Source: an uncultured Bacteroidota bacterium (GTDB lineage Bacteria > Bacteroidota > Bacteroidia > Chitinophagales > Chitinophagaceae). Taken from it: 64,000 bases of DNA. Position 1 is the stretch's first letter; each line of letters begins with the position of its first letter. The DNA is taken from the NCBI GenBank assembly GCA_903835005.1, contig CAILLK010000108.1:1-64000 (forward strand). Reading direction: 5' to 3'. This document shows positions 1 to 64,000 of this stretch, in pieces. The notes beneath the pieces were generated by a model. That model saw nothing but the letters and a program-made list of their open reading frames with translations. It was not told the DNA's origin and made no database searches. The position numbers and the translations under genes were made by a program.

Positions 1-56
1 AGAATGATACAGCAACATTTGATTACCGGATAATGAATTGCGATGTTGATTATTGA
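1..56 (+). CDS. 3' end of an unidentified gene (partial)
   Basis: From base 3 a frame reads through about 17 codons (ending CDVDY) to a TGA at 54-56. It is followed by an apparent terminator at 89-122. The rest of the gene lies outside the window and no family can be recognised from so short a tail. The pairing of a stop with a plus-strand terminator is the only reason to call it. Confidence 0.35.
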   Translation, partial: NDTATFDYRIMNCDVDY

Positions 57-88
57 TATTATCTGCTGCAATTTCAAATAAAACATTT

Positions 89-122
89 GCCCCTTTGCGA
101 TAAGCACGGGGGCTATTTTTTT
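89..122 (+). terminator. rho-independent terminator
   Basis: GCCCC (89-93) pairs with GGGGC (109-113) and is followed by TATTTTTTT. It suits a plus-strand gene ending at base 56. Its right arm overlaps the stop codon of the convergent GNAT gene. Confidence 0.5.
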
Positions 123-700
123 GGGTTGACCAGTCTTTCTTTTACTTCAGGCCATTCCGATTCAATAATACTAAACATCATGCTGTTGCGGAAATCACCG
201 TTAGACCTGATTCTTTCATTGCGCAGTGTACCTTCATAAGTCGCCCCAATACCCTTTATCGCTGCTGCACTCCGCTTATTGTTTTCGTCGGTTATCAGTT
301 GCACCCTTATGGTCTTCAGTACTTCAAAACAGTAGTTAAGCAACAGCATTTTGCATTCCCTGTTATGTCCGGTACGCCAGTATGCCGGGTCATACCAGGT
401 CCAGCCAATCTCCAGTTTCCTGAACTCAGGGAAAAAATTATAAAGCAGGGTACTGCCGATAATTTTACCCGTTGCTTTATCAGTAACAGTAAAAGGGTAA
501 ACCTCGCCATTCTGCCGTCTCAATATGGAACTCCTCAGGTGATTCAGCATCACCTCTTCATCATTGCCTTTTACCGAGAAAAACTCCCATATTTTATCTT
601 GTTTGGCTATTTCAAGTAAATCGCTGAAATGGGCATGATCCAGTGGTAATAATTTTACTTTTTGGCCTTCTAGTATTACAGGGTGTTGAATCCAAATCAT
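113..700 (-). CDS. GNAT family N-acetyltransferase (RimJ/RimL-like)
   Basis: The protein has the usual layout of RimJ/RimL-type GNATs: an N-terminal strand LEGQKVKLLPLD, the central GKIIGSTLLYNF strand, and then EIGWTWYDPAYWRTGHNRECK, which corresponds to the acetyl-CoA binding loop and helix. Such enzymes move an acetyl group from acetyl-CoA to an amine on a small molecule or protein N-terminus; the substrate cannot be read from sequence. I place the start at the ATG at 700 (MIWIQHPVILEG), giving about 195 residues, because the 16 residues of the longer frame before it look like non-coding leader. It is divergent from lpxK. Confidence 0.8.
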   Translation of the reverse strand: MIWIQHPVILEGQKVKLLPLDHAHFSDLLEIAKQDKIWEFFSVKGNDEEVMLNHLRSSILRRQNGEVYPFTVTDKATGKIIGSTLLYNFFPEFRKLEIGWTWYDPAYWRTGHNRECKMLLLNYCFEVLKTIRVQLITDENNKRSAAAIKGIGATYEGTLRNERIRSNGDFRNSMMFSIIESEWPEVKERLVNPKK

Positions 701-778
701 AGACCGCAATTTAAGCAATAACCCTATAGTTGCCACTAATTTTAACATTGGAATTTAATGCCGTTCTTTGCATTTCAA

Positions 779-1888
779 ATGGACTCAAAAAACTTACTCT
801 ATTACGCTTTTTCGGTGGTGCGGCTGCTGCTCTATCCTTTCGCATTAATTTATGGCGCGCTGGTATGGTTGCGCAACCGCATGTATGATGCTAAAATATT
901 CAGCTCTATCGAGTTCAGCGTGCCGGTTATTACTGTAGGCAATCTATCTACAGGAGGTACCGGTAAAACTCCCCATGTGGAATACCTGGTGCGGTTGATG
1001 GAGTACCGTTATCAGGCAGCTACAATGAGCAGAGGGTATAAACGTCACTCCCAGGGTTTTATTATAGCCGGCGAAGATTCAAATGCCTTGCGCATAGGCG
1101 ATGAACCGATGCAGTACCACCTCAAGTTTCCCGAACTGGTGGTGAGTGTGGCCGAGGAGCGCATTACCGGCATTCCGGCACTGTTGCAGCGCCGCCCCGA
1201 TATTGATGTCATTATTCTCGACGATGCCTACCAGCACCGCACCGTAAGGGCTGGTTTATCTGTCCTGATTACCGATTATTCCCGTCCTTTTTATAAGGAC
1301 CATATTCTGCCCTTCGGAAGCCTACGCGAGAGCCGGAACGCCTATAAAAGGGCCAATGTGATCATAGTATCCAAATGCCCTGCCAATCTTTCACTACAAC
1401 AGGCTAAAGAGATAGAATCAAAGATCAGTCCTCTGTCTGCTCAAAGGGTGTTTTTTACCGGCATCCGTTACGATACTCCGGTTGATTTCATTACAGAAGA
1501 ACCTGTGAGCCTTTCAAACAAAAACATAGTGCTGGTTTGCGGCATTGCCCGTCCCGAACCGATGGTAGACTACCTGAAAACCATTTCGGCTGAGGTGCAT
1601 ACCCTCACCTACAAAGATCACCATTACTTTGTATCTGCCGACCTGGAAGAAATAAAAGAAACTTACAACAACTGGAAAGAAACCAATAAAATCATCATTA
1701 CCACCGAAAAAGATGCAGCCCGCCTGCAGCTCCACTTCGATAAAATAAGAGAGTGGGGTATTCCTGTGGCTATATTGCCCATAACAGTATCCGTGCTATT
1801 CAATAAGGGTATAGAACTGAATACCCTGGTAATGGACTATGTGGAAAAAACCATTAGTGAGAATAATGAATCGCTGGCAGGTGGATAA
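779..1888 (+). CDS. lpxK: Tetraacyldisaccharide 4'-kinase LpxK
   Basis: LpxK phosphorylates the 4' position of the lipid A disaccharide precursor at the inner membrane, the sixth step of the Raetz pathway. The protein opens with a membrane-associated hydrophobic helix (roughly residues 8-32), followed by the Walker A motif in VGNLSTGGTGKTPHVEYL and the LpxK-typical stretches DAYQHR and LPFGSLRE. Length of about 369 residues is normal. I prefer the ATG at 779 (MDSKNLLYY) to the one at 758 because LpxK proteins normally begin just before the hydrophobic helix. It implies a Gram-negative host. No other lipid A genes are in the window. Confidence 0.93.
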   Translation: MDSKNLLYYAFSVVRLLLYPFALIYGALVWLRNRMYDAKIFSSIEFSVPVITVGNLSTGGTGKTPHVEYLVRLMEYRYQAATMSRGYKRHSQGFIIAGEDSNALRIGDEPMQYHLKFPELVVSVAEERITGIPALLQRRPDIDVIILDDAYQHRTVRAGLSVLITDYSRPFYKDHILPFGSLRESRNAYKRANVIIVSKCPANLSLQQAKEIESKISPLSAQRVFFTGIRYDTPVDFITEEPVSLSNKNIVLVCGIARPEPMVDYLKTISAEVHTLTYKDHHYFVSADLEEIKETYNNWKETNKIIITTEKDAARLQLHFDKIREWGIPVAILPITVSVLFNKGIELNTLVMDYVEKTISENNESLAGG

Positions 1889-2040
1889 TCTTTCAGATTA
1901 TTTATTGCATTTGGCCATAAAAAAACTGAGTGTAAAAAAGCATTGATATTTAAAGGTTTATTTATAATGGCTCTGAGATTAAGCGCCTTTAAATGGGAGG
2001 TGCCTTTTAAGCATTCTTCTGAAGTTTGCTTAGTTTTTTG

Positions 2041-2048
2041 TATTTTTG
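2041..2048 (+). promoter_or_regulatory. Bacteroidota -7 box upstream of MNT/HEPN pair
   Basis: TATTTTTG matches TAnnTTTG exactly and lies 42 nt before the ATG at 2091. It overlaps the start of the longer frame at 2046, so the shorter start is favoured. No clear -33 TTTG at normal spacing. Confidence 0.45.
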
Positions 2049-2090
2049 ATATTGATAATAAAATCCTGCTTGGTTCTGTCCAAACCTCAG

Positions 2091-2405
2091 ATGAATAAAA
2101 AAAACATCATAAAGCAAATAAAGGAAGTCATAGCAGCATTAGACAATACTGCTACAGCAATTTTATTCGGCTCCAGGGCCCGGGGTAATGAAAAGGAGGA
2201 TTCTGATTGGGACATTCTTATTTTACTCCCAAAAGAAAAGGTTACTTTAAAAGATGAACAATTGTTCCGGCACAAATTGTATGAACTGGAACTGAAGATT
2301 GAAATGCCAATTTCAGCTTTTGTATATCCTCTCCATGACTGGAACACTAAATTAAAGTATATGCCATTGCACAGAAATATTGATCGGGAGGGATTAATAC
2401 TTTGA
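2091..2405 (+). CDS. MNT-type nucleotidyltransferase (antitoxin of MNT/HEPN pair)
   Basis: The minimal nucleotidyltransferase signature is plain: LFGSRARGNEKEDSDWDILIL, i.e. GSxARG followed by SDxD with two metal-binding aspartates. In MntA/HepT systems this protein adds AMP units to a tyrosine of the HEPN toxin and so neutralises it. About 104 residues from the ATG at 2091 is normal for the family. The HEPN gene starts one base after the stop, so the two are almost certainly co-transcribed. Confidence 0.85.
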   Translation: MNKKNIIKQIKEVIAALDNTATAILFGSRARGNEKEDSDWDILILLPKEKVTLKDEQLFRHKLYELELKIEMPISAFVYPLHDWNTKLKYMPLHRNIDREGLIL

Positions 2406-2406
2406 T

Positions 2407-2736
2407 ATGAGTGATTACAGGCTGGATTATATCAATCACAGGTTATCAAAATCAGATAATGCTTTTGAGGATGCGGTTACACTTGCAGAAAAAGAAAGTT
2501 GGAATGGCTCAGTTAACCGGTTATATTATGCTTGTTATTATGCCGTTTCTGCTTTGTTACTGAAACATGATATCAATACACAAACTCATGCAGGTTGTAA
2601 AATGCAATTTGGGCTGCATTTCGTAAAAACCGGCAAAATAGCGCTTGAACAGGGCAAACTTTACTCAGACCTGATGGATTGGCGCCAGAAAGGAGATTAT
2701 GGAGATATGTTTGATTTTGAAAAGGAATCAGTTTAA
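2407..2736 (+). CDS. HEPN domain protein (toxin of MNT/HEPN pair), truncated by a premature stop
   Basis: The sequence SVNRLYYACYYAVSALLL followed by THAGCKMQFGLHFVKTG is typical of HEPN partners of MNT nucleotidyltransferases. These are helical proteins that are either RNases or nucleotidyltransferase-binding partners. The frame stops at a TAA (2734-2736) right after FDFEKESV. The same frame then continues PLFDQVNQLLEALKILVYQ to a TAG at 2794-2796, which is just how HEPN proteins of this kind usually end. The TAA therefore looks like a recent nonsense mutation, probably of a GAA or CAA codon, removing about 20 residues of the last helix. The pair may be inactive or weakened. Confidence 0.8.
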   Translation: MSDYRLDYINHRLSKSDNAFEDAVTLAEKESWNGSVNRLYYACYYAVSALLLKHDINTQTHAGCKMQFGLHFVKTGKIALEQGKLYSDLMDWRQKGDYGDMFDFEKESV

Positions 2737-3060
2737 CCACTTTTTGATCAGGTTAATCAATTATTGGAGGCCTTGAAAATATTAGTATATCAATAGTTTT
2801 AGCGATACATGCAGCACTATTTTAACCATTCTTTACCCCACTATTTCCCTAAAACATACGAACTTTATGTGAGGAATTGATAGGAATTTGATCAATCATA
2901 TTAAAAATAAAAACACCCTTATTTGCCCGCCTGATTTCCATCAGTTATCCACCGATTGTTAGTTTCTTTAGTTTTCTGTGGGGGGATGTTTTTCTAATTT
3001 AGCTGTCCCCCGTCGCAAATTCTGTTCCGAAATACTAACCTGATAAAATTGTTTTTATAG

Positions 3061-6000
3061 ATGACCACTACTACTAAAAAGGGCCTCTCCTTCAACCGCC
3101 AGTACACCCGCGAGGACGTAAGCCCATACGACATGTTTGAGTACGATTACCGTACTTCAGTGATCCGCAATCCCAATGGGGAAAAGGTGTTTGAGATGAC
3201 CAATGTAGAAGTGCCGAAACAATGGTCGCAGATAGCTACCGATATCCTGGCACAGAAGTATTTCCGCAAAGCCGGAGTGCCTCAGCCCGATGGCAGTATT
3301 GGCCGCGAAACATCTATAAAGCAGGTTGCTCACCGCCTGGCGCATTGCTGGCGCACCTGGGGAGAAGGCTATGGCTATTTTGCTTCAAAGAAAGATGCAC
3401 AGGTGTTCTATGATGAGCTGGTTTACAGCATCATGATGCAGAGCTGTGCGCCCAATTCGCCGCAATGGTTCAATACCGGCCTGCACAGCAGTTATGGTAT
3501 TGAGGGCAAGCCCCAGGGCCATTTCTATGTAGATGCGCATACCGGCAATCTTGAACGATCAAAGAATGCGTATGAGCGCCCTCAGCCTCATGCATGCTTT
3601 ATCCTCAGCGTAAGCGATGACCTGGTGAACGAAGGCGGCATTATGGACCTATGGGTACGTGAAGCGCGCATATTCAAATACGGATCGGGCGTAGGTACCA
3701 ACTATTCCAAAATAAGGGCCGAAGGCGAGAAGCTGAGCGGTGGCGGCACATCGAGCGGGCTTATGAGCTTCCTGCTCATTGGCGACCGTGCTGCCGGCGC
3801 TATTAAGAGCGGCGGAACTACCCGCCGTGCTGCCAAGATGGTATGCCTCGACCTCGACCACCCCGAAATTGAAAAATTCATTGACTGGAAAGTTGAAGAG
3901 GAAAAGAAAGTGGGCGCACTGATTGCAGCCGGTTATCCGTCCGACTACGAAGGCGAAGCTTACAAAACAGTGAGCGGGCAGAACTCCAATAACTCTGTGC
4001 GTGTGCCTAATTCGTTCTTCCATGCCCTCGATAATAATGAAGACTGGAAAATGACCGCCCGCAGCACCGGCAAGGTTATGAAGACGATACCTGCCAAAGA
4101 ACTGTGGGAGAAAATAGCTTATTCGGCATGGCGCTGCGCTGATCCGGGTACACAGTACGATACTACCATCAACGAATGGCACACATGCCCTGAGGGCGGA
4201 AGGATCAATGCATCTAACCCATGCAGTGAGTATATGTTCCTCGACAATACAGCATGCAACCTGGCTTCGCTCAATCTGCGCCGTTTCTTTGATGAAGAGA
4301 CCAGCAAATTTGATGTTCCCGGTTTTGAATATATGACCCGCCTCTGGACTGTTGTACTGGAAATATCAGTGCTTATGGCACAGTTCCCTTCGCCAGAGGT
4401 AGCTCAGTTGAGCTACGACTACCGCACGCTCGGTCTTGGCTATGCCAACCTTGGCTCCATGCTTATGGTGAGTGGGATAGCTTACGATAGTGAAGAGGCC
4501 AGGGCTATAGCAGGCTCAATAACAGCTATAATGAATGGTGTGGCGTACAGAACATCGGCTGAGATGGCTGCATCGCTGGGCACCTTCCCGCGCTACAACG
4601 AAAATAAAGAACATATGCTGCGCGTAATGCGCAATCACCGCGCGGCTGCCTACGATGCTGCTGATGCGTATGAAGGATTGGAAATTAAACCACTGGGCAT
4701 AAATGCTAAATACTGCCCTGATTACCTGCTTAAAGCCGCTACCCGCGCATGGGACGATGCAGTGCAGATGGGCGAGCAGCATGGCTACCGCAATGCTCAG
4801 GCTACTGTAATTGCCCCTACCGGCACCATAGGCCTGGTTATGGATTGTGATACTACAGGCGTAGAGCCCGATTTTGCCCTTGTTAAGTTTAAGAAACTGA
4901 GCGGTGGTGGTTATTTCAAGATCATTAACCAGAGCATACCCGCAGCGCTTAAGAAACTGGGTTACACTCCGGCGCAGCAGGATGCTATTGTGAAGTATGC
5001 CAAGGGGCACGGCACATTCAGCGGTGCGCCCTACATCAATCACCAGAGCCTGAGTGAGAAAGGATTTATTGCCGATGAACTGAAGAAACTCGATATATCG
5101 GTAGAAAGCGCTTTCGAGATCGGATTTGTATTCAATGTATATAACCTGGGCGAGGAGTGCCTCAAGCGTCTTGGCTACACACCGGAGCAGTATTTTGCAC
5201 CCGACTTTAATCTGCTTGAATCACTGGGCTTCTCAGATGCCGAGATAGATGCGGCCAATGATTATGCCTGCGGAACAATGACCGTAGAAGGTGCGCCGCA
5301 CCTGAAAGCAGAGCACCTCACGGTGTTCGATTGTGCCAACAAATGCGGCAAGAAAGGCGAGCGGTTCATTCATGCCCATGGCCACATACGCATGATGGCA
5401 GCAGTGCAGCCTTTCATTAGCGGCGCTATCAGCAAGACCATCAATCTGCCCAACGAAGCTAATAAAGAAGAAATAAAGGACTGTTACTACCTGAGCTGGC
5501 AGCTGGGCCTTAAAGCATGCGCCCTGTATCGCGATGGCAGCAAACTGAGCCAGCCGCTGAGCAACAAAAGCGATAAGAAGGAAAAGAAAGAAACCAAGGA
5601 AGAAGCAGTGGCAGAAACGCCGGAAGTGAGCCAGATTATTGATATGAGCCAGCTTACCGTAAATGAACTGCTGGAAGAAATGAACCGCCGCGTGCAGGCC
5701 AGCACAGATACGCAACTGAAACGCGAACTGAGCCGCATAGTAGAGCGCAAGCAGCTACCCGCCAAGCGCCGTGGTTATACCATAAAAGGCAAGGTAGGCG
5801 GCCAGGCCATCTTCCTGCGCACAGGCGAGTATGGCGATGGCACGCTGGGTGAGATATTCATAGATATGGCCAAGGAAGGAGCCACCATGAGGAGCCTGCT
5901 CAACAGTTTTGCGATAGCCATTTCGGTGGGCCTGCAGTATGGTGTGCCGCTGGAGGAATATGTAGATAAGTTTGCCTTCAGCCGCTTTGAGCCGGCGGGC

Positions 6001-6387
6001 ATTGTAGAGCACCCGAACATCAAGAATGCCACCTCCGTGCTCGATTATATCTTCCGCCTGCTGGCATACGAATACCTGGACCGCGATGACCTGGTGCATG
6101 TGCCCGACCCGACCCGCCGCACCCACCAGCAGGAAATAGACGCCCTGCAGCACGAACTGAGCCAGGTGCGCGTAACCGCCCCTCAGTCTCAGCCCGCAGC
6201 CAAGGCCAAGGTAACCAGCATAGCACCCACCCCTGTCGGAGCAAGTGCAGCCAGCACCCTGGAACTGAAAAAGCTAATGGGCACCAGCGCCGATGCCCCT
6301 GCCTGCCGCAACTGCGGAAACATAACCATGCGCAACGGCACCTGCTATATGTGCCCGAATTGCGGGACCACTACTGGGTGTAGTTAA
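3061..6387 (+). CDS. nrdJ: Vitamin B12-dependent (class II) ribonucleotide reductase
   Basis: The 1108-residue protein is a class II RNR, which uses adenosylcobalamin to make dNTPs from NTP/NDP in the cytoplasm with or without oxygen. Visible landmarks are [10 protein letters not shown] near the N-terminus, the active-site [18 protein letters not shown], and the phosphate-binding [17 protein letters not shown]-terminal Cys-rich tail (CRNCGN followed by CYMCPNCG) matches the zinc-ribbon tail of the long NrdJ family. A low-complexity Lys/Glu linker near residue 840 separates the catalytic barrel from the TSCPD-type C-terminal domain. I do not see cobalamin riboswitch boxes upstream; a near-consensus DnaA box TTATCCACC lies at 2945-2953. 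It is followed by a terminator. Confidence 0.95.
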
Positions 6388-6415
6388 TTAAGTTTGATAA
6401 ATTTGTTAGAGATAG

Positions 6416-6441
6416 AGCCATCGGGAAACCGGTGGCTTTTT
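6416..6441 (+). terminator. rho-independent terminator after nrdJ
   Basis: AGCCATCGG (6416-6424), loop GAAA, CCGGTGGCT (6429-6437), then a T run. One G-T wobble in the stem. It ends the nrdJ transcript. Confidence 0.85.
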
Positions 6442-6524
6442 CATTTCTATTGAATAAAACTAATATGCTTTGATGTCTCATTAAAATATGTCTAAATTCA
6501 TCACCAAATATAAATCACCATTTG

Positions 6525-6532
6525 TATCTTTG
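6525..6532 (+). promoter_or_regulatory. -7 box for the nuclease-like gene
   Basis: TATCTTTG matches TAnnTTTG and ends 6 nt before the ATG at 6539. This favours 6539 over the upstream ATG at 6488 as the true start and implies a leaderless or near-leaderless mRNA. Confidence 0.55.
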
Positions 6533-6538
6533 AACATT

Positions 6539-6841
6539 ATGAATGATGATCATAAAGTATACGAGCAATATAAACAACTTAGGAATAGAATAAGAAGTAC
6601 CAGCATTGAAGACAATATGTACGTTATTTGGGCATATTCACAAAATTTACTTTTAGATAATCCAATTCCACCTGATATCGAAGTGCATCAAGACTATTTG
6701 GCAAAAAATTTTGTGCAAAAAGGTCTTTATCCATGGGATTTAGAAATATTAGCAAAAGAAACTATCTTGAATGCGGCTAATTCACAATATTCCTATAACA
6801 GACATGAATCATTTAAAAAATTGCTTTTTTTGCTAAAGTAA
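6539..6841 (+). CDS. N-terminal part of a frame-disrupted PD-(D/E)XK nuclease-like protein
   Basis: The frame encodes about 100 residues beginning MNDDHKVYEQYKQL and breaks off in a T7 run (6825-6831) with FKKLLFLLK and a TAA. The next frame continues without a gap: adding one T gives FKKLLFFAKVINLLRALDN and joins it to the downstream reading frame. The fragment on its own shows no family I recognise. Base composition is markedly more AT-rich than nrdJ next door, which suggests horizontal acquisition. An alternative start is the ATG at 6488, but a TAnnTTTG box lies inside that extension. Confidence 0.6.
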   Translation: MNDDHKVYEQYKQLRNRIRSTSIEDNMYVIWAYSQNLLLDNPIPPDIEVHQDYLAKNFVQKGLYPWDLEILAKETILNAANSQYSYNRHESFKKLLFLLK

Positions 6842-6849
6842 TCAATCTC

Positions 6850-8073
6850 TTGCGTGCATTAGATAATACAATTTCAAGTGAACATATAAATAATAATAAT
6901 ATTCTTATTGAGATGTCAAGAATTGCTTACAGGCAATTTCCTTGGCAAAAATTAGATTTTAGCACTTATTTAATTCGTTTTTATAAAATATTTAGTAATT
7001 ACAATATCAATCAGATAATTTATCTAACAACTGGACTAACAACAAAAGAAATATTAAGAATCGGGATGTTATTATATAGCTTTTATCTAAAACATCCTGC
7101 AATTACTTTACCAATTGACTTTGGGGTGCCTGAATTTTCTAAAGATCGTATAGATAAATTTTTGGTAAGGTTTGCTGCAAATTTATCTGATTTAAAAACC
7201 AAGGTGGAAAGCGAACAAAATATAAATGATCAGTTTCTTTATTGTGGAGTTGCTGTGCGTTATTACCCTTTAATAATAATGCAATATCAAGGTAGGCAAT
7301 GCCTGGTATGTCCACTACCAACTCTATTCTTTTGGAGAATTACATCTGGATTATTTTATGAAATTTTTGAACATAAAGAATTTGGAACGCATTTTGGAAA
7401 AGCCTTTGAAAATTACATAGGAAATGTTTTTGAAAAGGTACTTACTAATTCATCCCTACGTTCAATAAAAGAAGCTAAGTATAAAGTGGGTAAGGATGAA
7501 AAAGATACTACAGATTGGATATTATGTGATTCAAGTGCAGGGATATTCATTGAGTGTAAAACTAAAAAGATGCGAAATGCTTCAAAAACCCGAATTAACG
7601 ATATCGGGATTGTTTCTGAAGACCATAATATCTTAGCAAATGCAATTGTCCAATGTTATAGAACGATAGCTGATTACAACGAAAATTTATATCCAAATTT
7701 AGTGTATGATCCGAAACTAACTATTTATCCGCTTATTCTTACGGTCGAAGATTGGTACATTTTTAATCCTCAGTATGAAAATTTGCTTCGTCAAAAAATC
7801 CTTGAAGGACTGAGGAAAAAGAAATTACCTGAAAATTTTATTAGCCTCATGCCATATTCTTTTTGTCCAGTAGACGAGTTTGAGATTATGATTCAAGTAA
7901 TTGCAAAAGTGGGAATTAAAAACTTTTTCGAACCAAAGGTACGAGATCAAGAAAAGAACGGTTATGCTTTTAGTACTTATTACTATGAGCGCTTCCCTGA
8001 AGAAAGTAAGATGGCAACATCGAATATTTTTGACGATGAATACAAAACTCTATTTGGAATACCAAATATTTGA
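6850..8073 (+). CDS. C-terminal part of the same protein, with a PD-(D/E)XK nuclease-like core
   Basis: There is no ATG at the head of this frame (TTG at 6850, first ATG at 6913), as expected for the downstream half of a frameshifted gene. Near residue 187 is GKAFENYI, a GxxFE-type helix, followed by D222 in DTTDWIL and E235-x-K237 in IFIECKTKK. Together these make the E...D...ExK pattern of the PD-(D/E)XK nuclease fold. Neither a methylase nor a helicase is adjacent, so it is not an obvious restriction enzyme. The full protein would be about 510 residues. The family is unnamed as far as I can tell, and a defence role is only inferred from the fold and the accessory context. Confidence 0.6.
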   Translation: MRALDNTISSEHINNNNILIEMSRIAYRQFPWQKLDFSTYLIRFYKIFSNYNINQIIYLTTGLTTKEILRIGMLLYSFYLKHPAITLPIDFGVPEFSKDRIDKFLVRFAANLSDLKTKVESEQNINDQFLYCGVAVRYYPLIIMQYQGRQCLVCPLPTLFFWRITSGLFYEIFEHKEFGTHFGKAFENYIGNVFEKVLTNSSLRSIKEAKYKVGKDEKDTTDWILCDSSAGIFIECKTKKMRNASKTRINDIGIVSEDHNILANAIVQCYRTIADYNENLYPNLVYDPKLTIYPLILTVEDWYIFNPQYENLLRQKILEGLRKKKLPENFISLMPYSFCPVDEFEIMIQVIAKVGIKNFFEPKVRDQEKNGYAFSTYYYERFPEESKMATSNIFDDEYKTLFGIPNI

Positions 8074-8237
8074 AAGTTAATTTCCCTATTTGGGTTACTT
8101 TATTGGGATTCTTTCTGATTTCTTATTTGAGAATTCAGGTTTTTATTAGCCCATAAATGGGAGAGGATTATTTGTGTTTGGGTTTCTTGTGACATCGTGG
8201 TGTTTTGAGTGAAATAAAGGTATAAAAAAATATTGCT

Positions 8238-8245
8238 TAAATTTG
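8238..8245 (+). promoter_or_regulatory. -7 box for the VapBC-like module
   Basis: TAAATTTG matches TAnnTTTG and ends 4 nt before the ATG at 8250, implying leaderless transcription of the antitoxin gene. Confidence 0.5.
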
Positions 8246-8249
8246 TAAA

Positions 8250-8495
8250 ATGGTACAAACAATTGTAACACCTCAAAAGACGAATCTGGATCTAAGTGTT
8301 CTGCTTCCAGACAATTATGTAGGTAAGCAGGTGCATGTGCTTTTCTATACCGATGATGAAATGAGCAATACAAAAGCATCTGTAGGGCCTAAGAAAAAAC
8401 CATCTGATTATTTTGGTACTTTAAGTCTTGAAGAAGGCGAAAAATTGCAACAATATATTATCGAAAGCCGGAACGAATGGGAAAGAGATATTTGA
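8250..8495 (+). CDS. Antitoxin-like protein of a PIN-domain module
   Basis: This 81-residue acidic protein (VTPQKTNLDLSVLLPDNYVGKQVHVLFYTDDE, then a Ser/Lys linker and a helical tail SLEEGEKLQQYIIESRNEWERDI) has the layout of the small antitoxins that precede PIN toxins in Bacteroidota: an N-terminal strand-rich DNA-binding or dimerisation part and a C-terminal toxin-binding helix. I see no named DNA-binding motif. Its last 19 bases overlap the PIN gene, so translation is coupled. Confidence 0.7.
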   Translation: MVQTIVTPQKTNLDLSVLLPDNYVGKQVHVLFYTDDEMSNTKASVGPKKKPSDYFGTLSLEEGEKLQQYIIESRNEWERDI

Positions 8496-8878
8496 TTGAT
8501 ACGAATTCGCTCGTAGATGCCCAAACTAAAAAACTCCCTGCAAGTGGTATGGCTTTTATGTCGCAAGTTACCAATGATGATTTTACTATTTCCTTTATAA
8601 GCTATATCGAATATTTAGGTTATAAATATGCTACTGAATCAATGGAGGAGTTTATTGCTCTTGCAGATGTAATAGAGGTAAATAAAGCCATTATTGATGC
8701 TACTATCAAGGTGCGTAAAATACATACAATTAAACTCCCCGATGCTATCATTGCTGCCACTGCAATAGTTTATAAACGGATTTTAATAACCAGAAATATT
8801 GCCGATTTCTCGAACATCAAAGGATTGAAGGTGATAAACCCCTGGAAATTGCAAGATACTAAATTTACCATGGAATAA
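8477..8878 (+). CDS. PIN domain ribonuclease toxin (VapC-like)
   Basis: All four acidic positions of the PIN fold can be placed: D8 in YLIDTNSL, E45 in SYIEYLGY, D89 in KLPDAIIAATA and D110 in RNIADF. PIN toxins are Mg-dependent RNases that cut tRNA or rRNA when free of antitoxin. The length of 133 residues is normal and the catalytic set is intact, so this toxin should be active. The gene overlaps its antitoxin. A decayed HigA-like gene follows immediately. Confidence 0.85.
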   Translation: MGKRYLIDTNSLVDAQTKKLPASGMAFMSQVTNDDFTISFISYIEYLGYKYATESMEEFIALADVIEVNKAIIDATIKVRKIHTIKLPDAIIAATAIVYKRILITRNIADFSNIKGLKVINPWKLQDTKFTME

Positions 8879-8889
8879 TCAGATATTTT

Positions 8890-9333
8890 ATGAACTCCAA
8901 GTTGTTTTCCGATATCCAATACCTCAGATGAATATGAACTTGCTATGCAGGAAATTGAAAAGTTAATGAATAGGATGAGCAAAGCCTGACAAAAGAAGAA
9001 CAGGAAAAACTGAAACACCTCGCAATCTTAGCATGGAACTATGAAGACTGACAGGGCTGGACACCCATCCCCCGCAGCCCTGAATTAGCTATAGAAAACG
9101 ACCTCGAAAAAATAGCAGCCGTCCTAGGCTTTGAACCGGATTTAATCGGGCTGGTGGAGTTTAAAATGTACCAACTAAAAATGAACCAGAATGGTCTTGC
9201 AGAAATACTCAAAATGCCCGCCAGCAAAATCTCTCAGATACTCAATAAAAAGCGGGAACCGGATGTTCCTTTCCTGAAGGGGATACATGAAAAACTGGGA
9301 ATAGATGGGAACTATATACTGGAGACAATATAG
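8890..9333 (+). pseudogene. Decayed HigA-like HTH antitoxin
   Basis: Joining frames reconstructs a HigA-type antitoxin: SDEYELAMQEIEKLM, then LTKEEQEKLKHLAILAWNYED, then an XRE-type helix-turn-helix with LAEILKMPASKISQILNKK and the end GIDGNYILETI. At least two frameshifts are visible: one near 8902-8910 and one at 8984-8989, where GCCTGAC looks like a one-base loss from GCCCTGAC. An in-frame TGA also follows WNYED, near 9050. No HigB toxin is adjacent. The C-terminal 40 codons are repeated in a second relic at 10056-10190. Confidence 0.8.
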
Positions 9334-9422
9334 GAATATTGGTTATTACCAAGGTCGAATATCTGACGAGGGGTTCATTCCTTTTATCATTTAATACAAC
9401 TCATTAAATCTGTTTTTTTCTT

Positions 9423-9430
9423 TAACTTTG
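9423..9430 (+). promoter_or_regulatory. -7 box for the ParE-like module
   Basis: TAACTTTG matches TAnnTTTG, 18 nt before the ATG at 9449. It overlaps the TTG of the longer frame at 9428, so the ATG at 9449 is the better start. Confidence 0.5.
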
Positions 9431-9448
9431 TCCTTTAAGCCAACTGTC

Positions 9449-9700
9449 ATGACTTACATAACTATTGATACTAAATCCAGGCAGGCACAAAAGTTTGTGG
9501 AGTTGATTGAAACCTTACCTTTTGCCCAGATTTTGAATGAACCTGATGCTGCAACCAAAAAGACATTAGCCTCACTAAAGCCTTCAAAAGACGTAATCCC
9601 TGAATGGCAGAAGGAAGTAGTTCGTAAATCTGTAAAAGAAATAGGAGAGAATCCATCTATTTTAATTGACGAAGATGTTGTGTTCAAGATGCTTAAATAA
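9449..9700 (+). CDS. Antitoxin of a ParE/RelE-type module
   Basis: This 83-residue protein starts MTYITIDTKSRQAQKFVELI and ends in a helical acidic tail, NPSILIDEDVVFKMLK. No DNA-binding motif is obvious. The call rests on its size, its position two bases upstream of a ParE/RelE-fold toxin, and the resemblance of its start to small Bacteroidota antitoxins that precede such toxins. Confidence 0.65.
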   Translation: MTYITIDTKSRQAQKFVELIETLPFAQILNEPDAATKKTLASLKPSKDVIPEWQKEVVRKSVKEIGENPSILIDEDVVFKMLK

Positions 9701-9702
9701 AA

Positions 9703-10011
9703 ATGATGGCAGCCTATAAACTCAGGTTTCACCCAAAGTTTGTATTTGATCTTAGTGCAGCGATTGCCTGGTATGAGGAAATATCAAACTTTACTTGTAC
9801 AAAATTCAAATCAGCAACCAACAGGCAATTAAAACTTATAAAGAAGAACCCGTACTCCAGATCGGTCCGTTACGATGAAATCCGATTTGCAAGGATTCCC
9901 AAATTTCCATATGCTATTCATTATTCAATCGATGCCGAAAGTAACAGTGTTTTAGTTTACCGGCTTTTATCAGATTCCCGGGATCCGGCGGCAAATTGGG
10001 TGAGAATTTAA
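9703..10011 (+). CDS. ParE/RelE-fold toxin
   Basis: The 102-residue protein has the ParE/RelE superfamily pattern: a first helix pair LSAAIAWYEEISNFTCTKF, the RQLKLIKKNPYSRSVRYDEIRFARIPKFPYAIHYSID core strands, and the end VLVYRLLSDSRDPANWV. RelE members cleave mRNA on the ribosome and ParE members poison gyrase; sequence alone does not decide, but RDPANW-type ends are common in Bacteroidota ParE-like toxins. Either ATG (9703 or 9706) could start it. The gene is followed by a second HigA relic. Confidence 0.8.
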   Translation: MMAAYKLRFHPKFVFDLSAAIAWYEEISNFTCTKFKSATNRQLKLIKKNPYSRSVRYDEIRFARIPKFPYAIHYSIDAESNSVLVYRLLSDSRDPAANWVRI

Positions 10012-10055
10012 TCAGCTGATAATTTGCTCCAAAAAGTATATTTTTTTCTTTATAA

Positions 10056-10190
10056 GCTGAAATACTGAAGATGCCTGCCCGCAAAATTTCCCAGATACTT
10101 AATAAGAAACGCGAACCAGATGAGCCTTTCCTTAAAAGAATATATTAAAAATCGGGGATTGATGGGAACTATATTTTAGAAACAGCATAG
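10056..10190 (+). pseudogene. Second HigA-like antitoxin relic (C-terminal fragment)
   Basis: The frame from 10056 reads AEILKMPARKISQILNKKRE, PDEPFLKRIY, a TAA, then KSGIDGNYILETA and a TAG. It matches the end of the relic at 8890-9333 nearly residue for residue (PASKISQILNKKREPDVPFLK there). The homology begins in the recognition helix, so only the last third survives. Nucleotide differences at third positions show that the two copies diverged before or during decay. Confidence 0.75.
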
Positions 10191-10235
10191 AAGAGTGATG
10201 CCTGAATACTACTCAGGCGGAAAATGTTTATAAAC

Positions 10236-10490
10236 CTAGCCCCTGGCCAGTATGCTAATCACTATTATTTTCGGATGCTGGTATTCTATGCCTATACGCC
10301 ATGTAACTAACCGTAATCGATAGTAGTTTTCCCCTGATTTTTGCCCTTCCATTTTTTTATAATCAACTCCTGATTTTTCAAGGCTTACAGCCGCTGCAAG
10401 CTGCGATATCAATTCATCAACGGCAGGTATAGCAGATTTGGGCTTCGATCGTAAATCCTTAAGGAAGGTCCGGGTGATGATCACTTCCAT
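10236..10490 (-). CDS. RelE/HigB-like mRNA interferase toxin
   Basis: The 84-residue protein begins MEVIITRTFLKDLRSKPKSA and ends SGENYYRLRLVTWRIGIEYQHPKIIVISILARG. This is the beta-strand ending of the RelE superfamily, with the typical YRLRLxxWRIGIEY strand. Such toxins cleave ribosome-bound mRNA. The gene overlaps its antitoxin by 10 bases, with the antitoxin first on the minus strand. Confidence 0.8.
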   Translation of the reverse strand: MEVIITRTFLKDLRSKPKSAIPAVDELISQLAAAVSLEKSGVDYKKMEGQKSGENYYRLRLVTWRIGIEYQHPKIIVISILARG

Positions 10491-10723
10491 TTTTTAATTT
10501 CTTTTCTGAAGTAATCAGCGGATATTGTTTCATCATCCTTGGCGGCGCGCATCATTCGCAGCATCAGGTAATCTTCCACAGCTTCGTTTTCAATAATAGC
10601 CATCAGATGCACCACATCATCAGCACTCCAGTTACCCTGTTGCTTTTCTGCCGAAAACGTTGCAGGGCTCAGGCCTATCTTCCTGCTCAGATAATCATTT
10701 CTGTATCCGCTCACTTCAATCAT
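10481..10723 (-). CDS. HTH-type antitoxin partner of the RelE/HigB-like toxin
   Basis: The 80-residue protein has an N-terminal HTH-like stretch, YRNDYLSRKIGLSPATFSAEKQQG, in which IGLSPATFSAEK would be the turn and recognition helix. An acidic helical tail (ENEAVEDYLMLRMMRAAKDDETI) is suited to toxin binding. It overlaps the toxin gene. Autoregulation by the complex is expected for the class but I see no clear operator. Confidence 0.72.
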   Translation of the reverse strand: MIEVSGYRNDYLSRKIGLSPATFSAEKQQGNWSADDVVHLMAIIENEAVEDYLMLRMMRAAKDDETISADYFRKEIKKWK

Positions 10724-10842
10724 CAGTTCGGGAAGAAAACGAGCAAGGTTTTATAATTTCTGGCGATCTAAGTAATCATATTAGTTGATTTAAAACAAAA
10801 TTACTGAAATTCAGGTCAACAAATAAGATCGACGTTGCATGA

Positions 10843-10884
10843 GTTGCAGAACTTTTATTAGCCCAATAAAAAAGTTTTTGCAAC
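10843..10884. repeat. Long imperfect inverted repeat in the divergent intergenic region
   Basis: Arms starting GTTGCAGAACTTTTATT and ending AATAAAAAAGTTTTTGCAAC around AGCCC form a stem of about 17 bp. It lies between the minus-strand toxin-antitoxin module and the plus-strand lipoprotein genes. It could be an operator or a weak terminator. Confidence 0.5.
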
Positions 10885-10893
10885 TAAAAAATC

Positions 10894-10921
10894 ATTGTAT
10901 CGGCATAAATCCCGATACAAT
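10894..10921. promoter_or_regulatory. Perfect 10-bp inverted repeat (operator-like) before the lipoprotein pair
   Basis: ATTGTATCGG (10894-10903) and CCGATACAAT (10912-10921) are exact inverses around an 8-nt spacer, 23 nt upstream of the ATG at 10945. The adjacent TATCTTTA is one base off the -7 consensus, so a regulator bound here would cover the promoter. Confidence 0.5.
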
Positions 10922-10944
10922 ATCTTTACACCCAAATCCCATTT

Positions 10945-12129
10945 ATGCCGCGCATTCTGCACCTAATGCTTCTCCTATCGCTGTTCGCTATTTCCTGCAA
11001 CAACAATAATAACAGCAGTTCTGCCACCAGCAGTACCACCATAACCCAAACTATCCATCAGGATACAGTGTTTCTAAAACCGTGGTACAAACGCTACACC
11101 GGCACCTTGGCAGGGCAGGCTGTAGTGCTAAACCTATACCAGACCGCAGGGAATGATTTCAGGGGCATTTACAGTTATAACGCTAAAGGCGTTATCATGG
11201 AGTTGAATGCTATGAACGACTCCTGCCATGGCAACAGCCTTTTTCTGTATGAAAATAATCCTGTCGAACGATCGGACGAAAACGACTATGAGAACAATCC
11301 GCATTGGGCGGTTACAATAGCCGGAGATAAGATAAGCGGCAACTGGGTAAGTAAGGATGGCGCTAAAACCTACCCCATTGAACTGAAAGAAGATTATAGC
11401 GGCAATGCAATCACCTTTGATGTGCTGACAAAGGGCGATACACAGAAAATAAAACATGGCGCGGCTGAGGTATCTAATGCCATTTCGTATTTATGGCCTG
11501 AACCCGGTGCGCAAACCAATAAGACCGATGCAGCTTATGCTTTGTCGGTTATTAAGCAGAAGATGGGCACTAACGATCTGTCTCTTACCATAAGCGACCT
11601 GGCTGCAAAAAGCATTAAAACATCTTTCGCCGAGTTTAAAGCGGGAATAGATACAACAGAGGAAATAGGGCAGAATGATGCATATATGTTCAGCCAGGAA
11701 AGTAATGATAAGATTTGGGTCAACTACAATCAGAACGGATTTGTGGTTTTTGAGTTTTTTGGTTATCAGTATATGGGTGGCGCTCATGGAATTTACGGCA
11801 GCACTTTTGCGTGTATGGATGTGCTGTCGAAGAAGGTGTGGGAACTGAAAGACATAATGCATGTGGATACAGCTAAACTGATGGCGCTTATAGCTGATGA
11901 AGCAAGGCGCGAATTTCAGATTCCCAAAGATTCTGCGCTCAGCAACGGATTGCTGGTAGATACCATTCACGTTACCACCAATTGCTATTTTACCCATACC
12001 GGCATTACCTTCAATTATGTTCCCTACGAAATAGCTTCTTTTGCCGATGGAGAGGTGCGTATGTTCATTCCGTTTACCCGGCTCATGGATATGCTCACGC
12101 CTGAATTCAAACAACGGATGAAACTTTAA
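10945..12129 (+). CDS. Lipoprotein with RsiV-like (DUF3298) C-terminal domain, copy 1
   Basis: A lipobox (LFAIS before C18) follows a short hydrophobic signal, then an Asn/Ser/Thr-rich linker. An N-terminal domain with WYKRYTGTLAGQAVVLNLY and KTYPIELKEDY is followed by the C-terminal DUF3298/RsiV-type domain: YQYMGGAHGIYGSTFACMDVLSKKVWELKDI, then the closing EIASFADGEVRMFIPFTRLMDMLTPEF. RsiV itself is an anti-sigma factor that binds lysozyme, but this protein has only the extracytoplasmic part and no anti-sigma domain, so the role is likely binding or sensing in the envelope. A paralogue follows in tandem. Confidence 0.75.
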   Translation: MPRILHLMLLLSLFAISCNNNNNSSSATSSTTITQTIHQDTVFLKPWYKRYTGTLAGQAVVLNLYQTAGNDFRGIYSYNAKGVIMELNAMNDSCHGNSLFLYENNPVERSDENDYENNPHWAVTIAGDKISGNWVSKDGAKTYPIELKEDYSGNAITFDVLTKGDTQKIKHGAAEVSNAISYLWPEPGAQTNKTDAAYALSVIKQKMGTNDLSLTISDLAAKSIKTSFAEFKAGIDTTEEIGQNDAYMFSQESNDKIWVNYNQNGFVVFEFFGYQYMGGAHGIYGSTFACMDVLSKKVWELKDIMHVDTAKLMALIADEARREFQIPKDSALSNGLLVDTIHVTTNCYFTHTGITFNYVPYEIASFADGEVRMFIPFTRLMDMLTPEFKQRMKL

Positions 12130-12163
12130 TGACCAGCCAAAATCATTACAAAAAATATCAGTT

Positions 12164-13315
12164 ATGTCTTACAAATATTTTATTATCATATTGCTGCCTT
12201 TCCTGTTTGCTGCCTGCAAAAACAAAAGTAGTGATGAAAAAGCGCCTGTATACCGGTGGTATAAACGATACACAGGCACTATAGCCGGTATGCCGGTAGT
12301 GGCCAATCTGTTTTTTGACGGAGATAAAGTTGCAGCAGATGGCGTACTATCGGTGAGCGGCAATTACTATTATTGCAGGAAGAGCGACCAGCTTGATCTG
12401 GTATCAGGAGAAATAAAAAACAATGTAATTGAGCTTAAGGAATATTCAGCGCAAGACAGCGACAATCAAAATGCAAAACACCCAAGATGGCTGATCAAAA
12501 TATCGGATACCGGACTTAGCGGAACATGGATGAACGCTGACGGAAATAAGACATACCCCATCCGTCTCAAAGAAAATTATGGTCCGGGTTCTTACGCCTT
12601 TGATGTAATTACAGTGCAGGATTCCACCACATTTAAAGGCCCAAAAGAGGAATACCAGATGAGCTCCGACTATACGCTTCTGTCGCCAAAAGACAAGACC
12701 TCTACTATTGGAAAGTTTATAGTGGATGCAATAATTCATGCTTTAGCTAGTGATTCACTTGGAGCAAAGGACCTGGAAGAATTTATTAAAATTTCGAATA
12801 AGAAGGATTTTAATGGCTTTACAAGCTCTCTGAAAGATATGCTTAAAGATACAAGTAACGACGCACCGGAGCCAGACAACTGGGATGAAAACATGAACAG
12901 CACTCTTGAATATAATGACCGGGGACTGTTGGTATTCGGATTTTTTAGCGAAGGCTATACGGGTGGTGCCCATCCCAACCATTACAGTAAATTTTTGACC
13001 CTTGATTTAGCCAGCAAGAAAATACTACGCCTTGGCGATATACTAAATGTAGACACGCTGAAATTAGGATATTTACTGGAATCCGATGTAAGGAAAAGAT
13101 TTAATATACAACCAGGGGAACCACTTGATAATAAATTGATGGTAGATACAATTCCATTTACGGAAAATTTCATCATTTCAGAAACAGGCATTACCTTTTT
13201 TTACAACATTTACGAATTAGCCTCCCCTGCTGATGGAGATTCTGAATATTATCTTTCGTATGAGCAACTGGGCGATATGGTGAAACCGGAATTCAGGGCA
13301 AGGATGCAACAATAA
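12164..13315 (+). CDS. Lipoprotein with RsiV-like (DUF3298) C-terminal domain, copy 2
   Basis: This is a paralogue of the preceding gene. It has a lipobox ending at C18 (LFAAC), the same WYKRYTGTIAGMPVVANLFFDG opening, the same KTYPIRLKENYG hinge, and the same C-terminal domain with GYTGGAHPNHYSKFLTLDLASKKILRLGDIL and ELASPADGDSEYYLSYEQLGDMVKPEF. The order and spacing of blocks are conserved but many residues differ, so the duplication is old. The 34-nt gap to copy 1 suggests one transcript. Function is not known to me. Confidence 0.75.
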   Translation: MSYKYFIIILLPFLFAACKNKSSDEKAPVYRWYKRYTGTIAGMPVVANLFFDGDKVAADGVLSVSGNYYYCRKSDQLDLVSGEIKNNVIELKEYSAQDSDNQNAKHPRWLIKISDTGLSGTWMNADGNKTYPIRLKENYGPGSYAFDVITVQDSTTFKGPKEEYQMSSDYTLLSPKDKTSTIGKFIVDAIIHALASDSLGAKDLEEFIKISNKKDFNGFTSSLKDMLKDTSNDAPEPDNWDENMNSTLEYNDRGLLVFGFFSEGYTGGAHPNHYSKFLTLDLASKKILRLGDILNVDTLKLGYLLESDVRKRFNIQPGEPLDNKLMVDTIPFTENFIISETGITFFYNIYELASPADGDSEYYLSYEQLGDMVKPEFRARMQQ

Positions 13316-13329
13316 TTAAAATTTCAGAC

Positions 13330-13872
13330 ATGCTTTATATTGATGGGTTAGAGTCGCCCCGCCTTACCACCCGCTTCCTGACTATGGCAGATGCCCCTGC
13401 CTGGATGGAATATTGCAGTGATCCTGTGGCAACCCGCTTTACCGCCATACCCGATAAAACCGCGGAAGAAATGGTACAATTCCTTTTTGAGGTGACTATG
13501 AAAAGGTATGAAGAAAAAAGGCTTGGTGCGCAGGCCCTGATCCTTAAAGATACCGGGGAATTCATAGGCAAGTGCGGTTTGTTTTTGCAGGAACTGAATG
13601 GTGAGCCGGTGATTGAAATTGGGTATCATCTCCTCCGCCGGTTCTGGGGTAAAGGCTATGCCGTTGAGGCGGCGCAACTATTCAGGGACTATGGCTTTGA
13701 AAATAATTTTGCTGATTCCATATACTCTATTATTGATCCGCAAAATGAGCTTTCTCAAAAAGTAGCCCTACGCAATGGCATGAGGCTTGTAGATACTGAT
13801 AAGGAATTCAGAGGGAACAGGTATCACCTGTACCGGATTACCAGGGAGGAGTGGGAAGCGTTGAAAAGTTGA
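13330..13872 (+). CDS. GNAT family N-acetyltransferase
   Basis: The 180-residue protein is a RimJ/RimL-type GNAT: LESPRLTTRFLTMADAPAWMEY at the start, GEFIGKCGLFL in the centre, then EIGYHLLRRFWGKGYAVEAAQL with the acetyl-CoA-binding R/QxxGxG/A-like loop (RFWGKGYA) and a final NELSQKVALRNGM helix. Substrate unknown. It begins 14 bases after the lipoprotein gene, so it may be co-transcribed with that pair. It is convergent with the sensor kinase. Confidence 0.85.
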   Translation: MLYIDGLESPRLTTRFLTMADAPAWMEYCSDPVATRFTAIPDKTAEEMVQFLFEVTMKRYEEKRLGAQALILKDTGEFIGKCGLFLQELNGEPVIEIGYHLLRRFWGKGYAVEAAQLFRDYGFENNFADSIYSIIDPQNELSQKVALRNGMRLVDTDKEFRGNRYHLYRITREEWEALKS

Positions 13873-13889
13873 TTGCTAACCGGTGCAAT

Positions 13890-16859
13890 TTATTTCGGCA
13901 ACCGGAAGGTAAGACTAATTATAGTGCCCTTACCAAATCTGGAATCAATATACAGCTTACCTTTGAGCCTGGCGGCACGCACATTCATATTGTTGATACC
14001 GTTGCCTTTATCAATAGTCTGCATATCAAAGCCCTTTCCGTCGTCCCGGAGCACCATCTGCAATACGCCCTTGCTTTTGAACGAGACTTCGAGCCATACT
14101 GTGCGGGCGGCTGAATATTTAAGGCAATTATTGAGGGCTTCTTTAAATATCATGATCAGGTTGCGGCTCATATCCATGGGCAGCTTGTAGCTGGTCCACT
14201 TATCGTCTTTGCCGGTAAAAGTGAATTCTATATCGGTGTCCTGGAAAAGGTCGTTGCCAAAATCACGGATCCGGTACAGTATTTCATACAGGCTGTCGTT
14301 GGTTGGTTTTAATGACCACAGTATATCCCGCGTGCCGCTGTAGAGCTGGCCGGTATTGTCTTCTATCTGGTGCAGTATGCGTTCGGTATCTGGGTTGAGG
14401 TTTATTTTGTTTTTCAGCACACTGGTCAGCACATTGATACGGGTGAGCTTGTTTCCTATTTCATCGTGAAAATCTTCGGCAGTGCGGAGCCTTATTTTGG
14501 CCTGTTCCTCCGACCTCAGTTTTGCCATTAGCCTTGCCCGGCGCTGCTTGCGGCTGGTGGCTATATACTGCAGCAATATACCAATGATGATACAGGCTGC
14601 CAGAACCGATATACGGAACCACATGGTTTTCTGGAATGGAGTTATGATCTCAAAGGCATATACCAGCTCAGGATTGTTTTGCGCTTCGGCACCCTGGCAC
14701 TGCACATGAAATACATACCGGCCTGGTGGCAGTGCCGAATAACTTACCGAATTGGTAGATGACCACTGCGACCAGGGTGCTTCAAGCCCGTCCATCCGGT
14801 AGCGATACTGTACCTGCTGTGCGCCGCTGAGCGATATGGCCTGAAAAGTAAAGGCTATGTTATTCTTCTGGGCCGGCAGCCGGAGGTTGTAAGGCACTCC
14901 GTTCCAGTTATCGGTACTATCGTAATAGCTGCGGTCAATGGCGCTTTCATCAGTGAGCCTTACAGACTGGAGCACAATAGCAGATGGAGCAGAATTGACC
15001 ACTGTGCTGCGGGGCTGGTAGTGCAGGGCGCCATTGGTGGTACCAAACCAGATACTGCCATCGGTGAGCTTGAGTACTGCATTTATATTGCTCTCCATGC
15101 CGGTAACACCCTGTGCTTTGCCATAAAAGGTGATCTGGGGCGCTTCGTTTTCATTCACTTTTATGCGGTGTATACCAAATCCGGTGCCAGCCCATATACT
15201 GCCATCATTATCGGTAATGATATTATAGATAAAGTCCGACTTCAGTCCATTGTTTTTATTAATCAGCATGGCGCTGTGTGAATCCATATTATACCTCACA
15301 ATACCATTATCACTGCTTCCTATCCACAGGTTTCGCCCGGCAAGCAGGAAACATTGCACCTTAATACTGTCGGCTACAGTTTTTGTTTTATAGTCCACGA
15401 CATTACCTGCGCTGTATAAAGAAAGCCCGCTTTCGGCAGCAATAAGCACACTGTCTTTGCCTATTGAGAGGAATGAAAAAACAGCTTCTGGCTTTACATT
15501 CACTGTTTTAAAACTATCATGCTCCAGCAGCATGGCGCCATTGGCAAAACCTATCCAGAGGCGCTGATCGGGGTCTTCATAAACCCGGTTTACATAATTT
15601 GAGGGGAAGTTTCTGTCGGGCGCCTCATACTGCCTGAATATTTCATGATCGTATGACCATAGTCCGCGGCCACGGGTAGCGATCCAGAGTTTTGAACCTT
15701 TGGTATAGCATAGTGAAGTTATTGCCGGTACAGGGCTTGAAGGGAAAGAAAGTGAGCCTATCTTGCCATCTTTGAAAATGTAGAGGCCTGCATCGTAGGT
15801 GCCTATAAACAAGGAGTCACTGTTATTCGTAGCCAGGGCTGTAACCTGGTCGCTGGGAAGCCCTGCCGATTCATCGAGCCCGGAAAACTGGGTGCCGGAG
15901 TATCTGAATATTCCCTGGCCATCGGATGCCATCCAAACATTGCCTTCACTATCTGTAAACAAATCGGAGAAGCTGTTATCCCGTAGCCCGTTTTGCTTAT
16001 TGAACAATTGACAAGAGTTGCCATTTACCCTTAATACGCCTTTGGAAGTACCCAGCCATAGAGCACCAGACCTGTCTTGTGTGATGGAAGAAATGGAAGG
16101 GGGGACAGTTAATTCTTCCAGATAGACAGGCTTTGGAACCAGGTGGCCGTTTTCTATATTGAATAACCCCTCATTGGTTGTTACCCGGATCATACTGTCG
16201 TGCGATCTGAATATCCGGGTTATCAAGGGCGCTCTCTGATCATCCGGCAGCGAAAATCTTACAGTATCGCACCGGCCCTTTGAAGCATGGTAAATCACGC
16301 TTTCTTTGGCTATCCAAAGACCATCGGAGCCTGCAAATATGGATGATACAAAACCTGCAGGGCCCGGAGTAACGAAATAACTTATTTTGCCGTTGACTAT
16401 ATAATACAGATCTCCTGAAGCCCGCCACCAGGTGGTATCGCCGGTAATGACTATCTGCTGCGTATTGTTTACACTATGGGCAGGCTGCTTTATCGGTTTT
16501 GGATAATGCACAAACGTCTTACCGTTGAACATAGCAATATCGTTATTACCCCCAACCCATATATTACCAGCAGAATCGGCCGCCAGTGACCAGATCATAT
16601 TATTACCCAGGCCATTGCGGATGGTGTAGCCGGTGAAATTCCTTCCATCGTATTTTGATAAACCACCCAAAGTGCCGATCCATAAATTACCTGTTTTATC
16701 CTGTGCCAGGCAGGTGGCCTGAGACTGGATAAGACCGTCATCAACACTGAGATTGTGAAACGGATAGCGCTGGGCGCTCGCGCCAATACAACACAATAGT
16801 CCAGCCATCAGGGTGAGCAGGTGGCAGGAGTTTTTATATTTATTACAGGCCAGTTTCAT
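13890..16859 (-). CDS. Two-component-propeller sensor histidine kinase (HisKA_3 type)
   Basis: A signal peptide (cleavage near GASAQ) leads into a periplasmic region of about 600 residues with repeated reg_prop motifs such as NLWIGTLGGLSKYDGRNF and SIWFGTTNGALHY, which fold as two seven-bladed propellers. A Y_Y_Y domain follows (YRYRMDGLEAPWSQW), then one membrane helix near 747-767. The cytoplasmic dimerisation helix carries the phospho-acceptor in AEDFHDEIGNKLTRIN (H798), and an HATPase domain follows (DDGKGFDMQTIDKGNGINNM). HisKA_3 kinases normally phosphorylate NarL/LuxR-type regulators. None is adjacent, so this is an orphan kinase. Its ligand is unknown; related proteins sense glycans or envelope signals. 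Confidence 0.93.
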   Translation of the reverse strand: MKLACNKYKNSCHLLTLMAGLLCCIGASAQRYPFHNLSVDDGLIQSQATCLAQDKTGNLWIGTLGGLSKYDGRNFTGYTIRNGLGNNMIWSLAADSAGNIWVGGNNDIAMFNGKTFVHYPKPIKQPAHSVNNTQQIVITGDTTWWRASGDLYYIVNGKISYFVTPGPAGFVSSIFAGSDGLWIAKESVIYHASKGRCDTVRFSLPDDQRAPLITRIFRSHDSMIRVTTNEGLFNIENGHLVPKPVYLEELTVPPSISSITQDRSGALWLGTSKGVLRVNGNSCQLFNKQNGLRDNSFSDLFTDSEGNVWMASDGQGIFRYSGTQFSGLDESAGLPSDQVTALATNNSDSLFIGTYDAGLYIFKDGKIGSLSFPSSPVPAITSLCYTKGSKLWIATRGRGLWSYDHEIFRQYEAPDRNFPSNYVNRVYEDPDQRLWIGFANGAMLLEHDSFKTVNVKPEAVFSFLSIGKDSVLIAAESGLSLYSAGNVVDYKTKTVADSIKVQCFLLAGRNLWIGSSDNGIVRYNMDSHSAMLINKNNGLKSDFIYNIITDNDGSIWAGTGFGIHRIKVNENEAPQITFYGKAQGVTGMESNINAVLKLTDGSIWFGTTNGALHYQPRSTVVNSAPSAIVLQSVRLTDESAIDRSYYDSTDNWNGVPYNLRLPAQKNNIAFTFQAISLSGAQQVQYRYRMDGLEAPWSQWSSTNSVSYSALPPGRYVFHVQCQGAEAQNNPELVYAFEIITPFQKTMWFRISVLAACIIIGILLQYIATSRKQRRARLMAKLRSEEQAKIRLRTAEDFHDEIGNKLTRINVLTSVLKNKINLNPDTERILHQIEDNTGQLYSGTRDILWSLKPTNDSLYEILYRIRDFGNDLFQDTDIEFTFTGKDDKWTSYKLPMDMSRNLIMIFKEALNNCLKYSAARTVWLEVSFKSKGVLQMVLRDDGKGFDMQTIDKGNGINNMNVRAARLKGKLYIDSRFGKGTIISLTFRLPK

Positions 16860-16970
16860 TATTAAGCGTGAAATTAACTTATATAGCCGTTATTGGAAAA
16901 TGCTGGCTATTTATTTATAATCAATTTGTGCACAACCCCAATAATTTGTTATTTCAGTCTATTGTAAAAA

Positions 16971-16993
16971 TAAAAAAGCCGCACGAAGCGGCT
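16971..16993 (-). terminator. rho-independent terminator, minus strand
   Basis: Read on the minus strand, AGCCGC, loop TTCGT, GCGGCT is followed by a T-rich tract. It terminates transcripts from the small Cys/Lys-rich peptide gene at 17178-17375, or from something between the two. Confidence 0.8.
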
Positions 16994-16995
16994 GA

Positions 16996-17085
16996 TTATC
17001 CTAGTGAAGTTTTTAAAATAATTCCTGCAATCTTACTCCTTCTTTTCCAGTTTCTCTTCGTTGTAAAAGTCTTTAAATAATGCAT
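16996..17085 (-). CDS. Possible 29-residue basic micro-ORF
   Basis: An ATG at 17085 opens MHYLKTFTTKRNWKRRSKIA and runs 29 residues to a TAA only 3 bases before the terminator stem. The peptide is strongly basic. Position against the terminator is the main argument; I see no matching family and no clear -7 box. It could equally be the 3' untranslated part of the upstream gene or an ncRNA. The rest of the 318-nt gap (16860-17177) shows nothing else. Confidence 0.25.
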   Translation of the reverse strand: MHYLKTFTTKRNWKRRSKIAGIILKTSLG

Positions 17086-17177
17086 TATTCGCAGATTTTA
17101 CACCTCAATAAACAGAAAAATAACTTCGCAATATTGCATGAATTATTTTGAAAGCTGCACTTAATTCAACATACTGA

Positions 17178-17375
17178 TTAAGCTTTTTTTGGCGCATCCT
17201 GCTTTGTAGCTTTGGCGTCCTTACTATCTTCTTTTTTTGCGTCTTTCTTATCCTTATTGCAGCCTTCAGATTTAGTGCAATGTCCGCCTTTCTTTTTGCA
17301 GCAAGGTTTATCCTGTGCAAATGCTCCACCGGTAATCATCAGGGCAGCAACCAATAATAATGTTAGTTTTTTCAT
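17178..17375 (-). CDS. Small secreted Cys- and Lys-rich peptide
   Basis: From the ATG at 17375 the 65-residue protein has a clean signal peptide (MKKLTLLLVAALMITGGAFA) and a mature part starting QDKPCCKKKGGHCTKSEGC. A Lys/Asp/Ala-rich low-complexity tail follows and ends in APKKA. Four Cys and one His are packed into 15 residues, which suggests metal binding or disulfides. The longer frame from 17447 is unlikely because the signal peptide would be internal. I do not recognise a named family. Confidence 0.65.
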   Translation of the reverse strand: MKKLTLLLVAALMITGGAFAQDKPCCKKKGGHCTKSEGCNKDKKDAKKEDSKDAKATKQDAPKKA

Positions 17376-17511
17376 TGTTTTTGATTTTAGATTGCGAAGA
17401 TATTGATTATTTTCCTTTAGGCCCTGTATTTTGAGATAGTTTAACACCCTGATTTAACCTCCGTTCTAATTCCTTTTTGCTGCTCCTCATTGAAGTTGAG
17501 TTATTCCTGAA

Positions 17512-18165
17512 TTAATCGTAATGTGCCAAAACATTAACCCCACCCTTTACAGTATCTCCGATCTGCACATTTACTTTGGTGCCAATTGGCAAAAACACAT
17601 CGACTCTTGAGCCAAACCGTATGAAACCGAATTCCTCGTTTTGCTTTACAATATCATTTTCTGCAATATAGAATTTTATGCGTCTTGCCATTGCTCCGGC
17701 TATCTGGCGCAGCAGAATATCCCCTTTGTCATTGCCTATTACAATGGTTGTGCGCTCATTCTCGGTTGATGATTTCGGGTGCCAGGCTACCAGGTATTTG
17801 CCTGTATGGTACTTAATATATTTGATAACGCCACTAACCGGGTTGCGGTTTACATGCACATTAACAGGCGACATGAAGATGGATATCTGCAGACGGTTGG
17901 CCATAAAATATTCCTGCTCATAGGTTTCTTCTATCACCACAACTTTACCATCACAAGGAGCTATTATTTTATCTTCGCCATGTACAAAATTCCTTGAGGG
18001 CAGCCGGAAGAATGCCACCACCCAAAACCATATAAGGAACAATAAAAAGGTAATAATACCCGTGAGCCAGGCATAAGGAATAAAATGGCTGCACAACCAG
18101 GCAAATCCCATCCAGAGAATAGTAGCCAGTATGATATATCGGTAACCTTCGCGGTGTATTTTCAT
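17512..18165 (-). CDS. psd: Phosphatidylserine decarboxylase (short, Psd-like proenzyme)
   Basis: The enzyme converts phosphatidylserine to phosphatidylethanolamine at the inner membrane using a self-made pyruvoyl group. The 217-residue protein is the short form: two hydrophobic helices near the N-terminus (IILATILWMGFAWLCSHF and LTGIITFLLFLIWFWVV), the FMSPVNVHVNRNPVSG motif, and the self-cleavage site in GFIRFGSRVDVFLP, where cleavage between G and S makes the pyruvoyl residue. It sits downstream of cdsA on the same strand, making a phospholipid cluster. Confidence 0.92.
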   Translation of the reverse strand: MKIHREGYRYIILATILWMGFAWLCSHFIPYAWLTGIITFLLFLIWFWVVAFFRLPSRNFVHGEDKIIAPCDGKVVVIEETYEQEYFMANRLQISIFMSPVNVHVNRNPVSGVIKYIKYHTGKYLVAWHPKSSTENERTTIVIGNDKGDILLRQIAGAMARRIKFYIAENDIVKQNEEFGFIRFGSRVDVFLPIGTKVNVQIGDTVKGGVNVLAHYD

Positions 18166-18184
18166 TTTAATTATTATTGGATGG

Positions 18185-18192
18185 CAAAGGTA
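18185..18192 (-). promoter_or_regulatory. -7 box upstream of psd
   Basis: Minus-strand TACCTTTG matches TAnnTTTG and lies about 20 nt upstream of the psd ATG. It would allow psd to be transcribed independently of cdsA. Confidence 0.4.
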
Positions 18193-18214
18193 AGTTTTAA
18201 AAATTAAGGCTGGC

Positions 18215-19045
18215 TTACCTCATAAAATAATTCACATACAAAAATACAAAGGGCGTTGCTATCAGTAGAGAGTCGAACCGATCAAGAGCGCCACCATGGC
18301 CGGGCATGATGTTACCGGAATCCTTTACTTCGGCCATACGTTTCAGTTTCGATTCAAGCAGGTCGCCAAATGTGCCGGCGACTGTGGTAATTAGGGCAAT
18401 GATGATCCAGTCGGACAAGCGGAATAAATGCGAAAAATAGCCGAAAACTGTTGCGGCCACTATGGTAATTAAAGCCCCGCCTATTGTGCCTTCCCAGGTC
18501 TTTTTTGGTGAAATGGGAGAAAGTGTGTGTTTTCCGAAGAATGACCCCATCAGATAAGCCATCGTATCGTTGCTCCAGATCATGATAATCATAGCCAATG
18601 GCAGCACAATGCCCTGCATCCGCATTTGAATAAGTAAAATAACCGGAATGGTAATGTAGAGCAACCCACCTAATGACTGCAACCATGCCGTGAATGAGGA
18701 CTTTTTTGAGAGGGCCGAAACCAATAAAATAATAGCAGGCACTCCGGGTAGCAAGCGGCCTATATTCCAAATCAGGTCATCGGTAGCCTGGTTGGGTTTT
18801 AAGGAGAAAAGTCCGATGAGTAATATGCTAATAAGACTCATTGAATTCTTCAGCCAGTTGGGCCAGAATGCTGCAGAGTCAATCTTTGCCATGAGCCGGA
18901 AATACTCATTCATACATAAGCAACTGATGATACAAAACAGGCCTATGAATGCCCATTCTGTCCACAGCAGCCCGGTAAGCATAATGGCTACGAATACAAC
19001 AGAACTTGCAGCACGCGTGAGAAATGTGGGTAAGTTGAGTGCCAT
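18215..19045 (-). CDS. cdsA: Phosphatidate cytidylyltransferase
   Basis: CdsA makes CDP-diacylglycerol from phosphatidic acid and CTP, the branch point of phospholipid synthesis. The 276-residue protein is almost entirely membrane helices. It carries the family signature near its end, SKLKRMAEVKDSGNIMPGHGG followed by LDRFDS, with the metal-binding KD and D residues. It starts 6 bases after the CPBP protease gene and is followed 49 bases later by psd. Confidence 0.95.
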   Translation of the reverse strand: MALNLPTFLTRAASSVVFVAIMLTGLLWTEWAFIGLFCIISCLCMNEYFRLMAKIDSAAFWPNWLKNSMSLISILLIGLFSLKPNQATDDLIWNIGRLLPGVPAIILLVSALSKKSSFTAWLQSLGGLLYITIPVILLIQMRMQGIVLPLAMIIMIWSNDTMAYLMGSFFGKHTLSPISPKKTWEGTIGGALITIVAATVFGYFSHLFRLSDWIIIALITTVAGTFGDLLESKLKRMAEVKDSGNIMPGHGGALDRFDSLLIATPFVFLYVNYFMR

Positions 19046-19051
19046 AGGTGG

Positions 19052-20026
19052 TTAATATTGAGTTTCGTTCTGCATTATATCCGGTTTGTTTTCGTGGTTT
19101 TCCTCAGGAGTGAAATCATTTGTCCAGTCGTCAGGCAAAGGCGTACTATTCTTCCACAAAAGAAAGAGTGATAACGCAAAAAGAAAAGCGCCGGTTAAAA
19201 TCAGATAAACCGGAACGGTATTACTCTCCATAAATGCCTTAACACCGGCATTGTTTTTACCAACGTAGGATAGTACTACCTGTGACCCATTAAACACAAG
19301 ATGAGCCAGCATACTGCACCATAATGAACCGGTTAGGTAATAAATAGAAGAGAGTAATACTCCGGCAAGGAAAATAGAAATGAACCCGTAAATATTGGAG
19401 TGGAAATAAGCAAATATTACCGATGTAAAAAATATGGGGAAATACATAGTTACAAATTTCCTTTTAGCCAGTCGCAACAATAGCCCTCTGAAAAACAGTT
19501 CCTCGCCAACTGCGGGAAAAATGGCCATTATAAGGAATGTTCTTATAAAAGATGTAAAGTCAGGCATTGTTAAGAATGCCCCCATCATATGATCGTTGGC
19601 TTCCTGGCTGGCTTTAACTTTTGGCCCGAAATTGATATGGCTCACCAGGCTTTCAAATAATTCGAGGATTGGGATAGCGCCAAGCATTAGACCGATAACC
19701 AGCAGCAGTTGAATGGGCCGACCGGGTTTGCGCAAACCAAGGTAGGTTGCAGGTCGGGGATGGGTAAGGAAGGCAAAAGCCAGTGAGCTAACCAAAAAGA
19801 TAATCAGGCTTAAAACTCCCTGAACAATAAGTGCAGTATTAATGAGCTTTGCCGGGCTTTGCTCAGAAATGCCTTCAATCTGTATTAGGGAATAAGCGGA
19901 GAATTTAGGTAAAAGTGAGATCAGCAGTATGCTGGATAAGCTCCACATAAAAACAAACATGCAGCCAAAAAGTAATAATTGCAGCCCCCAGGGGTATGCA
20001 CGGAAATGTTTCATTTTAGAATTCAT
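19052..20026 (-). CDS. CPBP family intramembrane glutamic protease-like protein
   Basis: The protein has about eight hydrophobic segments and the CPBP (ABI) motifs: GEELFFRGLLLRLA (EExxxR), then YFHSNIYGF and the final HLVFNGSQ. Members with intact motifs cleave prenylated or membrane proteins, though the bacterial substrates are mostly unknown. I set the start at the ATG at 20026 (MNSKMKHFRAYPWG), because the longer frame would begin at a TTG inside a -7 promoter box. It heads the run CPBP-cdsA-psd. Confidence 0.9.
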   Translation of the reverse strand: MNSKMKHFRAYPWGLQLLLFGCMFVFMWSLSSILLISLLPKFSAYSLIQIEGISEQSPAKLINTALIVQGVLSLIIFLVSSLAFAFLTHPRPATYLGLRKPGRPIQLLLVIGLMLGAIPILELFESLVSHINFGPKVKASQEANDHMMGAFLTMPDFTSFIRTFLIMAIFPAVGEELFFRGLLLRLAKRKFVTMYFPIFFTSVIFAYFHSNIYGFISIFLAGVLLSSIYYLTGSLWCSMLAHLVFNGSQVVLSYVGKNNAGVKAFMESNTVPVYLILTGAFLFALSLFLLWKNSTPLPDDWTNDFTPEENHENKPDIMQNETQY

Positions 20027-20032
20027 TGGCTG

Positions 20033-20040
20033 CAAAGATA
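20033..20040 (-). promoter_or_regulatory. -7 box for the CPBP-cdsA-psd operon
   Basis: Minus-strand TATCTTTG is an exact TAnnTTTG match and ends 6 nt before the ATG at 20026, implying a leaderless or nearly leaderless operon mRNA. Confidence 0.55.
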
Positions 20041-20248
20041 AACAGATGGTAGTCTTAAATAGGAGATTAATTGAGGAATATTATTTGTACGGTTCAATTG
20101 GATTTTGAAGTTACAGCTACTGATTTTCAGTATTCTTTATTAAGTGAATTAATCTTTTCTCCTTGTGGAAAGTCTAACCCGCGATGTAATTTATCTATTT
20201 CTAATACTTCCAATTTATTATACTTGTATTATATTTAGGATAAACACT

Positions 20249-20256
20249 TAATTTTG
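20249..20256 (+). promoter_or_regulatory. -7 box for the NHL-repeat T9SS protein
   Basis: TAATTTTG matches TAnnTTTG, 64 nt before the ATG at 20321. A TTG at 20224-20226 stands 22 bases upstream, close to the expected -33 position. Confidence 0.5.
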
Positions 20257-20320
20257 CTGCCGGAAACAAAAGGTTTTCTGTAAAATTACCGTCTAATAAT
20301 TGAATAACACAAAAATTAAC

Positions 20321-22636
20321 ATGAAGAAATCAGTTTTACTCTTTGCATTTTCAGTTGCATTAAGCTGTGCCGGATTGCGGTCTGAGGCGCAGAACATTTA
20401 CACATTTGCAGGTATGGCAAGTACCACTGGGTACACAGGTGATGACAGCTTGTCAACTTTGGCCCGGCTTTCAGGCCCTTCGGGAATAGTTACAACCGCA
20501 GCAGGCGCTTATTTTTCAGATACAAGGAATAACGTTGTAAGAAAAGTGGCTTCTTCAACCGGTATAATAACCACTTTCGCCGGCACCGGCACCGGTGGTT
20601 ACAGCGGCGACGGCGGCCCTGCCAGCGCAGCAAAGCTCAGAAGCCCTGTGGGTATTGCTACTGATGCAATTGGTAATATGTATATTGCTGACAGCCGTAA
20701 TAACGTTGTTAGAAAAGTAGACACTAATGGAATTATTACAACCTTTGCAGGCAATAATACCGGCGGATATACAGGTGATGGCGGGCCGGCGACTTCGGCC
20801 GAATTGCGCACACCAGAAGGTGTAGCTGTGGATAATGCAGGAAATGTGTACATAGCTGATGCTCGGAACCTTGTGATAAGAAAAGTAAATACAGCAGGTA
20901 TTATATCCACCTATGCGGGAAATAATACGCCGGGCTATACAGGCGATGGTGGTCCTGCCACAGCTGCACAGCTGTTCGGGCCATTGGGTATTGCCATTAC
21001 TAATGCAGGTAATCTGTATATTGCCGATTCTCGCAATAATGTAATCCGTGTGGTGAACTCAGCAGGAGTGATCAATACGTTTGCAGGAAATGGCACGTTG
21101 GGTTATACAGGTGATGGCGGGCTGGCCACAGCTGCAGAATTATACAGCCCCAATGATGTAAAAACCGATGCAGCAGGAAATGTCTATATTTCAGATTCAA
21201 ACAATGTGGTAAGGATAGTAAATACAGGCGACACCATAAAAACATTTGCAGGCATAGGCACTCCCGGCTATAGCGGCGATGGTGGTGCAGCTATAGCTGC
21301 AAAAATGACCGGCCCGGATGGTATTGCCATTGATGCGGCACACAATATATACATCAGCTGCCAGGGTAATAACGTGATCAGAAGGGTAGGGACACCCATT
21401 GCAGGTATTAATATTACATCCAATACTGGTATTGATACATTATGTATAGGGCATATTACCCTGTTTACGGCAACTGCAATTGCAGCCCCAACACCTCATT
21501 ACCAGTGGCAGCAGAACGGAATAAATGTAGGTCCTGATGCCAATACCTGGGTGCCTGGTACACTGGCAACAGCTGATAATATTAGTTGTATCCTTCTTTC
21601 TGCACCTGCCGGAACTGAAATGGCTACATCAAATCATCTGCATGTGGACAGCCTTGTGCGTACCGGCACAATAAATGGCCCGGATCTTTTCTGCCTTGGC
21701 TCAAATGCACGCGAAAGAGACCTGGGCGGACCTCCGGCAGGTGCTGGCAACTGGGTCGTGAGTAATCCATTAATTGCTACCATTAACCCTACAGGCCTTG
21801 TTACCAGTTTGAGCCTGGGAAATGACACTGTTTATTTTATTTGCACCAATATGTGCGGATCTGATTCAGCAAGCAAGACAATACATGTTGTACCAAACAC
21901 TATAGCTGCTATTTCGGGCCCTTCCGTTGTTTGCGAGGGTGCCATTGTAACCTATACCGATGCTACTCCATCCGGTATATGGAGAACAATTCCCGGTCCG
22001 GCTGGTTTCATAGATTCTCTTACCGGTGTTTTCACTGCAGGGAACATTACAGGCCCCGATTTAATCATATATGGCACGTCTCCTGCCTGCTACCTTATAG
22101 ATACCATAATGATTGATTCTACTATAGCCAATGCCGCGATATCCGGGCCAACAGCAGTTGATTCTTCATGGACTATTACACTTACTGACCCTAATGCTGG
22201 CGGTATATGGACAAGCAGTAATTCCGCAATTGCTACTGTTGGCAGTTCATCAGGCATTGTAACCGGAATAGCTTCAGGCACAGTAACTATAACCTATTCC
22301 GTAACTGCTCCGGGTGGTTGTGTATCAGATACCACCTACACTATTCTGGTAGCTTCGGGAACCGGGGTGAAAAATGTTCAATTGAATGCAACTTTCGGTA
22401 TTTATCCTAACCCGGCTTCCGGGTCATTGAATATTACAAGTAGTAATCAATCAAATGCAACTGGAGAATTATGCATTACTGATATTGCAGGTAAGGTTGT
22501 TTTCACTTCACAACTTAAATTGACAAGCAACGCAACAACAGCACATTTGGATATTTCGGGTTTGCAGCCGGGTGTTTATATGCTGACGGTAAAATCTGAA
22601 CAAGCCTTTTATTGTACTAAGCTGATTATTGAATAG
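20321..22636 (+). CDS. Secreted NHL-propeller protein with Ig-like domain and T9SS sorting domain
   Basis: After a signal peptide (MKKSVLLFAFSVALSCAGLR), residues of about 30-370 carry six or more NHL-type repeats built on ITTFAGNNTGGYTGDGGPAT and NVYIADSRNNVIRKV; this folds as a beta-propeller. Ig-like segments follow, including a BIG2-type unit GGIWTSSNSAIATVGSSSGI that also recurs in the protein at 36155. The C-terminus, FGIYPNPASGSLNI to GVYMLTVKSEQAFYCTKLIIE, is a T9SS type A sorting domain, so it is exported and probably held on the cell surface. No catalytic site is evident. Confidence 0.88.
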   Translation: MKKSVLLFAFSVALSCAGLRSEAQNIYTFAGMASTTGYTGDDSLSTLARLSGPSGIVTTAAGAYFSDTRNNVVRKVASSTGIITTFAGTGTGGYSGDGGPASAAKLRSPVGIATDAIGNMYIADSRNNVVRKVDTNGIITTFAGNNTGGYTGDGGPATSAELRTPEGVAVDNAGNVYIADARNLVIRKVNTAGIISTYAGNNTPGYTGDGGPATAAQLFGPLGIAITNAGNLYIADSRNNVIRVVNSAGVINTFAGNGTLGYTGDGGLATAAELYSPNDVKTDAAGNVYISDSNNVVRIVNTGDTIKTFAGIGTPGYSGDGGAAIAAKMTGPDGIAIDAAHNIYISCQGNNVIRRVGTPIAGINITSNTGIDTLCIGHITLFTATAIAAPTPHYQWQQNGINVGPDANTWVPGTLATADNISCILLSAPAGTEMATSNHLHVDSLVRTGTINGPDLFCLGSNARERDLGGPPAGAGNWVVSNPLIATINPTGLVTSLSLGNDTVYFICTNMCGSDSASKTIHVVPNTIAAISGPSVVCEGAIVTYTDATPSGIWRTIPGPAGFIDSLTGVFTAGNITGPDLIIYGTSPACYLIDTIMIDSTIANAAISGPTAVDSSWTITLTDPNAGGIWTSSNSAIATVGSSSGIVTGIASGTVTITYSVTAPGGCVSDTTYTILVASGTGVKNVQLNATFGIYPNPASGSLNITSSNQSNATGELCITDIAGKVVFTSQLKLTSNATTAHLDISGLQPGVYMLTVKSEQAFYCTKLIIE

Positions 22637-22659
22637 GTATTTATATTATATGTATTTAG

Positions 22660-22693
22660 CCCGTCTGAAGATATTCACTTCAGGCGGGTTTGT
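22660..22693 (+). terminator. rho-independent terminator
   Basis: CCCGTCTGAAG (22660-22670) pairs with CTTCAGGCGGG (22678-22688), one G-T wobble, then TTTGTT. It ends the plus-strand transcript and sits between convergent genes. Confidence 0.75.
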
Positions 22694-22720
22694 TATATCC
22701 GGCACTTACTCCTGAATATT

Positions 22721-23518
22721 TTAATGTAATTCTTTATTTGCCGGTCTGAACGATTCATACCAATTCTTGGCAGTATCGGTCCAGCCGACCAACCATGCTG
22801 TCAGTTCATCCACATTAAGCTCGTTTATATCATAGCTCACCATTCGCATTATTGATTGAGGCCATAATTTTTTGGCCTTTTCCGCAGCTTCATCCGACTG
22901 TGCAAAAGTTTTATAAAGATCCCATGCTCCATAAAGATGCAGCAATTCATGAGCAATTGTTGCCGTATAGATTTTTTCGTCGTTCCAGTATTTTTCGTAA
23001 AGCACAGATCCCTCCAGGAAATAAAGCTCTTTATTCATTTTACTTGAGTAAGCCATTGAATAACTTGTACCCTTCCCTTTAACAAAAATGATTAGTTGCA
23101 GGTTATCGCAATTATTCTCTGCCATTGTTTTGTTGTAAAATTTCACGTTGCCGGCATAGCCAGCCTGTTTTAGTACAACGGATACCCAGTCCACCGGTTC
23201 TTTTCCAGAAGCAGTTCCCCGTTTTAAAGCAGCAAGTTTTATATCCTGATCATATCCTAATATGCTGCTGGCGAATTTTAGTGATACCGAATAATGCTCT
23301 GCCTGATTTTTTAGCCAGATTTCAGCCTCATGAAGTTGATTAATCAATCCATCCTTCTCCTTTATATTCCAGTTGTCATCTTCTGTTGAAACAAATAAAA
23401 CTACTGTAAAAACTTTGTTCCTGAATTCTTTTGCGCTGCCTGAACGCCAGATACCGACCGACTGGGCTGTAGCTACCTGAGTCATGAACCAAAAAGAGAT
23501 TAATAACAGCTGTTTCAT
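22721..23518 (-). CDS. Secreted zinc metallopeptidase-like protein (HExxHxxGxxD)
   Basis: A signal peptide (MKQLLLISFWFMTQVATAQS) is followed by about 245 residues. The zinc site is ATIAHELLHLYGAWD, an extended HExxHxxGxxD motif in which the third ligand would be Asp, as in snapalysin-type metzincins. A downstream SIMRMVSYD could supply a Met-turn-like element. I recognise no other domain, and the family is not one I can name. It is convergent with the NHL protein and divergent from the DUF4331 genes. Confidence 0.72.
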   Translation of the reverse strand: MKQLLLISFWFMTQVATAQSVGIWRSGSAKEFRNKVFTVVLFVSTEDDNWNIKEKDGLINQLHEAEIWLKNQAEHYSVSLKFASSILGYDQDIKLAALKRGTASGKEPVDWVSVVLKQAGYAGNVKFYNKTMAENNCDNLQLIIFVKGKGTSYSMAYSSKMNKELYFLEGSVLYEKYWNDEKIYTATIAHELLHLYGAWDLYKTFAQSDEAAEKAKKLWPQSIMRMVSYDINELNVDELTAWLVGWTDTAKNWYESFRPANKELH

Positions 23519-23667
23519 AATACCTGCAAATTAATGGTTTATGCAATCCTGCGCGGGTTGTCAGTTTTTATTTTCAGGAACATTAAAACTAAACCTGAAA
23601 AGCCCTCGTAAGTAATACCGATGCCAGAAGGCAAATGAATTATCGTTCAACTTAAATCACAAAAAGT

Positions 23668-25431
23668 ATGAGAAAAATCAACTGTTTCAGAAGACTAAGG
23701 TTCTTACCTTTCTTCCTGGGAGTTATGGCCTTGGGTACTACTACTTATGCATCCAGCCACAGAGAAGCTCCCCTGATCTCCAACGATCCGCAAGCCGACA
23801 ATACCGACTTGTATGTATTCCGCAGCCCCGATGACACTAACACCGTGACAATCATCGCCAATTACATCCCCTTTGAATCGCCGGAAGGAGGACCCAATTA
23901 TTTTACTTTCGGCACCAATGTGCGCTACGAGATCCACATTAAAAATAAAGCAACAGGAATGGCCGACGATATTACCTACCGCTTTACTTTCTCACAGGTA
24001 AACCAGGATACAACCACTTTTTTCAACATCAGGCTGGGCAAGCAGAATCTGAAAACAGTATATACCTGCCAGAAAAGCACCGATGGGGGATTGACATGGA
24101 CAACCATTATAACCAATGGTATAGTTCCGCCTCCAAATATCGGCCCGCGCTCTATTGAAAACAGCACTGTGGGTCTTGGCGCACCCAACTACCTTAGCCT
24201 TATGACAGGTGCAATAGCAACAGCTACAAGCGGTGAAACAGCTTTCTGCGGGCCAGTTGATGATCCGTTTTTTGTGGATCTTGCAGGAGCTTTTGACCTG
24301 GGAAATTTCAGGCCGTACGGATTGAGCACAACCAATGTGCCAAAAGATGGTCTGGCCCGTTTCAACTGCCATACTATTGCGCTCAAGATACCTATAAGCA
24401 TGTTGCAGGCAGGTGGTTTGAGTGTTACATCGGCAACAAGTATCCTCGACAGCAGATTTGTGATAGGCGTATGGGCCTCGGCCAGCAGGCAGCAGATCAA
24501 AACAATAGCTACCGGCAGTAATCCTTCTTATTCAGGTACCTGGGTGCAGGTTTCGCGCCTGGGTATGCCGCTGACCAATGAAGTAGTTATACCAGTAGGC
24601 ATGAAGGATTACTGGAATTCGCAGAATCCGGCCAATGATGTTCAGTTTGCTAAATACTTCAGCAACCCCGAACTCGCGCTATATATGGATAAATCACAGT
24701 ACGGTGGTGCAGTGCCTTCACTCAATGCCTTACGCATTCAGTCCAACTCATTGCAGGCCTTCGATTTCCGCAATACCCATAAGGGACTGTATGGTCTGAA
24801 AGGTTCAACAGCAGTAGCAGGAACTGCATTGGACGATGCCATATTCGGTACCATATTATTGCCCGACTCTATGAGCCCGAGAGCAGTAGATATATTGCCT
24901 ATATTCTTCACAGGTGTTCCTAACCTTGCTCCTTATCAGCTGGCCACAGGTAAGCCCGTTGGCAATCCGCTGGCACATGGCAAGCCATTCATCAATAACT
25001 TCCTTCCGACCCTGGGTGATATGCTGCGCCTGAATATGGCAGTGCCCGTTACACCCCGTACTGATCCTGATTTCAGCTCAGAAGGGATTATACAAGCTGC
25101 TGCTTTAGGGCTTACCAGCGCCACCTATAATACAGATACCAGCTTGCAGTTTATTCCTAATATGGATGGTTTCCCCAATGGCCGCAGGCTGGAGGATGAT
25201 GTAACCACCATAGAATTGCAGGCAGTAGGCGGTGTAGCGTTGGCTGCTATAGGCCTCTGGTACGATGATTACATAGTTGGTGTAAGCACTACACCTGTTA
25301 CCGCCAACCTGGGCAATGTGCTGGGCTTCAATGCTGGCATCACGCACAATGACACTACATTCCAGGCCGTTTTCCCTTATGAGCAGCAGCCATGGAGAGG
25401 CTATGATTATACTTACCAGGCAAGGTTTTAA
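23668..25431 (+). CDS. DUF4331 protein, copy 1 (no T9SS domain)
   Basis: A signal peptide ending near TTYA is followed at once by the DUF4331 start SSHREAPLISNDPQADNTDLY, and the domain fills the protein (587 residues). DUF4331 proteins are secreted and of unknown function. The chain ends FPYEQQPWRGYDYTYQARF with no sorting domain, unlike its neighbour. Long blocks are shared with copy 2, such as FIPNMDGFPNGRRLEDDVTT and FAGPVDDPFFVDL-type stretches, so the pair arose by tandem duplication. Confidence 0.88.
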   Translation: MRKINCFRRLRFLPFFLGVMALGTTTYASSHREAPLISNDPQADNTDLYVFRSPDDTNTVTIIANYIPFESPEGGPNYFTFGTNVRYEIHIKNKATGMADDITYRFTFSQVNQDTTTFFNIRLGKQNLKTVYTCQKSTDGGLTWTTIITNGIVPPPNIGPRSIENSTVGLGAPNYLSLMTGAIATATSGETAFCGPVDDPFFVDLAGAFDLGNFRPYGLSTTNVPKDGLARFNCHTIALKIPISMLQAGGLSVTSATSILDSRFVIGVWASASRQQIKTIATGSNPSYSGTWVQVSRLGMPLTNEVVIPVGMKDYWNSQNPANDVQFAKYFSNPELALYMDKSQYGGAVPSLNALRIQSNSLQAFDFRNTHKGLYGLKGSTAVAGTALDDAIFGTILLPDSMSPRAVDILPIFFTGVPNLAPYQLATGKPVGNPLAHGKPFINNFLPTLGDMLRLNMAVPVTPRTDPDFSSEGIIQAAALGLTSATYNTDTSLQFIPNMDGFPNGRRLEDDVTTIELQAVGGVALAAIGLWYDDYIVGVSTTPVTANLGNVLGFNAGITHNDTTFQAVFPYEQQPWRGYDYTYQARF

Positions 25432-25463
25432 TCCCATTCATCCACACAAAAAAATCTACTAAA

Positions 25464-27500
25464 ATGAGAAATAGTATAAACAAACTTTTGGTAGCAGCGC
25501 TTATATGCCTGCTGCCCCAGATACAGGCTGTAGCCTCATCGCACAGAGAGGCGCCCCTGATATCAGCCGACCCGCTGGCCGATAATACGGATCTTTATGT
25601 ATTCAGGAGCCCGTGCGACACGAATAACATTGTGATCATAGCCAACTACATACCTTTTGAGCATCCGGCCGGTGGGCCAAACTGGTTCAATTTCGGACAG
25701 AACATACGGTATGAGATCCACATCAAAAACAAGACCACAACAACCGGTGATGATATTACCTACCGGTTTACATTCACACAGGTTAATCAGGATACAACAA
25801 CGTTCTTCAATATCCGCCTGGGAAAGCAGAATGTTATGGATAAGTATACCTGCGAGCGGAGTATGGATGGCGGGGTAACCTGGACAACAATTATGACCAA
25901 CGGCGTTGTTCCCCCTGCCAATATAGGGCCCCGCTCCATACAAAGTGGAGTGGGCCTGGGCGCTACTGCCGGATACGACAGCCTGATGCTTGCTGCTGTA
26001 GCAACCGCTACAACCGGCGAGAAACTCTTTGCAGGCCCGGTAGATGATCCGTTCTTTGTGGATCTGGGCGGGGCATTTGATGTAGGCGGTTTCCGTGCCG
26101 CTGGCCGCGACGGACTGGCGAAATTCAATTGCCACTCAATTGTGCTGGAGATACCTATATCTACGTTGCAGAAAACAGGATTAACTATAGCTGGAGCTAC
26201 GAGTATCCTTGATCCCAACTTCGTGATAGGTGTATGGGCATCGGCCAGCAGGCCTGCCATGACTACCCTCAGCTCAACCGGAGGCCAGCCAGCCACTTCA
26301 GGAGCTTGGGTACAGGTTTCCCGCCTGGGTATGCCGCTGACTAATGAAGTAATCATTCCTATTGGTTCTAAAGACAGGTGGAATGGCGCAAACCCCTATA
26401 CCGATGATGCTGCCTATGAGCCATTCTTTGAGAACCCTGAACTGGCGCTGTATATGGATACCACAGCATTTGCCGCTGCAGTACCCGGTCTTGCTCCATT
26501 ACGGATACAGGCCTATTCTTTGGGCGCATTCGATTTTCTGAATGGACAGCCTGGTTTATTCCCTGTAAAGGGTACTGCGGGCACAACCGGTACAGCTTTA
26601 GATACACTTATATTCGGTAATTTCCTGTTACCCAATAACCATAGCCCGCGCGCTGTAGATCTCTTGCCGATATTCTATACCGGTGTACCAAATCTTAATC
26701 CTTACCAGCTCGCAACAGGCAAAGCTGCCGGCAATCCGCTGTCTCCCGGCAAGCCGTTTATCAATAACTTCCTGCCTACATTCTGCGACATGATCAGGCT
26801 GAATATGGCAGTGCCGGTTACCCCCCGCACCGACCCAAATTTCAGTTCGCTTGGATTGATAAGTGCAGCTGTACTCGGATTGACCAACACAGCTTATAAT
26901 ACCACGACAACCCTGCAGTTTATACCCAATATGGATGGTTTCCCTAATGGCCGCAGGCTGGAGGATGATGTAACTACTATTGAGTTGCAGGCAGTATCAG
27001 GTGCAGTTTTGGCAGCAATAGGTTTGTGGTACGATGATTATACAGTTGGTGGCAGTCCGGTTACTACCAAGCTTACCAATGTGCTGGGCTTCAATGCAGG
27101 TGTTACACATAATGATACCACATTCAAAGCCTGCTTCCCGTATGTACAGGATCCATGGCCCGGATTTACCGGTACTGAATATACTGGTCCGACCAGTTTG
27201 CAGACTGCAGGTATAGCAACACTGCCGCTCAGTACGCCATCATTTGCAATGAATGCATATCCTAATCCGTTCAGTTCGCAGGTAACTTTCCGTTACAAGC
27301 TGGATGATGATGCAACAATAAGTATACAGGTAATGGATATAACCGGCAGGTTGGTTAACACAGCAGATCTGGGTAATAAATCTTCAGGCGATTATACTTA
27401 CCAGATGAATACAGCAACATTAATTCCCGGCAATTATTTTGCCATATTGCTGGTGAATAATCAAAGAGTACAATCAATAAAAGTGGTGAAAACCCAATAA
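25464..27500 (+). CDS. DUF4331 protein, copy 2, with T9SS sorting domain
   Basis: This paralogue of the preceding protein has a signal peptide ending QAVA and the DUF4331 start SSHREAPLISADPLADNTDLY. It has an extra tail of about 90 residues: MNAYPNPFSSQVTFRYKLDD to GNYFAILLVNNQRVQSIKVV, which is a T9SS type A sorting domain. Thus copy 2 should be exported across the outer membrane while copy 1 should stay in the periplasm. The genes are 32 bases apart and a terminator follows. Confidence 0.9.
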   Translation: MRNSINKLLVAALICLLPQIQAVASSHREAPLISADPLADNTDLYVFRSPCDTNNIVIIANYIPFEHPAGGPNWFNFGQNIRYEIHIKNKTTTTGDDITYRFTFTQVNQDTTTFFNIRLGKQNVMDKYTCERSMDGGVTWTTIMTNGVVPPANIGPRSIQSGVGLGATAGYDSLMLAAVATATTGEKLFAGPVDDPFFVDLGGAFDVGGFRAAGRDGLAKFNCHSIVLEIPISTLQKTGLTIAGATSILDPNFVIGVWASASRPAMTTLSSTGGQPATSGAWVQVSRLGMPLTNEVIIPIGSKDRWNGANPYTDDAAYEPFFENPELALYMDTTAFAAAVPGLAPLRIQAYSLGAFDFLNGQPGLFPVKGTAGTTGTALDTLIFGNFLLPNNHSPRAVDLLPIFYTGVPNLNPYQLATGKAAGNPLSPGKPFINNFLPTFCDMIRLNMAVPVTPRTDPNFSSLGLISAAVLGLTNTAYNTTTTLQFIPNMDGFPNGRRLEDDVTTIELQAVSGAVLAAIGLWYDDYTVGGSPVTTKLTNVLGFNAGVTHNDTTFKACFPYVQDPWPGFTGTEYTGPTSLQTAGIATLPLSTPSFAMNAYPNPFSSQVTFRYKLDDDATISIQVMDITGRLVNTADLGNKSSGDYTYQMNTATLIPGNYFAILLVNNQRVQSIKVVKTQ

Positions 27501-27525
27501 GAAGGTGGTTTTGGTTTGATAAAGA

Positions 27526-27549
27526 GGCCGGGTTTGCCCGGCCTTTTTT
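27526..27549 (+). terminator. rho-independent terminator after the DUF4331 pair
   Basis: GGCCGGG (27526-27532), loop TTTG, CCCGGCC (27537-27543), then TTTTTT. Strong stem. Confidence 0.92.
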
Positions 27550-27774
27550 ATTGATTACTGCGTAGCCGCAAATATTTATGCTTAAGAAAGAAAAGTTAAC
27601 AAAATAATACCTTACTTTTATTTTGATTGAAAGTCAACTCCAATTTCACAATATTAATAATTTAGTGATATATATGTAAAATTCTCTGAACCAACAAAGA
27701 AAAAAATTATGCTCGATATTCTTATACAATATATTTGAACGCATATAAATTGTCATGTTAAAACATAAATATAA

Positions 27775-28185
27775 ATGGTTCTAAGTAACAAAAACAAGAC
27801 AAGAATATTTTACATATCAATGGCGGTATTATTTTTATTGTTTATTAGCTTCGTTAGAGGAATTAGACACTTATTGATCCAAAAACATGAAATTACAAAT
27901 TGTTTTATAGACGAAATAAAAACTGTAGGAAGGGAACAATCAGTCAGAATTAAATACCATTTTTTTGTTGATGGAAGATTACATAACAGTGATGTTGCAT
28001 TTGGTCAAAAATATATGAGCTATGAAAATTTCAAGTCATTGAAAAATAAGGAAGTACCAGTTGCATATCATTATAAATTTGGTGTGATGGTAAGTTACAT
28101 TTTAATCTTTCCAGATGACTATGCTGATTTTAATATTCCTTTCCCAGACAGTTTGAAATGGATTCTACCATTGATCAAAAATTGA
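27775..28185 (+). CDS. Hypothetical membrane-anchored protein
   Basis: The 136-residue protein has one strong N-terminal membrane helix (IFYISMAVLFLLFISFVRGI) and then a soluble part, NCFIDEIKTVGREQSVRIKYHFFVDGRLHNSDV. Its composition is AT-rich compared with the DUF4331 genes. I do not recognise a family. It sits alone between a terminator and the relic-like region before the Rpn gene. Confidence 0.55.
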   Translation: MVLSNKNKTRIFYISMAVLFLLFISFVRGIRHLLIQKHEITNCFIDEIKTVGREQSVRIKYHFFVDGRLHNSDVAFGQKYMSYENFKSLKNKEVPVAYHYKFGVMVSYILIFPDDYADFNIPFPDSLKWILPLIKN

Positions 28186-28337
28186 GCCTCGGCCAAAATT
28201 ATTCAAGTAAGTTTCCATTTTTTTATAAAATATTGCAGTTTTTTTAATTATAAATGCAATATAACACTCACTCTGAGATGCCTTCGAAAACCATCCGGAG
28301 ATTGAAAAACAGCAATTAATTTTCGTATACCTGCACT

Positions 28338-28484
28338 GTGAAAAAGAAGCAGATAAAAACTAAAGAAACAAAATCACTCTATGCACAGATATTACAATCT
28401 GCATTGGCTTCATTCCGAATAGAAGGGATTCGTATTTCTGAATCAGATGCACTCAAAAAGATTGAATCTACTACAAATCTATAA
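28338..28484 (+). CDS. Small VbhA/FicA-like antitoxin candidate (orphan)
   Basis: A GTG at 28338 opens 48 residues, KKKQIKTKETKSLYAQILQS followed by ALASFRIEGIRISESDALKK. The helix contains SFRIEG, which fits the (S/T)xxxE(G/N) inhibitory motif by which class I Fic antitoxins block ATP binding in their toxin. No Fic gene (HPFxxGNGR) is nearby, so it would be an orphan or a remnant. The GTG start and short length make the call tentative. The stretch 28186-28337 shows nothing else. Confidence 0.4.
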   Translation: MKKKQIKTKETKSLYAQILQSALASFRIEGIRISESDALKKIESTTNL

Positions 28485-28512
28485 GTAGAAATTCCTCTTT
28501 TATAGCATATTC

Positions 28513-29409
28513 CTATATTTGGTTTATTTGATCCTCAGAAAGGCCGGTCAATTCCGCTATTTCTTTTACAGGTAAGCCTTTTTGTTTGCATTTTTTTGCA
28601 ATTTCTATTGCCTTTTGTTTTTCTTTTTCTTCTGCATATTTTTCCTTGTTGGCTTCACCTTTTTCAATTCCTTTCATTTCCCCTTCCATAAATTGGGTAC
28701 TCATCAGGCTTTGAGTGTCGCGCCATATAGTGAGATCTGCTTCATATTCCATCATGGCTTCTTTGCTCAGTTTCAGCTTATCCAGTTCTACTTTTGCCTC
28801 TGGTAGTCCCTTCGCCTTACTTCCTGGTTTTACTTCTTCATTTTTCAGAAAATTGATCCATTCGTCCAGTGTATTCTTCGAGATATCGTCAAACTTGTTT
28901 ACTTTAATAATGTAGTATTCCGGATACAGGCGCTCTATTTGTTCTGCATTAAAAATTCGCTTTTCATTCGCCGACAGATTCAACAGGTCATGTTTATGGA
29001 TCCCGGTAAAACTTGTAGTGCCATGATAAACATAATCATCGCCATGCCCTAAATCGAAATACACAATATTTACCGATATTATTTTTTTGATTTTGGTATA
29101 AACCATGCCTTCGGCCATATTATCCACCACCAGTTTCGATGTGCCGAACAACATGCGCATCAGGTAATCGTGGGTATAATTGCTTTGCACTTCAATAATC
29201 ACCAGTTCGCCTTTTGAATTCTGAACAAGCACATCTACACGGTTCATCTTGTTATCAATGCTCTGCTTATTGCTTTCACTTTCTAAAATACTTTCAATTT
29301 TTATCTCTTCTCCCAGCAATTCGCTTAATAATCCTTCCAGAATAACAAAATTGGCCTTGTTGCGCAACAGCCTTTTTATTGCCCAGTCGAACCGGATAGT
29401 GTTTCTCAT
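28513..29409 (-). CDS. Rpn family PD-(D/E)XK nuclease / putative transposase
   Basis: The pattern FDWAIKRLLRNKANFVILEGLLSELLG, then VDVLVQNSKGELVIIEVQSN (D...ExQ nuclease core) is that of the Rpn/PDDEXK_2 family: recombination-promoting nucleases often annotated as transposases. A C-terminal coiled, Lys/Glu-rich helix ends in an HTH-like CKQKGLPVKEIAELTGLSED segment, also usual for the family. I place the start at the ATG at 29409, because a perfect -7 box lies inside the longer frame. The gene separates the DUF4331 pair from the TPR-HupE-TonB genes. Confidence 0.88.
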   Translation of the reverse strand: MRNTIRFDWAIKRLLRNKANFVILEGLLSELLGEEIKIESILESESNKQSIDNKMNRVDVLVQNSKGELVIIEVQSNYTHDYLMRMLFGTSKLVVDNMAEGMVYTKIKKIISVNIVYFDLGHGDDYVYHGTTSFTGIHKHDLLNLSANEKRIFNAEQIERLYPEYYIIKVNKFDDISKNTLDEWINFLKNEEVKPGSKAKGLPEAKVELDKLKLSKEAMMEYEADLTIWRDTQSLMSTQFMEGEMKGIEKGEANKEKYAEEKEKQKAIEIAKKCKQKGLPVKEIAELTGLSEDQINQI

Positions 29410-29430
29410 TACAAATACGTTTCTAAATTG

Positions 29431-29438
29431 CAAATATA
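29431..29438 (-). promoter_or_regulatory. -7 box for the Rpn gene
   Basis: Minus-strand TATATTTG matches TAnnTTTG, 21 nt upstream of the ATG at 29409. Confidence 0.5.
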
Positions 29439-29539
29439 ACCAATTTGTCCATAGGAAATGACCATGAATTTCCTTCATTCATGCATTGAAAACCATTTCC
29501 TCAATCTACTCGTAAGTAATAGTACAAAACCAACCAAAA

Positions 29540-30886
29540 ATGAAAAAGACAACATTTATTTTACTGCTTTTACTGCTTTGTGGCAGTAATGTTTATCTGA
29601 GTTCCTGCTCAAATCACAAAGAGGAAATACCCGCCCTGATTGAGCGGAATAAAGTTATGGGTCCGGAAGATGAAAAGGCAACCATAGCCAAGACTTATCA
29701 GAAAGCTAAAGATGCTCTGGCAAAAGACCCGAAAGATATGAAGCAATATATTGCTTTGGCATCGGCTTATATTTCAGAAGGGCGGATTACTGGCAATAAC
29801 AATTATTACAGCAATGCTGCTGTACAGATGCTCAATAAAATAACTGATGGCGAGGGAGCAGATAAAGACCTTCTGTTTCAGGCGTTGAGCCTGAAATCGG
29901 CAGTACTGCTCAATATGCATCAGTTCAAAGATGCGCTGGTAGTGGCTCAGAAAGGTGTATCGCTGAATGCATATAATTCCGGTATATTCGGTGCGCTCGT
30001 AGATGCCAATGTGGAGCTGGGCAACTATGATGAAGCAATAAAAGACTGCGACAAAATGCTTAGCATCCGTCCCGATCTGAGGTCTTATTCCAGGGCCTCA
30101 TACCTGAGGCAGATTTTTGGGCAGAATGCCGCAGCTATCGAAGCTATGAAAATGGCCGTAGAAGCCGGTATGCCTGGTGCGGAAAGCACAGAGTGGGCCC
30201 GGACTAAACTGGCAGACCTTTACCTGGACAATGGCAATACCGACAGCGCTTCAATAGTTTACCGTACTTCACTGGTTTACCGGCCCGATTATCCATATGC
30301 ACTTATCGGTATGGCGCGTGTTGTGAAAAATAAAAAGAATTATGATGGGGCTATAGTTTATACCAGGAACGCAATCAAGGTGCTGAGTGAAGCTTCTTTT
30401 GTTTCTTTCCTGGCCGATCTGTATGAATTGAAAGGCGATGCTATCCATGCAAAGGAAACAAGAAACGATGTAGTAAGCCTGTTGGAAGAAGGGCAGAAAA
30501 ATGAACCGGAAGATGCCTTGGTGAAACACAATGTGAGCCGCGAAATGGCTACTGCATATATGAATGCCGGTAACCTCGACAAGGCCTTGCAATATGCAAA
30601 AACCGACATCAATATGCGCCCCGAAAATATAGATGCCAATGAGCTGATAGCATGGATATATTATCTGAAGGGCGACTATGCCAATGCAAAAATACATACC
30701 GGTAAAATGCTGGCTACAAAAACACAGAATGCAAATTCTCTCTACAAAGCAGGTGCCATATATGCGGCTGCAGGCAATACTGTTCAGGGCGCAACCCTTA
30801 TGCAGGCAGCGCAGGTCATTAATCCCAATATAGATCCGCTGATAGTGCTACATAGTAAATCTTCATTAGCCTTAACCAGCAAATAA
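29540..30886 (+). CDS. TPR-repeat lipoprotein
   Basis: A lipobox (YLSS before C23) marks a lipoprotein. The rest of the 448 residues is made of TPR-like helix pairs, e.g. AVLLNMHQFKDALVVAQKGVSLNA, VELGNYDEAIKDCDKMLSIRP and AYMNAGNLDKALQYAKTDIN. TPR proteins are protein-binding scaffolds. Its stop overlaps the start of the HupE gene by one base (TAATG), so the two are translationally coupled. In this context it may hold together an envelope complex with HupE and the receptor. Confidence 0.88.
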   Translation: MKKTTFILLLLLLCGSNVYLSSCSNHKEEIPALIERNKVMGPEDEKATIAKTYQKAKDALAKDPKDMKQYIALASAYISEGRITGNNNYYSNAAVQMLNKITDGEGADKDLLFQALSLKSAVLLNMHQFKDALVVAQKGVSLNAYNSGIFGALVDANVELGNYDEAIKDCDKMLSIRPDLRSYSRASYLRQIFGQNAAAIEAMKMAVEAGMPGAESTEWARTKLADLYLDNGNTDSASIVYRTSLVYRPDYPYALIGMARVVKNKKNYDGAIVYTRNAIKVLSEASFVSFLADLYELKGDAIHAKETRNDVVSLLEEGQKNEPEDALVKHNVSREMATAYMNAGNLDKALQYAKTDINMRPENIDANELIAWIYYLKGDYANAKIHTGKMLATKTQNANSLYKAGAIYAAAGNTVQGATLMQAAQVINPNIDPLIVLHSKSSLALTSK

Positions 30887-31542
30887 TGAAAAAGGTCTGC
30901 CTGCTGCTGTTGCCATTACTTGTGGCTGCTTCATCTCTTTCAGCTCATGTGATACAATATGAGCTGGATAAGATGAGCGCCAACACGGTCTTCTGGAAAT
31001 ACACACTGATTGGCTTCCAGCATATCATTCCGCTTGGCTTCGACCATATCCTTTTTATCACCTGCGTTTTCTTTCTCAACTCGAATATCAGGCAGGTGAT
31101 ATTGCAGGCATCCATGTTCACATTGGCACATTCCATTACGCTTGGGCTGGCTATGTATGGTATCATCAGGCCCCCTGCCAATATCATTGAGCCATTGATA
31201 GCACTTTCAATAGTTGTGCTTGCTGTTGAAAATATTTATACCAAAAAGGTAAAACCCTGGAGGTTGGTTATGGTGTTTCTGTTCGGTATGGTACATGGTA
31301 TGGGGTTTGCAGGAGCTTTAAGTCAGCTGGGTATGCCCCAATATGCCTTTGCCACTGCCTTGATTAGTTTTAATGTGGGAGTGGAACTGGGTCAGCTGGC
31401 TATAATTCTCACGCTCTGGTTCTTTGTAGCCAGGTTATTTTCGGGCAGGATTTGGTACAGGAGCAGAATAGTGATTCCGGTCAGCATTTTGATTGGTATT
31501 GTAGCTACTTACTGGACCGTGGAAAGGATATTTTTCGTGTAA
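30886..31542 (+). CDS. HupE/UreJ family membrane protein
   Basis: The 218-residue protein has a signal peptide and about six membrane helices. The family motif at the start, FQHIIPLGFDHILFITCVFFL, and the later FGMVHGMGFAGALSQLG place His/Asp residues in the membrane as in HupE/UreJ nickel or cobalt permeases. Transported metal cannot be read off. Coupling to the TPR lipoprotein and a TonB receptor 124 bases downstream suggests a metal uptake route. Confidence 0.88.
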   Translation: MKKVCLLLLPLLVAASSLSAHVIQYELDKMSANTVFWKYTLIGFQHIIPLGFDHILFITCVFFLNSNIRQVILQASMFTLAHSITLGLAMYGIIRPPANIIEPLIALSIVVLAVENIYTKKVKPWRLVMVFLFGMVHGMGFAGALSQLGMPQYAFATALISFNVGVELGQLAIILTLWFFVARLFSGRIWYRSRIVIPVSILIGIVATYWTVERIFFV

Positions 31543-31666
31543 AAAAATTAAGAAAAGAGATTAAAACCAGGACCAGTGATTCATCGTAAATAATCAGGAA
31601 GATTGTCAAATTAAGTCCAATTCTTAATGCGATCAGTAAAACTTTTACCAAAATAACAACATACTG

Positions 31667-33964
31667 ATGAAATCACTTTTACTGCCGGTTATATTGATAA
31701 TAATGCTGCTTAGTAATGTTGATTTATTGGCGCAAACCTTCTGTAACCTGAAGGGTAGGGTGGTGGACAAAATTAACCGCGAACCAATTGAGTCGGTAGT
31801 GATACTTGATGAAGCAACAGGGAATACTGATTACACAGATAAAAACGGTTGTTTCACATTAAAAGTAGTTAACGGGGATAGTGTATGCGCACTGCTTATC
31901 GGATATAAACCTTTTAAAGTTAAAGCAGATATCGACAATCAAATGGTTATTGCGCTGGAAAGAGGGGCTATTTCATTGAAAGATGTCACAATCAGTAATA
32001 GTAATACGCTTAAAACAAACAAAGCGCTTTCACTGCTTGACTTGAATATGCAGCCTGCTAAATCGGCACAGGATCTGTTGCGGTTGGTTCCCGGTCTCTT
32101 CATTGCGCAGCACCAGGGTGGGGGTAAGGCAGAACAGATTTTCCTGCGGGGCTTTGATGCCGATCATGGCACTGATGTAAATATATCGGTAGATGGAATG
32201 CCGGTAAATATGGTTACCCATGCTCATGGCCAGGGTTACGCCGACCTTCATTTTCTGATTCCCGAAACCGTATCCGGTTATGATTTTGGTAAAGGCCCTT
32301 ATTATTCAGATAAAGGAGATTTTACAACTGCAGGTTATGTAGCTTACACTACAAAGAACGTTCCCGACCAGAATATGTTTAAGATTGAATTGGGGCAATT
32401 TAATACAATGCGCCTGATGGCCATGGTTAATCTGCTCAGTGAAAAAGCCAGGAAAAAAGGCGCCAGTGCCTATATAGCCGGTGAGCGGTTGTATTCCGAT
32501 GGCGGGCCATTTGCACTCCCGGAGCATTTTACCCGTTACAATCTGTTTGGTAAATTCAGTAAAACATTATCGGATAAAACTAAACTGACTGCCAGCATAT
32601 CTACCCTTTCTTCTGGCTGGCGCTCAGCGGGCGAGCTACCAGACCGGGCAGTTTCAGAAGGGTATATTGCTAATCGTTTTGGTGTGCTGGATACTGCCCA
32701 GGGTGGTTATACCACCAGAACTAATGCCAACCTTAAACTCACAACTAATCTCACAAATGGCTGGACCTTGGATAACCAGTTTTGGTATTCCCATTACTTT
32801 TTTAACCTTATCAGTAATTTTACCTATTACTATTACTTCCCCAAAAAAGGAGATGAATTCCGTCAGCGCGATAACCGCGATGTGAGCGGTTATAACAGTA
32901 AAATCGCAAAAACGGCTTCTGTTGGCGATGCTGCATTTACTACCACAATCGGAGGAGGTTTCCGGTACGATAATATTTATCCCAGCGAACTCGACCATAC
33001 AGCGAACGGGCAGTTTCTGGGTTATCTGCAATATGGCAAAGCCAGGGAGTTAAATATAAACAGCTATATAGATGAAACAATACATAAAGGCAGGTGGCTA
33101 TTTAATGCCGGTACCAGGTTAGACTACTTCCATTTCTTTTACCAGAACCTGGCCCCACAGGCAGATACTTTTGCCACAGGTGTTTTTACCGGATTAAATC
33201 CCAATGCCCAAAAGGCAATAATAAGCCCGAAACTGAGCGCCGAATATACTTTTAATGATCAGTTTCAGCTATATACCAAAGCAGGCAAAGGGTTTCATTC
33301 CAATGATGCCAGGGTGGTAATAGGCAACCAGGGCTTTGAAACACTCCCTGCTGCATATGGCGCCGATCTTGGTGCTAACTGGAAGCCAATACCCAACCTT
33401 TATATAAATGCTGCTTTATGGTATCTGTACCTGCAGCAGGAATTTACATTTGGGCAGGACCTGGTTAATCAACCGGGAGGACCGGTAACTCCGAGCGGCA
33501 AGACCGTAAGGACAGGAATAGATTTTTCGGCCCGCTACCAGATAACCAAATGGCTTTATGCCAATATGAATTGGAACCTTGCCCATCCCCGCTTTGCTGA
33601 TAGTGCAGCAGGCCATAATTATGTGCCTCTTGCCCCAACTTTAACCAACACTGCAGCGCTTAATTTCAGGTTTGAAAATGGCATAAACGGAGGCATAAGT
33701 TACCGCTACCTTCACGACAGGGCCGCTAACAGCGATTACAGCCTCACTGCACGTGGCTATTTTATCACCGACCTGGCATTGAATTATACTTGCAAAAGAT
33801 ATGAAGTTGGTATTGCTGTAGAGAATCTCTTCAACCAGCAATGGGATGAATCGCAGTTTGAGTATACCTCAAGATTGTACAAAGAAACAGCACCGGTTGA
33901 TCAGGTAAGTTATACACCCGGGGTTCCGTTTTTTGCAAAATTGAAACTGGCTGTGTTTTTTTGA
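31667..33964 (+). CDS. TonB-dependent outer membrane receptor
   Basis: A signal peptide (ending LLAQ) is followed by a CarboxypepD_reg-like domain (LKGRVVDKINREPIESVVILD), a plug domain (DLLRLVPGLFIAQHQGGGKAEQIFLRGFDADHGTDVNISVDGMPVN) and a barrel of about 530 residues ending with an aromatic, KLKLAVFF. The HG-rich plug region (THAHGQGYADLHFLIPE) could take part in metal binding. The gene probably belongs with the TPR-HupE pair, so a metal or metal complex is a plausible ligand. This is inference. Confidence 0.9.
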   Translation: MKSLLLPVILIIMLLSNVDLLAQTFCNLKGRVVDKINREPIESVVILDEATGNTDYTDKNGCFTLKVVNGDSVCALLIGYKPFKVKADIDNQMVIALERGAISLKDVTISNSNTLKTNKALSLLDLNMQPAKSAQDLLRLVPGLFIAQHQGGGKAEQIFLRGFDADHGTDVNISVDGMPVNMVTHAHGQGYADLHFLIPETVSGYDFGKGPYYSDKGDFTTAGYVAYTTKNVPDQNMFKIELGQFNTMRLMAMVNLLSEKARKKGASAYIAGERLYSDGGPFALPEHFTRYNLFGKFSKTLSDKTKLTASISTLSSGWRSAGELPDRAVSEGYIANRFGVLDTAQGGYTTRTNANLKLTTNLTNGWTLDNQFWYSHYFFNLISNFTYYYYFPKKGDEFRQRDNRDVSGYNSKIAKTASVGDAAFTTTIGGGFRYDNIYPSELDHTANGQFLGYLQYGKARELNINSYIDETIHKGRWLFNAGTRLDYFHFFYQNLAPQADTFATGVFTGLNPNAQKAIISPKLSAEYTFNDQFQLYTKAGKGFHSNDARVVIGNQGFETLPAAYGADLGANWKPIPNLYINAALWYLYLQQEFTFGQDLVNQPGGPVTPSGKTVRTGIDFSARYQITKWLYANMNWNLAHPRFADSAAGHNYVPLAPTLTNTAALNFRFENGINGGISYRYLHDRAANSDYSLTARGYFITDLALNYTCKRYEVGIAVENLFNQQWDESQFEYTSRLYKETAPVDQVSYTPGVPFFAKLKLAVFF

Positions 33965-34102
33965 TTATCGATAGCAAGCGGAGCAATGAGATAGAGTTTT
34001 CATCAATCCATAAACACAAAATAAAACTACCGCTATCGCAGCTACAATAAGGATAAGTCTTTCAGATTGTCAACCCGGACAGAACAGTCAGCTAAAATTG
34101 AA

Positions 34103-34618
34103 TTATAAATAATTATCCTTTATCCCATTTAAATGGTGCAAAGTATGCCCGGTTATTATGTACCCTAACGCCCGGGCGGTTATTGGCTGAGTGTCCAGAT
34201 TTGCAACAAATTTGCTTTGCTTTTCTGATATTGTTTCAAAAAATTTTTCAGTAGCATTGCGCACTGCTTTGAACTCTTCAACCAGGTCATTAAACAGTCG
34301 GCCTGCAACAATAGCGTTGATAACATAGAGGTGGTCATCCATGCCATATAGAATCGTTTTATTGTCGCCCCGCGAGGCTACAAGGGCACGATAGCACATT
34401 ACCCGCTCTACATCAATCATATGCATGATCAATTCCTTCACATTCCACTTATCAGCAGCATAAAGGTAGTTATGTTTTTCAACAGGTATCTTTTCAAACA
34501 GATCGGTTGCTGACTTCGTATTCTTATATAACTGGTCAAGAAAATCGCCCTTGGGCACAAGGTCTATATAGGCCTGGAAATAGGGATTGTATTCGCCTTG
34601 TATTGGACGCTGCATCAT
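34103..34618 (-). CDS. DinB family (DinB_2) protein
   Basis: The four-helix-bundle DinB pattern is clear: YLYAADKWNVKELIMHMIDVERVMCYRALVASRGD in the middle and YIITGHTLHHLNGIKDNYL at the end. These supply three metal-binding His residues (HMID, GHTLHH). Members include thiol-dependent metal enzymes, but most are unassigned. It overlaps the upstream GNAT gene by 4 bases, so they are one operon. Confidence 0.87.
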   Translation of the reverse strand: MMQRPIQGEYNPYFQAYIDLVPKGDFLDQLYKNTKSATDLFEKIPVEKHNYLYAADKWNVKELIMHMIDVERVMCYRALVASRGDNKTILYGMDDHLYVINAIVAGRLFNDLVEEFKAVRNATEKFFETISEKQSKFVANLDTQPITARALGYIITGHTLHHLNGIKDNYL

Positions 34619-35178
34619 AGTTTTACATTTTTTTGTTGTTTCAAAGAATAAATAACCATGTTGACGAAATAGTCTTGTCCCTCATGGTTAGCCTCGGCCT
34701 CCGTATCTCTGCAGAAATTACTCTTTTCCATAAGCCTTATGGACGATATGTTTTCCTTATGGGTCCACCCTTCAATGGCAGTTACATTCATCGCAATAAA
34801 TGCATAATTCACTGCTTTTAGCACAGCCTCAAGCATAATTCCTCGTCCCTGGTAGCGTGGCGTGAGTTCAAAGCCGATCTCCGCGATTGCAGTTTCTTTT
34901 GAAATATTCCAGAAACAAACGACCCCAAGTAAGGTAGTGTCCCCTTTCAGGTTTATAGCCCATGCGATTCCGTCATTTTTATCAATTATGCTTTTCAATT
35001 TCTGCAGAAATTGCTGTGCATCCCTGATGGATGAGGCTATAGGACGGTCCAGGAATTTATTAACGGTAACGTCGCTTCTCAGCGAAAGTATTTCTCTGTC
35101 ATCAGTCGCTAACGGTCGCCTTAATACGAGGCGGTCGGTGGTAAGAGTCGGGAAAGGGGAAAAATTAAGATAAAGCAC
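34615..35178 (-). CDS. GNAT family N-acetyltransferase
   Basis: A RimJ/RimL-type acetyltransferase with TDRLVLRRPLATDDREILSLRSD at the start, TLLGVVCFWNI in the core, EIGFELTPRYQGRGIMLEAVLKAVNYAF as the acetyl-CoA-binding block (RYQGRGI) and SIRLMEKSNF at the end. The frame begins with a GTG at 35178; no ATG precedes the conserved start. It overlaps the DinB gene. A -7 box lies 24 nt upstream. Confidence 0.88.
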   Translation of the reverse strand: MLYLNFSPFPTLTTDRLVLRRPLATDDREILSLRSDVTVNKFLDRPIASSIRDAQQFLQKLKSIIDKNDGIAWAINLKGDTTLLGVVCFWNISKETAIAEIGFELTPRYQGRGIMLEAVLKAVNYAFIAMNVTAIEGWTHKENISSIRLMEKSNFCRDTEAEANHEGQDYFVNMVIYSLKQQKNVKL

Positions 35179-35201
35179 GGTACGTCTGTGAAATTATCAG
35201 T

Positions 35202-35209
35202 CAAATTTA
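35202..35209 (-). promoter_or_regulatory. -7 box for the GNAT-DinB operon
   Basis: Minus-strand TAAATTTG matches TAnnTTTG, 24 nt before the GTG start. Confidence 0.45.
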
Positions 35210-36154
35210 GGAACTATATTCAAAAATAAAACAGCAATACAAAATCAGAACGGGGCCAAATAAATTCCTGCCATTCAGAAAAAGTAACTATTCAGCCCCA
35301 TACATTGCTACAAGTCGGAGTGCATTCAAAACACTTTTGTCCACTAACACAAAGATCAACCATGAAATGGCTAAAATACTGTCAATTCAAGCCTTTTAAC
35401 TAACAAATGCAATAAGTTATCTACATAAAAAAGGTCCAAAAACATGATTTTCAAAACGAAGCATCGGTGAGTCGCACAGAGTAAAATAATGCAGGAAAAA
35501 TTCAACCATTTTTTTCGGTTTTGAGAAAAAACCTTCAGAAATTAAGCAAGGCTGAATAGTTTCAAAAAATCAGACCAGAATAGAAAGCAACTTTTAGTTA
35601 CAAAATCATCCAACGATCTCTTGCTATAGTAATACGCTGCAACAGAGTTTAGTTGTTCTGTCTGTTTCCTGATAGTAACCTATCCTTTTGTTTATGATAT
35701 TGGCACAGCGAAGCAGGAAATACAGCAAACAAAGTTGAAAAATAATAACTGGTTTAATATTTTCGTATAATTAATAACTGGTATAATGCAAAAGTGCAAT
35801 TCAAGATTTTTTCTGGCATGATTTTTGTGATATTTATAACAATCCTATAGCTGGGATTACAAGGATATGATTCCATATTATTGCAAGAAGGGAAATAGAT
35901 AGAAATGAAGTGACTTTAATAGATTTCTTGCATGATTAAAAGAATATCTATAAATTCGAAATTTACTTCTATGCTATTGGATAGCCCCAAGGGAGAAAAT
36001 TCGATTTTTTCTAAACATTTTTGCTACAAATAGCTATTCCCTTTGGGGTAAATAGACGAGTTGAAATAACTGCATTTATATTATATAGGAAGTCTAATAT
36101 ATTATAATATTATTATTTTGAAATTGTATACTGCCAACTTAAAAACCAAATTTT
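35210..36154. other. Long AT-rich intergenic region without a recognisable gene
   Basis: About 945 bases hold no convincing reading frame. The one structure I see is an inverted repeat near the right end: CCCCAAGGGA at 35985-35994 and TCCCTTTGGGG at 36038-36048, with GCTATT repeated beside each arm. A minus-strand frame near 35290-35345 looks like the end of a protein but has no supporting start. The region may be a gene relic or a long 5' leader for the T9SS protein. Confidence 0.5.
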
Positions 36155-39100
36155 ATGAATCGTAATGCCTGTTTTTCTTTTCTTTTCTATTTATTTGTTG
36201 CTTCACTTTTTGGCAATATTACTTCCGCCCAGGCCCAGGGCTGGCAGTGGGGAACAGGCAGTACTAAAGGAATGTGTGATGGTGGCCCGGTTACTACAGA
36301 TACTTTTGGAAACGTATTTATGTCGGCGATTTATGAGTCTGATTCTATATGTTTTGGAACTACCACACTTTATAATACTACAAGTACTAATCCCCAACTT
36401 GTTGTTGTAAAGGCAGATGAAGCTGGTAGCTTTTTATGGGCGATAAGTTCGACTAATTCTAATGTAAACACAGAAGATGAAAACATAGCTACCGACAGAA
36501 CCGGCAACGTTTATGTTCTGGCCCAATATTGTTCACCCTATTTTGAATTTGGCGGCATCACCTTGAGTAACCCTTCGCTGTTTGATATGTTTGTTGTTAT
36601 TAAAATTTCGCCGGCCGGAACAGTTTTATGGGCACAGAATATTGGTTGCCTTACTGGTTCGGGAGGGGCTTTCGAGAACCCTAATGGAAGCTTAGGTGTT
36701 GATACGATGGCCAATGTTTATGTAACGGGGACTTTTAATCTGCCATTCACTATTGGTTCCTTCGCGCTTACCTCTTCCTCCGGCAGTGCCTTTCTAATCA
36801 AACTGAATACCTCAGGTACCCCGATATGGGCAATAAATTATGGCAGTACATCTATCAAGCCTGGTGTTCTTTCTGTCACTCCAGGAGGCAATATATATAG
36901 CTGTGGGATTTTTTATTCTCCGACAATTACTATCGGCGGCACCACTCTGCATAATACATCAGTTAATGGCATTTATTTAGCCAAATGGGATACTTATGGA
37001 AATCCGTTATGGGCAGAAAGGATAGACAGTAACATCTATTCTGTTAATTATTCAGCTTTGGATGAACACGAAAACATATATTTGACTGGTGCATTCAGAA
37101 ATACCATGAATGTGGGCGTATCTACGTTTACCAGTTATGCAGGTACTTCTGATGCTTTTATTGCAAAATATGATTCGTCTGGTAATGCTAAATGGGGAAA
37201 AGGTGTAGGATCATATGGCCAGGATAAAGGTTTTTGTGTGGCTGCGGATAAATGCGGAAAATTATTTTTTTATGGCGCTATGTATATTTTGGAGTCGCTT
37301 GGCGGGAGCCCGCCTGGCTATTCAGTTTCTTTTGGCACAGCAACCCTGGAAGGTTTGTCTGATGGGGTACCTGATATGTTTATAGCCGAATATGATACAT
37401 CAGGCAATTACATTTTCAGTATTGCCTCGCCTTGGAACGACTGGGATGGAAATAGCGGTTTCGCACTGGATAACAAGGGTAATTTCTTTGTTGGCGGTCC
37501 ATATCGGGGAATACCGTATGTATTCGGGCCTGATACCTTGCATCCTGACTCAGTAAATAGTAATTTGTATTTTGCTAAATTTACATATGATTCATTCCAA
37601 TGTAATCAATATTGTATCCCGACACCCATAAACGGAGGCAGTTACCTATGTGTTGGTGCGTCGAAGACTTTAGGCAATGCCACACCGGGGTGTACCTGGA
37701 GCAGCAGCAATCCTGCAATTGCAATTATTGGTTCTGCTTCTGGTATCGTTACAGGGATGAGTACAGGCGCAGTAACCATCACATGCTATATGCCTTGTGG
37801 CAGGATTGTCACAGTCACAATGAACGTCATATCTTCCATTCCACCTATTACCGGTACGTTGCATGATTGCGAGGATTTTTTTGACGATACCCTTAATGAT
37901 TTAATAGCTTATGGCAGATGGAGCAGCAGTAATCCTGCCGTTGCAGCAATTGATTCTATATCCGGAATTATAAACCCCCTGTCGGCAGGCACGTCTGTAA
38001 TTACCTATACCATCGGCGGGGCTTGTTTTACAACGGTAACTTTTACTGTAAACCCGATTCCCGATTCTATAACCGGGGCAGAAGCCATCTGTACAGGGGC
38101 CACAACAACACTCACAGGTTACCCTGCCGGTGGCATCTGGAGCAGCAGTTATGTGCCTGACGCAACAGTAGGATCCTCGTCTGGTATAGTAACGGGTATT
38201 GCCCCTGGTATCCCTGTTATATATTATACGTTCCCTACCGGCTGTTATATTTTTGAGGAGTTCACTGTCAACCCGATACCAACAATTTCTGGTACTGGAG
38301 ATCTGTGTGCAGGATCAGTAACCTCTTTAACGGGGACACCTGGATATGGAGTCTGGGCCAGCAGTAATCCTGCAATTGCTACTATCGGTTCGTCCAGCGG
38401 ATTTGTTTATGCAGCAGCAACAGGTACAACACTGATGACTTATACAGTACCGGGAGGCTGTTATGATACAGTCACCTTTGATGTTATCACCACTCCGTCC
38501 CCCATTATCGCACCCGAGGGTGGTAATCTATGCTATTTATCCACAACCGGATTTACTGATGCTATGGCTGGTGGCAGTTGGAGCAGCAGCAACACCTCTG
38601 TTGCTACAGCAGATTATTATACAGGTTTCGTAACTGCAGTAGCTTTGGGCACTGCTGTTATTACCTACACATTGGGCCCCGGTTGCTATGTAACAATAAA
38701 CATAACTGTAAACCCGATACCTGACCCGGTATCGGGAGCGAGTCACGTTTGCGTTGGTGACAATATTACATTGACCGACCCGACAACAGGAGGAACATGG
38801 AGTACCACCGGCACACATGCCTCTATAGGCAGCACTACAGGCATTGTAACCGGAATATCCGGCGGAACAGAAAATATTACTTATTCGCTCTCTGACGGAT
38901 GTTTTGCCTCTTATTATATTTCTGTTGTCACAACTCCTTGCCCTTCATTGGGTATAACTTCTCTTTTCAATGAGGTATCTATTGCTCCTAATCCGGCAAA
39001 TAATGAATTATTGATAACAGCAGATAACAGTATTTATCAATCTCTGGTAATAACCAATCAGGTAGGGCAGGAAATGATCCAGCAGCCAATTATATCTTCA

Positions 39101-39199
39101 TTGACAAATGTGGATCTGAAGCATTTGTCGCCAGGACTTTACTATATTATTTTGAACGGTAGTAACGGTAAATTAGTACACAAGTTCGTGAAGTTATAA
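36155..39199 (+). CDS. Large secreted protein with SBBP-like propeller, Ig-like (BIG2) repeats and T9SS domain
   Basis: After a signal peptide (ending near SAQAQ), residues of about 30-480 hold repeated units ending in DAFIAKYDSSGNAKWGKG or LFFAKF-type strands, like SBBP beta-propeller repeats. From about 490 to 920 come six Ig-like repeats of some 70-80 residues, each with a core such as WSSSNPAIATIGSSSGIVTG and a closing ITYT, separated by Pro-containing linkers. The end, VSIAPNPANNELLI to YYIILNGSNGKLVHKFVKL, is a T9SS type A sorting domain. It is probably a surface adhesin or matrix protein; no enzyme motif is seen. Confidence 0.88.
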   Translation: MNRNACFSFLFYLFVASLFGNITSAQAQGWQWGTGSTKGMCDGGPVTTDTFGNVFMSAIYESDSICFGTTTLYNTTSTNPQLVVVKADEAGSFLWAISSTNSNVNTEDENIATDRTGNVYVLAQYCSPYFEFGGITLSNPSLFDMFVVIKISPAGTVLWAQNIGCLTGSGGAFENPNGSLGVDTMANVYVTGTFNLPFTIGSFALTSSSGSAFLIKLNTSGTPIWAINYGSTSIKPGVLSVTPGGNIYSCGIFYSPTITIGGTTLHNTSVNGIYLAKWDTYGNPLWAERIDSNIYSVNYSALDEHENIYLTGAFRNTMNVGVSTFTSYAGTSDAFIAKYDSSGNAKWGKGVGSYGQDKGFCVAADKCGKLFFYGAMYILESLGGSPPGYSVSFGTATLEGLSDGVPDMFIAEYDTSGNYIFSIASPWNDWDGNSGFALDNKGNFFVGGPYRGIPYVFGPDTLHPDSVNSNLYFAKFTYDSFQCNQYCIPTPINGGSYLCVGASKTLGNATPGCTWSSSNPAIAIIGSASGIVTGMSTGAVTITCYMPCGRIVTVTMNVISSIPPITGTLHDCEDFFDDTLNDLIAYGRWSSSNPAVAAIDSISGIINPLSAGTSVITYTIGGACFTTVTFTVNPIPDSITGAEAICTGATTTLTGYPAGGIWSSSYVPDATVGSSSGIVTGIAPGIPVIYYTFPTGCYIFEEFTVNPIPTISGTGDLCAGSVTSLTGTPGYGVWASSNPAIATIGSSSGFVYAAATGTTLMTYTVPGGCYDTVTFDVITTPSPIIAPEGGNLCYLSTTGFTDAMAGGSWSSSNTSVATADYYTGFVTAVALGTAVITYTLGPGCYVTINITVNPIPDPVSGASHVCVGDNITLTDPTTGGTWSTTGTHASIGSTTGIVTGISGGTENITYSLSDGCFASYYISVVTTPCPSLGITSLFNEVSIAPNPANNELLITADNSIYQSLVITNQVGQEMIQQPIISSLTNVDLKHLSPGLYYIILNGSNGKLVHKFVKL

Positions 39200-39255
39200 T
39201 GCGTATCAGGAGTTGAATATACTCCCAGGGTCACCTTGATATTTATCACAAATTG

Positions 39256-39280
39256 AAATGCCGGGCATTGCCCGGCATTT
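39256..39280. terminator. Bidirectional hairpin terminator
   Basis: AAATGCCGGGC (39256-39266) and GCCCGGCATTT (39270-39280) form a perfect 11-bp stem with an ATT loop between the convergent T9SS gene and atpC. The stem's own A and T ends give a U run on either strand. Confidence 0.8.
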
Positions 39281-39307
39281 CCAAAAATAATTAAATGAAA
39301 GAATCAG

Positions 39308-39580
39308 CTAAACAATTTTCGCATCCTCAACTAGCACACTTGCATTGTTATTCAGCATTTCCACAAAACCACCGCTGATTTCATACATTTCGGTATTGCC
39401 GGAGGCATTAAGGTCAGTTTTCTTTTCCTTGATTACCTTCATCTTGCCCTTGCCCAGTGCCGCAATAATAGGCGCATGATGATCCAGCATCTCGAAAGAA
39501 CCTTCAACACCCGGCAACATTATGCCATAAACTTTACCGCTGAATACCCTTTTTTCGGGTGATAATATATCTAGTTGCAT
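39308..39580 (-). CDS. atpC: F-type ATP synthase epsilon subunit
   Basis: The 90-residue protein, starting MQLDILSPEKRVFSGKVYGI, has the N-terminal beta-sandwich of AtpC (LPGVEGSFEMLDHHAPIIAALGKG). It is short, lacking most of the usual C-terminal helical hairpin, as is common in Bacteroidota. Epsilon couples the rotor and inhibits hydrolysis. The ATG at 39580 is chosen because the upstream extension lies in an intergenic repeat. It follows atpD, separate from the other atp genes as is typical in the phylum. Confidence 0.92.
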   Translation of the reverse strand: MQLDILSPEKRVFSGKVYGIMLPGVEGSFEMLDHHAPIIAALGKGKMKVIKEKKTDLNASGNTEMYEISGGFVEMLNNNASVLVEDAKIV

Positions 39581-39586
39581 TTCTCT

Positions 39587-39679
39587 AATTTGATAATTTG
39601 ACAATTTGGCAATTCGGAAATTTAATTTGTTGACAATACAAGAGCATTATCAAATTATCAAATTGCCGAATTATCGAAT

Positions 39680-39680
<1 letters not shown>
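39587..39680. repeat. 34-nt inverted repeat made of 8-mer units between atpD and atpC
   Basis: The left arm (39587-39620) reads AATTTGAT AATTTGAC AATTTGGC AATTCGG, a tandem of 8-mers. The right arm (39647-39680) is its inverse at about 26 of 34 positions, across a 26-nt spacer. It fills nearly the whole gap and can form one long hairpin in the atpD-atpC mRNA. Confidence 0.7.
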
Positions 39681-41194
<1,514 letters not shown>

Positions 41195-41227
41195 TTATAT
41201 ATCTAATAAAGTCCGTGAAATTTTGCG

Positions 41228-41235
41228 CAAAGGTA
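41228..41235 (-). promoter_or_regulatory. -7 box for atpD-atpC
   Basis: Minus-strand TACCTTTG matches TAnnTTTG, 42 nt upstream of the atpD ATG. The remaining gap up to 41578 shows nothing else I can name. Confidence 0.5.
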
Positions 41236-41578
41236 AGGGGTAAAATGTAAAAAAGGAAAAGTAATCGGCAGAAATTGGAAAAATAAAATCCTGCTATGAT
41301 AAAAAGGAGGATAAACAATACAAATTTCAGTATTATTTAGATAAAACAGGCTCCATGACTATAATTAAGGCTTGTGTTGGATATCAAATTCTTCAACCTT
41401 ATTGAATCATGTCCAAACCGTTTTACGTTAAATTCGTTTTTTGGCTTTGTAATTATACTCCTTCCCTTGAAACTGTTTTATTAAACCGGAAGTGGTAGAT
41501 CTTCAGACCATTCCTGACTTTAATAATTTTAGGGAGAAAGCATTTACCTACATTCAGGATTTATACAGATTGCAGTTA

Positions 41579-41586
41579 TATTTTTG
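41579..41586 (+). promoter_or_regulatory. -7 box for the TonB-type barrel gene
   Basis: TATTTTTG matches TAnnTTTG, 23 nt before the ATG at 41610; no consensus -33 element. Confidence 0.5.
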
Positions 41587-41609
41587 CCCCAAAACTGATA
41601 TTCCACCGC

Positions 41610-44060
41610 ATGAAATTAACCTTGTGTGCCTGCTTGCTTCTGTTTTTATGCTTTCAGGCATTTCCACAACTGGTGAGTATTTCGGGCCCGGGAAAAATAA
41701 AAGGCAGAGTAGTAGACTCCGTTTCGGGCAGTGCCATTTCCTATGCCACAGTTACTTGTTTTGCAATTAACAATAATACAGTGGCTGGTGGAATGATAAC
41801 CGATGATGGCGGCCTGTTTGTAATAGATAATCTGCCAGTGGGCAGATACTTGCTCAAGGTCGATTTTCTGGGTTATGGTCGGAAAATAGTAGAGGGAATA
41901 GAAGTTACAGAAAAGCGACTCACGGTTAATATTGTTGATATACTTATCTCATCGAACACCAAATTGCTAAAGGATGTAACCGTAACCGGCTCTAAAAACT
42001 TTATGGAAACCCGCCTGGACAAGCTGGTGTATAATGTGGAAAAAGACCTTACCAGCCAGGGAGGCGTAGCTACCGATATTCTGAAAAAAGTGCCACAGGT
42101 ATCGGTGGATGTAGATGGCAATGTGGAACTTCTGGGTAGTCAGAATATTCGTGTGTTTATCAACGGCAAGCCCTCAACAATGTTCGACAACAACCTGGCT
42201 GAGGCACTGATGGCCATACCAGCCAGCCAGATTAAAAGCATAGAAGTCATCACCAGTCCGGGTGCGCAATATGATGCACAGGGTACTGGTGGTATAATCA
42301 ATATTATACTGAAAGACAATAAATCACAAGGCATCAACGGAAGTGTTGCTGTAACTGGTGGAACCCGACTCAACAACGGATCGGCCAATATACATGCCCG
42401 TAAGGGCAAGATAGACCTGAGCGCCTCGCTGAGCGGAAATGCCCAGCTGAGAGGAACCACCATTAATACTTCGGATAAACTAAAAACCAACTCTGCCCGA
42501 AACATCGATAGCTCGGAAATAGTGCAGAGCGGCCCCGGAACGCTGGAGAAAAACGGATACAGGGGGCAACTGGGTATGGAGTGGAATAGGAATAAAAAAA
42601 GTACACTTTTTGCCTCGGTTAGTTACAATAATTTCGGAACCATCAACCATGGCACAAGCAACCAGACAGAGTCGGTTTATTTTCCTGCGGTTGTTGATAA
42701 AACGGTTCGATATTCTGATAATACTTTCAGGTATAAAACAGCAGACTGGAATATCAATTACTTGAAGAAGATGGCTAAAGAAGGGCAGGAACTGAACCTG
42801 GCTGTGCAAGGCAGTAATGGCAGCGGCAGGACTTGGTTCAATCAATACCAGGATTCGGCCGGATCCATCAATCCTTTTGCAGGCGGCAACGGACTCAACA
42901 AACTTACAGACAATGAAACCTATGTAATGGCTGACTATGCACATCCGGTGGGTAAGGATTTGGTACTGAATGTGGGCACAAAGGGTTCGTTCAGCCGTAT
43001 ATCCAGCTATTCGGAAAATTCGGTGTTGGATACCACATCGGAAACTTACCAATTGAGCCAGACTAATAATTTCAATTTCAGCAGGGATGTTTATGCTGCT
43101 TATGTATCGCTCACCTTTCCGATGTGGGATGTATATAGCCTGAAGCTGGGTGCAAGGGATGAGTATACCAACAATGGGATACCCACAGATACCGGAAATG
43201 TAGCGCCATCTTATAATTCATTTATACCCTCCATTATAGTATCGAGGAAACTGGGCAAGAACCAGACCATAAAGGCTAGTTACTACAGGCGCATACAGAG
43301 GGCTGGCTACCGGCAGCTCAATCCGTTTATAGATGCCACAGACCCTGCCAGCCTGCAGCAGGGTAACCCCTACCTGAAACCGGAGCGAACCAATGCTGCT
43401 GAACTGACCTACTCCCGGTTTTTTGAGCAGGGCAGCAGTATACTGATCAACTGCTTTTACCGCAATACCCGGGATGATGAGCAAACTTATATATTGAATT
43501 ACGACAGTATAACTATAGGGCATACGATTTATAAAAATGCTACAGTTACTACCAATGAAAATGCTGGAAACCAGCAACTTACCGGCATAAATATTTCTGG
43601 TACATTTGCCGTAAATCAGAAACTCGAAGTGAGAGGCAACTTTCAGGTATTCAACAAATATATAGTAAGCAACCTGGTGCCGGGCACAACCTTCAGCAGT
43701 TATAATTATCGCAGCAACATCAATGCCAGTTATAAATTCAGCGGCACACTGGTTGCTGAGTTTTTTGGTAATTTCAATTCAGCCAGAACGGAGATTCAGG
43801 GCAAATTTCCTTCATTTACCAGTTATAGTTTTGCAGCGAGGAAGCTGCTGATGAAAAAGAAAGCCAGCATTGCGGTAACCACCACCAACCCGTTTAACCA
43901 ATATACCAATCAGGCCACTGCTGTTACCGGAACTGATTTTACAGTGACTAGTAACCGGAAGATACCCTATCAGTCGTTTGGTATAAATTTTACTTATAAG
44001 TTCGGGAAAATGGAGTATAAGGAGAAAAAGAATGAGGAAGATGAAACCCAGAACCAGTAA
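41610..44060 (+). CDS. Outer membrane beta-barrel protein, TonB-receptor-like (OMP_b-brl_3 type)
   Basis: A signal peptide (MKLTLCACLLLFLCFQAFPQ) precedes a CarboxypepD_reg domain (IKGRVVDSVSGSAISYATVTCF), a plug-like domain (GGVATDILKKVPQVSVDVDGNVELLGSQNIRVFINGKPS) and a long barrel with YYRRIQRAGYRQLNPFIDATDPASLQQGNPYLKPERTN, the hallmark of the outer-membrane barrel family 3. It lacks a SusD partner, and these proteins rarely have a known ligand. A weak hairpin at 44052-44070 overlaps the stop. Confidence 0.88.
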   Translation: MKLTLCACLLLFLCFQAFPQLVSISGPGKIKGRVVDSVSGSAISYATVTCFAINNNTVAGGMITDDGGLFVIDNLPVGRYLLKVDFLGYGRKIVEGIEVTEKRLTVNIVDILISSNTKLLKDVTVTGSKNFMETRLDKLVYNVEKDLTSQGGVATDILKKVPQVSVDVDGNVELLGSQNIRVFINGKPSTMFDNNLAEALMAIPASQIKSIEVITSPGAQYDAQGTGGIINIILKDNKSQGINGSVAVTGGTRLNNGSANIHARKGKIDLSASLSGNAQLRGTTINTSDKLKTNSARNIDSSEIVQSGPGTLEKNGYRGQLGMEWNRNKKSTLFASVSYNNFGTINHGTSNQTESVYFPAVVDKTVRYSDNTFRYKTADWNINYLKKMAKEGQELNLAVQGSNGSGRTWFNQYQDSAGSINPFAGGNGLNKLTDNETYVMADYAHPVGKDLVLNVGTKGSFSRISSYSENSVLDTTSETYQLSQTNNFNFSRDVYAAYVSLTFPMWDVYSLKLGARDEYTNNGIPTDTGNVAPSYNSFIPSIIVSRKLGKNQTIKASYYRRIQRAGYRQLNPFIDATDPASLQQGNPYLKPERTNAAELTYSRFFEQGSSILINCFYRNTRDDEQTYILNYDSITIGHTIYKNATVTTNENAGNQQLTGINISGTFAVNQKLEVRGNFQVFNKYIVSNLVPGTTFSSYNYRSNINASYKFSGTLVAEFFGNFNSARTEIQGKFPSFTSYSFAARKLLMKKKASIAVTTTNPFNQYTNQATAVTGTDFTVTSNRKIPYQSFGINFTYKFGKMEYKEKKNEEDETQNQ

Positions 44061-44099
44061 TCTTCTGGTTTATTTAAGTATACCCCATATTACAATGTC

Positions 44100-44807
44100 C
44101 TAAAATCTTCCAAAAACCTGCCTCATCTGTTTTGCCGCATCCTTCATAATCAGTTTTCCATGCCCGAAACCGGCCTTTTCGAAGTTATGGGATGCAGCTT
44201 TCCGGATGCTTTGTATCCCTGATTCTCTGTCTTCGTACAAAATGCTGAGACCAAGGCCGGCTGAATTGGCGCAGCTATCAGCAGCGATAAGTACGCCTTC
44301 ATTTTTTGCAAGCACGCTTATATGGCCGGCGCTATGGCCCGGGGTATGAATTATCCGTAAACCTCCGGCCACCGGTATCAGATCATTCTCATTGATAAGT
44401 TCATCAATTTTTACTGGTTCTATAGTTTTAGGGGCACGCTTGATGAATGTATGATATATCAGCCAGTTGATAGCGCCGGGGCTTAACTGCATGGGTTGGT
44501 CGCCATTACCCGAGCGGCTTGAGAGGCCTTTTTCTATCAGTGTGGCATCGGCAGGGTGGGCGAGTAAAGGCACTTTTAGTTTCCGCTTAAGTTCAGCTGC
44601 ACTACCGGTATGGTCACTGTGTAAGTGAGTAAGAATAATGCGATTAATATTATAAGGATTTTTGCCTGCCTTTTTCAGCTCAGCAAATATTTTATCTGCG
44701 CTGCCGGCAGGTCCGGTATCAATTAAAGTGAGACCATTACCTTCTATTACAAAAACATTCACAATGCTCAGGCTTATCTGGTAAATATTGGCAGTAATCT
44801 GCTTCAT
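44100..44807 (-). CDS. MBL-fold metallo-hydrolase
   Basis: The metallo-beta-lactamase fold is shown by THLHSDHTGSAAELK (HxHxDH), HTPGHSAGHISV with the next His ligand, and IAADSCAN with the bridging Asp. This glyoxalase-II-like group includes hydrolases of many small esters and lactones, so the substrate is open. The 235-residue length is normal. It is divergent from the arginase-family gene. Confidence 0.9.
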   Translation of the reverse strand: MKQITANIYQISLSIVNVFVIEGNGLTLIDTGPAGSADKIFAELKKAGKNPYNINRIILTHLHSDHTGSAAELKRKLKVPLLAHPADATLIEKGLSSRSGNGDQPMQLSPGAINWLIYHTFIKRAPKTIEPVKIDELINENDLIPVAGGLRIIHTPGHSAGHISVLAKNEGVLIAADSCANSAGLGLSILYEDRESGIQSIRKAASHNFEKAGFGHGKLIMKDAAKQMRQVFGRF

Positions 44808-44923
44808 AGTTCATCAATCAAAAATGTAAAATTAATTTGTTTAGGATAATACAAATAGAAAACGCCAACTTATTTATCTGTGAACTTACCCACTTTTCAA
44901 TCTCCACTTATCAATCAATACCT

Positions 44924-44931
44924 TACTTTTG
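44924..44931 (+). promoter_or_regulatory. -7 box immediately before the arginase-family gene
   Basis: TACTTTTG matches TAnnTTTG and ends 4 nt before the ATG at 44936, so the mRNA is likely leaderless. It also rules out the longer frame from 44837. Confidence 0.55.
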
Positions 44932-44935
44932 CGCC

Positions 44936-45979
44936 ATGTCTGACCTTTCTCAATTCGATCCTAATTCGGTAGGGCTGAAAGCCAATAATATATTCGGGTT
45001 GCCCTTCAGTGAAGAAGAAGCCCAACTGGTTTTAATACCTGTGCCTTGGGAGGTAACTGTTTCCTATCGCGCGGGCACTGCACTTGGACCAGAGCAGATT
45101 TTCGAAGCTGCGATGCAGGTTGATCTTTTTGATCCTGATGTGAAGGATGGCTGGAAGAAGGGCTTCTACATGCAGCCTGTGGATGACAAGATAAAGAATA
45201 CAAGTGACTGGCTGAGAAGCGAAGCGGAACAGATCATATCGAGCCTGGCAGATGGCGAAAAGATAGCCGGTAATGAACTGCTCAGTGGTAAAATGAAGGA
45301 GATAAATGAAGCAGGACAGATGCTGTGCGATTGGGTTTACGACAAATCCCTTAAGTTGCTGCAGGCAGGCAAAAAAGTAGGCCTTATAGGTGGTGACCAC
45401 AGCACACCTCTTGGATATCTTAAGGCGCTGGCAGACGTGCACAGTGAATTCGGCATCTTGCAGATAGATGCCCATGCCGATCTTAGGATAGCTTATGAAG
45501 GGTTTACCTATTCTCATGCATCCATTATGTATAATACCCTGCAGCTGATACCGCAGGTAAAAAAGCTGGTGCAGGTAGGTATCCGTGATTATTGCGATGA
45601 AGAACTGGAAATAATTGAAGCCAGTAATGGCCGCATAAACACTTTCTTTGATAAAGACATTAAAGCCCAACAGTATGAGGGCGCAAACTGGAAGACTATC
45701 TGCCAGCAAATCATAACTGCTTTACCACAAAAGGTATACATCAGTTTTGATATAGATGGACTTGATCCTAAACTATGCCCCAATACCGGCACACCGGTTC
45801 CAGGTGGCTTTGAAACAGAACAGATTTTTTACCTCTTCAAGATGCTGCATGATAGCGGCAGGGAAATCATAGGTTTTGACCTGAATGAAGTATCATCAGG
45901 CAATCCTGCAACAGAAAGCATTGATGCGATTGTGGGAGCAAGGGTGTTATTTAAATTATGTAATTTTATGGTGGCGTAA
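44936..45979 (+). CDS. Arginase/agmatinase/formimidoylglutamase family enzyme
   Basis: The ureohydrolase di-manganese motifs are intact: GLIGGDHSTPLGY, LQIDAHADLRIAYEG and SFDIDGLDPKLCPNTGTPVPGG. These enzymes hydrolyse guanidino or formimino groups. The 347-residue protein has a longer helical insertion (KIAGNELLSGKMKEINEAGQM) than arginase or agmatinase, so the substrate is undecided. There are no histidine-degradation or polyamine genes nearby to settle it. Confidence 0.88.
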   Translation: MSDLSQFDPNSVGLKANNIFGLPFSEEEAQLVLIPVPWEVTVSYRAGTALGPEQIFEAAMQVDLFDPDVKDGWKKGFYMQPVDDKIKNTSDWLRSEAEQIISSLADGEKIAGNELLSGKMKEINEAGQMLCDWVYDKSLKLLQAGKKVGLIGGDHSTPLGYLKALADVHSEFGILQIDAHADLRIAYEGFTYSHASIMYNTLQLIPQVKKLVQVGIRDYCDEELEIIEASNGRINTFFDKDIKAQQYEGANWKTICQQIITALPQKVYISFDIDGLDPKLCPNTGTPVPGGFETEQIFYLFKMLHDSGREIIGFDLNEVSSGNPATESIDAIVGARVLFKLCNFMVA

Positions 45980-45990
45980 GTTCTATACAT

Positions 45991-46023
45991 AGTTGTGCCA
46001 CACTTTCAAAGTGTGGCACAACT
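45991..46023. terminator. Perfect 16-bp palindrome between convergent genes
   Basis: AGTTGTGCCACACTTT (45991-46006) and AAAGTGTGGCACAACT (46008-46023) are exact inverses around a single C. It lies between the arginase-family gene and dnaE. There is no U run, so it may be a repeat element or a bidirectional hairpin rather than a classical terminator. Confidence 0.6.
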
Positions 46024-46037
46024 TGGATTGATTTATA

Positions 46038-49000
46038 TTAAGTCTTATCCAAAAAGTACTTTACCTCTTCTTCATTATCATTCAGGTACTTTATCAGGTC
46101 GTCATTTACTTCTATTTTCCGGCCCTGCGATTTCATTTTTACTTCCATACCGTTCCAGTCGGCTATGTGGAGGATCATTTCTGTGTTGCCGGGATGGCCT
46201 TTTACATTGGCATCAATAAAATCTACAAATGCTTTATCAACTTTCAATAAGGGAAGAGATATATGTATCCGTTTTGTAAGCAGCTTTCGCACCTCGTCCA
46301 GCAGCATCATGTTCTGGATGTTCAGCTCCATAGTTCCGGGGCGGAACTTATGCTCATCATAAATGCATTGTATCATCAGTTTCTGGCCATTCACCAGGAA
46401 GTTGCCATACTGCACATAGTTCTTTTCCCAGAGCATTATTTCATAATGCCCCGAATAATCGTTGATGGTAAGCTTGCCAAACTTGGTGCCCTTCTTTGAG
46501 GTCATATGTCCCACATCGGTTACAAACCCGGCTATACGGATGTTCCGGCCTCTGTTGGCTTCCAGCTCGCTTACCGGGGTCATTCCGTAATTGTCCATTT
46601 CAAATTTGAATCCATCCAGCGGGTGAGCGCTGAGGTAAATGCCTACCACTTCCTTCTCCCTGTCCAGCAATTCCGGCAGGCTCCATTTTTCACAATCAGG
46701 GATTACCGGTGGTTTCACTTCCGGCATGGCGGTATCGCCAAACAGGCTGTTGAAAGACATGGATGAACTCGCCTGAAACTGGTTGCCAAAACGCACCAGT
46801 CTTTCCAGTCCGGTTATCGGGTCGGTAGGAGGTGCATAGAAATATTGCGCCCTGTGCATCTGGTCTGTAAAGCAGTCCAGCCCTCCAGCCAGCACCAGGC
46901 TTTCCATCGATTTCTTATTGACAGTGCGCTGATTGACCCGTTTTATAAAATCATAAATAGTCAGGTATGGCCCATTACTTTCCCGCTCGGCTATTATATC
47001 CTCCACGGCTGCCTCACCTACGCCTTTAATTGCGTTAAGCCCGAAACGGATAACATTTTCATGCCCTTTGGCTACCGCAAATCCTTTGAGGCTTTCATTC
47101 ACATCGGGCCCAAGCACCTGCAGGCCCATACGCTGGCACTCCTCCATATAGAACTTTATCTTCTCAATATTGTTCTGGTTGTTGAGCACCGCAGCCATAT
47201 ATTCGGCAGGGTAGTGGGCCTTCAGGTAGGCAGTCTGATAAGCTACCAAGGCATAGCAGGTAGAGTGCGATTTATTGAAGGCATATTGGGCAAAAGCTTC
47301 CCAGTCGGTCCATATCTTTTGCAGCTTATCCTCAGGGTGGCCCTTTGCCTTTGCTCCTTCTATAAACTGCCCTTTCATTTTATCCAGCACCGCTTTCTGC
47401 TTCTTACCCATTGCCTTGCGCAGCACGTCGGCATCGCCCTTGCTGAAGCCCCCTATGCTTTGAGACAGCAGCATCACCTGCTCCTGGTATACCGTGATAC
47501 CATAAGTGTCGCCCAGATATTCTTCCAAAGCAGGCAAATCGTAACTTATAGGTTCCAGCCCGTGTTTTCGCTTGATGTAGTTGGGTATATACTCCATCGG
47601 CCCCGGACGATACAGGGCATTCATCGCAATCAGGTCATCAAACTTATCGGGCTTCAGATTAATGAGGTGCTTCTGCATCCCTGCGCTTTCAAACTGGAAT
47701 GTACCATTGGTATCTCCAGCCTGGTATAACTCATAGGTTTCAGCATCATCAAGCGGAATAGTATCAATATCAATAACTACATTGTAATTCCGTTTTATCA
47801 GTTCCAGCGCATCCTTGATTATGGTAAGGGTTTTCAGCCCCAGGAAGTCCATTTTAATAACGCCTGCATTCTCAATCACATTACCCTCAAACTGCGTTAT
47901 CAGCGAGTCTACATCCTTGGCCATAAATACCGGCAGCAGGTCGGTAAGGTCGCTCGGGGCAATGATGATGCCTGCGGCATGTATACCCGTATTGCGCACG
48001 GAGCCTTCCAGTTTCTCGGCCAGGCGCAGCACGTCGCCATGGGGTGTTTGCTGGTTCACTATCTCCCGCAGCTTGTTCACCCATTCTATTTCCTCGCCGC
48101 TTATACCTTCCTTCTGGTCCAGGCTGCCTTCACCCTTCATATCGGCACGCAGCAGTCGTTTCAGTGATATACCCGGCCGCTCAGGCACCAGCTTGGCAAG
48201 CGCATTGCTTTCACTCAGCGGCAGGTCAAGCGCCCGGGCAACATCTTTTATACTGCTTTTGGCAGCCATAGTGCCATAGGTAACAATCTGCGCCACCTGA
48301 TTTTTACCATACTTCTGCACCACATAATCTATCACCTTCTGGCGGCCCACATCGTCAAAGTCCGTATCAATATCGGGCATGCTCTTTCGGTCAGGGTTCA
48401 GAAACCTTTCGAACAGAAGCTTGTATTTTATCGGGTCGATATTGGTAATGCCTATGCAATAAGCCACGGCCGAACCGGCAGCCGAACCACGACCCGGGCC
48501 AATGAATACCCCCATATTGCGCCCTTCTTTTATGAAGTCGCTTACAATAAGAAAGTAGCCCGCAAAACCCATGGTTTTGATGATGAACAACTCATACTTA
48601 ATCCGTTCCTCAACTTCAGCCGTGATCTCCTTATACCTCTGGTGTGCGCCCACCCAGGTAATGTGTTCCAGAAATGCATTCTGATCATCGTTGAACTCGG
48701 TTGGAACTTTGAAGTGGGGTAGCAATATATCCCGCTCCAGCTTAAGGGGTTTTATTTTTTCAAGTATCTGGTTGGTATTATCAATAGCCTGCGGCAGATC
48801 GCTGAACAGCGACTTCATTTCGTCCGTCTTCTTGAAATAAAACCGGTCGCTGGGAAATGCAAAGCGCCCGCCCTTGGGTTGCACCTCATCATCATCGCCC
48901 AGTTCTTTCCATTTAGGATCAGCTTGCTTTGATCCGGTATTAATGCACAATAAAATATCATGTGCATTCGCATCGCTCTGGTCTACATAGTGGCTGTCGT

Positions 49001-49661
49001 TACTGGCAATAACGGGGACATTATATTTTTGGGCAAACTTTAGCAAAACTTCATTTACCTTATCCTGATCGCCAATAGCATGGCGCTGTAGCTCTATATA
49101 GTAATCATCTCCAAACAGGTCATACCACCATTTAAAAACCCGCTCTCCCTCTTCCTCTCCCTTTCTCAGTATAGTTCTTGGCACCTCGGCAGCAAGGCAG
49201 CAGGTAGTAGCAATAAGCCCCTCATGATATTTTAAAATCAGTTCCTTGTCTATACGGGGATACTTGCTGTACAACCCCTCCATATAGCCCAGAGAGCATA
49301 GCTTCACCAGGTTTTTATATCCAGTCTCATCCTTTGCCAGAAGTAATTGATGGTAACGGATGTCCTTTGCATCTTTCGAGAATTGCCGCTTATGCCTGTC
49401 GTCGACCAGGTAAAACTCACAACCCACAACCGGCTTTACAACCGGCTCCTCAATATCTTTACCAGCCTCAGTTTTGCCCACTACTTTTTTCTTCTTCCAT
49501 GCCTCCGCTACGAAGTCGAAAACCCCAAACATATTGCCATGGTCGGTAATAGCCATAGCAGGCATATTATCGGCGCGGGCCTTTTCAAAAAGCTTGGATA
49601 TATTACTTGCCCCGTCGAGCAGCGAGTATTGGGTATGATTATGTAAATGGGAAAATTGCAT
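46038..49661 (-). CDS. dnaE: DNA polymerase III alpha subunit
   Basis: This is the replicative polymerase. It starts with the PHP domain, MQFSHLHNHTQYSLLDGASN, and carries the catalytic aspartates in SMPDIDTDFDDVGR and the fingers motif FIGPGRGSAAGSAVAYCIGI. A helix-hairpin-helix region (NAIKGVGEAAVEDI) precedes the C-terminal OB fold (IRIAGFVTDVGHMTSKKGTKFG). At about 1207 residues it is full length. I chose the ATG at 49661 because family members start at the PHP strand. Its upstream region contains one copy of a 62-bp direct repeat with a DnaA box. Confidence 0.97.
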   Translation of the reverse strand: MQFSHLHNHTQYSLLDGASNISKLFEKARADNMPAMAITDHGNMFGVFDFVAEAWKKKKVVGKTEAGKDIEEPVVKPVVGCEFYLVDDRHKRQFSKDAKDIRYHQLLLAKDETGYKNLVKLCSLGYMEGLYSKYPRIDKELILKYHEGLIATTCCLAAEVPRTILRKGEEEGERVFKWWYDLFGDDYYIELQRHAIGDQDKVNEVLLKFAQKYNVPVIASNDSHYVDQSDANAHDILLCINTGSKQADPKWKELGDDDEVQPKGGRFAFPSDRFYFKKTDEMKSLFSDLPQAIDNTNQILEKIKPLKLERDILLPHFKVPTEFNDDQNAFLEHITWVGAHQRYKEITAEVEERIKYELFIIKTMGFAGYFLIVSDFIKEGRNMGVFIGPGRGSAAGSAVAYCIGITNIDPIKYKLLFERFLNPDRKSMPDIDTDFDDVGRQKVIDYVVQKYGKNQVAQIVTYGTMAAKSSIKDVARALDLPLSESNALAKLVPERPGISLKRLLRADMKGEGSLDQKEGISGEEIEWVNKLREIVNQQTPHGDVLRLAEKLEGSVRNTGIHAAGIIIAPSDLTDLLPVFMAKDVDSLITQFEGNVIENAGVIKMDFLGLKTLTIIKDALELIKRNYNVVIDIDTIPLDDAETYELYQAGDTNGTFQFESAGMQKHLINLKPDKFDDLIAMNALYRPGPMEYIPNYIKRKHGLEPISYDLPALEEYLGDTYGITVYQEQVMLLSQSIGGFSKGDADVLRKAMGKKQKAVLDKMKGQFIEGAKAKGHPEDKLQKIWTDWEAFAQYAFNKSHSTCYALVAYQTAYLKAHYPAEYMAAVLNNQNNIEKIKFYMEECQRMGLQVLGPDVNESLKGFAVAKGHENVIRFGLNAIKGVGEAAVEDIIAERESNGPYLTIYDFIKRVNQRTVNKKSMESLVLAGGLDCFTDQMHRAQYFYAPPTDPITGLERLVRFGNQFQASSSMSFNSLFGDTAMPEVKPPVIPDCEKWSLPELLDREKEVVGIYLSAHPLDGFKFEMDNYGMTPVSELEANRGRNIRIAGFVTDVGHMTSKKGTKFGKLTINDYSGHYEIMLWEKNYVQYGNFLVNGQKLMIQCIYDEHKFRPGTMELNIQNMMLLDEVRKLLTKRIHISLPLLKVDKAFVDFIDANVKGHPGNTEMILHIADWNGMEVKMKSQGRKIEVNDDLIKYLNDNEEEVKYFLDKT

Positions 49662-49694
49662 AACTTGGTTCTGGCACACTTGCCCGAATCGGGC

Positions 49695-49756
49695 TCTTTC
49701 AGCGTCTCACAAAGTAACGAAAATAAGGGGGATTTTGTGGGTGGAAGTTATCCACA
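49695..49756. repeat. 62-bp direct repeat, left copy, with DnaA box
   Basis: This matches 50602-50663 at 53 of 62 positions, same orientation, no gaps. It includes AAAGTAACGAAAATA and ends with TTATCCACA (49748-49756), the consensus DnaA box. It sits just upstream of dnaE. Confidence 0.85.
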
Positions 49757-49771
49757 TGTAACTCTGAATTG

Positions 49772-50380
49772 TTAACCCATATTAAGGCTTAAAGCTTCTT
49801 CAACCATTACACAATAATCAGTAAATGTTAAATCAGTAATGTCTAATCCTGAATCGGCAACAATTACTGGCATTTTTTGGCGAAATTCTGTATATTCCTT
49901 TACGATTTTCACATGGCCGTCAATGCTTTTTACACCGGAACAAACACGGAGCCAATCCCGAACAATTTTTATAGCGTTCGCAGGATTTCCACCGTGCGCT
50001 TTAGTATCAATGCCATTCAAATCTGAGATATATTGCTGATAGAGGTATTTTTCACGCTCTAAAACCAGAGCTATTTTTCCCTTTTGTTTTTGATTGCCAA
50101 ATTTTTTCGCACCAAAAAAAACCCCAAGTTCAAATGGCATATTAAATCTGGGCAAAGAATTATTATTCGATTCTGTTCTGGATATATCATGAATTCCAAA
50201 CCTGCATTCTTCTATTAATTTTTCAATCTTGGCAAGTCGGTTGATAAGTCCATTATCTTCCTGTAATGCACTCCTAGGTTTGAAGCCACAGCGGTAAACT
50301 ACAAAAACAATTGCATAAAGCATATCCTTAAACTCTTCATCAAACGGGCAGTTGATAAAAACAAAGCTATTATTGGACAT
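49772..50380 (-). CDS. TIR/nucleoside-deoxyribosyltransferase-like protein (conserved hypothetical)
   Basis: The 202-residue protein begins SFVFINCPFDEEFKDMLYAI and contains CRFGIHDISRTESNN and RFNMPFELGVFFGAKKFG. I have met this arrangement in a widespread hypothetical family. The order strand, D in IHDIS, then N-x-PFELG resembles the active-site layout of nucleoside 2-deoxyribosyltransferases and TIR-type NAD-consuming domains (Glu of MPFELG as the candidate nucleophile). An effector role is inferred only. It follows a 45-residue basic protein by 19 bases, and the pair lies between direct repeats. Confidence 0.65.
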   Translation of the reverse strand: MSNNSFVFINCPFDEEFKDMLYAIVFVVYRCGFKPRSALQEDNGLINRLAKIEKLIEECRFGIHDISRTESNNNSLPRFNMPFELGVFFGAKKFGNQKQKGKIALVLEREKYLYQQYISDLNGIDTKAHGGNPANAIKIVRDWLRVCSGVKSIDGHVKIVKEYTEFRQKMPVIVADSGLDITDLTFTDYCVMVEEALSLNMG

Positions 50381-50399
50381 TGATGGTAAATTATCGGGA

Positions 50400-50537
50400 T
50401 CAGGATGCTTTTTTCAATATAGCTTTTTTTCCTGAGCTATCTATACCATATGCTTTCTCAACAGCTTTTCTGATAACAGACCTCGGCACAGTACCCTTTC
50501 CGGCCACTTTTAGCAATTTTGTTTTTGATTTTGTCAT
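50400..50537 (-). CDS. 45-residue basic micro-protein upstream of the TIR-like gene
   Basis: An ATG at 50537 opens MTKSKTKLLKVAGKGTVPRS, then VIRKAVEKAYGIDSSGKKAI and a Lys-rich end. It is strongly basic with a likely helix SVIRKAVEKAY. A perfect -7 box (50545-50552) lies 7 nt before the ATG, and the TIR-like gene follows after 19 bases, so I take it as real. It could be a nucleic-acid-binding regulator or an inhibitor of its neighbour. Confidence 0.65.
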   Translation of the reverse strand: MTKSKTKLLKVAGKGTVPRSVIRKAVEKAYGIDSSGKKAILKKAS

Positions 50538-50544
50538 AGCCTAA

Positions 50545-50552
50545 CAAAGTTA
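50545..50552 (-). promoter_or_regulatory. -7 box for the micro-protein/TIR-like operon
   Basis: Minus-strand TAACTTTG matches TAnnTTTG and ends 7 nt before the ATG at 50537. Confidence 0.55.
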
Positions 50553-50601
50553 GCAAATTTGATTAATGACACAAGTGAAAATAATAAATTTCACTTTTTG
50601 T

Positions 50602-50663
50602 TCTTTCAGTGTCTCATAAAGTAACGAAAATATGGGGAAGAATTAGGGTGGAAGTTATCCACA
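50602..50663. repeat. 62-bp direct repeat, right copy, with DnaA box
   Basis: This is the partner of 49695-49756, 907 bases apart. It ends with TTATCCACA at 50655-50663. Differences cluster in the middle (AAGAATTA against GATTTTGT). Confidence 0.85.
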
Positions 50664-50724
50664 AAATATATGTGTACAGATTAATTATAGCCAGGGTTCC
50701 AAATGTTTGTTTACATTTATACAT

Positions 50725-51285
50725 ATGAAGAATACGGCTTTTATCCACAATGATGGCGTATGTGTTTTTTTTAACAGTAAGATTAATATTGGTAAGACTG
50801 CCAAAGTGCTATACGTATTTTTTAATGTTGTGTTTATTGTTTTTTACATTATGCTGGTTTCATTTACTATACCTGATAAGCCAACAGGTGGGGCTATAAT
50901 ATCCATATTTGTTCTATTGCCTGCAATTTACATTTTCACATTAGGCAAGTCAACTTTATGGAATTTTTTTGGTGAGGAGTATATAGTTATAAATTTGAAA
51001 TCAATAAGTTATAGCAGGAACTATGGTTTTTTCAAAACCGAACTAAAAACTATACCATTTAAAAGATTAAACTGCCAAGTAAACCTAGATAGGACTTATG
51101 AAGAAGAATCAAACGGCACATTAAGTTTTACGGATTATAATCATAATGATGTGCCGATAGTTATCTTCACATCAAGTGTTTTCTTACCAGGTGATATTCT
51201 GGATGAAGTTGTTGATAATTTATCTGTGATTTATTCTATTGAGCATTTAACGAAAACAGGTGAAAACTATATTCACCTGAATTAA
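50725..51285 (+). CDS. Hypothetical membrane protein, PH-domain-like
   Basis: The 186-residue protein from the ATG at 50725 has two membrane helices (VLYVFFNVVFIVFYIMLVSF and IISIFVLLPAIYIFTLG). A strand-rich cytoplasmic part follows, FGEEYIVINLKSISYSRNYG to IPFKRLNCQVNLD, resembling bacterial PH-like domains. AT-rich. A third TTATCCACA (50741-50749) lies within its first codons. No function known to me. Confidence 0.6.
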   Translation: MKNTAFIHNDGVCVFFNSKINIGKTAKVLYVFFNVVFIVFYIMLVSFTIPDKPTGGAIISIFVLLPAIYIFTLGKSTLWNFFGEEYIVINLKSISYSRNYGFFKTELKTIPFKRLNCQVNLDRTYEEESNGTLSFTDYNHNDVPIVIFTSSVFLPGDILDEVVDNLSVIYSIEHLTKTGENYIHLN

Positions 51286-51373
51286 TCTTAATGCTCCCCA
51301 ACCTGAATTTTCACAAATGCAAAAGGCTTAAACTTAACACCCAATCTTGTTCAGTAAAATTGCCATTAACTCC

Positions 51374-52378
51374 CTACTGCACCAAATAATAAATATTAGT
51401 AACCCATTTATTGCTATCCGGCTGATTCGCAGGGCCAGCCATGTATTCTTCAATCACCACGTACTGCTTTAGGCCTTTTTCACTCAGGCGTTTCATAATT
51501 GCATTATGGTAGTTCATTTCATTGGCATAACCGCCTTTCAGCACGGCCATGTATGCTTTTGCCGGACCGGCATGGAGAATTACTGCGCCAGGAGCTGGTT
51601 TGGTAGTATCCGTTACCGGGAAAACGGCTGCCAGGTCTGATGTTTTATTGGTGGTATCCCAGGTATAATAGATGCCTGCAGCAGGGCCAGCTATTCTCGG
51701 CCCAAGTTCTTTGCCCAGGCTGCCATAGCTGTCGGCAAAGAATTTCAGAATATCGGCCATAGCTACGGTTTTTCGGATGCCTTCATAAGTATGTGCCGGA
51801 TAGTCCACTTCCTTCACTTCTATTACAGCTACAGGTGCAGTACGGCTTTCCACATATTTTTTCATAGTTGCTAGTCCGGTTTCAAAATCACCGCCCAGCA
51901 TTTTATCCATATTCAGGAAGGCTTCCATGGCATTGAAGGGAAAGTCCATATGCATACTGAAGCTCCACGTAGCCTTGGTCATACCCAGGCTGTCTTTCGC
52001 GCTCAGCATTCCTTTTGCCTTGCCATCCCTTGGTGCGGTGAAGACCACATCAAAGTTCATGGTGGTGCCTTCTACTCCTGTGTTGGTCATAGAGCCGGCG
52101 CCTGTTTTGTTTTCCTGGCCCTTCCACTGGTAGGCGCTGCCGGTGGTGCCATCGGTGCCACTATAGGTCATTTTCATGCTTGTGTCCATAAGGTACCATG
52201 GGCTCCAGTTGGTCCAGTTCCTGAATTTCACCATCTGCTCAAATACCGCTTCCTTTGGCGCCTTTATCAGCACGCTTCGGGTTACCAGCACATCCTGGGG
52301 TTCGTAAAGTGCAAGGCCAAGCAGGATTACCAATACCAGAACTATAAATATCACCAGGAAGCGCAGAAATTTTTTCAT
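51374..52378 (-). CDS. SRPBCC (polyketide cyclase-like) plus GyrI-like ligand-binding protein
   Basis: An N-terminal membrane helix (FLRFLVIFIVLVLVILLGLALY) anchors two soluble domains. The first (about 30-180), VLVTRSVLIKAPKEAVFEQMVKFRNWTNWSPWYLMD, is an SRPBCC helix-grip domain. The second (about 190-334), VKEVDYPAHTYEGIRKTV to YVVIEEYMAGPANQPD and NIYYLV, is a GyrI-like/AraC effector-binding domain. Both bind small hydrophobic or cationic ligands. This combination is common in Bacteroidota and its ligand is unknown. Confidence 0.85.
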   Translation of the reverse strand: MKKFLRFLVIFIVLVLVILLGLALYEPQDVLVTRSVLIKAPKEAVFEQMVKFRNWTNWSPWYLMDTSMKMTYSGTDGTTGSAYQWKGQENKTGAGSMTNTGVEGTTMNFDVVFTAPRDGKAKGMLSAKDSLGMTKATWSFSMHMDFPFNAMEAFLNMDKMLGGDFETGLATMKKYVESRTAPVAVIEVKEVDYPAHTYEGIRKTVAMADILKFFADSYGSLGKELGPRIAGPAAGIYYTWDTTNKTSDLAAVFPVTDTTKPAPGAVILHAGPAKAYMAVLKGGYANEMNYHNAIMKRLSEKGLKQYVVIEEYMAGPANQPDSNKWVTNIYYLVQ

Positions 52379-52489
52379 GAATTTACTTTTTTGATTTTGA
52401 GCCTAAAGGTAAGTTGATAAGTCGAAAAGTTCCCGTCTCTGCTAAAGCTATAGCGGGCGAGGGATTAGTTGGTATAGTCATAAGTTTTA

Positions 52490-52634
52490 AACATAGCCCA
52501 CGGTTTCAACCATGGAAATAGTAAAACAAATTGGGATTAACGGTTTTAACCGGTTACCATCACAATATTTAAACCGTTAAAGCAGGTTTGACTTTGATCG
52601 CTCAATATCCACAGTTGAAACCGTAGGCTATGTT
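52490..52634. repeat. 145-bp nested palindromic element, copy 1
   Basis: Outer arms AACATAGCCCACGGTTTCAAC (52490-52510) and its inverse at 52614-52634 match at 20 of 21 positions. An inner inverted repeat (TTAACGGTTTTAA against TTTAAACCGTTAA) lies within. A second element with the same plan and size is at 54762-54907. The rest of the 358-nt gap before rlmN holds only a -7 box. Confidence 0.8.
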
Positions 52635-52724
52635 CTTGCCTTGTTTGCCATATCTATTTTAATACATAACTATTATCAGGTCTGAACGGCAATTCATCCG
52701 GGCAGGCATTAAAACTTTTTCAAT

Positions 52725-52732
52725 TACCTTTG
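52725..52732 (+). promoter_or_regulatory. -7 box immediately before rlmN
   Basis: TACCTTTG matches TAnnTTTG and ends 4 nt before the ATG at 52737; likely leaderless. Confidence 0.55.
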
Positions 52733-52736
52733 CATT

Positions 52737-53777
52737 ATGAAAAATCTGCGGGAAGTAACGCTGCCGGACCTTGAAGCGATGATGGCAACAATGGGTGAAC
52801 CTAAATTCAGGGCGACACAGATACATGAATGGGTGTGGCAGAAGTTTGCCGCAGATATTCAGGATATGACCAACCTGAGCAAGGCCCTGCGCAAAAAACT
52901 GGCCACCGAATACTTTATACCCAAGGTAAAAATGCACCACAGCCAGTACAGCAGCGACGGCACCATCAAGAACCGCCTGCAACTGCACGATGGTTTTTAT
53001 GTAGAGAGTGTGCTCATACCTACCGAAAAGCGCCTTACCGCCTGTGTATCATCGCAGGTAGGTTGCTCGCTATCCTGCAAGTTTTGCGCTACCGGCTATA
53101 TGGAGCGCAAGCGCAACCTGGATTTCGACGAAATTGTAGATGAGGTAACCCTGCTCAACGAACTGGCACAGAAGCACTATGGCAAAAACCTGTCCAACAT
53201 CGTATTTATGGGCATGGGCGAGCCGCTGCTCAACTATGGCAATATGATGAAGGCCATCGAAAAGATCACTTCGCCCGACGGACTGGGTATGAGCCCCCGC
53301 CGCATTACTGTATCAACCGCGGGGGTAGCCAAGATGATCAGGAAGATGGCTGATGATAAGGTGAAGTTCAAGCTTGCGCTGTCGCTGCACGCCGCTACCG
53401 ACCTTAAACGCAATGAGATAATGCCCATCAACGAGACCAACAATCTGTATGCCCTTATAGATGCCCTCAACTATTTTTATAAAGAAACGGGCAGTGAGAT
53501 TACGTTTGAATACATACTCTTCAAAGATTTCAACGACAGCCTCAAGGATGCCGATGACCTGGTAAAGCTGTATCGCAAAGTGCCTGCCGACCTCATTAAT
53601 ATTATAGAGTACAACCCCATAGATGCTGCCGATTTTGAGAAGCCGGAAGAAGAAAAGGTGCAGGAGTTTATGGCATACCTCACTGCCAACCGGGTAAATG
53701 TGCGGTTGCGGAGGAGCAGGGGGAAGGATATTGATGCAGCCTGCGGGCAACTAGCGAATGTGGATAAGGGGAACTAA
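52737..53777 (+). CDS. rlmN: 23S rRNA (adenine-2503-C2)-methyltransferase
   Basis: RlmN is a radical SAM enzyme that methylates A2503 of 23S rRNA and A37 of some tRNAs. The radical SAM cluster is CSLSCKFCATGY, near residues 109-117, preceded by CVSSQVG. FMGMGEPLLNY and SLHAATDLKRNEIMP follow. The C-terminal RRSRGKDIDAACGQLA contains the Cys that forms the protein-RNA intermediate, CGQL. Normal length (346 residues). Confidence 0.97.
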   Translation: MKNLREVTLPDLEAMMATMGEPKFRATQIHEWVWQKFAADIQDMTNLSKALRKKLATEYFIPKVKMHHSQYSSDGTIKNRLQLHDGFYVESVLIPTEKRLTACVSSQVGCSLSCKFCATGYMERKRNLDFDEIVDEVTLLNELAQKHYGKNLSNIVFMGMGEPLLNYGNMMKAIEKITSPDGLGMSPRRITVSTAGVAKMIRKMADDKVKFKLALSLHAATDLKRNEIMPINETNNLYALIDALNYFYKETGSEITFEYILFKDFNDSLKDADDLVKLYRKVPADLINIIEYNPIDAADFEKPEEEKVQEFMAYLTANRVNVRLRRSRGKDIDAACGQLANVDKGN

Positions 53778-53868
53778 AATCCTAAAAACATTACAATTAA
53801 TAATAATAATTTACTCCAAACTGTTAATATGTTTTTCTACTTTCTACCCAACAGTAAAAAACTATTCT

Positions 53869-53876
53869 TATTTTTG
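53869..53876 (+). promoter_or_regulatory. -7 box for yebC
   Basis: TATTTTTG matches TAnnTTTG, 33 nt before the ATG at 53910. Confidence 0.5.
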
Positions 53877-53909
53877 CGCCCTCAACTGATACAGGTACTA
53901 TAAAAAATT

Positions 53910-54620
53910 ATGGGTAGGATATTTGAAGTTCGTAAATCAACCATGTTTGCCCGGTATGACCGGATGGCGAAACAATTCAGCCGGGTAGGAAAGGAAATCG
54001 TTATTGCTGTGAAGAAGGGCGGGCAGGACCCGGCTACCAACCCAATGCTGCGCCGGTGTATTCAGAACGGTAAGGCAGTAAATATGCCCAAGGACCGCAT
54101 TGATGCGGCTATCAAAAACGCCCTGGGCAAGGATACCAGCAACTATGACGAGGTGCTGTATGAGGGCTATGCTCCTTATGGTATTGCGCTGCTGGTGGTT
54201 ACGGCTACCGATAATACTACCCGCACGGTGGCTAATGTGCGGTCGCACTTTAATAAGTGTGGTGGTACGCTGGGCAACAGCGGCAGTGTGTCTTTCCTGT
54301 TTAAGCATACAGGGGTTTTTAAACTGAAACCTGAGGGGCTGAATATAGATGAACTGGAACTGGACCTGATAGACTATGGCCTTGATGAGGTCGGTGAGGA
54401 CAGCGAGGGAAATATTATAGTGCGTTGCGAGTTCAATGACTTCGGGAATATGCAGAAGGCGCTGGAGGAAAGGAATATTACGCCGGTTTCATCGGAAATT
54501 GAGTGGATTCCGCTGAATACTATTGAGGTGACTGAGGAGCAGAGCGAGGAAGTCTTTAAGCTGATAGAACGCGTAGAGGCTGATGATGATGTGCAGCATG
54601 TGTTTCATAATATGGCTTAG
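53910..54620 (+). CDS. yebC: YebC/PmpR family protein
   Basis: The 236-residue protein carries the family start GRIFEVRKSTMFARYDRMAKQ and the conserved RRCIQNGKAVNMPKDRIDAAI, YEGYAPYGIALLV and NVRSHFNKCGGTLGNSGSVSFLF. Family members are known either as DNA-binding regulators or, more recently, as factors that relieve ribosome stalling (TACO1/YebC). The N-terminal KHSKWA variant common in Proteobacteria is replaced by GRIFEVRK, as in other Bacteroidota. Confidence 0.93.
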   Translation: MGRIFEVRKSTMFARYDRMAKQFSRVGKEIVIAVKKGGQDPATNPMLRRCIQNGKAVNMPKDRIDAAIKNALGKDTSNYDEVLYEGYAPYGIALLVVTATDNTTRTVANVRSHFNKCGGTLGNSGSVSFLFKHTGVFKLKPEGLNIDELELDLIDYGLDEVGEDSEGNIIVRCEFNDFGNMQKALEERNITPVSSEIEWIPLNTIEVTEEQSEEVFKLIERVEADDDVQHVFHNMA

Positions 54621-54626
54621 GGCAGC

Positions 54627-54653
54627 CTTTAGTCTTTAGTCTAAAGTTTTTTT
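54627..54653 (+). terminator. Probable rho-independent terminator after yebC
   Basis: CTTTAG (54627-54632) pairs with CTAAAG (54641-54646) around 8 nt, followed by TTTTTTT. The stem is short. Confidence 0.45.
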
Positions 54654-54761
54654 GTGGATTAGGATCAGGGGGGTGGAATTTGGAGGCCTTGTTCGATTCA
54701 TAACGGTTTTAGTTATCATGCACATGCTTTGATGAACAAAGACAATATTTTATTCGAAAAA

Positions 54762-54907
54762 AACATAGCCCACAGTTCCAACTGTGGGCAAAATGTAAAT
54801 GGGTATGGTATAACCGTTTCAACGGTTTATAGTTCACTGATAAACGGTTGAAACCGTTGTGTAAATTCTGTATTTTCAATCCCACGGTTGAAACCGTGGT
54901 CTATGTT
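54762..54907. repeat. 146-bp nested palindromic element, copy 2
   Basis: Outer arms AACATAGCCCACAGTTCCAAC (54762-54782) and the near-inverse at 54887-54907 match at 18 of 21 positions. Inner arms are ACCGTTTCAACGGTTTAT against ATAAACGGTTGAAACCGT. A local hairpin CCCACAGTT/AACTGTGGG caps the left arm. The plan and length equal those of the element at 52490-52634. Confidence 0.8.
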
Positions 54908-54974
54908 GGGAAATAAATTTCTTAAGTAAAACTCACTGGTTCGGTGATGTTGAACCATTACTGAGTATTATTAC

Positions 54975-54982
54975 TATTTTTG
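54975..54982 (+). promoter_or_regulatory. -7 box for the S9 peptidase
   Basis: TATTTTTG matches TAnnTTTG, 17 nt before the ATG at 55000. Confidence 0.5.
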
Positions 54983-54999
54983 GCTCTACAATTGTTTTT

Positions 55000-57030
55000 A
55001 TGGTTCAATTTTTCCGTTTTGGGGTGGCTGTGGCTGCTGGTGTAGTATTATTATCTTCGGGTGCGGTGGCGCAGGACCGGATGACGCCTGAACTGCTGTG
55101 GAGCCTGCACAGGGTGAGCGGCGACGGTGTGAGCTATAACGGGCATTCCTATTATTATACTTCGAAAATTACCGACTGGAAGACCGAAAAAAGCCAGGTG
55201 CACCACTATAAGGTGGATGTGGCTGAGGGTACGCAGCGGGAATGGACTACCGAGGCGGGAAAGACCAATCTGCAGCGGTATGAAAAGACCTGGTATGCCA
55301 ACTATGAAAACATACTTTATGAGAGTACTGACAGCGGCAGCAGCTGGAAGGAAATATATAATGGCCTGCAAGACGCCGAAAATGTATGGGTATCGCCAAA
55401 CGGGAAATTTGTTGCTTATTCGAAAGAGGTGCTGATAAAACCAAGCCTGGGCACTGATATCTATGCCGACCTGCCCAATACTACTGCCCGGGTATATACC
55501 GACCTTATGTACCGGCACTGGGATACCTGGGAAGACGGCAAGTTTTCGCACATTTTTGTGGCAGATATTAAGACAGGCAAGGTGAAAGATATAATGGAAG
55601 ATGAAGCGTATGACTGTCCGCAGAAACCTTTTGGTGGCGCTGAAGACCTGGCGTGGGCCAATGACAGTCATGGCTTTGTGTATGTATGCAAGAAGAAAAC
55701 CGGTAAGGAATATGCACAGAGCACCAATACCGACCTCTACTTTTACAACCTGGAGAAAGCCAAGACTACCAACTGGACAGAAGGGATGGCGGGATATGAT
55801 GTGAACCCGGTCTTCAGCAAGGATGGCCGCTACCTGGCCTGGCTGAGTATGAACAGGGATGGCTATGAGGCTGATAAGAATGACATAATAGTAATGAACC
55901 TGGAAACCAAGAACAAGGTAAACCTGACCAGCAACTGGGATGGCACCGTGGATGGTTTTATATGGGGCAGCAAGGATGCTAAAATATATTTCAACGCGCC
56001 CTTTGAAGGTACACAGCAATTGTTTGAGATCAATTCGCCTGAGAGTGAGAAAGCCATACATCATGCCGAAATGATTACCAAGGGCAAGTGGGATGTGAGC
56101 AGCATACTGGGGCAGTGTGGTGAAGAGGTAATTGTGACCCGGTGCGATATGAACCATGCCAACGAAATTTATGCAGTGAAGCCAAAGTATGGCGATATGA
56201 TACAGCTGAGTCATGAAAACGATAAGGCTTATCAGAACGTACAGATGAGCGAAACTAAGCTGCGGTCAATAACCACACCTGATGGATCTATACTGCATGC
56301 GTGGGTAATTTATCCGCCCAATTTTGACCCGGCAAAAAAGTACCCGACCTTGTTGTATTGCCAGGGCGGGCCACAAAGTGCGCTATCGCAGTTTTACAGT
56401 GTAAGGTGGAACTTTCAGCTGATGGCGGCACAGGGGTATATAATAGTAGCGCCTAACCGCCGGGGTATGCCGGGCTGGGGCGTAAAGTGGAATGAGGAAA
56501 TAAGTAAAGACTGGGGTGGGGTGCCAATGTCGGATTACTTGTCGGCGATTGATGACGTATGTAAGGAAAGCTATGTGGATAAAAGCCGGCTGGGCTGCGT
56601 AGGCGCAAGCTATGGCGGCTATAGTGTGTATTTGCTGGCTGGTATGCACAACAACCGTTTTAAGAGCTTTATAGCACACGATGGTTTGTTCGACCTGAAG
56701 AGCTGGTATGGCACTACCGAGGAATTGTGGTTTGCCAACTGGGACCTGGGCGGACCATACTGGAAGTCGCCGGCACCGCTGAGCTATGACCGTTTTAACC
56801 CCAGCAACTTTGTGAATAAGTGGAATACCCCGATCATGATTATACAGGGCGGTCTGGACTACAGGGTGCCTGTAGAGCAAGGGCTGGAGGCTTTTCAGGC
56901 AGCGCAGCTGCATGGTGTAAAAAGCAAGTTGCTATACCTGCCGAATGAAAACCACTGGGTGCTGCATCCGCAGAACGGGATAGCCTGGCAGCGGGAGTTT
57001 TTTAAGTGGCTGGATGAGACGCTGAAGTAG
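55000..57030 (+). CDS. S9 family prolyl oligopeptidase-like serine peptidase, secreted
   Basis: A signal peptide (ending GAVAQ) precedes a beta-propeller domain (about 40-400, with WDL-type blades such as GGAEDLAWANDSHGFVYVCKKK). The alpha/beta-hydrolase domain follows. The nucleophile is in GCVGASYGGYSVY (Ser near residue 537), the Asp in MIIQGGLDYRVP and the His in NENHWVLHPQN. S9 enzymes release dipeptides or cut short peptides in the periplasm. Full length (676 residues); the region up to 57252 holds no gene. Confidence 0.92.
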   Translation: MVQFFRFGVAVAAGVVLLSSGAVAQDRMTPELLWSLHRVSGDGVSYNGHSYYYTSKITDWKTEKSQVHHYKVDVAEGTQREWTTEAGKTNLQRYEKTWYANYENILYESTDSGSSWKEIYNGLQDAENVWVSPNGKFVAYSKEVLIKPSLGTDIYADLPNTTARVYTDLMYRHWDTWEDGKFSHIFVADIKTGKVKDIMEDEAYDCPQKPFGGAEDLAWANDSHGFVYVCKKKTGKEYAQSTNTDLYFYNLEKAKTTNWTEGMAGYDVNPVFSKDGRYLAWLSMNRDGYEADKNDIIVMNLETKNKVNLTSNWDGTVDGFIWGSKDAKIYFNAPFEGTQQLFEINSPESEKAIHHAEMITKGKWDVSSILGQCGEEVIVTRCDMNHANEIYAVKPKYGDMIQLSHENDKAYQNVQMSETKLRSITTPDGSILHAWVIYPPNFDPAKKYPTLLYCQGGPQSALSQFYSVRWNFQLMAAQGYIIVAPNRRGMPGWGVKWNEEISKDWGGVPMSDYLSAIDDVCKESYVDKSRLGCVGASYGGYSVYLLAGMHNNRFKSFIAHDGLFDLKSWYGTTEELWFANWDLGGPYWKSPAPLSYDRFNPSNFVNKWNTPIMIIQGGLDYRVPVEQGLEAFQAAQLHGVKSKLLYLPNENHWVLHPQNGIAWQREFFKWLDETLK

Positions 57031-57252
57031 TTCAGTTTGCGATTTTTAAACGCCTAAGGGCGGCGGGATCGCAGAAAAGGCACAAAGGATAATGTATATA
57101 TTTACATGGAACTCCTTCACAGTCCAATATATCTGGCATGTGAAAGTGCTATAAACATATGACCTCGTGGGGTCGAATATAAATCAGGAATGACTTCTTA
57201 GTTAAGTAATAAGTTTCTGTCTTTGAAAATGAGGAAACAGCAAAGAGCTTCC

Positions 57253-59487
57253 TTATGTACCAGCCACATCCAGTTTACTCCATTTTAGGCGGAGGCTGTT
57301 GGTTACTACTGATACCGAACTCAGGGCCATTGCGGCTCCGGCGATCATGGGGTTGAGCAGGAAGCCATTTACAGGGTATAATGCTCCTGCAGCAAGAGGA
57401 ATGCCGATAATGTTGTAGATAAAGGCCCAGAACAGGTTCTGGCGGATAACGCGCACTGTGCGGCGGGAGAGATTTAGGGCCCGCGGGATGAGGGTGAGAT
57501 CGGAAGATATGAGGGTCATTTTAGCCACTTCCATGGCTACATCTGTGCCGCGACCCATGGCTATACTTATATCGGCCTGGGCCAGTGCCTGACTGTCGTT
57601 GATGCCATCGCCGGCCATGGCTACTATCCAGCCCAGGCTTTGCAGCTCTTTTATGTATTCCGATTTATCATTGGGTGAGCATTCGGCTTTAAAATCTGGT
57701 ATTCCGGCCTCTTGCGCTATGAGTGTTGCGGTGTGAATGTTGTCGCCGGTGAGCATGAAAACAGATATACCCATATGCTGCAGAATCTTGATAGCCAAGC
57801 CCGCCTCCCGTTTTATTTTGTCGGCAATAGCTATGGCTGCAAGGGCATTGGCATGGTCGGCAAGCCACACCACCGTGCGCGATTCAGCGAGCCAGGTTTG
57901 TGCCTGGAGGGCCAGCTTCTCTGAAATTTTAATATTCATAGAAGCCAGCAATTTGCTGTTTCCGGCAAAGTACAGATTACCGGCATAAAGCCCGGTAACA
58001 CCGCTACCAGTAATACTGTCGAAAGATTTGATATTCACCGGTGGCGTTCCCAGCTCTGAAAAGAATGTGGTTACAGATGCTGCCAGCGGGTGCTGTGATT
58101 TTTGCTCCAGGCTGAAGAGGACTGATGATAGCATTGCGGCATCAGCACCGTCCTTCCAGGCTATATCTATTACCAGTGGCTTGCCTTCTGTGAGGGTGCC
58201 GGTTTTGTCGAGCACCACAGCGGATATTTTGTGGGCGGTTTCAAGGCTTTCGGCATCTTTTATGAGTATGCCGTTTTCGGCTCCTTTACCCACGCCGGCA
58301 ATTATAGCCGTTGGTGTAGCAAGGCCCAGAGCACATGGGCAGGCTATCACCAACACAGTAACAAAGGCCATCAGCCCATGGTAAAAGCCATCTTCGCCGC
58401 CAAGTATCAGCCATAACACAAAACTGATTATGGCGCATGCGATAACCACCGGAACGAATATACCTGCAATTTTATCTACCAGATTTTGCACAGGGGCCTT
58501 GCTGCCCTGTGCTTCCTGCACTTTGCGGATGATGTGGGCCAGGAAGGTATTGCTGCCTACTTTTTCGGCCCTGAAGGTGAAACTGCCATTTTTGTTGATG
58601 GTACCACCGGTTACTTTATCGCCTTCCTTTTTTTCGGCAGGCATGGGTTCACCGGTAAGCATACTTTCATCTACCCACGAGCTGCCTTCTGTAACAACGC
58701 CATCCACCGCAATTTTTTCGCCTGGTTTCACTATTATCAGGTCGTTGACCATTACCTCTTTTACAGAGACGTACTCTTCTTCCTTGTCTTCTTTAAGCCG
58801 GGTTACCCAATCGGGTTGCAGGCCCATGAGTTTCTGTATAGCAGCAGAAGTATTGGCCCTGGCGCGCTCCTCCAATAACTTACCCAGCAAGATAAATGCA
58901 ATTACCACTGCCGAGGCTTCGAAATATACGTGTGGCTCCATATCGCGCTCGGTCCAGAACTCGGGGTAGACTACATTGAAAACACTGAAGAGGTAGGCCA
59001 CACCGGTACTTACAGCAACAAGCGTATCCATATTGGCTGTGAAGTGGCGGGCCTGCATCCATGCGCCCATAAAGAACTGCCTGCCGAAAACAAATACTAC
59101 CGGAGTAGCCAGGGCCCACATGATATAATTGGCATAAGGGATATTCATGGCCAGCATACTGATAACGACTACAGGTATGGAAAATACGATTGCCCAGGTA
59201 GTTTTGAGCCTCAGTGCCAGGTAATTCAACCGGTTGCGTTCCTGAATTTTTTCAGGGGTGTTTTCGTCCTCTTTTATCAGCAGATCATAGCCGGTTTTCT
59301 GAACTGCCTTTTTTATTATTGTAAGATCTGCCGAAATGGTATCGTATTCAACAAGAGCTGTATTATTGGCAAAGTTTACACCGGCTTTTAAAACTCCTTT
59401 CTGGTTTTTGAGGGTTTGTTCCACATTGAGTGCGCAGGCAGCACAATGCATACCGGTTACAGGAAAGGTTTTTATAATTGCACTCAT
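57253..59487 (-). CDS. copA: Copper-transporting P1B-type ATPase
   Basis: One N-terminal heavy-metal-binding domain with [12 protein letters not shown] (C15, C18), eight membrane helices, the CPC motif in [15 protein letters not shown] (near residue 384), and the phosphorylation site [11 protein letters not shown] (near 424) identify a Cu(+)-type P1B-1 ATPase. The HP-containing SQHPLAASV and the hinge [15 protein letters not shown] are intact. It exports copper from the cytoplasm. No CopZ or regulator gene is adjacent. Confidence 0.93.
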
Positions 59488-59612
59488 ATACTATTCAGCA
59501 GCATTGTTACGATGCAGGTTAAAATTAACCTAATAGCCGGAAAGATAGGCTATAGCACGTTAATAAATAATGATACCGGTTAGTATTGTGTGGCCACGCG
59601 GTTTACCTGATT

Positions 59613-60383
59613 CTAATTATTTTTACCTGCAGCTTTACTGTACATGTATATTTTGCTGTACTTGACAAAGGTTGCATAGGCCGATAACCTGCAGACTATG
59701 TAGCCTGAATATCCATCGAGGAAGCCAAGCCGGAGGAAAAAATCGGAAAAGAAATGCCATCCAGGTGAAACAATAATTTTCAGAAGGCTTGTTTTACGGC
59801 CATTGGCAACAGCATCTGCAGCGGCCAGCTCGGTATACTTTTCTATCTTTTTCACATGCTCGGATACGGAGTTAAAACTGTAATGCAGAAGGTCGCCTTT
59901 CAGGTTGCCTTTTTTAGCATTGTCAGCAGCAAGGGACCAGTATTCATGCACCTTTTTTTCCAGCCACCTGCCTTTTGTCCGGTCGAAAAGGCGGGTTTGT
60001 TTATCGGGATACCAGCCGCTATGCCTGATCCATTTACCACAATAATTGGTTAGCCGTGGCATATGATAAACACTGTATTGAGGATTGTTTTTTACTTCAA
60101 GGATGCTTTGAGTTAATTGGTCTGATAATTCTTCATCAGCATCGAGAGATAATATCCAGTTATTGGATGCTTGTTGCACAGCAAAGTTTTTTTGCTGGCC
60201 ATAACCAGCAAATTCATGCTGGATTAACCGCGCATCAAATTGTTGGGCAACGGTCCGGGTATTATCCGTGGAATAACTATCTACAACAATAATTTCATCG
60301 GCTACAGCCTGTGCAGATTTAAGGCAGCGGGCCAGGTTTTTCTCTTCATTAAAAGTTATAATTACAACACTGATTTTTTCCAT
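59613..60383 (-). CDS. Glycosyltransferase family 2 (LPS core WaaE/KdtX-like)
   Basis: The GT-A fold is shown by ISVVIITFNEEKNLARCLKSAQ, EIIVVDSYSTDNT and ILSLDADEELSDQL (DxD-type metal site). RLFDRTKGRWLEKKVHEYW is typical of the LPS core beta-1,4-glucosyltransferase-like group, and a C-terminal hydrophobic part follows. It transfers a sugar from an NDP donor in envelope polysaccharide synthesis; the acceptor is not evident. Normal length (256). Confidence 0.9.
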   Translation of the reverse strand: MEKISVVIITFNEEKNLARCLKSAQAVADEIIVVDSYSTDNTRTVAQQFDARLIQHEFAGYGQQKNFAVQQASNNWILSLDADEELSDQLTQSILEVKNNPQYSVYHMPRLTNYCGKWIRHSGWYPDKQTRLFDRTKGRWLEKKVHEYWSLAADNAKKGNLKGDLLHYSFNSVSEHVKKIEKYTELAAADAVANGRKTSLLKIIVSPGWHFFSDFFLRLGFLDGYSGYIVCRLSAYATFVKYSKIYMYSKAAGKNN

Positions 60384-60436
60384 TCTTAATTAGCGGGATA
60401 ATGGCCTTATGATTAAAGTATTGCAATAAAATTAGT

Positions 60437-60444
60437 CAAAAATA
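60437..60444 (-). promoter_or_regulatory. -7 box for the GT2 gene
   Basis: Minus-strand TATTTTTG matches TAnnTTTG, 53 nt upstream of the ATG at 60383. Confidence 0.4.
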
Positions 60445-60644
60445 AAGTAAAGGGAAGCAAAAAGATAGGTTTAAAACCAGGAAGTTATATCCAACCAAAA
60501 TGTTAGTTGCCGGTTATAAAAAATAATTATTAGCAACTTTGGAAAACTATCCGAAGGTAATTATGTTTATTCGCAATGTTATATTTAAATAAATATAGTA
60601 GATTCTGTAGGATAATTATGTTATTGTTTTGCTAATAGCGCTTG

Positions 60645-61109
60645 TCAGGAGAGCAGTTTTTGCCTGAGGAGGAACTCCAATTGCTCGTTGGAAACAGTGA
60701 GTTTACTGTTGAGTTCTTTCTCCGCAATACGCTCATTATATACATCATAAGCAGCTGCTATAACCATATCCAACTCCTCTTCATTCCATGGTTTTGTGAG
60801 GTAATGATAGATCTTCCCTTTATTTATAGCATCTACCACTGCGCTCATATCGGTATAGCCGGTTAATAATATCCTTACAGGGTCTGGAAACTCCTCCAGG
60901 ATTGACTCAAGAAACTCTACACCAGTCATTTGTGGCATTCTCTGATCAGTAATGATGATGTTGACAGGACTGGTGCTCAACTTTTTTTTTGCTTCCTCGC
61001 CACTAATTGCCGTAAGTATATTATATTTAGTGCGAAAAACAGCCTTAAATGAAATGAGGTTGTTTATTTCGTCATCGACATATAATATGTTTATTTTATG
61101 AACTGACAT
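60645..61109 (-). CDS. Single-domain response regulator with coiled tail
   Basis: The receiver domain has all key residues: ILYVDDE (acidic pair), IIITDQRMPQMTG (phospho-Asp), LLTGYTD (Thr) and YHYLTKPWNEEEL (Lys). The 30-residue tail, ERIAEKELNSKLTVSNEQLE, is a coiled helix with no DNA-binding output. It probably acts on a protein partner. No kinase is adjacent. It is divergent from the GNAT-like gene, with about 110 bp between them. Confidence 0.9.
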   Translation of the reverse strand: MSVHKINILYVDDEINNLISFKAVFRTKYNILTAISGEEAKKKLSTSPVNIIITDQRMPQMTGVEFLESILEEFPDPVRILLTGYTDMSAVVDAINKGKIYHYLTKPWNEEELDMVIAAAYDVYNERIAEKELNSKLTVSNEQLEFLLRQKLLS

Positions 61110-61145
61110 ACCAACCTATTAAGAAGCTCCCTAAATTTGTGACAA

Positions 61146-61153
61146 CAAAGATA
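61146..61153 (-). promoter_or_regulatory. -7 box for the response regulator
   Basis: Minus-strand TATCTTTG matches TAnnTTTG, 36 nt before the ATG at 61109. Confidence 0.5.
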
Positions 61154-61289
61154 CAATTTAGATTTGTGAAAGAAAGCGATTGTAATGGTACAAAAATAAT
61201 ATTTTTATTAAAAGCAATGATTGTTTAGTTTTTTACATTACGTATGCAATTTGTATTATTATTTATACATTATTATTAGTAGAAAATTA

Positions 61290-61997
61290 TTGGAACAATT
61301 TAAATTAGTCATTCGTGTATTCAGAGCCAAAGATGATCTTGTCTCTTGTGAAAAATATGTGGAAGGTCATACAAAAGTGCTCCGGATTTATGGTATTTCC
61401 ATGATTACTTCAGCCAAAGTAAAATGGTTTGATGATCCGGATACTTATGTTATCATGGTAGAGTCGGAAAACGGAGATAAGATATACGGAGGCGCCCGGA
61501 TACAAGTTGCCAAGGGAAATCTCGCATTGCCAATTGAAGATGCACTAACTAAATTTGACAACAACATACATAAGTATGTAGCTGACCGGATTCCGAATGG
61601 AGTAGGTGAGTTATGTGGTTTATGGAATTCAAGAGAGGTAGCCGGCCTGGGAGTAGGAAGTATTTATTTAGGCAGGGTGGGGGTAGCTCTGGCAATGCAA
61701 TTGAAACTGGCAAATCTTTATGCTTTATGTGCTCCGGCTACAGTAAATAATTGCATGAGAGTAGGGTTTCTGGTAGATGAAAGACTTGGAAATGATGGCG
61801 CGTTTTTTTATCCAAAAGAAGGACTTGTTGCAACCGCTGTTATACTTTCAGATGTGCAGGAATTGTCAACAGCAGAGCCGAGTGAGCGGAGCAAAATATT
61901 TGAACTGAGCCGATCACCTATCCAGCATAAGTTTGAAATATCGCCAAGACAAAAGGAAATTGAGATAGATTATAATCTCAGTATTCAGGATATTTAG
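61290..61997 (+). CDS. GNAT-like acyltransferase of unknown function (autoinducer-synthase-like layout)
   Basis: The protein reads FKLVIRVFRAKDDLVSCEKY, then MVESENGDKIYGGARIQVAKG, GELCGLWNSREVAGLGVGSIY and NLYALCAPATVNNCMRVGFLV. The order (GGARI strand, E-L/C-G-L-W strand, conserved helix, then C-x-P and RxGF) is like the LuxI/FeeM branch of the GNAT fold. I know no close family by name. There is no ATG upstream of codon 58; the TTG at 61290 (frame open from 61221) is my guess. It precedes the E1-nitroreductase gene by 53 bases. Confidence 0.55.
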   Translation: MEQFKLVIRVFRAKDDLVSCEKYVEGHTKVLRIYGISMITSAKVKWFDDPDTYVIMVESENGDKIYGGARIQVAKGNLALPIEDALTKFDNNIHKYVADRIPNGVGELCGLWNSREVAGLGVGSIYLGRVGVALAMQLKLANLYALCAPATVNNCMRVGFLVDERLGNDGAFFYPKEGLVATAVILSDVQELSTAEPSERSKIFELSRSPIQHKFEISPRQKEIEIDYNLSIQDI

Positions 61998-62050
61998 TGT
62001 TAATGATAGAAAACGCCTGATTTTTTGATAAAAGAAAATTTACAGATAAA

Positions 62051-64000
62051 GTGGACTCAAATATTGAAATATTAAGGGAACAAAACAGGCTGCTCAATCA
62101 AATTTATCAACCTGTTTTTTTCAGGTTGACTGTAGAGGAGGACAAAAGCCGATTCAATGGATTAATTGAGTCTACTAAGGTTTTTGTTTCGGACGAAATT
62201 TATGATCAGCTGAAAGAACTGATTAAAAGCAGGCATCCGTATGCAGATTTCAAGGCAGCGGATTATGAATCTCATATCAGCAAACATCTGAACGGTTATG
62301 CTATAAACGAGTATGGTGTATGGGTATACTATCCCTGGTCAAACAGACTGGTACACCTGCTTGACGAAACAGAATTTATTGAATTGCGCACATCGGCAAA
62401 CAAAAATAAGATTACGATTGCCGAGCGTACTATACTGGCCGGTAAAAAAGTGGGTGTTATCGGGTTATCGGTAGGGCAATCTGTATCCGTTACCCTTGCA
62501 TTGGAGCGGGGATGTGGGGAGTTGCGGCTGGCTGACTTTGACACACTTGAACTGAATAATCTGAACAGGATACGCACGGGAGTTCACAATCTTGGTATTT
62601 ACAAAGCATATTCTGTAGCCCGCGAGATAGCGGAAATAGACCCTTTTTTTAAAGTGGTCTGCTTTACTGAAGGGATTACTGAAGAAAATATCAATGAGTT
62701 TTTAACCGGTGGCGGAAAGCTGGATGTGGTAATTGATGAGTGCGACAGTGTAAACATCAAAATACTTTGCCGGATAAAAGCAAAAGCCCTGCATATACCA
62801 GTTCTTATGGAAGCAAGCGACCGGGGTACTTTTGATGTGGAGCGTTACGACCTGCATCCTGAAATGCCGATCATGCATGGATGGCTCGATCACCTGGAAC
62901 TGGATTTTGAGGTACTGAAAAACTTAAAAACCAATGAAGAAAAGGTGCCTTATATGCTGCCCATTTCTGGGCTGGAGACATTATCGGCACGGATGAGGGC
63001 ATCCATGATTGAGTTGAAGAGCACTATTACTACCTGGCCTCAGCTGGCAACAGCCGTAACCCTGGGCGGTGCATTGGCGGCTGATACCTGCCGTCGCATT
63101 TTCCTTGATCAGTTTACCGATTCGGGCAGATACTTTATAGATCTGGAATCACTGATACCAGATACAAGGCCCGGGAAAGAATTTATTCCTGCAGTTCATA
63201 AACCTGCCCTTACAATTGAACGAATGGAAGAACTGGCTGAGCTGGTTATAAACAGTTTGCCAGCATGTAGTTTGATTCTTAATGAAAACCAAGTAAGCGA
63301 ACTGGTTACAGAAGCTATAAAAGCGCCATCGGCAGGTAATTCCCAGCCTTGGAAATGGTATTTCAACAAGGGATATTTATTGCTGTTTTATGAAGATACC
63401 GGCATATTATCCTTTGGCGATCATAGCCGCAGGGCATCGTGCCTGGCCCTGGGTGCGGCAATTGAGAACCTGGAACTGACGGCTTATCACAAAGGTATTA
63501 AAACCGGATTACATGCCTTCCCGCTAAACGACCAATCACAGCTGGCTGCGGCTTTTACTTTTTCGGAGCATGCGCAAGACAGCAATAATTATGCATATGG
63601 GCATCTTGTAAATTATATTGATGAGCGGCAAACCAACCGGAACACCGGTACCAGGGAAAATATTGCAGACGATGTATTGATGAAAATAACTGAAGCTGCC
63701 GCCAGTGTGCCCGGGGCTTCGTTGATTTTGAAAAATACTGCAGAGGAAATAAATACCATGGCCGCTCTGAACGGTAGCGCGGAACGACTGAAATTACTAC
63801 ATCCGGAAGGCCATTTTGAATTTTTTGAAAAGGAATTAATATGGGATGATAAGGATGACAATAACCGGAAAGACGGAATTAATCTAAGCGGGTTATGTAT
63901 TTCTGGCCAGGAGCAAATAGCCTTGAAAATGATCAGAAGCCCCGAGGCCATAAAATTACTTGCTGATTGGAATGGGGGGCGTGCACTGGAATATATAGGA
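62051..64000 (+). CDS. E1-like (ThiF) and nitroreductase fusion protein, Rv1355c/MoeY-like (partial, runs off window)
   Basis: From a GTG at 62051 the frame stays open for 650 codons to the window edge. Residues of about 128-350 are a ThiF/E1 domain: GKKVGVIGLSVGQSVS replaces the usual GxGxxG, then LADFDTLELNNLNRI with the Arg that contacts ATP, YKAYSVA, and VIDECDS. I see neither zinc cysteines nor an obvious catalytic Cys. From about 415 an FMN nitroreductase domain begins, EAIKAPSAGNSQPWKWYF, with GDHSRRASCLALGAAIENL. This matches the family annotated in mycobacteria as Rv1355c/MoeY. Its chemistry is unknown. Confidence 0.8.
   Translation, partial: MDSNIEILREQNRLLNQIYQPVFFRLTVEEDKSRFNGLIESTKVFVSDEIYDQLKELIKSRHPYADFKAADYESHISKHLNGYAINEYGVWVYYPWSNRLVHLLDETEFIELRTSANKNKITIAERTILAGKKVGVIGLSVGQSVSVTLALERGCGELRLADFDTLELNNLNRIRTGVHNLGIYKAYSVAREIAEIDPFFKVVCFTEGITEENINEFLTGGGKLDVVIDECDSVNIKILCRIKAKALHIPVLMEASDRGTFDVERYDLHPEMPIMHGWLDHLELDFEVLKNLKTNEEKVPYMLPISGLETLSARMRASMIELKSTITTWPQLATAVTLGGALAADTCRRIFLDQFTDSGRYFIDLESLIPDTRPGKEFIPAVHKPALTIERMEELAELVINSLPACSLILNENQVSELVTEAIKAPSAGNSQPWKWYFNKGYLLLFYEDTGILSFGDHSRRASCLALGAAIENLELTAYHKGIKTGLHAFPLNDQSQLAAAFTFSEHAQDSNNYAYGHLVNYIDERQTNRNTGTRENIADDVLMKITEAAASVPGASLILKNTAEEINTMAALNGSAERLKLLHPEGHFEFFEKELIWDDKDDNNRKDGINLSGLCISGQEQIALKMIRSPEAIKLLADWNGGRALEYIG

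Follow-up and report, generated by a model that had tools for sequence, protein, structure and literature searches.

The window, a stretch of 64,000 nucleotides, carries at its 3' end a stand-alone response regulator gene on the minus strand (60645..61109; Pfam Response_reg, 69.5 bits) and two genes that diverge from it on the plus strand. The first of these (61290..61997), supported by its open reading frame, an AlphaFold2 model and, for its start, relatives, encodes a putative N-acyl amino acid synthase, a GNAT of the FeeM/AHL-synthase fold. The second (62051..64000 in the window) encodes an Rv1355c/TrzS-type fusion, in which NF005901 and Pfam identify an N-terminal region, a ThiF/E1 adenylating domain (Pfam match 62444-62806, +) and an FMN nitroreductase (FDO) domain (Pfam match from 63284, +). 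In the open reading frame list, the longest ORF of the GNAT gene spans 61221..61997 (+) from a TTG start, and the fusion ORF opens at 62051 (+, GTG start) and is still open at 64000; the fusion gene ends outside the window at contig position 64369 and is intact (772 aa). Since the similarity of relatives begins at about TTG 61290, this codon rather than 61221 is probably the true start of the GNAT, which would then have 235 aa. The divergent intergenic region before the GNAT contains a possible promoter (61136..61166, +) that matches TTTG-N19-TAGATTTG, which we take to be the Bacteroidota consensus; the candidate is weak because the pattern has four matches in the window compared to an average of 3.4 in shuffled sequences, which is not above chance window-wide.

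The preliminary description proposed extending the analysis beyond position 64000 for export, carrier or regulator genes. The extension did yield signaling genes, a 7TMR-DISM sensor kinase followed by a REC-kinase and a REC, with gaps of 53, 48, 3 and 5 bp between successive operon genes, but a Pfam scan of the operon genes revealed no exporter or DNA-binding regulator, and no carrier-like protein is encoded among them. Of this operon, which is conserved in Bacteroidota, the window contains the 5' half.

The GNAT had no match in Pfam or NCBIfam at E ≤ 1, and we modeled its structure, as had been suggested. The AlphaFold2 model (pLDDT 92.2) had FeeM as its best PDB match in Foldseek (2g0b; E = 1.7e-7, TMt 0.75), followed by BjaI, RpaI, MesI and LasI, and ranks 1-15 were all FeeM or AHL synthases. 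FeeM also ranked first with VIA-align 2 (Z 16.6 over 178 residues, rmsd 2.7). The predicted fold, nearest to FeeM and the AHL synthases, agrees with the initial view of an autoinducer-synthase-like acyltransferase, and leads us to propose N-acyl amino acid synthase activity for the GNAT, yet it is only 12-17% identical to FeeM and has no clear Pfam or NCBIfam model. We searched 82 GNAT members against Pfam and NCBIfam at E ≤ 0.01. None matched a curated family for NAS or autoinducers; Pfam returned DUF3182 in six (best 5.9e-5), Acetyltransf_1 in three (best 0.0022) and LicP_NPro in one, and NCBIfam returned no match at all at that threshold. A GNAT profile run against PDB sequences gave a best E of 0.32. 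In the VIA-align 2 comparison, ordinary GNATs reached Z 15.8 and 15.7 over 145 residues, a tie with FeeM within 1 Z that counts against a FeeM-type synthase.

The fusion belongs to the Rv1355c/TrzS family by both score and ThiF-FDO architecture. The full-length protein matched NF005901 ("Rv1355c family") with 759.2 bits (654.9 bits for the part in the window; NCBIfam cut-off 476), and the matches to PF00899 (ThiF, 59.4 bits) and PF00881 (Nitroreductase, 39.8 bits) both exceed their cut-offs, consistent with the description of one protein that joins an adenylating E1 domain to an FMN nitroreductase. There is no CxxC anywhere in its sequence and thus, as also described, the zinc cysteines are absent. 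The same description misread the ATP loop (GLSVGQS) as altered, since E1s of this family as a rule carry G-(L/M)-S-V-G. In the fetched loci, 125/125 E1s have the G, S, V and G, and the second place is occupied by L in 120 and M in 5; GLSVG is also found in a mycobacterial Rv1355c-family protein. We consequently reject the loop as an anomaly. The adenylation residues D162, D164, R173, K185 and D232 are each invariant in the 125 E1s. D232 lines up with the conserved Asp in the mycobacterial relative, and is equated with D217 of TrzS Msmeg through the ThiF motif rather than the Msmeg sequence itself; R526, R530 and Q695 are common to the fusion and the mycobacterial relative, in a numbering that is unaligned to TrzS Msmeg R540 and Q651.

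We considered that the pair might make an ordinary cofactor or modify a protein or peptide, through MoeB/ThiF-like sulfur-carrier or ubiquitin-like activation, which would account for the ThiF domain and for the weaker NCBIfam ThiF and MoeB matches. These matches fall under their cut-offs, however, and that to NF005901 exceeds its own, such that we rejected a molybdopterin or thiamine E1 identity; the fusion lacks a CxxC pair, and the operon lacks a carrier-like protein. Moreover, an oxidase or methyltransferase can replace the E1 while the GNAT stays, and an E1 that activates a carrier makes no sense in such an exchange. We regard this explanation as highly improbable.

The preliminary description had presented the enzymes as a possible undescribed biosynthetic pair that would activate, acylate and oxidize a peptide or amino acid. 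Judged by homology and fold, the three activities hold for an amino acid, but the pair itself is not new: TrzAS, TyzACB and OxzAB make N-acyl oxazolones with such enzyme pairs, and the architecture here matches all three (PMC12856293, PMC10404671), so that novelty of the pair is rejected. TrzA-TrzS (Rv1356c-Rv1355c) is given there as the N-acyl tryptazolone pathway of mycolic-acid bacteria, in which, as here, the acyltransferase gene adjoins a ThiF-FDO fusion of the same NCBIfam family (PMC12856293). Our fusion is 33% identical to a plasmid-borne mycobacterial Rv1355c relative; the conserved ThiF Asp, the FMN-domain motifs and the GLSVG loop are shared with a mycobacterial relative. Kinship between the acyltransferases was undetected in the one hhalign test against the neighbor of the mycobacterial plasmid Rv1355c homolog (probability 0.2%), and a second comparison, with the neighbor of a Streptomyces E1, gave a probability of 0.3%; the A2 profile likewise had no match in the one record (0/1) of a mycobacterial plasmid carrying an Rv1355c homolog. 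OxzAB (Pseudoalteromonas rubra) and TyzACB (Mycobacterium tuberculosis) are N-acyl tyrazolone pathways (PMC10404671, PMC12856293), and combine the same three activities that homology and fold predict here. The TyzA model is reported to be nearest FeeM and BjaI, like the GNAT model, whereas TyzB and TyzC are separate proteins (PMC12856293). The M. tuberculosis trz locus is described beside c-di-GMP genes rather than a 7TM kinase (PMC12856293); the consulted sections of the OxzAB and TyzACB accounts mention no sensor kinase (PMC10404671, PMC12856293). The new part is the operon-linked sensor kinase, which lies beyond the window edge and out of sight of the preliminary description, leaving its pathway view incomplete.

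This kinase has the layout of a 7TMR-DISM histidine kinase, with a DISMED ectodomain, a 7TM domain and a kinase (7TMR-DISM_7TM PF07695, 174.5 bits; 7TMR-DISMED2 PF07696, 96.4 bits; PF02518, 84.2 bits), and the phospho-His is present in 140/142 kinases, the other two having gaps. The divergent response regulator consists of a receiver domain and a short C-terminal tail, with no DNA-binding domain exceeding its cut-off. A response regulator of this type is found near the GNAT in 132/142 loci (phospho-Asp in 132/132), in keeping with the suggestion that it is tied to the locus.

The locus is laid out like phcBSRQ of Ralstonia, an analogy that carries no claim of membership: a putative signal-making enzyme, a membrane histidine kinase, a REC-kinase and a REC-only regulator occur together, and the REC-kinase lacks a DNA-binding domain in both (PMC8578825, PMC6989110). 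The receivers of the stand-alone regulator and the REC-kinase are similar (45% identity over 143 aa), and a like resemblance has been reported between PhcQ and PhcR (PMC8578825, PMC6989110). The two differ in that GNAT and E1-nitroreductase stand in place of the PhcB methyltransferase, the sensor is a 7TMR-DISM protein and the stand-alone regulator is divergently transcribed; we saw no counterpart of PhcA in the stretch read around the locus.

The linkage of GNAT and E1, on which the initial proposal of a functional pair depended, is conserved: the E1 adjoins the GNAT in 11 of the 12 full-length GNAT loci of a phylum sample that includes the window, and in the twelfth an ICMT-family methyltransferase replaces it. 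The linkage of GNAT and kinase is found in 12/12 of these loci and in 80/80 named loci; the latter ranked highest among 550 confirmed stretches and therefore lean to close relatives. Among 395 Bacteroidia genomes, this kinase lies downstream on the same strand for 75 of 78 GNAT matches; neighborhood reading in this class sample left out 13 GNAT genomes. In the reverse direction, 73 of the 74 listed kinases scoring at least 290 bits adjoin a GNAT, among the best 91 matches listed (down to 249 bits, from matches to E 1e-30 with at most five candidates scored per genome). One locus (L227) has an E1 and a weak GNAT relative and lacks the kinase, which counts against the signal-receptor reading given below. 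Another (L072) is labeled Azovibrio and has a GNAT identical to that of the Bacteroides-labeled L073, so its label is probably a binning error. ORFs of the loci were chosen by a simple longest-first script; L240, where the ORF picker missed the GNAT, and loci without a part were dropped.

The gene that accompanies the GNAT, which we call the tailoring gene, is variable. Across 142 loci we found five types: E1-nitroreductase, E1 alone, a VAO-type oxidase and two methyltransferase types; no tailoring gene was called in L061 and L233, which are at contig ends, or in L247, which is not. The 92-row GNAT tree requires at least 16 changes of tailoring type (L086 and L089 are grouped with E1-nitroreductase in this tree and separately in the label-change trees below), and all of these trees come from quick searches whose branches were assessed by SH-aLRT alone.

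We compared how often the tailoring label changes on trees of different operon parts, using 129 loci retained after removal of those >95% identical in GNAT. The VAO label changed twice on the 7TM tree, compared to five times on the kinase tree, five on the GNAT tree and four on the REC-kinase tree, and the SAM-methyltransferase label changed twice on the 7TM tree compared to six times on each of the kinase and GNAT trees. The response regulator tree also had just two VAO changes, with only five VAO rows. The distinction between E1 and E1-nitroreductase was weakly tracked by the 7TM part (15 changes of the E1 label, compared to 16 for GNAT and 19 for kinase). In AU tests on 30 loci, for groups named after inspection of the trees, the 7TM part was compatible with one VAO clade (p = 0.24), which was rejected by the kinase (p = 8e-109) and the GNAT (p = 2e-44). 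The 7TM part rejected grouping of L065 with the window clade (p = 4e-67), L065 being the clearest swap of tailoring gene and 7TM part; the kinase mildly rejected the six-row window clade too (p = 0.014). In disjoint pairs of loci, different tailoring went with lower 7TM identity (p = 0.0019 and 1.5e-5), with GNAT, DISMED2 and linker shifting in the same direction, and in the first set the differing pairs were less related overall (0.68 vs 0.79). We conclude that the tailoring gene is followed more closely by the 7TM part than by the kinase half, the GNAT or the REC-kinase.

We think it somewhat probable, from the sequences compared, that the operon makes a small lipid signal derived from an N-acyl amino acid and senses it with its own receptor. 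If signals and receptors fall into specificity groups, movement of the 7TM part with the tailoring enzyme, on a constant core, is what one would expect. Kinases of the 7TMR-DISM type are widespread and respond to diverse cues, and the enzymes might instead make a lipid or an antibiotic-like metabolite while the kinase senses something unrelated (for instance, envelope stress or a sugar) and is linked for regulation. Some N-acyl tyrosine derivatives are indeed antimicrobial, according to one report (PMC12856293). This explanation also fits the DISMED2 tree (5 VAO changes, 28 for all labels), by which the periplasmic DISMED2 part is independent of tailoring type. Moreover, the tailoring gene lies directly 5' of the kinase gene in VAO and methyltransferase loci, and because of this adjacency one recombination tract could carry both, such that they could be swapped together with no functional need. 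In several pairs with different tailoring (L072/L074, L070/L075, L102/L133 and window/L065), however, kinase identity, read in 40-residue windows, climbs inside the gene near the last TM segments and linker. Furthermore, the response regulator on the far side of the swapped genes barely covaries with the GNAT (partial r 0.09), compared to 0.44 for the 7TM part, 0.30 for the REC-kinase, 0.13 for the DHp part and 0.03 for the catalytic ATPase part (114 loci, cut to 104 by removing >95% identical GNATs). Were the cue unrelated, it is not obvious why its sensor should change along with the tailoring enzyme, and we consider such a sensor possible but doubtful.

If the operon does make and sense its own signal, the predicted fold of the GNAT suggests that this enzyme would acylate the amino group of a probably aromatic amino acid. 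By homology to TrzS, the E1 would then activate the carboxylate with ATP and cyclize it to an oxazolone, which the FMN domain would desaturate. The 7TMR-DISM kinase would detect this product, mainly via its 7TM part, and hand phosphate to the REC-kinase and stand-alone response regulators. Alternatively, the oxazolone could be transient and the product an N-acyl-dehydro-amino acid or ester of the stieleriacine or thalassotalic-acid type, with the same signal logic. Producers of N-acyl dehydrotyrosines in which no oxazolone was seen carry ThiF, nitroreductase and NAS genes (PMC12479983), and VAO-type loci would be expected to yield ringless dehydro or hydroxylated products. TrzS homologs, however, yield tryptazolones both in vitro and in vivo (PMC12856293), and we hold the dehydro product to be unlikely.

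More broadly, the conserved operon with its own membrane sensor suggests a chemical communication system in Bacteroidota; among the open-licence PMC papers listed by our searches, we found no description of a lipid signaling system of this kind in the phylum. From sequence comparison, the balance tips slightly toward many Bacteroidota carrying a pheromone system in which one operon makes and senses N-acyl amino acid derivatives, and in which new specificities arise by exchange of a tailoring-7TM cassette onto a constant kinase/REC-kinase core. The tailoring enzyme is swapped from lineage to lineage, the 7TM part of the putative receptor tends to go along, and the kinase half and REC-kinase stay; the pheromones would be oxazolones, dehydro or oxidized derivatives, or methylated derivatives, depending on lineage. 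N-acyl oxazolones would then gain a role, and the receptor part swapped with the tailoring enzyme would be a natural experiment on the evolution of signal specificity. The physiological role of oxazolones is named a major unresolved question in the tryptazolone paper (PMC12856293). With 75 of 78 matches to the putative synthase accompanied by the kinase, the question can be tested directly, and environmental genera that carry these loci and are grown in the laboratory, such as Pedobacter and Dyadobacter, are suited to this.

Relatives of the REC-kinase on plasmids amounted to 3495 records, two of which were examined. We fetched eight loci with kinases of this type and no GNAT (L209-L216); directly before the kinase are a transpeptidase-like ORF in L209 and a GroEL-like ORF in L210, both named from sequence.

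The window covers positions 1-64000 of an 81,351-base contig (G000:C108), and coordinates here are contig positions. ORF calling bore out both genes proposed in the preliminary description from sequence alone, the GNAT and the E1-nitroreductase fusion, with TTG at 61290 probably to be favoured over 61221 as the GNAT start. The fusion (+ strand; 772 aa) ends at 64369, past the window edge. Beyond 64000, where the preliminary description proposed looking for export, carrier, or regulator genes, we found on the same strand a 7TM histidine kinase (64418-66586; 722 aa), a REC-kinase (66590-67699; 369 aa), and a REC protein (67705-68106; 133 aa). Since the intergenic gaps from the GNAT through the REC gene are 53, 48, 3, and 5 bp with these ORF starts, we read the five genes as one operon. 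The stand-alone response regulator (RR) is divergent (60645-61109) and has the same REC type as the REC-kinase (45% identity over 143 aa). The kinase phospho-His is kept in 140 of 142 loci (a gap in the other 2), the REC-kinase phospho-sites in 126/126 (Asp) and 125/126 (His), and the RR phospho-Asp in 132/132. The locus is a conserved operon of a synthase-fold GNAT, a tailoring enzyme, a membrane kinase, a REC-kinase, and an RR, with phospho-sites kept.

Linkage of GNAT and E1, named in the preliminary description as a check, proved to be conserved. A GNAT match came up in 13 of 296 genomes sampled from the phylum, and 12 of these matches, one being that of the window, are full-length; an E1 adjoins the GNAT in 11 of these 12 loci and the 7TM kinase in all 12. 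The REC-kinase comes next in 11, and in the twelfth (L061, at a contig end) the match of the following ORF is limited to the REC part (148 residues); a stand-alone RR lies inside the stretch read in 9. Scanning 84,980 species genomes yielded 550 confirmed relatives, and in the best 80 of these the kinase is always present, one or two genes past the GNAT on the same strand, followed by the REC-kinase in 74 (contig ends explain three of the six misses), with an RR nearby in 76. Another sample, of 395 class genomes drawn separately, had GNAT matches in 76; for 75 of the 78 matches a kinase lies downstream at up to 6 kb (median 161 bp), and the three without one are a match at a contig end, a weak one, and a fragment of 26 residues. 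In the reverse direction, with a sensor-only profile, 73 of 74 kinases scoring at least 290 bits adjoin a GNAT, compared to 1 of the next 17 (249 to 290 bits), among the matches listed, a split favoured both by seeding the profile from GNAT loci and by scoring at most five candidates per genome. Locus L227 (G475:C1:6897000-6909500) has an E1 and a weak GNAT relative but lacks the 7TM kinase, possibly a kinase-free version, and L068 and L226 each have two GNAT genes side by side, which might give two products or a heteromer.

The GNAT of the window matched no family in Pfam or NCBIfam. Among 82 aligned GNATs that include it, Pfam detected DUF3182 in 6 (best E 5.9e-5), Acetyltransf_1 in 3 (best 0.0022), and LicP_NPro in 1; NCBIfam gave no matches to these 82. 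The AlphaFold2 model from this alignment (pLDDT 92.2; pTM 0.91) has as its top five Foldseek chains in the PDB the N-acyl amino acid synthase FeeM (E 1.7e-7 to 2.8e-6); next come the AHL synthases BjaI, RpaI, MesI, and LasI. VIA-align 2 likewise ranked FeeM first (Z 16.6; 178 residues; rmsd 2.7), though by its own rule a pair of ordinary GNATs, each aligned over 145 residues (Z 15.8 and 15.7), ties with it; LasI (15.3) and TofI (15.2) come next. Because of this tie, fold alone does not settle the function of the GNAT.

The fusion passes the NF005901 'Rv1355c family' model (759 bits; cut-off 476). All 125 E1s of the fetched loci keep the adenylation residues D162, D164, R173, K185, and D232 and a G-(L/M)-S-V-G loop (second place L in 120, M in 5), and the FMN-domain QPW stretch and RQTNRN motif are common to the fusion and a mycobacterial plasmid relative. 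Rv1355c is TrzS, which cyclises and then desaturates the product of TrzA, which acylates L-Trp, to give N-acyl tryptazolone (PMC12856293). TyzACB is the corresponding pathway for tyrosine, and the TyzA model is reported to be like FeeM and BjaI (PMC10404671), both also among the closest folds of our GNAT model. NAS, ThiF, and nitroreductase genes are described from organisms that make N-acyl dehydrotyrosines, and the phyla given for N-acyl tyrosine producers are Pseudomonadota, Actinomycetota, and Planctomycetota (PMC12479983). Since these gene sets are published, the pair that had been put forward as undescribed is of a known kind; what appears new is its Bacteroidota setting. Among the matches listed from open-licence PMC papers, we found no description of a Bacteroidota or kinase-linked version.

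We also noted other E1 genes. One of the genome's five ThiF matches is accounted for by a defence operon of CBASS type (L008:5424-10429, G000:C125), in which PADLOC models detect an oligonucleotide cyclase, E1-E2, JAB, and a SAVED/peptidase effector. At L007:4543-7592 (G000:C69), the first pair of four consecutive ORFs matches no PADLOC model and the second pair matches those for BilC (JAB) and BilD (E1), possibly a divergent Bil-like operon. On a Nitratidesulfovibrio vulgaris plasmid, amid PEP-CTERM genes, a long protein annotated as a ThiF family adenylyltransferase (L176:4135-7059) has a C-terminal part matching the query's nitroreductase half, and may be a larger fusion that combines the same enzymes.

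The tailoring gene varies. Where a GNAT and a kinase were both called (142 loci), it encodes E1-nitroreductase (85), E1 alone (36), a SAM-methyltransferase (8), a VAO-type FAD oxidase (7), an E1 whose C-terminal domain is degenerate (2), or an ICMT-type methyltransferase (1), with none called in 3, and its type changes at least 16 times on a GNAT tree of 92 rows. The VAO-type protein of locus L065 matched p-cresol methylhydroxylase, eugenol oxidase, and vanillyl-alcohol oxidase among PDB sequences (best match, E 1.6e-70, an entry titled FAD-binding oxidoreductase). Similarity to this protein (567-733 bits) was the basis for assigning the remaining six, one of which gave FAD_binding_4 in a Pfam scan. 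All seven have the YR motif, and 4/7 the exact string GKNWGYG. The substrates of the three named oxidases are para-substituted phenols, suggesting that the amino acid acylated in VAO-type loci is tyrosine; because the GNATs of the window and L065 share 76-77% identity, our guess for the window would be tyrosine or a near analogue. Every tailoring type found would make sense acting on an N-acyl amino acid. In two Dyadobacter E1 fusions (L086:7106-9007 and L089:6752-8992), the C-terminal part is without recognisable FMN-domain motifs, a nitroreductase domain decaying or changed in function.

The receptor, in its 7TM part, appears from sequence comparison to follow the tailoring enzyme. Median identities across 114 loci are 0.56 (RR), 0.53 (kinase half), 0.43 (GNAT), 0.41 (REC-kinase), 0.39 (7TM), and 0.25 (DISMED2). 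With kinase, REC-kinase, and RR identity controlled, GNAT identity correlates with that of 7TM at r 0.44 and, below this, DISMED2 at 0.22; other parts, each with its own control set, gave 0.09 (RR), -0.05 (linker), 0.13 (DHp), 0.03 (catalytic ATPase), and, not small, 0.30 (REC-kinase). Among disjoint pairs, those that differ in tailoring had lower 7TM identity after correction for the same three, both in one set of 14 differing and 35 same pairs (P = 0.0019; overall relatedness lower in the former, 0.68 versus 0.79) and in another of 31 and 45 (P = 1.5e-5), where same-pairs were matched independently, so that one locus may be in both sets; GNAT, DISMED2, and linker moved in the same direction, more weakly (P = 0.0016 to 0.032).

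On trees of 129 rows (kinase 127, REC-kinase 113, RR 121), the VAO label requires 2 changes for 7TM, compared to 5 each for kinase, GNAT, and DISMED2 and 4 for REC-kinase; the RR tree also has 2 changes, with just 5 VAO rows of 121. The SAM-methyltransferase label changes twice for 7TM, 4 times for DISMED2, 6 times each for kinase, GNAT, and RR, and 3 times for REC-kinase, with 3 rows. All labels combined give 21 (7TM), 29 (kinase), 28 (GNAT), and 28 (DISMED2) changes, and 25 each for REC-kinase and RR, with fewer rows. Trees of the GNAT, kinase, and REC-kinase group L065 with relatives of the window (support 97, 100, and 100, respectively), and the 7TM tree places it among VAO loci (97); the stretch of L065 contains no RR. 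AU tests of 30 loci (29 in the kinase set), with groups picked after the trees were seen, agree with these placements, and the exact 6-row window clade is rejected by the kinase data too (P = 0.014).

The kinase may instead sense something else, with the swaps being plain recombination tracts, because the tailoring and kinase genes are neighbours in VAO and methyltransferase loci; however, the identity shift falls inside the kinase gene and recurs. Between the window and L065, GNAT and REC-kinase identity are both 76% and kinase windows reach 55-95%, compared to 25-62% in sensor windows up to about residue 366. Similarly, L072 (E1-nitroreductase) and L074 (VAO) are 85% (GNAT), 81% (kinase), 83% (REC-kinase), and 89% (RR) identical, compared to 51% in 7TM and 34% in DISMED2. 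We propose that the 7TM part of the kinase detects the product, which would be a lipid, either diffusible or in the membrane. The layout is that of phcBSRQ of Ralstonia (signal enzyme, membrane histidine kinase, REC-kinase, and REC-only protein; PMC8578825, PMC6989110). By analogy the operon would work like phc, although we do not claim membership in it. In a methyltransferase-HK-RR-RR row on a Paraburkholderia plasmid, the REC domains are 31-34% identical to the stand-alone RR.
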